A stretch of DNA of 32,426 nt from Candidatus Dormiibacterota bacterium (GTDB lineage: Bacteria > Patescibacteriota > Saccharimonadia > UBA4664 > DATLOE01), in NCBI GenBank assembly GCA_035536395.1, contig DATLOE010000009.1, forward strand, positions 1 to 32,426, written 5' to 3'. A program made the translations under genes and the position numbers. Under the pieces are notes generated by a model. It was given only the letters and a program-made list of their open reading frames with translations. It searched no databases and was not told the DNA's origin. The stretch's first letter is position 1. Every line of letters starts with the position of its first letter. Positions 1-32,426 of the stretch are shown here, in pieces.

Positions 1-31
1 TAGCTATTTGGCAGTCAGCACCACGGTTATA

Positions 32-161
32 AGGATCCGCAAAATCCTCGTTCTTTCTAACAAAAACTCCACCTCACACAAACGTCTCGGTTGCTATAAG
101 CAACCTATTGTAATAAGGAATTATCACATTCCTTACCACAACATCCGCCATCTCTTGGCGG
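32..161 (+). promoter_or_regulatory. Series of four short inverted repeats upstream of rsmH
   Basis: Seen directly: four consecutive perfect inverted repeats in the leader of the dcw cluster. They are 32-36/44-48 (AGGAT/ATCCT), 89-94/100-105 (GGTTGC-tataa-GCAACC), 115-121/128-134 (AAGGAAT-tatcac-ATTCCTT) and 145-150/156-161 (CCGCCA-tctct-TGGCGG). The last three have centres about 28 nt apart and loops of 5-6 nt. The second contains TGCTATAAG, which resembles an extended -10 box, so one repeat may overlap a promoter. They could be operator sites or a folded 5' UTR of the dcw operon; which of these is not decided by the sequence. No credible CDS lies here. Confidence 0.45.
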
Positions 162-222
162 AAACGTTCCAAAAAACAAAAACTTCAAACAAAAGCTGGC
201 TGCTGAATAGGTGACCTTGAAA

Positions 223-1152
223 ATGAAAACACCTATACACCAAGCAGTCTTAGCCGATCAAGTTATAGAGCTCCTGGACCCAAAACCTGGGCAGAGCTAC
301 TTTGACGGTACAGCCGGTTACGGCGGCCATGCGCAGTTAATATCTGAACGCATCGGCCCAAGTGGCCGGATGATACTGGCAGACCGGGATCCTAGAGCCA
401 TTAAATGGCTAGGGGGGCGGTTTGGCGGGAAGGCAGAGATTATACAGAGCGATTTTCTAGCAGCAGCCGAAAGGCTGACTGAAACCGGAGAATCAGTAGA
501 TATGATCTTGCTCGATCTGGGTGTTTCGTCACCACAGCTAGATGAGTCCGAGCGCGGATTTAGCTTTCGTCACACAGGGCCGCTTGATATGCGCATGGAC
601 AGCTCTCAGGAGCTGACAGCCGCCGAAGTCGTTAACAGTTATCCGCAGGCAAAATTAGCCGAGATAATAAATACCTACGGCGAGGAGCACCGGGCAAGAG
701 CCATAGCCGCTCGGATTGCCGCCCACCGGCCACTAGCTACTACGACCGAGCTGGCGAGTCTTGTCGCAGGAGTTGTCCGATCAGACCGCGATACCCATCC
801 AGCTACCCGTACCTTCCAAGCACTACGTATTTATGTCAACAGCGAGCTTACACAGTTAGAGCAAGCCCTACCAAAGCTGGTAGAGCTGCTTGCGCTAAAT
901 GGCCGATTAGCCATTATTAGCTTCCATTCGCTAGAAGACAGAATAGTGAAGAATTTCTTTACGTACGAATCCAAGGATTGCATTTGCCCGCCGAAACAAC
1001 CGGTTTGCACATGCAGTCATACTGCCAGCCTCCGAATTCTAACCAAAAAGGCAGTTAAGGGTTCAACTGACGATACTATCAACCCGCGTGCCCGCAGCGC
1101 GAAGCTCAGGGCCGCAGTGAAAATAAAAACAAACAAAAGGGGACAAAAGTGA
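223..1152 (+). CDS. rsmH: 16S rRNA (cytosine1402-N4)-methyltransferase RsmH (MraW)
   Basis: SAM-dependent methyltransferase that modifies C1402 in the 16S rRNA decoding centre; it conventionally heads the dcw cluster. Numbered from the upstream GTG at 211, the SAM-binding loop FDGTAGYGGH is at about residues 31-40, the acidic RDP is at 59-61, and the family signature (LDLGVSS...GFSF...LDMRMD) spans about 101-130. The C-terminal part carries a cysteine cluster (CICPPKQPVCTC). Length is normal for the family. I prefer the ATG at 223 to the GTG at 211 because AGGTGA at 208-213 sits 9 nt before 223, while nothing SD-like precedes 211. The gene opens the + strand cluster; the stop codon overlaps the GTG of the next small ORF. 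Confidence 0.96.
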   Translation: MKTPIHQAVLADQVIELLDPKPGQSYFDGTAGYGGHAQLISERIGPSGRMILADRDPRAIKWLGGRFGGKAEIIQSDFLAAAERLTETGESVDMILLDLGVSSPQLDESERGFSFRHTGPLDMRMDSSQELTAAEVVNSYPQAKLAEIINTYGEEHRARAIAARIAAHRPLATTTELASLVAGVVRSDRDTHPATRTFQALRIYVNSELTQLEQALPKLVELLALNGRLAIISFHSLEDRIVKNFFTYESKDCICPPKQPVCTCSHTASLRILTKKAVKGSTDDTINPRARSAKLRAAVKIKTNKRGQK

Positions 1153-1223
1153 CTTTGGTTATCAAAAACCAATCCGCCCGAGCCATACGAGTTAAGGTTC
1201 AGGTGATCAAACGGCAGAAGTAA
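1149..1223 (+). CDS. Possible 24-aa small ORF coupled to rsmH
   Basis: A GTG at 1149 overlaps the rsmH TGA stop as GTGA and opens a 24-codon frame starting MTLVIKNQ and ending in a basic tail, KRQK. AAGGGGAC about 6 nt upstream is a good Shine-Dalgarno sequence, so re-initiation after rsmH is plausible. The TAA stop lies inside the loop of a hairpin (1214-1229) that is followed by a second, stronger hairpin. This arrangement resembles a leader peptide in front of a regulatory RNA element. No family is recognised. It may equally be the chance remains of an SD-GTG pair. Confidence 0.3.
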   Translation: MTLVIKNQSARAIRVKVQVIKRQK

Positions 1224-1269
1224 TTCTGCTTCCTGGGGCGGTCCGCACAAAAATTTGCGGACTCGCCCC
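1214..1269 (+). promoter_or_regulatory. Tandem hairpins between rsmH and the ftsL-like gene
   Basis: Hairpin 1 is GCAGAA-gtaa-TTCTGC (1214-1229), with a GUAA loop of the GNRA type. Hairpin 2 pairs GGGGCG/GTCCGCA (1235-1247) with TGCGGAC/CGCCCC (1256-1262 and 1264-1269), giving 13 base pairs with one bulged T at 1263. What follows is A-rich, not T-rich, so this is not a canonical Rho-independent terminator. An RNA processing/stability element or an attenuator between rsmH and the septal genes is the likeliest role. Confidence 0.5.
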
Positions 1270-1300
1270 CAAAAGAAAACAAACACAAAAAGGATAAAAA

Positions 1301-1624
1301 ATGACCACAGCAACATACGCTATTAGAAGGAATCAAAATCTCTACCGCAGTAAATCACAAATTAACTTCGGCCCAGTTTCACTTAGCTTCGTGGCAGTTG
1401 CCGCCATTGCCGTACTGGCTCTGCTATACCTGACCCAGATTACTAAAACCAGTGTTTTTGGCTATAAAGTGACCGAACTGGAGCAACAGCGCAATACTGC
1501 CTTACAGGCCAAGCAGGCACTTGAGGTAGAGGCGGCCAGACTGTCTTCGATTCAAAATATTCAATCATCCAAAGCGGTTGAGGGTATGGAGCCTGAGACC
1601 CGCCCCACTTACGTTAAACAGTAG
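1301..1624 (+). CDS. FtsL/DivIC-like septal bitopic protein
   Basis: Small (107 aa) type II membrane protein with a basic N-terminus, one hydrophobic segment at about residues 27-47, and an extracytoplasmic helical segment rich in Glu, Gln and Ala at about 57-85, predicted coiled coil. That architecture and the position between rsmH and the class B PBP gene match FtsL, which with FtsQ/DivIB activates FtsWI at the septum. FtsL sequences are poorly conserved, so the call rests on topology and synteny. AAGGATAAAAAATG gives a usable ribosome binding site. It ends 6 nt before ftsI. Confidence 0.75.
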   Translation: MTTATYAIRRNQNLYRSKSQINFGPVSLSFVAVAAIAVLALLYLTQITKTSVFGYKVTELEQQRNTALQAKQALEVEAARLSSIQNIQSSKAVEGMEPETRPTYVKQ

Positions 1625-1630
1625 GAATAA

Positions 1631-3379
1631 GTGACTAATTACTCTGACAGCTTACAGCAAAGAAGACGCCTGCTTGCACTCCAGGCTTTGCTGGTTGGCA
1701 TTTGTGTACTGATTGGCCTGCGTTTAGTCTATCTGCAGATTCTGCAGCATGGCCGTTACGCAGCTATGGCCAACTCGGCACATCAACGCCAATATGAAAT
1801 CCCCGCAAAACGGGGGGAGATATTTATTCGTGATGGCGAGGTTAAGGTGCCACTAGCCCTTAACCAGACCATGAAGCTACTCTATGCCGACCCGAGTGTG
1901 ATTCATAACAAGCCAAAAACGGCACTTTTGCTAGCCGGTGCTACAGGTGATCAGCCAGAAGGCTACATGAAGGCTTTGGAGCAGGGAGGCGCTTACGTTG
2001 TGCTCAAGCGCAAGATCGATGCTCCCACTGCTCAAAAAATCTCTGCTTTAAATCTTAAAGGAGTCGGGCTAAGAGACCAAGATTATCGGGTGTATCCGGA
2101 GGGGGCGCTCGGTAGCCAGGTCCTGGGATTCGTCAATACTGAAGGGAATGGCCAGTACGGCATAGAGGGCTTTCTTAACTTGCAGCTTAAGGGCGTGAGT
2201 GGCTTGCAAAAAGCCAAGACCGATACTAACGGCATACCTATTGCAACTGCTGGTAATACACTTAAAAAGCCAGTTGACGGTACCAGTTACGTTCTGACTA
2301 TCGATCGTAATATACAGGCCCAGGTAGAGAAGTTTTTGAAGGAGGGGGTGGATAATTTTAAGGCCAAAAGCGGCAGTGTGATTGTAATGGACCCGAAGAC
2401 GGGGGCAGTAAAAGCCATGGCCAACTATCCTAATTTTGACCCGAATGAATACGGCAAGACGAAAGACTTTAAGGTTTTTAGCAACGAGTCGGTCAGCAGC
2501 CAATTTGAGCCAGGGTCAGGGTTTAAAATCTACACTATGGCAGCCGGCCTGGATTCCGGCAAGATCAAAACCGATACTACATATGATGACACCGGCTCGT
2601 ACGAGGTTGACGGCTACACTATCAAAAACGCCCACGATAAAAAGTCGGGCCCAAATACCCCTATGACACATATAATTCGCGACTCTCTCAATACCGGCGT
2701 CATATTCATACTACGGAGCATGGGCACGGATGCTACCAAGATCACCCCGGCGGCCAAGCAGAGTTTTTATGAATATATTACCAAGCGTTTTGGCTTCGGG
2801 GTGCGTACAGGTATTGAGCAGGCCTATGAGGCTCAGGGCAATGTAAACCCGCCCAAGAGCAGTAATGTGAACTATGCCAATATGACTTTCGGCCAGGGTG
2901 TTTCGGTAACTATGATCCAAATGGTAACGGCCGCTTCGGCTATTGCTAACGGCGGCAAACTATACCAGCCTTACCTGGTCGATCAAGCGATTGCCTCAGA
3001 TGGGAATGTGGTATCAAAAACTCAGCCCAAAGTGATTCGCGACAAGGTGATATCCGAACAGGCGGCACGTGAGACCAGGGCTATGATGCAGGTGGTAGTA
3101 GAGCGGGGTTCTGGCTGGATGGCCAAAACTCCCGGCTACAATATAGCCGGTAAAACCGGTACGGCCCAGGTGCCAAAACTCGATGGCAAAGGCTATGAAG
3201 AGAATAAGAATATCGGTAGTTTTGTCGGCTTTGCTCCGACGGAAGACCCTAGGTTCGTTGTTATTGTTAGGGTTAGTGAACCCCAAACCAATGATTTTGC
3301 CGAAAAAACTACCGTGCCGGTGTTTGCCAATATCACTAGGTGGCTGTTGAAATATTATGCGATTGCGCCCTCGGGTTAA
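1631..3379 (+). CDS. ftsI: Class B penicillin-binding protein, septal transpeptidase FtsI/PBP3
   Basis: D,D-transpeptidase that crosslinks septal peptidoglycan outside the membrane, working with the SEDS polymerase encoded two genes downstream. One N-terminal TM segment lies at about residues 15-36, followed by the PBP dimer domain (with RGEIFIRDG at about 61-69) and the transpeptidase domain. All three catalytic motifs are present: S296-G-F-K299 inside EPGSGFK, S352-L-N354 and K508-T-G510 inside GKTGTAQ. It starts at GTG, 4 nt after an AGGAATAA ribosome binding site. No PASTA domain is seen; 582 aa is usual for the family. It belongs to the + strand dcw operon. Confidence 0.95.
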   Translation: MTNYSDSLQQRRRLLALQALLVGICVLIGLRLVYLQILQHGRYAAMANSAHQRQYEIPAKRGEIFIRDGEVKVPLALNQTMKLLYADPSVIHNKPKTALLLAGATGDQPEGYMKALEQGGAYVVLKRKIDAPTAQKISALNLKGVGLRDQDYRVYPEGALGSQVLGFVNTEGNGQYGIEGFLNLQLKGVSGLQKAKTDTNGIPIATAGNTLKKPVDGTSYVLTIDRNIQAQVEKFLKEGVDNFKAKSGSVIVMDPKTGAVKAMANYPNFDPNEYGKTKDFKVFSNESVSSQFEPGSGFKIYTMAAGLDSGKIKTDTTYDDTGSYEVDGYTIKNAHDKKSGPNTPMTHIIRDSLNTGVIFILRSMGTDATKITPAAKQSFYEYITKRFGFGVRTGIEQAYEAQGNVNPPKSSNVNYANMTFGQGVSVTMIQMVTAASAIANGGKLYQPYLVDQAIASDGNVVSKTQPKVIRDKVISEQAARETRAMMQVVVERGSGWMAKTPGYNIAGKTGTAQVPKLDGKGYEENKNIGSFVGFAPTEDPRFVVIVRVSEPQTNDFAEKTTVPVFANITRWLLKYYAIAPSG

Positions 3380-3382
3380 GCC

Positions 3383-4450
3383 ATGATTGATACTTTATAT
3401 GCTAAAATTACAGAAATGAACTTCCTAAACAACGCTGAAATCATACCTCTCTCACATATACTTTTTGCGGCTATAGCCGGGTTTTTACTTTCGATGATAC
3501 TAACTCCGATCTATACCAAGATCGCTTATCGTTATAAATGGTGGAAGCAGTCAAGAACCCACGCCATCACTGGCGAGAAGGCTCCGATTTATCAAAAGCT
3601 TCATGCAGCCAAACACAAGCGCAACATACCGACAATGGGAGGTATAGTCACTATTCTGACGGTTGGGTTGGTAACCCTGGCCATTAACCTCGATCGTGAG
3701 CAGACCTGGCTGCCTATCTTTACACTAGTAGCGGCTGGTATGGTGGGGCTGCTCGATGATTATTTAAATATCCGCAGTACTGGCGGAATTGCCGGTATGC
3801 GAGGCAAGATAAAGTTCAGTTTAATCTTGGGCATTGCTGTGGCCGGTGCTATCTATTTCTACTACAAGCTAGGCTACAGCTTGATCCATATTCCTGCAGT
3901 TGGTGATTTTAATATTGGCTGGCTATATATTCCGCTATTTATTGCGGTAGTAGTTTCTACGGCAAATGCCGTAAATATCACAGACGGGCTAGACGGCCTC
4001 TCTGGCGGATTACTCTCCACGGCCTTTGGAGCATTTGCCATTATCGCTTATTTTCAGGGCAACTTCGGTATTGCCGGCTTTTGCGCCACGGTAGTAGGAG
4101 CTATGCTGACATATACCTGGTTTAACATTTATCCCGCGCGGTTCTTTATGGGGGATTCAGGCGCTTTTGCGCTTGGTACAACCTTAGGGGTGGTGGCGGC
4201 CCTGACCAACGCGATAGCTGTTCTGCCTATTATTGGTGCGGTCTTTGTAGTTGAGGCCGGTTCCAGTGCATTGCAGATATTCTCCAAAAAGCTGTTTAAG
4301 CGAAAAATTTTCCTGTCGGCCCCCATACATCACCATTTTGAGGCGCTTGGTTGGCCCGAAACGAAGGTTACGATGCGATTCTGGGTTGTAGGTCAGGTAT
4401 GTGCAGCTGCGGGTTTGATACTAGGTCTGCTGGGTAATAAAGCACTGTAA
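3383..4450 (+). CDS. mraY: Phospho-N-acetylmuramoyl-pentapeptide-transferase MraY
   Basis: Polytopic membrane enzyme that moves phospho-MurNAc-pentapeptide from UDP to undecaprenyl phosphate, making lipid I. Hallmarks are NIPTMGG at about 81-87, the LLDDYLN aspartates D125/D126, NAVNITDGLDGL at about 195-206, FFMGDSG with D258, and the C-terminal histidine motif APIHHHFE with H316-H318. About ten hydrophobic segments are visible. The first 20 or so residues precede the first TM; an internal ATG at 3416 is an alternative start, but neither start has a strong SD. The stop overlaps the ftsW start as TAATG, implying translational coupling. Confidence 0.96.
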   Translation: MIDTLYAKITEMNFLNNAEIIPLSHILFAAIAGFLLSMILTPIYTKIAYRYKWWKQSRTHAITGEKAPIYQKLHAAKHKRNIPTMGGIVTILTVGLVTLAINLDREQTWLPIFTLVAAGMVGLLDDYLNIRSTGGIAGMRGKIKFSLILGIAVAGAIYFYYKLGYSLIHIPAVGDFNIGWLYIPLFIAVVVSTANAVNITDGLDGLSGGLLSTAFGAFAIIAYFQGNFGIAGFCATVVGAMLTYTWFNIYPARFFMGDSGAFALGTTLGVVAALTNAIAVLPIIGAVFVVEAGSSALQIFSKKLFKRKIFLSAPIHHHFEALGWPETKVTMRFWVVGQVCAAAGLILGLLGNKAL

Positions 4451-5664
4451 TGAGCAGGGCGGTAAGCACTAGAGGGCATCGGCCTGATTATGTACTGGCT
4501 ATCACCATCTTTGTGCTGTTGGCATTCGGGCTAATTATGATGTACAACATTAACCCTGCGCTAAGCCAAAAGCTGCTGGGACGGGTCGATTCTGGTTACT
4601 ATTTTCGCGGTCAGCTGACGAATGTAATTATTGGCCTTGCAGTCTGGCTGGCAGCTTCTTCTATTTATTATCGCCGCTGGCGGTCTTGGGCGCCGACCCT
4701 GATGGTGGTTTCTATCATTGCCTTGCTAGCCCTAATGGTTCCCGGTCTGAGTTTCGAGCGCAATGGCGCAACCAGGTGGCTTGGAATTGGCTCGTGGTCT
4801 TTCCAACCGGCTGAGCTGTTTAAGATTGCCTTGGTTTTTTACCTAGCGACTTGGTTCGAGCGCCGCGGCAGGGAGCTTACTAATTTTTGGGAGGGGGTCG
4901 TACCATTTAGCCTTATGCTGGTGTTCTCGGGTATTTTATTGGTAGTCTTCCAGAGAGATATGGGCACCATGATGGTGGTAGCTCTTTCTGCTATTGCCAT
5001 GTTTTACGTAGCTGGGATTAAGCTACGCCACTTGTTAGTGTTGGCCGGCGCCGGTTTGGCAGCTGGTTGGTTGGCAATCGTGACCTTTCCGCATCGCATG
5101 TCTCGCGTGGCGGCCTTTTTGAACCCCAGCCAGAATACTGATGCGGGCGGCTACCATATCAACCAAGCCCTAATTGCTATCGGCAGCGGGGGGCTGTTCG
5201 GTCTGGGGCTCGGCAAGAGCATTCAGATTTATGGCTATTTGCCTGAGGCTTCGAACGATTCGATCTTTGCCGTAATTGCTGAGGAGTTTGGTTTTATTGG
5301 CGCCGGTTTAATAATTGCCCTGTTTAGTATCTTAATTTATCGCGGGCTTAAAATTGCAGCTGCGGCACCTGATTTATTTGGCCGCCTAGTAGCTACCGGC
5401 ATAACAACCGTCTTTATGTTTCAGGCCTTTATAAATATTGCCGCCATGATCGCATTGGTACCATTGACTGGCATCCCCTTGCCGTTTATTAGTTATGGCG
5501 GTTCCAGTTTGGTTATTATGCTGGCCGGCGCCGGTATTTTGCAGAATATTTCTAAGTACACAGTAAGAGAGGTAGCAAGTGAAGATAGTCGCAAGCGGCG
5601 GAGGATCGGCCGGGCATATATCGCCGATCCTGGCAACGGTCGAAGCGTTAAAACCGCTCGGTAA
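4450..5664 (+). CDS. ftsW: SEDS peptidoglycan glycosyltransferase FtsW
   Basis: Multi-pass SEDS polymerase that extends glycan strands from lipid II at the septum, partnered with FtsI. Typical stretches include GYHINQALIAIGSGG, LPEASNDSIFAVIAEE and, near the C-terminus, PFISYGGSS. Position between mraY and murG favours FtsW over RodA. The last ~28 codons, a cytoplasmic tail rich in Arg/Lys after TVREVAS, are overprinted on the 5' end of murG: the two reading frames share 86 nt (5579-5664). The membrane core ends before the overlap, so the tail may be a frame extension tolerated because the essential domain is complete. Confidence 0.93.
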   Translation: MSRAVSTRGHRPDYVLAITIFVLLAFGLIMMYNINPALSQKLLGRVDSGYYFRGQLTNVIIGLAVWLAASSIYYRRWRSWAPTLMVVSIIALLALMVPGLSFERNGATRWLGIGSWSFQPAELFKIALVFYLATWFERRGRELTNFWEGVVPFSLMLVFSGILLVVFQRDMGTMMVVALSAIAMFYVAGIKLRHLLVLAGAGLAAGWLAIVTFPHRMSRVAAFLNPSQNTDAGGYHINQALIAIGSGGLFGLGLGKSIQIYGYLPEASNDSIFAVIAEEFGFIGAGLIIALFSILIYRGLKIAAAAPDLFGRLVATGITTVFMFQAFINIAAMIALVPLTGIPLPFISYGGSSLVIMLAGAGILQNISKYTVREVASEDSRKRRRIGRAYIADPGNGRSVKTAR

Positions 5665-6733
5665 CATTCAGGTCCTATATATTGGCCAACAGGGGAGTTT
5701 GGAGCAGAGGATTGCTTCTTCTGCCGGCATAGACTTTGCGCCAATCCTAGCGGGTAAGTACCGGCGCAATCCTGCGCACAGCCGCATCCGGCGCATGCTG
5801 GATGTCTATAACTTGGCGCTTAATACCCGCGATATGGCAAAGCTTACGGCTGGTGTTATCCAGAGCCTCAAACTACTGCGCGCCTACCAGCCAGACGCTG
5901 TTTTTATTAAGGGCGGCTTTGTCGGGTTGCCGGTTGGGATTGCGGCAAGCCTGTTGCGTATCCCTTATTTAATCCACGAGTCCGACATCAGCCCCGGTCT
6001 TACCAATCGTGTTCTGGCAAAAAGAGCCGTTAAAATTGCCGTCGGCTTTCCAGTGCAGAAGTATCCTCAGTGGGACGAGTCCAAATTGGAGTTTACCGGT
6101 AACCCTATCCGTAAAGATATCTTGGGCTATCTGCCTGCCGAGGCGCTAAACTATTTTGGTCTTAGTAGCGATCTGCCTGTAATACTGGTAACCGGCGGCA
6201 GTCAGGGAGCAAGGGCGATTAATGAGATTGTACTGGCAGCCCTACCCAAGTTGTTAGAGAAATATCAGGTAATTCACGTCACGGGTGAAAAGCAGTTGGA
6301 GGCGGTGCAACAGCACTTACAACAACTTAATCCTCTTTATAAAGAGAGATATGTCGTAAAGTCATTCTTGCTTCATGACATAGGGCAGGCTTATGCCGCC
6401 GCCGACTTAGTAGTGGCCCGAGCCGGAGCCGGTACTATAGCCGAGCTAGCAGCTCTAGCTAAGCCAGCTATCTTGATACCGAATCAAGCAATGGCGGCCC
6501 ACCAGATTGAGAACGCCAAAGCTCTCAGCCGCACTGGTGCAGCCAAAGTTCTCTACGAGCATCGCTTAACACCAGAGCAATTTGTGGCCCAAATTGATCA
6601 GATTATGGAATCAGAATCTGATCAGCAGACGCTGGCTGGTAATATCAAGGAATTCAGTGTGCCAGATGCCGATCGGCATTTAGCGGAATTGATTTATAAA
6701 GTAGCCGCCGCAAATAGGGAGGCTAGCCGATGA
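5579..6733 (+). CDS. murG: UDP-GlcNAc:lipid I N-acetylglucosaminyltransferase MurG
   Basis: Peripheral membrane GT-B enzyme that adds GlcNAc to lipid I, giving lipid II. The N-terminal glycine-rich loop GGGSAGH is at residues 7-13, immediately after the start, and the C-terminal domain has TGGSQGARAIN and the sugar-nucleotide site region ending AMAAHQIENAKAL. The start is fixed: GGGSAGH must be near the N-terminus and GTG 5579 has a GAGAGG ribosome binding site 7-8 nt upstream. Consequently the gene begins 86 nt inside ftsW in another frame, an unusually long overlap. The 3' end overlaps ftsQ by 4 nt (ATGA). Confidence 0.95.
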   Translation: MKIVASGGGSAGHISPILATVEALKPLGNIQVLYIGQQGSLEQRIASSAGIDFAPILAGKYRRNPAHSRIRRMLDVYNLALNTRDMAKLTAGVIQSLKLLRAYQPDAVFIKGGFVGLPVGIAASLLRIPYLIHESDISPGLTNRVLAKRAVKIAVGFPVQKYPQWDESKLEFTGNPIRKDILGYLPAEALNYFGLSSDLPVILVTGGSQGARAINEIVLAALPKLLEKYQVIHVTGEKQLEAVQQHLQQLNPLYKERYVVKSFLLHDIGQAYAAADLVVARAGAGTIAELAALAKPAILIPNQAMAAHQIENAKALSRTGAAKVLYEHRLTPEQFVAQIDQIMESESDQQTLAGNIKEFSVPDADRHLAELIYKVAAANREASR

Positions 6734-7533
6734 GGCGACCTTCCCGCCATGTTCGCAAGATAGGCCGGCCGGTCTATATTCGTAACCAAGGTGCAAAAAA
6801 GCGTCGGCGCCTGCCACAGGTCGCTAACTTTTTGCAAATAGCTATACTAGTCGTTGCCGCCTTCTTACTTCTGATCGGTGCGAGTCGTATCACTAAGGTA
6901 AGTGAGATTAAGGTAGATGGTACCAGTAGTCTTCCGCCAGCTAAAATCCAGAGGCTAGTGGGGGAAGGCTTAAGCCGGCAGTGGTTTGGTTCAAGCTTAT
7001 TGATGGTTAACAGCAGTGCACTGGAGGGTGATTTGCTAGCAAAAGAAGCCGGTATAAAAAAAGTTGTAATTAAGCGTCGCCTCCCCGGAACTCTTACGGT
7101 TAAGATAACCGAACATAGTCCTAGTCTAAATTGGAAGACCACGAGCGGCCTCTACTTGCTTGATAATGAGGGGGTGGTATTGGGCGAGAGCAGGGGAGAG
7201 TACTCCAAGTTACCGGCTGTGCACGATAGCTCAAATTTGCCGGTGAAAAAGGGGGATAGGGTCGCTCCGTCTGCTTTTGTAGCTTTTTGCATAGAGCTTG
7301 CTAGCCGCCTGCCCGAAACCAAGCTGACAATTACCGAAATGCAAGTACCCGAGACTACCAGCGAGATCCACGTAAAAACCAGTAAAGGGTTTGTGATTAA
7401 GTTTGATACAACTCGCCCAGCAGGGGAGCAAATCCAGGATTTGCAGGCAGTTCTAAGCCACCTGGCCGCGCAGAAGAAAAGCCCGGCCGAATATATCGAT
7501 CTTAGAATAGAACAGAAGGCATACTACAAGTAG
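6730..7533 (+). CDS. ftsQ: Cell division protein FtsQ/DivIB
   Basis: Bitopic septal protein: a strongly basic cytoplasmic N-terminus (RRPSRHVRK... KKRRR), one TM at about residues 32-52, then a POTRA-like domain at about 54-128 (starting ITKVSEIKVDGTSSLPP) and the FtsQ beta domain. It links FtsL-type partners with FtsWI. 267 aa is normal. The start overlaps the murG stop as ATGA. It is the last gene of the cluster; ftsA and ftsZ do not follow, and the next gene is on the opposite strand. Confidence 0.88.
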   Translation: MRRPSRHVRKIGRPVYIRNQGAKKRRRLPQVANFLQIAILVVAAFLLLIGASRITKVSEIKVDGTSSLPPAKIQRLVGEGLSRQWFGSSLLMVNSSALEGDLLAKEAGIKKVVIKRRLPGTLTVKITEHSPSLNWKTTSGLYLLDNEGVVLGESRGEYSKLPAVHDSSNLPVKKGDRVAPSAFVAFCIELASRLPETKLTITEMQVPETTSEIHVKTSKGFVIKFDTTRPAGEQIQDLQAVLSHLAAQKKSPAEYIDLRIEQKAYYK

Positions 7534-7881
7534 CACTTCCCTTCCCTTTGTTCGGTTATTGTTCACATGAGCTTGTCAACATTTACCACAGAGCTCAGCC
7601 TGTAATTAAACATTAGGGTTTTACTAATGGGGCAGGGGATATGAGGTGTCAGAGTTACCACTATTTAGAGATTGCGTGTTTTTTACAACGCGGGAAGTTA
7701 GGGGGTCAGTATGGGGACTAAGAGAGGAAGGACGAGCCTAGCTAAGTATATATAACCAGTAAGCTCTGTTTTACCAGGTGTAATCACCCCCAGTATCTAT
7801 CAAGATTACTATGTCGCAAAAGATACATTGTGCGACACAAGCACATATATCAAATAGGCCTAGTTCTCTTCGCTTGCCGCC
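7534..7881. other. Convergent intergenic region, 348 nt, no convincing gene
   Basis: This lies between the 3' ends of ftsQ (+) and the VirD4-like ATPase gene (-). Two small inverted repeats are visible: GGTG-taat-CACC (7777-7788) and TGTCGCA-12 nt-TGCGACA (7812-7818/7831-7837). Neither is followed by a T-run, so neither is a textbook terminator, although one is expected here. A 26-aa frame at 7641-7721 has SD-like upstream purines but no other support. Confidence 0.5.
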
Positions 7882-10641
7882 CTAGTCTTTATCATGGCGC
7901 AATGATACTTCCTCACCCTGCCCGATTGCCTGCTCTCGGGTAGCTCCTGACACTACAAAATTGCGATGATTAACGCTTTTGGGCGCTGCTCCGGGCTTTT
8001 CTTCTGTCCGCTTCTGTTGGCCCTGATGGCCGTTTTGGCTTGCATTCTGATGCGGCCGATTCGGTCTATTACGGTTTCTATCGTGCCCAGATCGACTCTG
8101 GTTACCAGATCCATGCCGCCGCTCGGGGTTTTTAAGGTTGCGGATAAAGTTCGGTTTTTGTTCATCTGCAGATTTAGTCTTGGCTGCATCTGAGGCACCA
8201 GCTTCCTGTCCGCCGTTTGACCACTCAACGATCGCTTTTTCAATCTCTTCACGCCCCGAAGCAAACCGCTGCCGGCTGCTGTCGATAATACGCGCGCTCA
8301 GGTCGTTTTCTGGCTGCGGCATCATAATAGTTTTAGCCGAGAATGGCAGTGCCTTTTCGCCATCAATACTCATACTGATGAATATTTCCTGGTTATGCAG
8401 TTTTACCAAATCACCCGGCTCAAAAATCGGCTCAAAGTACTTACCCATCACACTGCCGTCTTCGGCGCCTACCCGGAAGGTCACCATCGAACCGACGTTG
8501 CCGAATACGGCATCTCTGACCGTCTCTGGCATCTGGGAAATGTATTGGTTGGCTACAGTCAGGTTTAGGCCATACTTACGGGCCTCAGAGAGAATTACGG
8601 CAAACGAATCGGTAGCAAAGTTCTGGAATTCGTCGACATAGAGGTAGAACGGCCGGCGTTCGCCAAGCGACACATTGGCTCGGCCCATGGCCGCTAGTTG
8701 GATCTTCGTAACCATTAGGGCACCTAATATAGCTGCGTTGTCCTCACCTACCATACCGCGCGAGAGGTTAACGATTAATATCTTGCCGTCGTCCATTACC
8801 TTGCGCAGGTCGATACTCGATTTCGGTTGACCGATGATATTGCGCACCAGCGGGTTGGCCGTAAAGGCTCCCACCTTGTTCAGAACTGGTGCCACGGCTT
8901 CATTGGCAAACTTATCATTCCAGCTGGCAAACTCATTCACCCAGAAGCTTTTAACTACAGGGTCTTGGATTTCCTTTATCACCTTTTTACGGAACTCCTT
9001 CTCGGTCAGCATCCTGGTAATGCCCAACATGGTTGAATCAGGGTAATCTAGAAGGGCTAGGATCGTGTAGCGCAGGATGTATTCCAGTCTTGGCCCCCAG
9101 GAGTCGAACATCCGCTTCAGCACCCCTACCATCTCGGACGAAATATGGTTTTTAAAGGCCGGGTCCGAAACCTCCAGCGGGTTAAAGGCTATCGGGAACT
9201 CGCGATCGGCTGGGTTAAAGTAAATCACGTCGTCTAACCTATTTTCAGGTATGAACTCCATCATATCGGTAGCAAAGTCGCCATGGGGGTCAACTATCGC
9301 CATCCCCTGCCCGTGGTAAATGTCAGACAGACTAAGCAGGTTTAAAAGTTTCGATTTACCTGTTCCCGTCTGGCCTACGATGTAAAGATGCCGCCCGCGA
9401 TCAATACGCTTAAAGCCGAATCTGGTATTGTGGCCGCGGAAGTTGGTTTCGCCAAATAGACTTAAATCCTCCGCATCGGTATTCTCAAGCGTTGGTAGAT
9501 TAGATGGAGGCTCGGCCGTTTTGGTGGTGGTCCAAACCATATTTGGGGTTTCTACGCTGGTGTGCGGCAAATGGTAAAGGCTGGCCAGCTCCTCGATATT
9601 CAGTGTATAACCGGCATCCAAGAACAGGCGCGCCCGGTACTCTTTTAATATGTCGTGGTCAAATGTGGTGCGCTTAGGCGTAAACCCATTGAGGTTGGTA
9701 GTGTTGAACTGTTTGAATCCGCCGACTATTGCCTGGATGCGCTGCTTGGCCAGCTCGGGTGTTGGGCCCAAGTAAACAATTCGCACTTTTACCTGGTAGC
9801 CTAGTTTAGCCACCTTAGCTTCCACCGCCTTTACGGCTGCCTGCTGGCCGGTAGAAAGTGATTCAGACTTACCGCCCTTCTCCCCTGCCTGCTGCGGCGG
9901 CTCAAAAAGTGCTTTGAAGAAATTAGACAGAATATAAACTGGCAACTGAATCAGGTGGCCAATCAACTCAGATTTAAGCTGCATATTGCCGCTTTTTACC
10001 TGCTCAATATAGTTCATCCCCTTATTCTGCCAGGAGTCGTCTTCTGGCCGGCTTAGCACCTGCACCCACATCTCTTCGCCTGGTTGGTCGAGCTTGGCCA
10101 GTACAGCCGTAATGCCGGCAAGTGGGTCTACCTCAAAAGAAACAAAGGTCTTAATAGGCAGTACCTCATCGCGGGTAAGGGTCAGCTCTGTACTATGCAC
10201 TACCCGTTCACCTGGCTGCCCGGCAGCATAATCCTCTATCCCCTCGCGGATGCGCACATTCGGGTATTGAGCATATATCTGCCCCTCTACGAAATCCTTT
10301 AAGTGCTTGGGGGTCCAGACATAAAAATGAATCTTATTCTCGATCGAAGCAATTTCGCAGCTGATGTGCTCTTGCAGAGAGCCTTCTTTGCGCAGCTCTG
10401 TTTTAGGGCGCAGTATTCCATGTAGACTGGCAAACATTTGCTCGGCCGAAAGTTCTTTTTTATCGTTATCTTTCGGAACCTCAATCATCAGCAAGACATT
10501 ATCCGTCTGGCTGATCCACTCCACACGCCGGCGGTTCTGCCAAATTAAATAAGCTAATACAGCTACAATTATGACCCACCCATAAAGCTGGAATAGTATG
10601 ATTCCCAGTAGCTGCAGAATTGGACCTAGTATACCCTCCAT
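7882..10641 (-). CDS. VirD4/TraG-type (HerA/FtsK-like) ATPase with N-terminal membrane anchor
   Basis: A 919-aa protein with a hydrophobic N-terminus (about residues 5-30), a long soluble domain (about 45-370), then a P-loop ATPase core. Walker A is GQTGTGKS at 423-430 (K429) and Walker B is YLYVDEFQNF with D670/E671, the layout of type IV secretion coupling-protein/HerA-type DNA translocases. From about residue 800 the chain becomes low complexity, rich in Asn, Gln, Arg and His, and is probably disordered. Relatives of this type are common in CPR genomes, annotated as T4SS DNA-binding proteins; this family statement is from memory. Possible roles are DNA transfer, uptake or pilus function; none is proven here. 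It is cotranscribed 7 nt downstream of the sigma4-HARE gene. Confidence 0.8.
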   Translation of the reverse strand: MEGILGPILQLLGIILFQLYGWVIIVAVLAYLIWQNRRRVEWISQTDNVLLMIEVPKDNDKKELSAEQMFASLHGILRPKTELRKEGSLQEHISCEIASIENKIHFYVWTPKHLKDFVEGQIYAQYPNVRIREGIEDYAAGQPGERVVHSTELTLTRDEVLPIKTFVSFEVDPLAGITAVLAKLDQPGEEMWVQVLSRPEDDSWQNKGMNYIEQVKSGNMQLKSELIGHLIQLPVYILSNFFKALFEPPQQAGEKGGKSESLSTGQQAAVKAVEAKVAKLGYQVKVRIVYLGPTPELAKQRIQAIVGGFKQFNTTNLNGFTPKRTTFDHDILKEYRARLFLDAGYTLNIEELASLYHLPHTSVETPNMVWTTTKTAEPPSNLPTLENTDAEDLSLFGETNFRGHNTRFGFKRIDRGRHLYIVGQTGTGKSKLLNLLSLSDIYHGQGMAIVDPHGDFATDMMEFIPENRLDDVIYFNPADREFPIAFNPLEVSDPAFKNHISSEMVGVLKRMFDSWGPRLEYILRYTILALLDYPDSTMLGITRMLTEKEFRKKVIKEIQDPVVKSFWVNEFASWNDKFANEAVAPVLNKVGAFTANPLVRNIIGQPKSSIDLRKVMDDGKILIVNLSRGMVGEDNAAILGALMVTKIQLAAMGRANVSLGERRPFYLYVDEFQNFATDSFAVILSEARKYGLNLTVANQYISQMPETVRDAVFGNVGSMVTFRVGAEDGSVMGKYFEPIFEPGDLVKLHNQEIFISMSIDGEKALPFSAKTIMMPQPENDLSARIIDSSRQRFASGREEIEKAIVEWSNGGQEAGASDAAKTKSADEQKPNFIRNLKNPERRHGSGNQSRSGHDRNRNRPNRPHQNASQNGHQGQQKRTEEKPGAAPKSVNHRNFVVSGATREQAIGQGEEVSLRHDKD

Positions 10642-10648
10642 AATGTCC

Positions 10649-11662
10649 TTACTTTAGTGCATAGGTCGCTTTGGCGACCCTCGTAAATTGATCTTTCTCT
10701 TGCAGGTTCAGGACAATGGTAGTTTTTTTCACCTGGCGTTTCTTCAGTACCCGCTTGACGATTTCATTCTTGTGTAATGGTGTTTCCTCGCGCAGAATCT
10801 CAGTAATAATATCGGCTACCGTACCAGGGGTGTAGCCCCAATCACGGAGGGCATATATTCCCCGTCCCACCAGTACAAACCTGGGGTCTTTAATCAGTTC
10901 GTTGTGCACGGCCTGGACTGTTACGGTACGCTTGCGCTCGCCAAGGCTGGCGATGCGGTCTGCGATTTCGCTGAAGTGCAGCGGGCTGCCATGGCGGGCC
11001 AAAGCGATGTAGGTTTTATCTTTGATCGATTTCGGGTTAACCTCCGGCCAATGCGCCAGTCCCCAACGGCCATCCATATTGGCTAGCTGTTTGGAGATAG
11101 AAGCAATATTATGCAAGGTTTCTTCGCTGGCATTACCCGAGACTGTCGGCCGAATTGAGCTTAAGCTGGCCGGTTTGCCGGCTTTTTCGAGTTGCTTTAC
11201 TACTTCCTGGGCTATACTTCTGACGGCTTCTGGGTGGTAGTCGGGCAGTAAGGCCAGGGCTGGTTTAAAGTGATCACTTTCTTCTATAACGGCTACCGAA
11301 GGTGCCAAGGTGGCTAAAAATACAATGTAGGTGTGCTCGGATGGGTCTACATCAAGGCGTTCGGCAATCTTGTCGAGCTCGCTAACGTGTCCTAGGTCTT
11401 TTAAGTGATTAGCTAAAATACTATCGGCTTCGGTGATACCGTCGACCTGTGCGGCCTTGAGTTTTGCAACGGCCGATTTTTCGATTTGGCGAACTCTCTC
11501 TCGTGTAATGCCGTACTTACCCCCTATTTTTTCTAGAGTCTGACGCTTGGGCATGCCCAAGCCAAAACGACCGGCAACTATTTCCCGGTCTCTTTCTGTT
11601 TTCAGCTTAGACAGGATTGCCTGGGCAGCCGTTTGGTAATTGTACTTTGTGGCATTGGTCAC
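10649..11662 (-). CDS. Sigma-70 region 4-like protein with two C-terminal HARE-HTH domains
   Basis: The N-terminal part has an HTH of sigma-factor region 4: LEKIGGKYGITRERVRQIE at about residues 43-61, preceded by the usual ERDREIVAGRFGL run. Regions 2 and 3 are absent. The C-terminus carries two consecutive winged-helix HARE-type domains, about 211-276 (SPLHFSEIADRI ... GRGIYALRDWGY) and 279-337 (TPLHKNEIVKRV ... KATYALK), the fold found in RNA polymerase delta. That combination suggests an RNA polymerase-associated regulator; the promoter it acts on is unknown. It is the first gene of an operon with the VirD4-like ATPase and has its own near-perfect promoter. Confidence 0.85.
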   Translation of the reverse strand: MTNATKYNYQTAAQAILSKLKTERDREIVAGRFGLGMPKRQTLEKIGGKYGITRERVRQIEKSAVAKLKAAQVDGITEADSILANHLKDLGHVSELDKIAERLDVDPSEHTYIVFLATLAPSVAVIEESDHFKPALALLPDYHPEAVRSIAQEVVKQLEKAGKPASLSSIRPTVSGNASEETLHNIASISKQLANMDGRWGLAHWPEVNPKSIKDKTYIALARHGSPLHFSEIADRIASLGERKRTVTVQAVHNELIKDPRFVLVGRGIYALRDWGYTPGTVADIITEILREETPLHKNEIVKRVLKKRQVKKTTIVLNLQEKDQFTRVAKATYALK

Positions 11663-11688
11663 TGATAAAACGTCATTTAACTAGATAA

Positions 11689-11717
11689 ATTATAAAATAA
11701 CTGGTTACCGGTGTCAA
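11689..11717 (-). promoter_or_regulatory. Perfect consensus sigma-70 promoter for the sigma4-HARE/ATPase operon
   Basis: Read on the - strand: TTGACA (11717-11712), a 17-nt spacer, TATAAT (11694-11689). Both hexamers match consensus 6/6. The predicted start point near 11682 gives a leader of about 20 nt before the ATG at 11662. It lies in the 63-nt gap after the PBP1a stop. Confidence 0.9.
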
Positions 11718-11725
11718 CAAGTTTA

Positions 11726-14122
11726 CTAGGTATCGCCTCCGCCGCCTAAACCAGAACCGCTGCCAGATCCCGAGTCGCCACCTGGATCCGGTGTTGGCTC
11801 CTCTTTTTTCTTAGGTTCCTCTGGTGGTGGGGTTCCGCCTCCACAACCTATCTCACCAGTGCCACAGCCAGGCGGAGCGGCTTCAGCTTGTTTTACAGGT
11901 GTGTCTGGCTTGGGTTTGGGCTGGGCCTCTACCAGAACCGGCTTAGGTTCGCCGCTAGCTCCACAACGCTTGGTGGGTTGGTTTTCAGCCAGAAAAACCT
12001 CTTCTATCGCGCTAGCGTCATTTGCATCGGCCAATCCTCCGTCCCCTTTGCAGACTTTGAGGTTTACAAGCCCCTCTGGCCTAGTAAACTCTTCTACCGG
12101 AGTGCCAGCCAGGGCGCTTTCCATAAATCTATGCCAAATCGGCGCTGCTCCTGTAATACCGTCTACGTTATGCATCGGTGTATGATCGTTGTTACCGACC
12201 CAGACGGCTGTGACGAAACTGGGGGTGTAGCCAATAGTCCAGTTATCACGGAAGTCATTAGTAGTACCGGTTTTAACGGCTGCTGGGCGCGAAAGCACCA
12301 GTGGTGAGTTAGCGCCAAAGATCTCTTCGCGGTTTTTATTATCACTGAGAATATGGGTTATCATATAGGACAAACGCGGATCAATCACCTGTTTGGGTGC
12401 TGGCCGGGCCTCCTTGGTAATATTCCTGGCGAACCTATCTTCTACTTTCAAGATAGAGCGCGGCAACACCTTGGTGCCAGAAGCAGCAAAAGTGGCGTAA
12501 ACGGTAGCCATATCAAGAGGGCGCACTTCCCCGCTTCCCAGTACCAGACTTAGGCCAAACCGCCCTTCATCTACCAGGCTGGGTCGCGAAACACCTAGAT
12601 TATGAGCCATACCGATCGTATCGTGGATGCCGGCGAATTTCTGCACATGCACAGCCGGTACGTTTAGTGAGTTGCCCAGCGCCCGCCTCAGAAGTACCGG
12701 CCCGCGATACTTAAGGTCATAGTTTTTCGGCTCATAGACTTCGCCATTATCCTGCGATATTCGCAGAGGCTTGTCGTCCACCTGGGTTGCCCCATGCCAG
12801 CCCTTGCTAAAGGCAGTGGCATAAGTAATCGGCTTAAAGCTAGAGCCGGGCTGCAGCTGCGCTAGGGTAACATTAACGCTGCCGAACCCCGGCTGGTGGT
12901 AGTCGATACTACCGACCATCGCAATAATATCTCCGGTTTTCGGTTGCATGGCTACAAGTCCGCCGTTCGTGACGTGGTTGCCGGCTAGTTTTGCCACCTG
13001 CTCACGTACGGCCTGCTCCCCTGCTAGCTGCTTATTGTAATCGAGCGTGGTAGTAACGGTAATGCCACCCTTTTCTACTATCTCTGTGCCATAGATACTG
13101 CGCAGGCGGTCTAACACATAAAAGACGAAGTGAGGTGCGCGAATCACTACCTCCTGACTGTGGGCCTGTACTGGCCGGCTGGCAGCCACCCGGGCCTGCT
13201 CGTCCCCCACCATACCAAGTAAGCGCATGCGTTCAATTATGTAATCGCGGCGCTCTTTGGCGGATTGCGCGCTGACGTTAGGGTCGTAAATACTTGGGCT
13301 CTGCGGCAGGCCGGCCAGCAGCGCGGACTCTTCAAGCGTCAATTCTTGAGGCGCCTTCTTAAAGTAGATTCTGGCGGCTGCATCTATACCGTAGGCTCCT
13401 TGGCCATAATAAATACTGTTCACATACATTTGCAGGATCTCATCCTTACTGTAGCGGCGCTCCATTTCCACAGCCAATACCGATTCTTTATATTTCCTGA
13501 CGAATGAGCGCTCGGATGTTAGCAAAGTGTTTTTAACAAGCTGTTGGGTAATAGTTGAGCCGCCCTGGACGCTAGCTGTATGGCGAAGGTTTTGATAGAT
13601 CGCCCGGCTGGTACCTTTAATAGAAACCCCGTGATGTTCGTAAAAGTCAGAGTCTTCGGCTGCAAGAGTTGCCTGCTTGAAAGATTCTGGCAGACTAGTA
13701 ACCGGAACATTATGTTTTTCAGTGGCGCCAAATCCGCGGTAGAGCACAACACCGTTGCGGTCTAGAATTGTGGTACCGGTCTTCTTGTGGTTCATAATGA
13801 GGGCTGGATTATTTAGCGAAGAGCCATACTTGTCCATGGTATCGACTGCAATGTAGGCGGCCATTGCTCCCCCAGCAGTAAGGGCTGCTAAGGCCGTCAG
13901 GCTGTAAGCTATCCTAGCCTGGGGCGCTGCTAGCATCCGTCCCCCGCGGCGTGCAATAGAGCCAATATCCCCTGCGAGCGCACGAATGTCGCTGAGCGCA
14001 ATCTGCAGCCAGAGCGGTAGGTTGAGTTTGCCACCTGGCAGTGGACCTGGTAAAACCACACCTGGGGTGCGTGCTAGCACCTCATAGAAAAACCTCTGCG
14101 GCTGGTTACTCTTCTTACCCAT
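11726..14122 (-). CDS. pbp1A: Class A penicillin-binding protein 1A (glycosyltransferase/transpeptidase)
   Basis: Bifunctional peptidoglycan synthase acting outside the membrane. It has a cytoplasmic N-terminus of about 68 residues, one TM at about 70-92, a GT51 domain with catalytic E156 in AAEDSDFYEHHG and QGGSTITQQLVKN at about 186-198, then the transpeptidase with S427-S-F-K430, S485-L-N487 and K617-T-G619. After about residue 730 comes a tail rich in Pro, Gly, Lys and Glu with a Cys pair (GCGTGEIGCGGG), ending in Gly/Ser repeats; it is probably an unstructured extracellular extension. GGGAGGA upstream of the ATG is an SD, though 13 nt away. A terminator separates it from topA upstream. 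Confidence 0.95.
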   Translation of the reverse strand: MGKKSNQPQRFFYEVLARTPGVVLPGPLPGGKLNLPLWLQIALSDIRALAGDIGSIARRGGRMLAAPQARIAYSLTALAALTAGGAMAAYIAVDTMDKYGSSLNNPALIMNHKKTGTTILDRNGVVLYRGFGATEKHNVPVTSLPESFKQATLAAEDSDFYEHHGVSIKGTSRAIYQNLRHTASVQGGSTITQQLVKNTLLTSERSFVRKYKESVLAVEMERRYSKDEILQMYVNSIYYGQGAYGIDAAARIYFKKAPQELTLEESALLAGLPQSPSIYDPNVSAQSAKERRDYIIERMRLLGMVGDEQARVAASRPVQAHSQEVVIRAPHFVFYVLDRLRSIYGTEIVEKGGITVTTTLDYNKQLAGEQAVREQVAKLAGNHVTNGGLVAMQPKTGDIIAMVGSIDYHQPGFGSVNVTLAQLQPGSSFKPITYATAFSKGWHGATQVDDKPLRISQDNGEVYEPKNYDLKYRGPVLLRRALGNSLNVPAVHVQKFAGIHDTIGMAHNLGVSRPSLVDEGRFGLSLVLGSGEVRPLDMATVYATFAASGTKVLPRSILKVEDRFARNITKEARPAPKQVIDPRLSYMITHILSDNKNREEIFGANSPLVLSRPAAVKTGTTNDFRDNWTIGYTPSFVTAVWVGNNDHTPMHNVDGITGAAPIWHRFMESALAGTPVEEFTRPEGLVNLKVCKGDGGLADANDASAIEEVFLAENQPTKRCGASGEPKPVLVEAQPKPKPDTPVKQAEAAPPGCGTGEIGCGGGTPPPEEPKKKEEPTPDPGGDSGSGSGSGLGGGGDT

Positions 14123-14170
14123 AATTATACTTTATTCCTCCCTCGGCTGTTTTGGTTCGTTCAATAGATT

Positions 14171-14200
14171 AAAAAGTAGCCGTTCCAGCGACTACTTTTT
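14171..14200 (-). terminator. Rho-independent terminator after topA (symmetrical)
   Basis: AAAAAGTAG (14171-14179) pairs with CTACTTTTT (14192-14200), with a further CG/CG pair in the loop. Read on the - strand it ends in TTTTT and lies about 80 nt after the topA stop. Its A/T arms make it potentially bidirectional. A weaker hairpin (14260-14265/14272-14277) sits immediately after the topA stop. Confidence 0.75.
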
Positions 14201-14278
14201 AGGTATTCTAATAAAACAGTAACACAGCCAGGTAGGTGCTACAAGAATCAAAAAGGCAAATTGTGCATTATCACAATA

Positions 14279-16597
14279 TTATATTGTAGGTTTTGGCAAA
14301 CGCTTTCGTTTTTTCCTAGCTTTAGCCGATTTTAGCAGTTCTTGGCAGTCTTCTAGTGTAAGTTTTTTTGGGTCTTTATCCTTAGGGATTTTGGCATTTT
14401 TCTTGCCATCGGTTACATATGGGCCGAATCGGCCATTAGCAACCTTGATCCCCTCCTCTGTGAAGACCGTAATATATTTATCGGCATCTTGCTTCTTTTT
14501 TTCCTTAATCAACTCTAGGGCCCTCTCCAGCTTAATACTGAAGGGATCATCTGGTTTAATCGATACATATTGGCTGCCAAACTTAACGTAAGGGCCGTAC
14601 GGCCCGAAATTGGCAAATATTTCTTCGCCTTCTGCGGTTTTACCAATGATCCGCGGCAGGCGCAGAAGCTCCAGGGCTTCCGCTAGCTTCACGTCTTCCA
14701 TCTTTTGATCAGCTGGGAGTGGCGCAAAGTGCGGCTTGGCGTCATCTTCGGTTGAGCCGAGTTGCACCATCGGCCCGTAGCGGCCCATGCGCACATAAAC
14801 CGGCTTACCACTTACTGGATCGGCACCAATCTCACGCGTTCCGGCTGCCTCGCTGCGACTGACGTTTTCGGCCTCCTTAACTGTTTTATGGAAGGGCGCA
14901 TAAAACTCGGCAATCATCTTATTCCAGGGCTTTTTGCCGTCTGCGATATCATCGAGCTCATCCTCGGCGCGTGCTGTAAAGTCGTAATCAACCACTTTAG
15001 AGAAATGCTTAACGAGAAAGTCGGTCACTAGCGCGCCGATGGCGGTCGGGATCAGCTTGTTACGGTCGGCGCCAAAGGCTTGTTGCTCCACCCTTACCTC
15101 TACCTTACCGCTTGCTAGCTCTAGTGTCGTAATCTCCCTCTCTTCGCCTTGCAGATCACCCTTAACCACATATTCCCTGTCCTGAATGGTAGAGATGGTT
15201 GGAGCGTAAGTAGACGGCCGGCCAATGCCAATCTCCTCTAGCTTCTTCACTAAACTGGCTTCATTATAGCGGGGCTTAGGCCGCTGGTAGGTCTGGGTGG
15301 CGCGCATGATGGCGAGTGAGAGTTTTTGCCCCACCTCGAGCGGCGGCATAATACCGGCTGTCTCTTCATCTTCTTCGTCGCGGCTTTCGGTATAGACCTT
15401 TAAAAAGCCGTCGAACTTAATCTCTTCCCCGGTGGCTACTAGCGTCTGTTCTACCCCTGAAATGCTGATGGTGAGAGTCGTCTTTTCTAGTGCGGCTTCG
15501 GTCATTTGCGAGGCCACCGCTCGTTTGCGGATTAATTCATATAGCCTCTTTTGGTTGGCGTCTTCGCCGGCCGCTTCAGCCCCCGCCTGGGTCGGGCGAA
15601 TAGCTTCATGGGCCTCTTGGGCGCCGGCCGTCTTGGTGGAAAATTGACGGGTCTTGGTGTACTCACGGCCGTACTGTTTCGTAATATAAGCAGCCAAAGA
15701 CGTCAGTGCCGTATCAGAAAGGTGCACAGAATCGGTTCGCATATAGGTAATGTGCCCATGTTCGTACAAGCGCTGGGCCAGTACCATCGTCTGTTTTACA
15801 GAAAAGCCTAGCTTGCGGTGTGCCTCCTGCTGCAGGGTCGAGGTCGTAAAAGGAGGGGCTGGGTTGCGCTTGGCAGGTTTTTTGGTGAGGTCATGCACGC
15901 TGAACTCAGAACTAGCCACACTTTCCAGGAATTTGCGGGCTTCCTCTTCGGTTTCGAACCGCTCGCTCAGCTCGGCCTTAAGCATATTGCCATTGGCCAG
16001 TTCGAACTCAGCCGTTACCTTAAAACTGGCCTCCCCCTCGTGTGCTTCTATCTCGCGTTCCCGCTCTACAATTAAGCGCACCGCTACCGACTGCACCCGG
16101 CCGGCGCTGAGGCCCGGCTTGACCTTGCGCCACAAAATCGGCGAAAGCTCGTACCCCACCAGTCTATCTAGCACGCGTCTGGCCTGCTGTGCGTCTACCA
16201 AACGCTTATCGACCGTACGGGGGTTGGCTACTGCGCGTTTAATGGCCGGTTCGGTGATTTCGTGGAACACAATGCGTTTGGTTGCATCTGGCTTTAGCCC
16301 CAGCGCTTCACACAAATGCCAGGCGATCGCCTCCCCTTCGCGGTCTTCATCACTGGCCAGCCAGACCGTCTTTGCTCCCTTGGCCAGTTTTTTGAGCTCA
16401 GATACCACCTTTTTCTTATCGGGAGATATTTCGTAGGTCGGTTCAAAGTTGTGCTCAATATCTATAGACATGCCTTTTTTCGGCAGGTCGCGTACGTGTC
16501 CGTAGCTAGCCACCACATCGAACTCCTTGCCTAGGTATTTCTCGATAGTTTTAGCTTTAGCTGGGGACTCTACGATTACTAAATTACGAGTGCTCAT
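14279..16597 (-). CDS. topA: DNA topoisomerase I (type IA)
   Basis: Relaxes negative supercoils by cleaving one strand through a 5'-phosphotyrosine. The Toprim domain has LVIVESPAKAKTIEKYLG with E10 and SDEDREGE (D83, D85, E87); the active-site Tyr is Y285 in ITYMRTDS, with R287 next to it. After the core (about 590 residues) come repeated Topo_C-type modules recognised by GRYGPMVQLG, GPYGPYVKFG and GRFGPYVTDG, without Cys4 zinc fingers. This is the layout of zinc-less bacterial TopA forms. 772 aa is full length. The C-terminus is very basic (KARKKRKRLPK). Confidence 0.97.
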   Translation of the reverse strand: MSTRNLVIVESPAKAKTIEKYLGKEFDVVASYGHVRDLPKKGMSIDIEHNFEPTYEISPDKKKVVSELKKLAKGAKTVWLASDEDREGEAIAWHLCEALGLKPDATKRIVFHEITEPAIKRAVANPRTVDKRLVDAQQARRVLDRLVGYELSPILWRKVKPGLSAGRVQSVAVRLIVEREREIEAHEGEASFKVTAEFELANGNMLKAELSERFETEEEARKFLESVASSEFSVHDLTKKPAKRNPAPPFTTSTLQQEAHRKLGFSVKQTMVLAQRLYEHGHITYMRTDSVHLSDTALTSLAAYITKQYGREYTKTRQFSTKTAGAQEAHEAIRPTQAGAEAAGEDANQKRLYELIRKRAVASQMTEAALEKTTLTISISGVEQTLVATGEEIKFDGFLKVYTESRDEEDEETAGIMPPLEVGQKLSLAIMRATQTYQRPKPRYNEASLVKKLEEIGIGRPSTYAPTISTIQDREYVVKGDLQGEEREITTLELASGKVEVRVEQQAFGADRNKLIPTAIGALVTDFLVKHFSKVVDYDFTARAEDELDDIADGKKPWNKMIAEFYAPFHKTVKEAENVSRSEAAGTREIGADPVSGKPVYVRMGRYGPMVQLGSTEDDAKPHFAPLPADQKMEDVKLAEALELLRLPRIIGKTAEGEEIFANFGPYGPYVKFGSQYVSIKPDDPFSIKLERALELIKEKKKQDADKYITVFTEEGIKVANGRFGPYVTDGKKNAKIPKDKDPKKLTLEDCQELLKSAKARKKRKRLPKPTI

Positions 16598-16649
16598 AAT
16601 TTAGTAAAGATATATAACATCCCTGGCCATTGCAATATGTTAATAAACT

Positions 16650-16916
16650 TTACCTAAGTTTATCTATCTCCTCTGCCATCTCTACGTCTTTTGGTCGGAT
16701 CGTCTTATATTTATGGGTCCAGAGGGTTATTTGGACCACGTTATAAAAATTGCTCATATCGGGGTGGTGCTGCATCTTCTCGGCCAGCATGGCAACTCGC
16801 GTCATAAACGCGAAAGCTTCATTGAAGTCTGTAAACTTGAATTCGGCATGCAGCTTTTCATCTTGCTCGTGCCAGTTTTCTAGCTTCTTAATCTTTTCTA
16901 AAAGCTCACTATCCAT
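16650..16916 (-). CDS. Pterin-4a-carbinolamine dehydratase family protein
   Basis: 88-aa protein matching the PCD/DCoH family, which dehydrates 4a-hydroxytetrahydrobiopterin. The signature is intact: KMQHHPDMSNFYNVVQITLWTH, with H50-H51-P52 and H68 as the expected active-site residues. No aromatic amino acid hydroxylase is in the window, so the substrate context is unclear; in many bacteria such proteins are orphan or have a pterin-recycling role. The start has no SD. Instead a promoter with -10 box exactly 6 nt before the ATG suggests a leaderless mRNA. Confidence 0.88.
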   Translation of the reverse strand: MDSELLEKIKKLENWHEQDEKLHAEFKFTDFNEAFAFMTRVAMLAEKMQHHPDMSNFYNVVQITLWTHKYKTIRPKDVEMAEEIDKLR

Positions 16917-16922
16917 AGCTTG

Positions 16923-16951
16923 GTTATAGGCTTTTATGGCTTTAAGTTCAA
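16923..16951 (-). promoter_or_regulatory. Promoter of the PCD gene (leaderless arrangement)
   Basis: On the - strand: TTGAAC (16951-16946), 17-nt spacer, TATAAC (16928-16923), then six nt and the ATG at 16916. Transcription would start at or next to the start codon. Confidence 0.7.
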
Positions 16952-16973
16952 TATATTTAAATGCAAATGAAAA

Positions 16974-16997
16974 GGGGCCGGCATTTCTGCCGGCCCC
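16974..16997 (-). terminator. Strong Rho-independent terminator of the secreted-protein gene
   Basis: Ten perfect base pairs, GGGGCCGGCA (16974-16983) with TGCCGGCCCC (16988-16997), and a 4-nt loop. On the - strand a TTTT run follows, 20 nt after the stop at 17019. Confidence 0.9.
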
Positions 16998-17018
16998 TGA
17001 GGAGCCCTCCTGGCTGTG

Positions 17019-17783
17019 CTACTTCCGCTTCTTTTTACCGCTGCCAATCTTAATGGCTTTGGTAGTATCGGTGTCTGCTAGCCAGCCGTTATCTGGCAGG
17101 TAGCGAACCCGGTAGCGAACAGAACGCTTGGCTTTGACAGGGAAGGTCGCTTTGCAGTAACCTCCCTGCACCGGCACCTCGGCAAATTGACGGACGATGC
17201 CGCCAATTTTGTCGAAGGCGCACATGCCTGTGGGGTTACCAGCTGGCGATTGCACCCTGGCTGTCAGTGAGATCTTGGACCTCGGGCTGCTCACCCTACG
17301 GGGATAGCTGATGAATGTGATTGCCGTACTATGCTCCACCGTTGCGATGAACGAAAACGGCCACATCAGATCTTCCGGGGATTTTGATTCATTGGCAGCG
17401 TGCATGGACCAGAGACCTGTTGATGGGGGCGTGAAGGTAAATTCACTTTTCCCCCCTCCAGTCTCCTGACGTCCCTGTCCTATTGCCATATTGAACTTGT
17501 AGTCATCAATGGCTGGATCGTAGAACGAAACTACAGGCTGTGATCGGTCGGGGTCTTCCCCGCTACCGTTTCCACTCCACCTGAAAGTCACCATGTCACC
17601 GGCGTATACAGGCAAGCGCCAGAACTCCTTCTTCTTCCCACCCCCGGTAGTCAGTTCTCCATACTGAACCGCCGGAGCGGTGGCGATCGAATCGCCGCCG
17701 GCCGCCTGGGCCGGTACCGTGGTGCCAAGAATCAGCACCATCAGCAGGACAACCATGAGGCCACACGGCCAATTGCGCCACAT
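17019..17783 (-). CDS. Secreted protein of unknown function, beta-sandwich-like
   Basis: 254 aa with a classical Sec signal peptide: a Trp/Arg start, a hydrophobic core (LMVVLLMVLILG) and a predicted cut after AQA at about residue 27. The mature part looks all-beta. Residues about 38-155 (starting VQYGELTTGGGKKKEFWRL) resemble pre-peptidase/PPC-type or lectin-like sandwiches, and about 160-245 resemble an Ig-like domain with two Cys (CAFDKIGG ... GYCKATF) that could form a disulphide. It ends with the basic tail GSGKKKRK. The function is not recognised. It is monocistronic: its own promoter, an AAAGGAG SD 6 nt before ATG, and a strong terminator. GC content appears higher than in its neighbours. 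Confidence 0.8.
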   Translation of the reverse strand: MWRNWPCGLMVVLLMVLILGTTVPAQAAGGDSIATAPAVQYGELTTGGGKKKEFWRLPVYAGDMVTFRWSGNGSGEDPDRSQPVVSFYDPAIDDYKFNMAIGQGRQETGGGKSEFTFTPPSTGLWSMHAANESKSPEDLMWPFSFIATVEHSTAITFISYPRRVSSPRSKISLTARVQSPAGNPTGMCAFDKIGGIVRQFAEVPVQGGYCKATFPVKAKRSVRYRVRYLPDNGWLADTDTTKAIKIGSGKKKRK

Positions 17784-17830
17784 ATAGGGCTCCTTTGTAA
17801 TGATCGAGTGTGATTTACACTAAAGCGAAT

Positions 17831-17859
17831 ACTTTAACATAAAAGGTATAAATAGTCAA
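17831..17859 (-). promoter_or_regulatory. Promoter of the secreted-protein gene
   Basis: On the - strand: TTGACT (17859-17854), 17-nt spacer, TAAAGT (17836-17831) preceded by TGT (extended -10). The leader is about 40 nt and carries an AAAGGAG SD. Confidence 0.7.
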
Positions 17860-17922
17860 TATTCTGAAAGAACTTAAGTTCTATATCTTTACCAAAGAAG
17901 CAAATAATAATAGATATTTCTT

Positions 17923-18060
17923 GGTGATACTTTTGTGAGCACAAAAGTAACCAAAAAGCTCCCGGCACCGTCTTGGTCTTACGCCCCATAATGCTCACTC
18001 CGCTCAGCACTCGATTCGCACCAACTATCTGTTGCTGCGGAACTCGGGCTTTCAGCCCTC
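17923..18060. repeat. Inverted-repeat-rich, probably non-coding element (part 1)
   Basis: It opens with a near-perfect palindrome: ACTTTTGTG-ag-CACAAAAGT (17929-17948), extended outward by GGT...ACC (17923-17951). It ends with GGGCT-ttc-AGCCC (18046-18058). Read on the - strand, its end has the sequence TTTTTGGTTACTTTTGTG, which from memory resembles recurrent intergenic elements in several bacterial groups. Frames across it are low-complexity and lack start signals. I take it as a repeat-type or structured element, not a gene. Confidence 0.45.
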
Positions 18061-18142
18061 AAACAGTCCTCGCAAGCAGATTACTTCCTGCTCCCTCGCT
18101 TGAGGTCGCTCGAGTGCCGGTGTTAGAGATTATAAATATATG

Positions 18143-18208
18143 GTTTTACCCCAAAAACGCACGCAACCTACGAGAGTTGCGGGCTACTAAGTTTTTTGCG
18201 GGTAAAAC
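18143..18208. ncRNA. Nested stem structure (part 2), possible structured RNA or repeat unit
   Basis: An outer stem GTTTTACCC (18143-18151)/GGGTAAAAC (18200-18208) continues, after a small interruption, as AAAAAC/GTTTTT. It encloses a perfect inner hairpin CGCAAC-8 nt-GTTGCG (18162-18167/18176-18181). This is a long, compact, self-complementary fold between the promoter side of the secreted-protein gene and the 3' end of the PD-(D/E)XK gene. The transcribed strand is unknown. It could be a mobile repeat (REP/MITE-like) or an RNA; its sequence family is not recognised. Confidence 0.4.
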
Positions 18209-18311
18209 AAATCAGCGCCCCGCAGGGGTATTAGGAGTAAGCAATATTGGAGCGCGTGAGACGGTTATGATTCTGATAACGGCAGCTTGGACTTTGGGGA
18301 AGAAGAGGTGG

Positions 18312-19085
18312 TTATATCAGTTCGAGCTGGGGCTTCTTCTGGGTAACAGTGTGGACGCCTTCAATATAATTGCAGTAATCGCAAGAAGGTGAAGCCTTTG
18401 GGATGCTATCCTCCCCCAGACAGCGGCGGGCGTCAATTATGGCCTGTTCCACCCAGCTGTCATCCCCCTTATAGGGAATCACTTTAATGTCGAACTCCAG
18501 CTTGCCATCAAAGGCTTTGGCATCTTTACGACCATTGCAGTACACAAAGTAGCCGGTGCGGGCCACATTAAACTTGTTCTTGCGCAACAGCCACTGGTAG
18601 ATCTCCATCTGTCGGCGGTAGCCTATTTGCCAATCGGCATCAATCCCCACTTCACCATTTTTTGAAGTGGCCTTGTAATCCACTACAATCAGTTCCTGAG
18701 ATGGGTTAATCCAAATATCATCGACTGCTCCGAATATCATCAGATTGGTCAGCTTGTGGTGGTACTCCACCCCCTTAAAGTTGTTCCGCCAAACATCCAT
18801 TTTCAGGTGTTGGTAAGGAATGGCATCTACCTTATAAGTCTCCTGCAGAGGGTGCCTAGTGCCGTTTACCCGATGAATGTCGAACTCTTTTTTAAGAAGT
18901 GTGTCTACAGCGCTGTTTAAGTTAAACGGAAAACCGGCCGGGCGGTCTACGCCAAGCCGGCGATCGATATAAAAGCATCTTGAGCAGTTCAAAAACAGGT
19001 CCAGCCGGCTGCGGCTGAGCTTAAACGGACTTTTTGACTTCGGATCAAACAGCCCCCTGCTCCGTTTGGCTACTGTAGTCTGCAT
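18312..19085 (-). CDS. PD-(D/E)XK (RecB/Cas4-like) nuclease with four cysteines
   Basis: 257 aa. The N-terminal LSRSRLDLFLNCSRCFYI is the usual RecB-family entry motif with C34 and C37. The nuclease core follows: GAVDDIW (metal-binding Asp), LIVVDYKATS (DYK) and QMEIYQWLL, the QxxxY motif. Near the C-terminus CDYC supplies two more Cys. C-x2-C plus C-x2-C resembles, but is not identical to, the 1+3 Cys of Cas4/AddB iron-sulphur nucleases. The likely role is DNA processing in repair; no CRISPR or recB partner is near. The start follows an extended -10 by 6 nt (leaderless). Confidence 0.8.
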   Translation of the reverse strand: MQTTVAKRSRGLFDPKSKSPFKLSRSRLDLFLNCSRCFYIDRRLGVDRPAGFPFNLNSAVDTLLKKEFDIHRVNGTRHPLQETYKVDAIPYQHLKMDVWRNNFKGVEYHHKLTNLMIFGAVDDIWINPSQELIVVDYKATSKNGEVGIDADWQIGYRRQMEIYQWLLRKNKFNVARTGYFVYCNGRKDAKAFDGKLEFDIKVIPYKGDDSWVEQAIIDARRCLGEDSIPKASPSCDYCNYIEGVHTVTQKKPQLELI

Positions 19086-19091
19086 ACCAAC

Positions 19092-19100
19092 ATTATAGCA
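19092..19100 (-). promoter_or_regulatory. Extended -10 promoter of the PD-(D/E)XK gene (leaderless)
   Basis: On the - strand: TGCTATAAT (19100-19092), a perfect extended -10, followed by six nt and ATG at 19085. No good -35 is seen, as expected for extended -10 promoters, and no SD fits. Confidence 0.75.
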
Positions 19101-19126
19101 GAAACGCTTATGTACCCCGCAGCAGC

Positions 19127-19336
19127 CTAAAAGAGTCCGGTGCGGTCTTCGGCCTCACTTTTTTTGCGCTCGGCCTCGGTTCGCTGGTCGGCGGCATCTG
19201 CAATTTCAGATTCGGCTTCTTTAATCTGCTGCTCTTTTTCACTTGCTTCATATTCTAGGTCTTCAACTTCAGATTGCAGGCTTTCGGCCTCACGCTTTTT
19301 GCGTTCTGCTTCGGCTTTAAGTTCTTCTGGTCCCAT
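19127..19336 (-). CDS. Small highly charged coiled-coil protein
   Basis: 69 aa, made almost wholly of Glu, Lys, Ala, Ser, Asp, Gln and Arg, with heptad spacing throughout: one long helix or coiled coil. It has an internal duplication: EAERKKREAES near the N-terminus and EAERKKSEAED near the C-terminus flank the centre. No domain is recognised. Expression is well supported by AAAGGAGG 5 nt before ATG and by its own promoter. Such proteins often act as scaffolds or lysis-like/spacer partners, but no function can be assigned. Confidence 0.75.
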   Translation of the reverse strand: MGPEELKAEAERKKREAESLQSEVEDLEYEASEKEQQIKEAESEIADAADQRTEAERKKSEAEDRTGLF

Positions 19337-19371
19337 AATTACCTCCTTTGGTATTTTAACTATCGGCCCAT

Positions 19372-19400
19372 ACTATACGATTGGGCAAAATTACAGTTAA
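19372..19400 (-). promoter_or_regulatory. Promoter of the coiled-coil gene
   Basis: On the - strand: TTAACT (19400-19395), 17-nt spacer, TATAGT (19377-19372). The -35 overlaps the stop codon of the upstream membrane-protein gene. The leader is about 30 nt and ends in a strong SD. Confidence 0.6.
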
Positions 19401-19636
19401 ATGTCTATTACCTTACTGCTCGGTTTCCGTGCCTTGGGTTTACGCCCGAAACGGCTTATTTTATACACCAAGTACACCAGAAACAACGGCCAGATGATAA
19501 TTACAGCCACTGCGGCTATGGCAAAGCTGATCATTCTGAATAACGGGTGCGATAGCAAGAATCGGGCTACTCGGTAGCGCCGGTAGTAGCCTAGAATCTT
19601 CACGGTATCAGACTTGCCAGGAAGTAATCGTTTCAT
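19397..19636 (-). CDS. Small membrane protein of unknown function
   Basis: 79 aa with a basic N-terminus (KRLLPGKSDTVKILGYYRRYR), one long hydrophobic stretch at about residues 36-61 (ISFAIAAVAVIIIWPLFLVYLVY) that could be one or two TM helices, and a basic tail (RFGRKPKARKPSSK). Positive charges on both sides suggest a hairpin with both ends inside. No family is recognised. The start has a perfect -10 TATAAT 6 nt upstream and no spaced SD, so a leaderless mRNA is likely. Confidence 0.65.
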   Translation of the reverse strand: MKRLLPGKSDTVKILGYYRRYRVARFLLSHPLFRMISFAIAAVAVIIIWPLFLVYLVYKISRFGRKPKARKPSSKVIDI

Positions 19637-19642
19637 TCCCCT

Positions 19643-19648
19643 ATTATA
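19643..19648 (-). promoter_or_regulatory. -10 box of the small membrane-protein gene (leaderless)
   Basis: On the - strand: TATAAT (19648-19643), then AGGGGA and the ATG at 19636. A weak -35 (ATGCAA) lies 17 nt upstream of the -10. Confidence 0.6.
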
Positions 19649-19730
19649 TAAAAATTAGACCCGGGTTGCATTTTAATCTGACTAAAGGTAAAACTGTATC
19701 AGTTCTTGTACCTAGAAAAGTGAGGCATAC

Positions 19731-20450
19731 GTGACCTTGCAAGATAAAGTCATAAGGTTCTTGCGAGAGCAGGGGCCGATTCACGATAAGAGCGGTTTTG
19801 CTGTAAGAAAACTTTCGGAATCCCTTGAGGTTCCGGTAGCTCGCGCAAGTATCGCGCTAAAAAAGCTCGATGAAAACAAGCAGATTAACCGGAAGGTAAG
19901 AGGCCGGCGCACTTACAGAATCGAGCTTGCGGAAAGTGATCGCCCTTACCCTGCACCTCCCCCCCGGCCCGATCCGGCGCCTACTCCTGCTCCAGGCCCC
20001 ATACGTAAGCTCAGGCTGAAGCCGGTGGAACGGCGCCAGGCCAAGGAAATGATTGCCTATCTGAAAGCTCATGATGGCTTGATGTTTTGCTCCCGGGGTA
20101 AGGTAGAGGAAAAGGTTGCCAGACTGCTAGATATCAATCCGCTTGACGCGCTGGCATTGATCCGCCATATGGCCTCGGCCGACATGGTATACAAGCCGGC
20201 CTGGGGTAATGGCAACTTCGGTTTTAGCTTGCGCTCGGCCGAAGCCAGGCTCGACGGCCAACTAGCAAAAGCCAAGCCCAGGCGTAAGGCGCGCAATGGT
20301 TATACCAGTAAGGCCAAGGAAGAGAGCCACCCCAAAAAGCGCATTAAGAACAAGCAAAAGCCTGCGATTACGAGAACACGCATTCAAGAAGACGAACCAG
20401 ACGAGCCGGACTTTGCTGAAGACATCTCTTTAGCAGAAGCTGTAAATTAA
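19731..20450 (+). CDS. Putative DNA-binding protein with two winged-helix modules
   Basis: 239 aa. Residues about 1-66 form a winged helix (VIRFLREQGPI ... VRKLSESLEVPVARASIALKKLDENKQI ... GRRTYRIEL). Next is a Pro-rich linker (about 72-91), then a second HTH-like module at about 100-165 (RRQAKEMIAYLKAHDGLMF ... DALALIRHMASADMVY). The last ~65 residues are very basic, then acidic. It looks like a nucleoid-associated or transcriptional regulator; no named family is recognised. It starts at GTG with GTGAGG about 6 nt upstream. It is convergent with the next genes, with a terminator right after its stop. Confidence 0.7.
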   Translation: MTLQDKVIRFLREQGPIHDKSGFAVRKLSESLEVPVARASIALKKLDENKQINRKVRGRRTYRIELAESDRPYPAPPPRPDPAPTPAPGPIRKLRLKPVERRQAKEMIAYLKAHDGLMFCSRGKVEEKVARLLDINPLDALALIRHMASADMVYKPAWGNGNFGFSLRSAEARLDGQLAKAKPRRKARNGYTSKAKEESHPKKRIKNKQKPAITRTRIQEDEPDEPDFAEDISLAEAVN

Positions 20451-20482
20451 AGGCCCTCGTAGCACTTAGCTATGAGGGCCTT
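20450..20482 (+). terminator. Terminator-like hairpin after the winged-helix gene
   Basis: AAGGCCCTCGTA (20450-20461) pairs with TATGAGGGCCTT (20471-20482) through 12 positions, one of them a G-T wobble. Only TT follows, so termination may need the next hairpin as well. Confidence 0.65.
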
Positions 20483-20491
20483 AAACATGAA

Positions 20492-20517
20492 AAAGGCCCG
20501 GAATTACTCCGGGCCTT
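20492..20517 (-). terminator. Rho-independent terminator of the 580-aa/72-aa gene pair
   Basis: Eleven perfect base pairs, AAAGGCCCGGA (20492-20502) with TCCGGGCCTTT (20508-20518), and a 5-nt loop. On the - strand it ends in a run of five T and lies 20 nt after the stop at 20539. Confidence 0.9.
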
Positions 20518-20538
20518 TACTGGGCCAGTACGGCCCAG

Positions 20539-20757
20539 CTACGAGCGGGGCGCCAAGCCGGCCAGCTCGTCCATCTTCATGGGCGTACGCTGGCTGGGGC
20601 CGCTACCACGAGCCGGCTGGGTGGCGGCTTGCCGCTTAACGCGCTTTGGCACCAAATCATCGAGACCATCGATCAGATCTGGGTTCTCCCGAATGATCTG
20701 GGAAAGCTCAGTGCCTTCATCCATCAGCTTTTCTATCTTTTTGCTCTTCCTGCTCAT
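20539..20757 (-). CDS. Small protein overlapping the 3' end of the transglutaminase-like gene
   Basis: 72 aa, hydrophilic: a basic start (SRKSKKIEKLMDEG), a short acidic helix region (LSQIIRENPDLIDGLDDLVPKR) and a Gly/Ser/Pro-containing C-terminal half. No domain is recognised. It begins 41 nt inside the 580-aa gene in another frame, with GTGAGGGG 2-6 nt before the ATG, which indicates coupling. The pair shares one terminator. The function may be as partner or regulator of the larger protein. Confidence 0.6.
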   Translation of the reverse strand: MSRKSKKIEKLMDEGTELSQIIRENPDLIDGLDDLVPKRVKRQAATQPARGSGPSQRTPMKMDELAGLAPRS

Positions 20758-22459
20758 TACCCCTCACTTTCTGCTTGAGTTCAGCTAGTGTGGCTAGCTT
20801 GGTTTGGCATCTTCTGTGCAAGACCGGCAAGCGTTGCATGCGCAGGGCCAGGTCTTTTACTATCACCCGATCTATCGCGCTGAGCTTTGAGATTTCAGGG
20901 AGCGGGCTCATAGCTTCGTGCCACAGCATTTGACTATTGCTATGCTCCATTAGGAGTGTAGCAGGCAGCTTTTGGTTGGTCCAACTGCTCAGATTACTTA
21001 GCGTTGCAAGCGCTAGGCCGTGATCCGGCCGGCTGAATTCTAGTGCCGGCTGAATACAATTTTTAGCAGCGTAAGATTCATTTCTGGCCGCTACCCTCCA
21101 GTACGCATAGTAGTGGAACTGCACTAGCAGCTCTGAAAGCATTTCCTCTCTGTCTGCCGGATTATCCCAAAAGCTCTGGTATCGGGCAGTCATTTCTTCT
21201 CGCCCGCGCCGGCTAGCTTTTTTACTACTCAGCTGGTACATAAACAGCAGTTTGAAGATCACCGCTGCAGTTGGCTCTAGCTTCCTCACCTTGAGAGCGT
21301 CACGTATCAAGCGGTTAAGAAAATCAAACTCAGGGTGACTGCTTACCAACTCCTCGAATTGGTTATCCATATCTGTAAAACGTTGCACGGAATCGCCCAG
21401 ATTATACTGCAGACTCCTGGCTTGCTTTAAAGCCTCTAGTACTTTCTTATACTCCCGGCTATACCACTGCTTACGCAGTCCGCCGTCATAGCCGGTAAGC
21501 GCGAGCCCCGGGATAACCTCACCGTACTTACTCTGCAAACGGACGATTTCCGGTATATTCCATTCGCTGCCGAACACACCGAAGCTGCTTTGGTAGGGGT
21601 CAACGTAAGCCCAACGTCCGTCACACAGCTCAATGGCCAGGCCATGATGCCAGTCCGATATGCGCTGGTTTAGCCGCCGCGAAACCTTTAAGCCCTGCAG
21701 AAGAGCTCTTCTGAGAATCGTTTTTGCACTGCTCTTGGGGTAGAAGTCTAGGTCGGCCAATATCGCCTCAAGTACCGCCACTTTGTAACGATAAAACTCG
21801 TCTGCTTTATCCTCCAACACCGTGCAGAACATATAACGGGCTCCCGTTAACTTGGCAAAGCCCATTAAGAGTGCGCTCATGCCGAGACAGGTTGGGAATT
21901 CGTCTTCGGCTAAGGAGGGATATCTGTAGGGCAAAAAGCGATCTATCTTTCGCTTCTCTTCCAGGTACCCAAGCCACTCTAGCCCCGGAGGAAAAATACC
22001 CTCAGCATTCTCCTGATCCTCTCGCTTGTCCAAACCCAGCTGGGCCCTGAGGTAAAGCAGCCCCTTTAGTAGGGATATCTGCAAGTCGGCATCGGCTTTC
22101 TTGTCGCCAAACGTGGCAGCCGTTTCCTTGATATTGTCTGGGAGCTGCTGAATGGCGGCATTGGTTAGGTGCTGGCCTACGACTGTAATCAAGGCGCTTT
22201 CTTCGCCGCCCGGTTGGGTTTTGCAATCTGGCAGATTGCGTATTGCCCGTAGGGCGGTTTTTTCGCCTACCCCATTCAGCAAATGGCCGAATACTTCGGC
22301 TCTCAGTGCACCCCCTCTATGCGTGCCAAGCGGATGCTTAATGTGCAGAGTACGCTCACGAGCCAGCTCACGCTGGTAGGCCTCGGAGCGCTTTACCTCA
22401 CGCAGTGACACACCCGCACCTTTGTGCAGGGCCATAGCGCATAGCGCTTCTAAGCTCAT
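20717..22459 (-). CDS. Putative transglutaminase-like (papain-fold) protein
   Basis: 580 aa, no signal peptide, otherwise unrecognised. The centre contains what looks like a transglutaminase/papain-type triad in the right order and spacing: C191 in FPTCLGMSALLMGFAKLTGARY, then H271/H272 in SDWHHGLAIELCDGRW and D287 in AYVDPYQ. The pattern Cys-(small-rich helix)-...-His-x-hydrophobic-acidic-...-GxWxxVDP is that of transglutaminase-core enzymes. Flanking regions are alpha-helical. It might be an intracellular peptidase or amidating enzyme. The SD AAGGAG lies 5 nt before ATG. It is transcribed with the overlapping 72-aa gene and diverges from the M23-like gene. Confidence 0.6.
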   Translation of the reverse strand: MSLEALCAMALHKGAGVSLREVKRSEAYQRELARERTLHIKHPLGTHRGGALRAEVFGHLLNGVGEKTALRAIRNLPDCKTQPGGEESALITVVGQHLTNAAIQQLPDNIKETAATFGDKKADADLQISLLKGLLYLRAQLGLDKREDQENAEGIFPPGLEWLGYLEEKRKIDRFLPYRYPSLAEDEFPTCLGMSALLMGFAKLTGARYMFCTVLEDKADEFYRYKVAVLEAILADLDFYPKSSAKTILRRALLQGLKVSRRLNQRISDWHHGLAIELCDGRWAYVDPYQSSFGVFGSEWNIPEIVRLQSKYGEVIPGLALTGYDGGLRKQWYSREYKKVLEALKQARSLQYNLGDSVQRFTDMDNQFEELVSSHPEFDFLNRLIRDALKVRKLEPTAAVIFKLLFMYQLSSKKASRRGREEMTARYQSFWDNPADREEMLSELLVQFHYYAYWRVAARNESYAAKNCIQPALEFSRPDHGLALATLSNLSSWTNQKLPATLLMEHSNSQMLWHEAMSPLPEISKLSAIDRVIVKDLALRMQRLPVLHRRCQTKLATLAELKQKVRGNEQEEQKDRKADG

Positions 22460-22554
22460 GTGAGCTCCTTTTTTAGTTGTTCAGGTTCCACCCTGTAAGG
22501 TTTAGGTATTTTTACCAGTAATTGGCCTTTATGGCAAACATAAGCGTATTGCGG

Positions 22555-22560
22555 TATTAT
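22555..22560 (+). promoter_or_regulatory. -10-like box before the M23-like gene (possible leaderless start)
   Basis: TATTAT, then TTAGAT and the ATG at 22567. The 6-nt spacing is the same as in three other genes of this region. No convincing -35. Confidence 0.4.
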
Positions 22561-22566
22561 TTAGAT

Positions 22567-23820
22567 ATGGAAGAAAAGATTATGCTCCCCTCTTTTTGGG
22601 CTCGGCATAAGAGAAAAATAATCATTATGGCCATAGTGCTTGTTGTGTTGTTGGCGGGTATTGGCAGTTTTATATTAGCCAATCGGCATGATGGCCGGGG
22701 CGGAGGTAAGAGCCTATTTGGCGGCAGTGAGGCCGAGCAGGCCGGCCGCAGGATTGCCGGCAAATGCAGCGGTAAGGGGCCGGGCGTCTTAAGTAAACCA
22801 GCTATGGACCAGGCCGATTTCAGCCACATTATTCCCTACGGGCTGATGGTGGGCGGCCACGTGACTCCCATAGACCACCAGTACTTCTCCCCGGCCGATT
22901 ATAAATCCCCTCGCGATGCCTACCCGGTTTATGCCATGGGCGATGCCCGTTTGGTGCAGATACAGCACAGAGTGCAGGGCGGGAACGATAACGATACCGT
23001 CCGCAGCCGCATTACCGATGAATGGCGGCTGGTATTCACCCAGAGCTGTACCTTTATGTACTACTACGATCTGGTGACCAGTCTGACACCGGAGATCAAA
23101 GCCGAGTTCGAGAAAAACAGGCGCGGGGACAATTACGCCCAGGTAGATATTCCAGTTAAAGCTGGTCAGCTGATCGGCCGTATCGGTTCGCAAACACTCG
23201 ACTTTGCGGTGTGGGATACGCAGAAGCCTCTAAAAGGGTTCGTGAACCCAGCCAGTTATGAGAACGAGCCGTGGAAGCTCTACACCGCCGACCCGCTCGA
23301 CTACTACACCCCGGAGCTTAAAGCCCTGATGCTGGCCAAATACGCCCGTACGGCTCCGCCCATCAGCGGCCAAATAGATTACGATATAGACGGCAAGCTG
23401 CGCGGCAGCTGGTTCGAGGAGGGCAAGACGCAGAAAGACATGCACGATTGGACTATAGAGGTATCGTTCTCCCCCGACCATTACGACCCGAGCCATTTTA
23501 TGATTTCTATGGGGCTGTACGATAAGGACGCCAAGCAGTTTTATGCCAGAGGTAACGCTCCCGATCCGGCCACCGTCAGCCCGGCTAGCGGCCTAGTAAA
23601 GTACGAGCTTGTACAGGGCCGTTATGTTCTGCCCGATGGCAGCCAGTGGAGCCAGATGACGCTGGCCAAGGGTGCGCGCGTGCAGCTGCAGTCGCATGCG
23701 GCCGGTGTGGTGTTAGTGCAGATGTTAGAGGGGCGCAAGCTGAAGTTTGAGGCCTTCCCGGGTAAAACTGCAGCACAAGTCAGCGCCTTTACCCCTGCCG
23801 CCAAGGTTTATACCAGGTAA
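22567..23820 (+). CDS. Membrane-anchored protein with degenerate M23-like beta-lytic domain
   Basis: About 418 aa: a basic start (WARHKRK), one N-terminal TM (IIIMAIVLVVLLAGIGSFILA), then a large exposed part. GLMVGGHVTPIDHQYF resembles the first metal site (H...D) of M23/LytM peptidases, and later segments (VPVKAGQLIGRIG-like, LDFAVWD) align with the beta-sheet where the catalytic HxH would be, but the second site reads DFAV instead of H-F-V. It is therefore probably not a zinc peptidase; a binding or scaffolding role is likelier. The rest (about 250-415) is unrecognised beta-rich. Starts at 22522 (TTG), 22531, 22567 and 22582 (weak GGAAG SD) are all possible; I chose 22567 from the -10 spacing. 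Confidence 0.6.
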   Translation: MEEKIMLPSFWARHKRKIIIMAIVLVVLLAGIGSFILANRHDGRGGGKSLFGGSEAEQAGRRIAGKCSGKGPGVLSKPAMDQADFSHIIPYGLMVGGHVTPIDHQYFSPADYKSPRDAYPVYAMGDARLVQIQHRVQGGNDNDTVRSRITDEWRLVFTQSCTFMYYYDLVTSLTPEIKAEFEKNRRGDNYAQVDIPVKAGQLIGRIGSQTLDFAVWDTQKPLKGFVNPASYENEPWKLYTADPLDYYTPELKALMLAKYARTAPPISGQIDYDIDGKLRGSWFEEGKTQKDMHDWTIEVSFSPDHYDPSHFMISMGLYDKDAKQFYARGNAPDPATVSPASGLVKYELVQGRYVLPDGSQWSQMTLAKGARVQLQSHAAGVVLVQMLEGRKLKFEAFPGKTAAQVSAFTPAAKVYTR

Positions 23821-23853
23821 TTGATCTGATAAAATTGGTCTGATAAATAAGAA

Positions 23854-23873
23854 AAGCCCCCGAAAGAGGGCTT
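23854..23873. terminator. Bidirectional terminator between convergent genes
   Basis: AAGCCC (23854-23859) pairs with GGGCTT (23868-23873), closing on a GAAA loop through CG with one C-A mismatch. On the - strand TTTTC follows, on the + strand CTCTTTC. It serves the M23-like gene (+) and the 149-aa gene (-). Confidence 0.75.
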
Positions 23874-23906
23874 CTCTTTCAGGGGTACGTAGTCGCGCCA
23901 CAAGGC

Positions 23907-24356
23907 TTAGTTAAGCGGAGCGGCCTCTCGCATCTTACGGGCCTTATCGGCCTTCAGCGATTCCTTTTCGCATTCGTGGATGCTGGTTAAGAACCCCTCC
24001 ACGTCGTCTGTTATCCTGCGCTCAATCTCTTCTGGGCTCATCGCTGTCAGCCCGTAGATAGTGCGCATTACCTCTTTAAAGTGTTGGGTGATCTGGGCCA
24101 GGCTGTCGCTAACTACCTGCCGGTGGATGTAGTCTTGTCTCCTTGGTATCTCCGGCAGTACATCGCTCACGGTAATTGCCTTGGTCTCTCGCGTAAACAG
24201 CAGCCTGCTTTCGCCGAAGTCTATGATGTTCTCTATGGCGCTGCCGCCACAAGAGGCTCTTGCGACCGACTCTACCGCAATCACCATCTCGCAGGCATAA
24301 TGCCCCTGGATGGTCAGTAGATAAGCGTTAGTGAAATCTACAAAACCCTGGGACAT
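23907..24356 (-). CDS. Hypothetical protein, 149 aa
   Basis: Soluble, no signal peptide or TM. The N-terminal half is mixed and contains two Cys (YACEMVI, ASCGGSA); the C-terminal half (about 75-145) is predicted helical and charged (QVVSDSLAQITQHFKEVMRTIYGL, EEIERRITDDVEGFL), ending in a basic-acidic helix (KESLKADKARKMREA). No family is recognised. It has a convincing promoter, a structured ~46-nt leader with AGGTGA SD, and a terminator, so it is a well-defined single-gene unit. Confidence 0.7.
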   Translation of the reverse strand: MSQGFVDFTNAYLLTIQGHYACEMVIAVESVARASCGGSAIENIIDFGESRLLFTRETKAITVSDVLPEIPRRQDYIHRQVVSDSLAQITQHFKEVMRTIYGLTAMSPEEIERRITDDVEGFLTSIHECEKESLKADKARKMREAAPLN

Positions 24357-24369
24357 TATTCACCTTTCA

Positions 24370-24406
24370 AAAGTAGGTTTTTTAGGTGCGAATATCGCCC
24401 TACTTT
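24370..24406 (-). promoter_or_regulatory. Stem-loop in the 5' UTR of the 149-aa gene
   Basis: CCTACTTT (24399-24406) and AAAGTAGG (24370-24377) form an 8-bp stem in the leader, enclosing a small GCG-atatt-CGC hairpin. The stem ends a few nt before the SD, so pairing could affect translation. Confidence 0.5.
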
Positions 24407-24409
24407 ACG

Positions 24410-24438
24410 ATAATATTTACCTGTAGTCAATCTGTAAA
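24410..24438 (-). promoter_or_regulatory. Promoter of the 149-aa gene
   Basis: On the - strand: TTTACA (24438-24433), 17-nt spacer, TATTAT (24415-24410); each hexamer matches consensus 5/6. Predicted start near 24403. Confidence 0.8.
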
Positions 24439-24462
24439 ATTAGTAATAGACCAATAAGAAAA

Positions 24463-24478
24463 CCCTCCTTGCGGAGGG
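24463..24478 (-). terminator. Rho-independent terminator of the RRM gene
   Basis: CCCTCC-ttgc-GGAGGG; on the - strand it is followed by TTTTCTTA, 31 nt after the RRM stop. Confidence 0.85.
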
Positions 24479-24508
24479 CTTCCTTATTTTTGTGTTTGTA
24501 CTTCTACT

Positions 24509-24766
24509 TTAGCGGTCTTTCATTGGGCGGGCAATGTTTACGGTCAATTTTCTACCGTCAACTTCTGCGCCGTTCAATGCTTCAATCGCTTTGTTAGCGT
24601 CTTCTTCGCTGGCTACGTCTACGAAACCGAATCCTTTGGATCGGTTGGTAGCGCGGTCGCGAATAACGTTAACCGACTCTACCGGTACAACTGCTTCAAA
24701 CGCTTCTTTTAGCTGCTCTTCAGTGGTGTCCCACGAAAGGCTGCCTACAAATAATCTGCTCGACAT
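24509..24766 (-). CDS. RNA-binding protein, single RRM domain
   Basis: 85 aa forming one complete RNA recognition motif and nothing else. RNP2 is LFVGSLSW (residues 5-12) and RNP1 is KGFGFVDV (44-51), with the RNA-stacking aromatics in place. It resembles the small RRM proteins of cyanobacteria and other bacteria (Rbp type), thought to bind mRNA and often cold-inducible; this is family knowledge. Its long, structured 5' leader (about 95 nt) fits post-transcriptional or autogenous control, which is inferred. A terminator follows. Confidence 0.92.
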   Translation of the reverse strand: MSSRLFVGSLSWDTTEEQLKEAFEAVVPVESVNVIRDRATNRSKGFGFVDVASEEDANKAIEALNGAEVDGRKLTVNIARPMKDR

Positions 24767-24903
24767 TGTTTATTCGTTCCTTGCTTTAATGTTTCCTGTA
24801 GGACGACCATTCTTTCTTGCCCGTCCTTTAAAGAGAGACACTTAATGCAAGAAACCTACTGCGCACCAGTATACTCCATTTTGCAAGTATGCAATAGCTT
24901 AAA
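24767..24903 (-). promoter_or_regulatory. Promoter and structured leader of the RRM gene
   Basis: On the - strand a candidate promoter TTGCAT (24894-24889), 15-nt spacer, TATACT (24873-24868) lies between the hsdR stop and the RRM start. The predicted transcript carries an inverted repeat AGGACG/CGTCCT (24800-24805/24822-24827) in a leader of about 95 nt. The spacer is short, so the promoter call is moderate. Confidence 0.5.
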
Positions 24904-27900
24904 TTACGCTAACTCATCGCCGAACAGGCTGGCTTGCTCAAGTACTAATTTTGTTGCAATGGCCTGATTGTCTGGCGGGTAGCCAAATTCTCGGAGCAAT
25001 TTCTTTACTTCAACTCTTAATCTAGCCTGCGCACTCTCTCTTAAGCTCCAATCTACAGATACGTTTTTACGAACACGCTCTACTAAAAGCTTGGCTAGAT
25101 TGCGCAATTTTTCATCTCCCATTATCTCGTGGGCATTACCATGTGCTATAAGCGCGTCATAGAATGCTATTTCTGTCTCTCCTAGCCCGCTGCTTTCTTC
25201 GCTCTCAATTTCTGTGCGTACTTTTTTAGCAATCTCTATTAGCTCTTCTACCACCTGGGCTGCTTCAATTGTGCCGCTTTTGTAGCGCATTAATGTTTCT
25301 TCTAGCATTTCAAAGAAGCTATCCATTTTAACCTTATTGCGCTTAAATCGAACCTTAATCTTATCTTCCAGTAGTTTCTTTAATGTCATTGCAGCAAGGT
25401 TCTTGCGCTCCATGCTACGCATTTCTGCCAAAAACTCATCTGAGAGTATCGAAAGTTCAGGCTTTTCGAGTCCAGCCGCAGCAAAAATATCTACTACACC
25501 TATTGGGGCAATGGCCTTATCTACTATTTGACGAATTGCCAAGTGATAATCCTCGTCAGAGGGGCCACCGCGTGGGTCCCCAACCTTCTCAAGCCGCGCG
25601 TTGACGGCCTGGAAGAACGCTACCTCTTCACGTACTGTAATGGCGTCATCATGTGGCATGGCCAGCCCAAAAGCTTTTCCAAGTTCAACCACATGCCGCT
25701 TCAATCGTTTAGGGCCATCTTCTAACCCTGCAATATGCTCCTGAGCATCCAGGATGATCTGTAATTGCTCGTTGGTCTTTGCCTTGAAGTAGCGCTTGTA
25801 GTCAAAACCATGGAATAAGTCGCGCACCACTTCATACTTCTGCTTCATTATCGCAACCGCTTCAGTCTGATCGATAGTAGGTGTGCCTGTACCTCCGCCA
25901 GCGGTATAGTCGGCCAAAGCTTCACGCAAGGCTGATGCGACTCCTAGATAATCAACCACCAAGCCACCATCTTTGCCTGGGTATACCCTGTTTACTCGAG
26001 CAATTGCCTGCATCAAGTTGTGGCCTTGCAGAGGCTTATCGAGGTACATTGTATGCATATTGGGCACGTCGAAGCCCGTTAGCCACATGTCGCATACAAT
26101 AACCAACTTCATATCCGATTCAGGGTTCTTCATGCGTGCAGCGAGTAGGCGCAGCCTATCTTTACTGCGGATGTGCGGCTGCAGGGCTTGATCGTCAGAG
26201 GCAGAGCCAGTCATTACGGCCTTAATGAAGCCTTTATTATCAGAGTCGTTATGCCATTCCGGCCTTAAGGCTACAATTTTTTCATACAAGTCAGCTGCAA
26301 TCCGCCTACTCATGTTCACAATCATAGCTTTGCCATCGATTGCGCTCAGCCGCTCCTCAAAATGTCTTACGATATCTTCGGCTACTAACTGCAAGCGTTC
26401 ATTGTTACCTACAATTGCTTCTTTTTGGGTCCATTCAGCCTTCAGCTGATCTTGGCGTGATACCTCTTCTCCCTCCAGCAAGCCTTCTATCTCAGTATCC
26501 AGCCAGTGTTTGGTAGACTCATCCATTCCCAGGTCAATTAGGCGGCTTTCATAATAAATTGGCACAGTGGCTTTATCTTCTACGGCTTGCTGGATATCAT
26601 AGATGTCTACGTAATCACCAAATACCGCAGGTGTGGATCTATCGTCTCTTTCAAGAGGGGTGCCGGTAAAGCCAATATAGCTAGCAGATGGCAGCCCGTC
26701 ACGCATGTATTTAGCATAGCCATACACTAGCTGCGCATCGCTCTGGCGAATGCGTGCCTTTAACCCGTACTGACTGCGGTGAGCCTCGTCGGCAATCACG
26801 ATGATGTTGTTCCGATCACTTAGGACCGGCATCTTGTCATTGTCTTCGCCCGGCGCAAACTTTTGAATTGTCGTAAAGATCACGCCGCCAGACTCTCGGT
26901 TTAGCAGTTTGCGTAATTCCTTACGTGTATGTGCTTGTACTGGTTCTTGGCGCAATATGTCTTGGCAGGCTGCAAAAGTATCAAATAGCTGGCCATCCAG
27001 GTCATTTCTATCGGTTACGATTACAATAGTCGGATTCTTTAGCTCCGCCGCCATCGCCAGCTTGCCGGCGTAAAACACCATAGAGAGCGATTTGCCAGAG
27101 CCTTGCGTATGCCATACCACTCCAGCCCGGTGGTCAGCTTCTGGCTTAGTAGCTTTGGTGGTGCTCGCTACGGCTTTTTGCACCGCCCAGTATTGGTGGT
27201 AAGCCGCCACTTTTTTTACAAAGCTACTGTCCGAGCGTTCAAACACAATGTAGTTCCGGCAGATGTCCAGCAGCCGGTCTTTGGCGCACATGCCACGAAG
27301 TGCGACTTCTAGCATGGGCACGTTTCCTGCTTCTTTTTCCCCATCGATTGTCTTCCAGGGCATAAAGCGCTCAAGGTTCGAGTTTATTGTGCCTACACCA
27401 GTGTCTATGCCGTCGCTAATTATGCATAGCTCATTGAATCTAAAGAGGGCTGGAATTTCATCTTTGTAGGTTTGAATCTGTCGATACGCCTTTTTGGTAT
27501 CTGCCTTAGCGTCTGCTACATTTTTTAGCTCAATGACCACTAGCGGTAATCCGTTTACAAATAGCACAATGTCTGGCCGGCGGTGATGATCACCCTGCTT
27601 TACGGTGAGCTGATTAACTGCTACAAACTCATTGTTATCAGGGTTTTCAAAGTCAAAGAGCCAAACCTTATCGGTACGGATTTCACCATCTTTATCACGA
27701 ACCTCCACATCTACACCATTAACTAGCAACTCGTGAAAATCTCTATTATCTAGCAGCAGTGTTGGTTCTTTACTGCGAATAATTTTTTTAATGGCTTCTT
27801 CGCGAGAATTAGCAGCGATGTTGGCGTTTATTCTAGCGACTGCTTCTTTAAGCCTGCGGCCTAGAACCGCATCAGTATACTCCCTTTCATTGGCTCTGTC

Positions 27901-27987
27901 TGGTTCAATGTCCGGCCCATGCAAAGTCTCCCAGCCAAGTTCACCCAGAATATCCATCATCGATTTCTCAATCTTATCTTCGTTCAT
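24904..27987 (-). CDS. hsdR: Type I restriction endonuclease, R subunit HsdR
   Basis: 1027 aa, the translocating and cutting subunit of a type I restriction system. The N-terminal nuclease domain has RRPDIVLF (D139) and LVVIELKN (E153, K155). The SF2 motor has Walker A HTQGSGKS (K299) and DEAH at 400-403 (VIADEAHRSQYG), followed by GFTGTPL. The C-terminal helical part is present, and the length fits the family, so the gene looks intact. The start is set by a 4-nt ATGA overlap with the upstream Shedu gene. It is the last gene of the defence operon; HsdM is not in the window. Confidence 0.96.
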   Translation of the reverse strand: MNEDKIEKSMMDILGELGWETLHGPDIEPDRANEREYTDAVLGRRLKEAVARINANIAANSREEAIKKIIRSKEPTLLLDNRDFHELLVNGVDVEVRDKDGEIRTDKVWLFDFENPDNNEFVAVNQLTVKQGDHHRRPDIVLFVNGLPLVVIELKNVADAKADTKKAYRQIQTYKDEIPALFRFNELCIISDGIDTGVGTINSNLERFMPWKTIDGEKEAGNVPMLEVALRGMCAKDRLLDICRNYIVFERSDSSFVKKVAAYHQYWAVQKAVASTTKATKPEADHRAGVVWHTQGSGKSLSMVFYAGKLAMAAELKNPTIVIVTDRNDLDGQLFDTFAACQDILRQEPVQAHTRKELRKLLNRESGGVIFTTIQKFAPGEDNDKMPVLSDRNNIIVIADEAHRSQYGLKARIRQSDAQLVYGYAKYMRDGLPSASYIGFTGTPLERDDRSTPAVFGDYVDIYDIQQAVEDKATVPIYYESRLIDLGMDESTKHWLDTEIEGLLEGEEVSRQDQLKAEWTQKEAIVGNNERLQLVAEDIVRHFEERLSAIDGKAMIVNMSRRIAADLYEKIVALRPEWHNDSDNKGFIKAVMTGSASDDQALQPHIRSKDRLRLLAARMKNPESDMKLVIVCDMWLTGFDVPNMHTMYLDKPLQGHNLMQAIARVNRVYPGKDGGLVVDYLGVASALREALADYTAGGGTGTPTIDQTEAVAIMKQKYEVVRDLFHGFDYKRYFKAKTNEQLQIILDAQEHIAGLEDGPKRLKRHVVELGKAFGLAMPHDDAITVREEVAFFQAVNARLEKVGDPRGGPSDEDYHLAIRQIVDKAIAPIGVVDIFAAAGLEKPELSILSDEFLAEMRSMERKNLAAMTLKKLLEDKIKVRFKRNKVKMDSFFEMLEETLMRYKSGTIEAAQVVEELIEIAKKVRTEIESEESSGLGETEIAFYDALIAHGNAHEIMGDEKLRNLAKLLVERVRKNVSVDWSLRESAQARLRVEVKKLLREFGYPPDNQAIATKLVLEQASLFGDELA

Positions 27988-29246
27988 TTATCCCTGCCTG
28001 TAATGATCTTTTTTAATCCTTTGAGCTTCATAAGAATTTCATCAAACGTTACAACCTCTACATCTTTACTGTTCGATCTCTGTAGTTCAAATGCCTTTTT
28101 ATTTTGCTTGTTCTTACCCTTCACGCTACCTGCGACAATCAAACATTTTGAGTTGTAGGTTTCAAATTCTTTATCAGCCTTTTTATTAAGCTCATAGTAC
28201 TCTTTCTGAAGATTATCCCTTTGGTCTAGCACCTGGTTGATTGCGCCGCTTAACTCTTTACTGATCGCAAAAACATCCTCACCTCGATAGGCGTGCTTCT
28301 TGAGCAGGGGTGTGTTATGTGTTTTTATTTCAATTATTGCAACGTTGTCAGTTAGAGAATTCTTATAAACAAAGTCGGCCACTTTCCCGTCTTTATTGTC
28401 TATAGATTTACCGCCAACGTACGCTTTGTCTTCAAAAAATAGTACTGCACTTGAAAATAATTGTGAAAATATCCAATTATATCTTTTAAAGAATTTTTGC
28501 CATCTCTCTTCGAGGCTTTGACTCTCATTTTTCTGCAGTGATATTTTCTCAAACTCCTCGATTACATTTTCAATATAAAACTTCTCAATTCTTTCCCGGG
28601 CCTGGAGCACTGCCCCTTCATTTGAAAGTAGTTCATCTTGATCTGTATCCCTGGTCAGTTCAAGTAATGCATTAACGTCTTTCCTGGAAAGGTCTGTTGC
28701 TTTAATACCACTCCTTACTACAAATCTGCTCAGCATATCTTCTTTGTATCTATTTACAGGTGGCTTAAAATCTCCCGGATACAGTCTGCCAAGAGAATCA
28801 ACTGCTTGAGCGTCTAATTCCTTGTTGTGACTTTCAATTAAAGATGAAAATTTCGGAAACTCTAAATCTAACTGTTTTGAGTTAATTTCGACCCTACCCC
28901 CTGATATTTTGTTTGTTATCTTGGGTCCAATAATTATTTCGTAATCTTTATTCTTTTTGCTCAGCGGCTTCACTAATCTCGATAATGTTTTGGTAAAACC
29001 ATATCCTCGCGACCAAGAGGAAAACCCCCTCGGTAGCTTGTCGGGCATACCTACAAAAACAATTCTTTTTACATCTTCATACTTCGGCTTTCCATTTCGA
29101 CCGAAAGGATAGAAGACGACTCTGTTTGTCTTTTTGAAAACTTCTTTCGATTTAATATTTAATTTATTTCGCTCATCGACGTAATGATAAACGGTTTTTG
29201 TGGCCAAGTCCTTTTCGACTCTTTCGTATGGTGGCTTAGGGTTCAT
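27984..29246 (-). CDS. sduA: Shedu-type anti-phage nuclease (SduA, DUF4263)
   Basis: 420 aa. The C-terminal half matches Shedu: ERWQKFFKRYNWIF at about 247-260, then the PD-(D/E)XK core with D291 in VADFVYK, E306-I-K308 in AIIEIKTH, and Q328 in GAINQVLDQRD, as in active members. The N-terminal half (about 1-240) is of the variable, sensor-like type (FYPFGRNGKPKYEDVKRIVF...) expected to detect infection. Shedu systems degrade or nick DNA and stop phage. Here the gene overlaps hsdS at its 5' end and hsdR at its 3' end by 4 nt each, so it is an integral operon member. It is visibly more AT-rich than the genes to the left. Confidence 0.88.
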   Translation of the reverse strand: MNPKPPYERVEKDLATKTVYHYVDERNKLNIKSKEVFKKTNRVVFYPFGRNGKPKYEDVKRIVFVGMPDKLPRGFSSWSRGYGFTKTLSRLVKPLSKKNKDYEIIIGPKITNKISGGRVEINSKQLDLEFPKFSSLIESHNKELDAQAVDSLGRLYPGDFKPPVNRYKEDMLSRFVVRSGIKATDLSRKDVNALLELTRDTDQDELLSNEGAVLQARERIEKFYIENVIEEFEKISLQKNESQSLEERWQKFFKRYNWIFSQLFSSAVLFFEDKAYVGGKSIDNKDGKVADFVYKNSLTDNVAIIEIKTHNTPLLKKHAYRGEDVFAISKELSGAINQVLDQRDNLQKEYYELNKKADKEFETYNSKCLIVAGSVKGKNKQNKKAFELQRSNSKDVEVVTFDEILMKLKGLKKIITGRDK

Positions 29247-30394
29247 ACTTTTATCTTTCCGGAGATTAATCGAGGCAAAAGCGAATCGCGAAGATTAGAA
29301 AGACCTCGTGTCTGAATCGAATTCTTAATCTGAAGTTCATGAAGTGGTCTAAATATTGCATCCAATGCTCGCAATTCTGCTTCACTTGGTACCGACACCT
29401 TGGCTTCTTTTAGATGGTGACGTTGGATATGTCCCATTGTTGTTGCTTTTCCGGCCGCTGTATCAATAAATCTCTTCAAATGGCGTTTCGTCCATAGATA
29501 ATAAAACCATTGCGGATATATTTCAGAGGTAACTTTGAATAAATGTTGATTAAGCGCTCCATCGCCATCGGTCCATATTTTTACAATAAGTGTGCCGGAC
29601 CATGAAAAAAGCATGTCCTCGTCGTTAACCAAGTATTTTTCTGGTATGTCAGTTGTGGCGCGGTCGGTGCTGTCGGTTATTCCAGTGGACATTTCGCGAA
29701 TTTTTATTACGGGCAGACTATTTACGGAATTGTCTGCAGGAAATTTTTGCATAGCAGCTCCGTTCAAAAATCCGGCAATCTCATCAAGGGATTTTTTGGG
29801 CCAGGTTTTGGCTTCTGGGTTGTCAATGAAGTAATGTTTAAATAACACTTGACCGATTTTCTCCAACGTCTGATTCATCTGCCGATTCGACTGCACTTTT
29901 TGGTCTATTTCGAAAAGAAAGTCACTTATTTTCTTTTGCTCTTCCAGGGAAGGTGCGATGATTTTCAAGTTTGAGAAAATTTTTGTTGTGAGACTCCCTC
30001 GAATACTTTCATTATCAGACAAGGCTCTCAACCTCTCATACATAGATGAAATGACATAAAATAAGAATTTATCATCTACAAATTTTGAATTTGGTCTCAA
30101 TTCTATTATTGATTGATTAATGTAAGTGTCGTTCATTAAATATGATGCTTGGCCTCTGGTTTTTCCTTGGCCTGCCGAAGCAATAACAGTACTTCCTCGC
30201 AATGCCTTTCTGGTGCTTGAATTGCGAACACCTTCTTCGGTAATAGTTTTTTCAGTTTTATAGATATACCTTTGACGAGTCTCCCCGGAGTTAAGCCAGG
30301 GTATGCCCCCTCCCCAAAATTTGGGATTTGAGGTTTGCGGTGTCCCACCACTGGTTATAGCTTCACAGATTTCACCAAGCAAAACCGTCTTCAT
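29243..30394 (-). CDS. hsdS: Type I restriction-modification specificity subunit HsdS
   Basis: About 383 aa, with two target recognition domains, each followed by a conserved helix. TRD1 is about 5-150 (LGEICEAITSGGTP, then PSLEEQKKISDFLFEIDQKVQSNRQMN, the central spacer) and TRD2 is about 190-340 (SLDEIAGFLNGAAM ... VPSEAELRALDAI). It chooses the DNA sequence for methylation and cutting. I place the start at 30394, which makes a TGATG overlap with the upstream stop and lies 8 nt after GGAG; ATG at 30397 and GTG at 30403 are alternatives. The first 16 nt of the gene are an exact copy of repeats at 30819 and 31235. Confidence 0.93.
   Translation of the reverse strand: MKTVLLGEICEAITSGGTPQTSNPKFWGGGIPWLNSGETRQRYIYKTEKTITEEGVRNSSTRKALRGSTVIASAGQGKTRGQASYLMNDTYINQSIIELRPNSKFVDDKFLFYVISSMYERLRALSDNESIRGSLTTKIFSNLKIIAPSLEEQKKISDFLFEIDQKVQSNRQMNQTLEKIGQVLFKHYFIDNPEAKTWPKKSLDEIAGFLNGAAMQKFPADNSVNSLPVIKIREMSTGITDSTDRATTDIPEKYLVNDEDMLFSWSGTLIVKIWTDGDGALNQHLFKVTSEIYPQWFYYLWTKRHLKRFIDTAAGKATTMGHIQRHHLKEAKVSVPSEAELRALDAIFRPLHELQIKNSIQTRGLSNLRDSLLPRLISGKIKV
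30379..30394 (-). repeat. Start-codon direct repeat, copy A (hsdS 5' end)
   Basis: ATGAAGACGGTTTTGC, identical to copies B and C. With B it shares 19 nt (ending CTTG); with C it shares 18 nt by extending one TG upstream (TGATGAAG...). It encodes MKTVL. Confidence 0.95.
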
Positions 30395-30834
30395 CATAGC
30401 CACTCCAGCTTTAGACCATCATTTTCTATAACGACCTGGCAGAGATATTTGTAATCCAGCTCATCACGCATTGCTTTCAAATCAGAATGATCATCACCTC
30501 GAGCTCTCCACTTTAATGCGATAACTAAAAGGTTATCGCTGTTATGCCCGCGATGATGAACAATAATATCCGGTCTTCTCTTTTTACCATGTAGTTGCTT
30601 GGGCACATGATCAGTTATCGCGTATACAGAGCTTTGCGAACCTTGCATGCGGTTATATTCACAGTCAATGTTGTATTCCGGAAAGTATTTTTCTAAATAT
30701 ACAGCTAACCTATGTGCTATAGTCCACTCACTAACGGTCTTTTCTAATAAAAATGTATCTTTAAACTCAACTTCTCTACTGGCTCTAGAGACAAACTCTT
30801 TAACTTTCGCATAATCAAGCAAAACCGTCTTCAT
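30394..30834 (-). CDS. PD-(D/E)XK-like protein with missing catalytic Glu
   Basis: 146 aa. The central RRPDIIVHHRGHNSDNLLVIALKW has the layout of a PD-(D/E)XK core (PDIIVHxRG ... LLVIExK), but at the E-x-K position the sequence is A-L-K: the glutamate is alanine. The N-terminal helix (FLLEKTVSEWTIAHRLAVYL) and the C-terminal strand-loop (YKYLCQVVIENDGLKLEW) match the small nuclease family I know of. This suggests a binding or regulatory pseudo-nuclease, or a relic. Its start is the MKTVLL repeat, 0 nt after the TAA of the upstream gene; its stop overlaps the hsdS start as TGATG. Confidence 0.65.
   Translation of the reverse strand: MKTVLLDYAKVKEFVSRASREVEFKDTFLLEKTVSEWTIAHRLAVYLEKYFPEYNIDCEYNRMQGSQSSVYAITDHVPKQLHGKKRRPDIIVHHRGHNSDNLLVIALKWRARGDDHSDLKAMRDELDYKYLCQVVIENDGLKLEWL
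30819..30834 (-). repeat. Start-codon direct repeat, copy B (dead-nuclease gene 5' end)
   Basis: Exact 16-nt copy ATGAAGACGGTTTTGC, abutting the TAA stop of the TM/zinc-ribbon gene. It is the start codon and first codons of the 146-aa gene. The identity to copy A continues for three further nt. Confidence 0.95.
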
Positions 30835-31221
30835 TTATATCATCCCGCTTTTCTTTAGAAGTTTTTGAAACTTCTTATTTTGCTCAATATATTTATCAGG
30901 ATTATCTGCATAGTACTGCGCACGCTCTTCGTAGTCGTTATTGTGGTTTCTGACTCCTCCGCAGCGTTGACATTGCCACTGCAACGTACCAGATGGAGAT
31001 TCGAATAATGACTTAAGTTGAAATTGGTTATTAGCTGATGGAGTCATCTCCATGTGGGTACAGGCATTCTTGAGCTTTTGTGCTAACTTCTTGTCTTTTC
31101 GTTCCAAATATTTATTAAAATCAAAACTAAGCGTAATCTTAACAGCAATAATTGATATGGCTGCAGCAAAAATAATGCCAATTATCTGCCAAAAACTTAA
31201 TCCAATATTTACGCTGTCCAT
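30835..31221 (-). CDS. Membrane-anchored protein with zinc-ribbon-like cysteines
   Basis: 128 aa: an N-terminal hydrophobic segment at about 9-28 (FWQIIGIIFAAAISIIAVKI), then a basic, helical stretch (KYLERKDKKLAQKLK). A soluble part contains C54-T-H and, later, WQCQRCGG, a CxxC knuckle; these four could bind zinc. The end is charged and helical (KYIEQNKKFQKLLKKSG). No family is recognised. The ATG is preceded by GGAG 9 nt upstream, contained in the 13-codon minigene. Confidence 0.65.
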   Translation of the reverse strand: MDSVNIGLSFWQIIGIIFAAAISIIAVKITLSFDFNKYLERKDKKLAQKLKNACTHMEMTPSANNQFQLKSLFESPSGTLQWQCQRCGGVRNHNNDYEERAQYYADNPDKYIEQNKKFQKLLKKSGMI

Positions 31222-31250
31222 GGTCTATCTCCACGCAAAACCGTCTTCAT
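31209..31250 (-). CDS. 13-codon minigene at repeat copy C, probably a remnant start
   Basis: ATG at 31250 follows the stop of the 284-aa gene as TGATG, then encodes MKTVLRGDRPWTA and TAA. Its first 16 nt are the direct repeat. It overlaps the ATG of the TM/zinc-ribbon gene (31221) out of frame and supplies that gene's SD. I read it as an orphaned 5' end, not a functional peptide gene, although translation coupling may help the downstream gene. Confidence 0.35.
   Translation of the reverse strand: MKTVLRGDRPWTA
31235..31250 (-). repeat. Start-codon direct repeat, copy C (minigene start)
   Basis: Third exact 16-nt copy ATGAAGACGGTTTTGC; the preceding TG is also shared with copy A. After it the sequence diverges to GTGGAGATAG. 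Confidence 0.95.
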
Positions 31251-32104
31251 CACAACAATCCTTCTAAGGCAAACGAACCATCATGCTTATAACACTTAGC
31301 CGTATCTTCACCGAAAGCATGTGAAATATCTTTGGCAATACTAAAAACAATCTCATCAATTTTTGTTTCTTTTGACACCGTGCGCTTTATCTGTAAATTA
31401 TGAGCAAATTTGTTAAGTGATGCTTTGCTGTTAAGGATATCGTACGGTTCCACCCATTTGTGATTGCCGTCAGGCCCTCCACCAAACCCACCAAGAGCAA
31501 AGCTCTTAACATTTCTCAGTGATAGAATAATTAAAGCATCTTCCGCGTATTGAAAGTTTTGATAGTATTGATCGGCTAAATTAAGTGTTAGCCAGATACG
31601 AATCATGATATGCCTAAGCATTAAGACTGGTTTATTGCTTCGTGTGAGGTAGGTTATGTCTCCTGATAAACCCCATTCTATATAGCCATTTGTTTGGAAT
31701 ACATGATATTGACGGTAATGATTCATATTTTCTCCACTACCTGAGATACGTGGATAAAGAACCCCATTTTGTATGAGTTGTTTTTCGTGCATCCAGATTA
31801 TCTCTGACCTGGGCAGGGGGTTCACTCCTCTTGAGTGTCGCTCTATCCATGCTTGAGCATTTTCGTCATGGAGGGGAACGAGATTGTCTTTAGGTTGACT
31901 TGGCACCACCGAGATAAGCGCAAGAGGAATTTTTGATTCCTCTTCAGGGTAACTAGGATTGATTAGTAGTTCAGACTGCGGGTTCAGGGCAAAACTTTCG
32001 GAGCTTGGGAGTAGCAAGTTTCGCTGCGCCAGTATTTGGTCAGTAGCTGGTAGTTGGCTGAGTGCGCTATATTGCTCGATGGCGCTATAGTCTATCTGGC
32101 TCAT
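31250..32104 (-). CDS. Uncharacterised defence-island protein, 284 aa
   Basis: Soluble, no signal peptide. The N-terminal region (about 1-130) is proline-containing (SYPEEESKIPLALISVVPSQP) and resembles linker sequence; the centre has NHYRQYHVFQTNGYIEWG, a phrase like the C-terminal parts of AlbA_2/Schlafen-type regulatory proteins, but too weak to assign. A Gly-rich run (ALGGFGGGPDGNHKW) follows, and the end is helical. It overlaps the upstream partial gene as ATGA and the downstream repeat as TGATG. No catalytic motif is visible; the function is unknown. Confidence 0.6.
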   Translation of the reverse strand: MSQIDYSAIEQYSALSQLPATDQILAQRNLLLPSSESFALNPQSELLINPSYPEEESKIPLALISVVPSQPKDNLVPLHDENAQAWIERHSRGVNPLPRSEIIWMHEKQLIQNGVLYPRISGSGENMNHYRQYHVFQTNGYIEWGLSGDITYLTRSNKPVLMLRHIMIRIWLTLNLADQYYQNFQYAEDALIILSLRNVKSFALGGFGGGPDGNHKWVEPYDILNSKASLNKFAHNLQIKRTVSKETKIDEIVFSIAKDISHAFGEDTAKCYKHDGSFALEGLL

Positions 32105-32426
32105 GAGTATTTCTCCTCAACGATATCGACTATTTTATTCCACAGAAGCTCAGTAAACTCCTGGGCAGTCAGTTCTTCATGTGAGCTACCCATAGTGAAT
32201 ATACTTAAGTCATGCATTTTAAATACGGCTTGTTCTTTTTCCCTGCTCCATTCAAAGTTACCCCAGGCATTAAAGCCACTTGGTGGTTGAGTTCCTCCCT
32301 CGGCTACAGATATGGCCAGACCTGAATCATTACCCATCGCCCCTGACTGAAAATCTAGGCTATAAACTAAATTACCGCGAACAAGCACTCTTAATCCCGG
32401 CTTTGCGCCCTGCCCTATGATGGTTA
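32101..32426 (-). CDS. Partial gene at window edge, unknown function
   Basis: The frame stays open to the right edge: codons upstream of the GTG at 32388 read TIIGQGAKPGLR, so the start is probably beyond the window. Visible part: RGNLVYSLDFQSGAMG, a Gly/Pro-rich stretch, then helical HEELTAQEFTELLWNKIVDIVEEKYS. No family is recognised. It is translationally coupled (ATGA) to the 284-aa gene, so the two probably work together. Confidence 0.55.
   Translation of the reverse strand, partial: TIIGQGAKPGLRVLVRGNLVYSLDFQSGAMGNDSGLAISVAEGGTQPPSGFNAWGNFEWSREKEQAVFKMHDLSIFTMGSSHEELTAQEFTELLWNKIVDIVEEKYS

Follow-up and report, generated by a model that had tools for sequence, protein, structure and literature searches.

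Why should the beginning of one gene be present three times in a row, at three successive junctions of the same operon? This question is raised by a type I hsd operon in the draft genome of a tiny epibiont-type bacterium (assembly of 0.64 Mb), found in a stretch of 32,426 nucleotides that was analysed as a whole and is called the window here. The three copies are termed A, B, and C, and the extra genes of the operon are called cargo. The visible operon has the following order:

32101 to 32424, minus strand: 5'-truncated open reading frame (ORF), 107 residues seen, first gene of the visible operon, running off the contig end, of no family
31250 to 32104, minus strand: gene of a 284-residue protein, family not recognised
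31209 to 31253, minus strand: copy A, read as an hsdS 5' stub and mini-ORF from its match to the hsdS-start profile and the reading of the junction
30835 to 31221, minus strand: 128-residue cargo gene, whose homologue adjoins hsdS in genus G076 (L050)
30816 to 30834, minus strand: copy B, a 19-nt hsdS start in in-frame fusion to the 146-residue gene (MKTVLL joined to DYAK...)
30394 to 30834, minus strand: 146-residue cargo gene, PD-Lambda-3_A-like and of PD-(D/E)XK type by profile match
29243 to 30397, minus strand: hsdS, 384 residues (MMKTVLLGEICEA...), with the probable ATG at 30397 and copy C (30379-30396) at its start
27984 to 29246, minus strand: Shedu SduA (DUF4263)-like cargo gene between hsdS and hsdR, ATGA-coupled to hsdS
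24904 to 27987, minus strand: hsdR, 1027 residues, ATGA-coupled to the Shedu-like gene

HsdR comprises the domains HSDR_N, SWI2_SNF2, and T1RH-like_C, meaning that helicase and nuclease domains are present, and HsdS is matched by Methylase_S (2.9e-36) and by PADLOC as Specificity_I. The hsdM gene was not found in the assembly. The contig ends inside the operon, at 32424-32426, upstream of the visible genes, and in the relatives that were found with HsdR the hsdM gene is placed upstream of the cargo. Searches for the 284-residue protein, which covered 393 class genomes, plasmids, and a scan of GTDB contigs, found no relative. Just past hsdR, on the same strand, lies a gene for a small RNA-recognition-motif protein (24509-24766).

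An earlier note on this DNA had reported a 16-mer, ATGAAGACGGTTTTGC, at 31235-31250 (A), 30819-30834 (B), and 30379-30394 (C) of the minus strand, and all three copies are indeed present and exact. The window contains no other match with up to three mismatches, and none of 100 dinucleotide shuffles of the window reached three matches. The genome-wide search for more copies, which the note had proposed, gave only these three as exact, the next best having one mismatch. Pairwise the identity goes further, A and C having 18 nt in common (TGATGAAGACGGTTTTGC) and B and C 19 nt (ATGAAGACGGTTTTGCTTG), so that the three copies are identical over 16-19 nt, including bases that are not common to other genera. 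The junctions are also as described before: the TGA stop of the 284-residue gene overlaps A, the TAA stop of the 128-residue gene abuts B, and the stop of the 146-residue gene overlaps C. A degenerate form of the 16-mer, searched in the 393 genomes of the class, has more than one match in this genome only, namely the three; elsewhere it matched single hsdS starts in G007, G060, G076, and G243, plus some unrelated places. Therefore, the 16-mer is not a common start signal, in agreement with the earlier note.

The identity of the repeat becomes evident from alignment with the hsdS genes of other genera. In ten of these hsdS starts with M-x-x-T-V-L-L-G-D or near it, encoded by DNA such as ATGACCCAGACTGTTTTGCTTGGAGAT, and it usually begins on the stop of the preceding gene with an ATGA overlap. 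The repeat is thus the 5' end of hsdS, as had been proposed. Based on the start pattern of the relatives and the ATGA overlap with the stop of the 146-residue gene, hsdS of the window probably begins with the ATG at 30397 and reads MMKTVLLGE. The repeat therefore does lie in the hsdS start, while the probable start codon is located three nucleotides upstream of the repeat's ATG, where it had been placed before. The six codons of TVLLGD are conserved also at the DNA level. At their silent sites the same codon is used in 75% compared to 27% expected among 11 genera (the window, 30397-30371, and L045, L047-L050, L052, L061, L064, L065, and L091), the highest value among 1,328 windows of six codons taken from hsdM, hsdR, and hsdS. 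Such conservation is what a recombination junction would show.

The assumption that each copy starts a gene is correct for B but not for A, because the 128-residue gene uses its own ATG at 31221 in another frame. What, then, is copy A? With a 27-nt profile, built from hsdS starts of other genera only, copy A scores 24.2 bits and the window's own hsdS 29.4 bits; the shuffle maximum is 16.7, and none of 1000 shuffles reaches A. The likeness of A to hsdS starts accordingly goes on to 27 nt (31253-31227, GTGATGAAGACGGTTTTGCGTGGAGAT), beyond the exact 16-bp core that had been seen. The codons are GTG ATG AAG ACG GTT TTG CGT GGA GAT, followed by AGA CCA TGG ACA GCG TAA. Given the match over 27 nt, copy A is a nine-codon stub from the beginning of an hsdS gene and not a gene start. 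It forms a mini-ORF of 14 residues and a stop, VMKTVLRGDRPWTA, with GTG/ATG at 31253/31250 and the stop at 31209, whose start overlaps the stop of the 284-residue gene (GTGA) and whose end lies 13 nt inside the 128-residue gene. Its GGAG is located 7 nt before the ATG of the 128-residue gene and may act as the Shine-Dalgarno sequence of this gene. After nucleotide 18 copy A diverges from C, and there it resembles other alleles: it carries GGAGAT as L050 and L065 do, and the present hsdS carries GGTGAA.

The genes that have been spliced in probably have an anti-virus function. The 128-residue protein has an N-terminal hydrophobic helix and conserved CxH/CxxC residues, and its homologue in G076, with 42% identity, lies directly before hsdS. 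The 146-residue protein resembles PD-Lambda-3 A in its profile match, which covers nearly the full length (8.6e-18), and differs from it in an hsdS-derived N-terminus, in the apparent loss of the ExK glutamate, and in that no partner B was found. Its relatives align only from about residue 6-8, and the residues before this point therefore derive from the beginning of hsdS; plasmid relatives show that the native N-terminus is different. The description of this protein as a dead nuclease agrees with a pairwise alignment read by eye, in which the E of the PD-(D/E)XK motif appears replaced, and the protein may thus be non-cleaving. It has no match in viral contigs and a match in one phage record. 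The product of the Shedu-like gene matches the SduA C-terminal domain (2.4e-25). In G108 (L045) the gene immediately downstream of hsdS has, as judged by eye, a C-terminal region that looks similar to that of the Shedu-like gene.

Where does the cargo enter? The operons of relatives contain variable cargo between hsdM and hsdS and also between hsdS and hsdR. In G080 and G251 a 160-residue gene and an ORF of about 30 codons (..EIKSL.LENI.LP..) directly precede hsdS. In G076 this pair is separated from hsdS by an ORF of 11 codons and then the 128-residue homologue, and in G137 by two other genes. The comparison of empty and occupied sites in related loci, which the earlier note had suggested, can thus be read from the gene orders, with the pair adjoining hsdS in G080 and G251 and the 128-residue homologue interposed in G076. 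Accordingly, genes are gained immediately upstream of hsdS, and the 128-residue gene is a natural neighbour of hsdS. Because the 128-residue gene lies directly before copy B in the window, B marks a former hsdS start. The claim that cargo has been added at the hsdS boundary is therefore borne out, at least twice. The source genome is the sole member of its family, and the genomes of G245 and G612, which are discussed below, are each the sole ones in their genera; a check for empty sites in sister species found no second operon-bearing genome in those groups.

The 160-residue protein is hydrophobic, and together with the ORF of about 30 codons (EIKSL.LENI.LP) it is found between hsdM and hsdS in four genera (L046, L049, L050, and L052). 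NCBIfam contains no match for the L050 protein, and the two genes are possibly a small defence or toxin-antitoxin pair. The 11-codon ORF before the 128-residue homologue of G076 (MIEVYLSGAKI and a stop) ranks 38th among 10,237 ATGs, which is suggestive only of an eroded stub. In two cyanobacterial plasmids (L112 and L113) small genes separate hsdS from hsdM as well as from hsdR, and in L113 they include VapC toxins on both sides. Thus, cargo flanking hsdS is not confined to the Patescibacteria.

If the copies are leftovers of hsdS, similar leftovers could be present in other operons. For about 46 hsdS ORFs, copies of the genes' own ends were searched within the operons, and stretches of 60 nt from the interior of these genes served as control. 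At a score of at least 16, five matches in four operons were obtained among roughly 90 hsdS ends, compared to one among roughly 700 interior 60-nt windows; L055, which contains a second partial hsdS, was left out of this count. Comparable stubs are present in three other genera, 5' stubs in G245 and G612 and 3' stubs in G245 and G108. In G612 (L096), which belongs to another class, the 5' stub MKTNWKETILAKIT with its stop separates two cargo genes and has its start on the stop of the upstream one, and hsdS itself begins with MKTSWQKTTLGNIST. The operon of G245 (L047) has stubs on both sides of hsdS. Its 3' stub, ending in LRETLLPRLISGKVKV and a stop and located 2.2 kb after hsdS, agrees in 39 of 42 nt with the end of its own hsdS, LRDTLLPRLISGKMKV and a stop, and was recovered independently by a protein-level search for C-terminal hsdS ends. 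Its 5' stub, ATGACCCAGACTGT, is short (14 nt) and the weaker of the two, its score being reached by two of 1000 shuffles. It is located 0.7 kb before hsdS and carries the GT of the consensus at a position that reads AC in the hsdS of this operon. The mini-ORF that it forms (MTQTVMSRGIA and a stop) joins two cargo genes by ATGA overlaps, its start lying on the stop of the upstream gene and its end on the start of the downstream gene. In G108, the nearest relative by HsdR (77%), a decayed 3' stub (24 of 28 nt) is found between two downstream cargo genes. Together, these leftovers in other genera suggest that the hsdS ends are a recurrent docking point for gene gain in the operon.

Recognisable stubs are absent from most of the cargo-bearing operons examined, and in 12 regions with plasmid type I operons no stubs were found at the hsdS genes. 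In G718 (L104, 8713-9123) the gene after hsdR, which encodes a nuclease-like protein of 136 residues, starts with ATGACTGAAACTG, the same 13 nt as the hsdS start of that operon; the match comprises 14 nt and is weak. Two further candidates were rejected as chance matches. One lies within a cargo gene, agrees with the hsdS start of G108 in 17 of 19 nt, and is out of frame and A-rich, and the other is an hsdS-like start with a high score in G338, which is near ribosomal protein genes and was picked by the pattern search itself.

How could such remnants have been generated? We hold it for somewhat more probable than all other readings taken together that each of the three copies is the 5' end of a gene that occupied the hsdS position in its turn, cargo and an hsdS allele having arrived as a block and left stubs behind. 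There would be three hsdS starts because extra genes have been spliced in repeatedly at this point. Recombination would bring in the cargo at the hsdS boundary, most likely in one block together with the hsdS allele of a related operon. The join would be located among the initial codons of the resident hsdS. This gene would be lost except for its 5' stub, and if the block also brought downstream cargo a 3' stub of the resident hsdS would stay as well. Copy A, the oldest, would be the stub of an hsdS that once followed the 284-residue gene, copy B, which now would provide the start codon of the 146-residue gene, the stub of an hsdS that once followed the 128-residue gene, and copy C the present hsdS. 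Those products would have survived that keep the ribosome hand-over along the operon. This could be accomplished either by a stub that is a mini-ORF, starting on the upstream stop and ending at or just past the downstream start (A and G245), or by a stub that serves as in-frame start of the new gene (B). We infer such a role of the stubs in translational coupling, which is documented for hsdM-hsdS of EcoKI (PMC3510504). The route was probably recombination via short homology at the hsdS ends after DNA uptake, and pili and competence genes have been reported to be prevalent in Patescibacteria (PMC12455944).

The earlier note had assumed that each insertion duplicates the hsdS start and leaves hsdS intact. 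This is not supported by the stubs, which often resemble other hsdS alleles more than they do the resident one (A, the 5' and 3' stubs of G245, and the G612 stub), a likeness that speaks for relics of former alleles and against newly formed target-site duplications. Neither is a fixed length of the duplication apparent, the lengths being about 27, 19, 14, and 42 nt, with A as a mini-ORF not belonging to the cargo gene and B as a fusion. Because the stubs look like other alleles and flank hsdS on both sides in G245, hsdS alleles would probably have been swapped in the same events in which cargo arrived, although the resident hsdS could also have been exchanged later and independently. The identity of A, B, and C over 16-19 nt is also compatible with a plain duplication of the resident start. 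A cassette-like process of integration or break repair, in which single genes are put just inside the hsdS start with 16-19 nt duplicated each time and the resident hsdS unchanged, would explain this identity together with the single gene per interval and the 128-residue homologue of G076 at exactly this boundary. We regard it as possible but doubtful, because the intervals contain neither a transposase nor terminal inverted repeats, the only match to a tyrosine recombinase in the genome is not nearby, the lengths of the duplications vary, the stubs elsewhere differ from the resident hsdS, and copy A departs from C after nucleotide 18 towards other alleles. An extended version, that the hsdS termini of Patescibacteria are a dedicated docking site at the DNA level, recognised by a recombination activity that loads single defence genes serially, so that the operon would be an integron-like collector with the gene order being the order of arrival, seems quite unlikely to us.

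Several hsdS genes per operon are known from other type I loci (PMC3874165), and L055 holds a second partial hsdS. The operon could be the relic of an array of several complete hsdS genes with cargo in between, of the kind known from phase-variable type I loci, in which all hsdS genes but one were later deleted to the first codons. Each deletion, however, would need to end within 14-45 nt of the start and keep the coupling. There are also no inverted hsdS copies and no local recombinase, the features of an invertible hsdS shufflon, and apart from L055 long 5' remnants were not seen in the roughly 57 hsdS ORFs scanned, which makes the array a decidedly unlikely origin. The use of B as a start, the Shine-Dalgarno-like GGAG that A offers 7 nt before the 128-residue gene, and the silent-site conservation could also mean that the hsdS start acts as a strong element for initiation or coupling. 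It would have been copied and retained ahead of new genes since it promotes their translation, being adaptive and not a scar. Such an element is absent, though, from the starts of other cargo genes in these operons, 3' stubs have no start function, and a mechanism of duplication would be needed anyway, so that we think this very improbable. Chance or an assembly artefact might be considered for a draft-genome contig that ends 1.2 kb from copy A. This is scarcely credible given that no shuffle out of 100 reproduced the copies, that they lie in different unique contexts, and that independent cases exist in other genomes.

With the block replacement at hsdS as the favoured reading, the locus can be compared to known systems. 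Campylobacter hsd loci with extra "rlo/mlo" genes are one example of genes embedded in type I operons. Another is prrC inside ecoprrI (PMC12707154, PMC3874165). The likeness to the ecoprrI/prrC-type loci consists in extra defence-type genes within an hsd operon, whereas in the present operon hsdS has several unrelated genes at its flanks, with remnants of hsdS ends at the junctions. No description of hsdS-end stubs at cargo junctions was found in the open-licence papers searched. Recombination at conserved parts of hsdS is known to diversify specificity (PMC3874165), and the exchange of hsdS alleles or TRDs and the multi-hsdS loci have this recombination in common with the present operon. In those cases crossovers happen within hsdS or rearrangements between hsdS genes, while the present direct repeats, which comprise the very beginning of hsdS, mark the addition of genes other than hsdS. 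With EcoKI the operon has the overlapping stops and starts in common; the difference is that here mini-ORFs derived from the hsdS start appear to bridge cargo genes in a putative coupling. As in integrons, single promoterless genes are arranged in series at a fixed point and are presumably expressed from the host operon. Unlike integron cassettes, however, the repeat here consists of the first coding nucleotides of a core gene, and the newest gene adjoins hsdS; nothing resembling attC-type inverted repeats was found at the copies, and there is no adjacent integrase, the single tyrosine recombinase match being on another contig. Compared to the target-site duplication of a transposon, the length is not constant (16, 18, and 19 nt exact, and 27 nt extended).

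Defence genes are known to cluster, yet it can rarely be seen how an operon with tight coupling takes up a new gene and stays functional. The hsdS-end stubs are a readable trace of this process, recording the position of the join, the order of arrival, and the probable turnover of hsdS alongside. If the pattern holds, the flanks of hsdS could be mined for uncharacterised defence genes, and the stubs can be used to order acquisitions. Whether hsdS exchange carries accessory defence genes between streamlined, DNA-importing bacteria would thus become testable.
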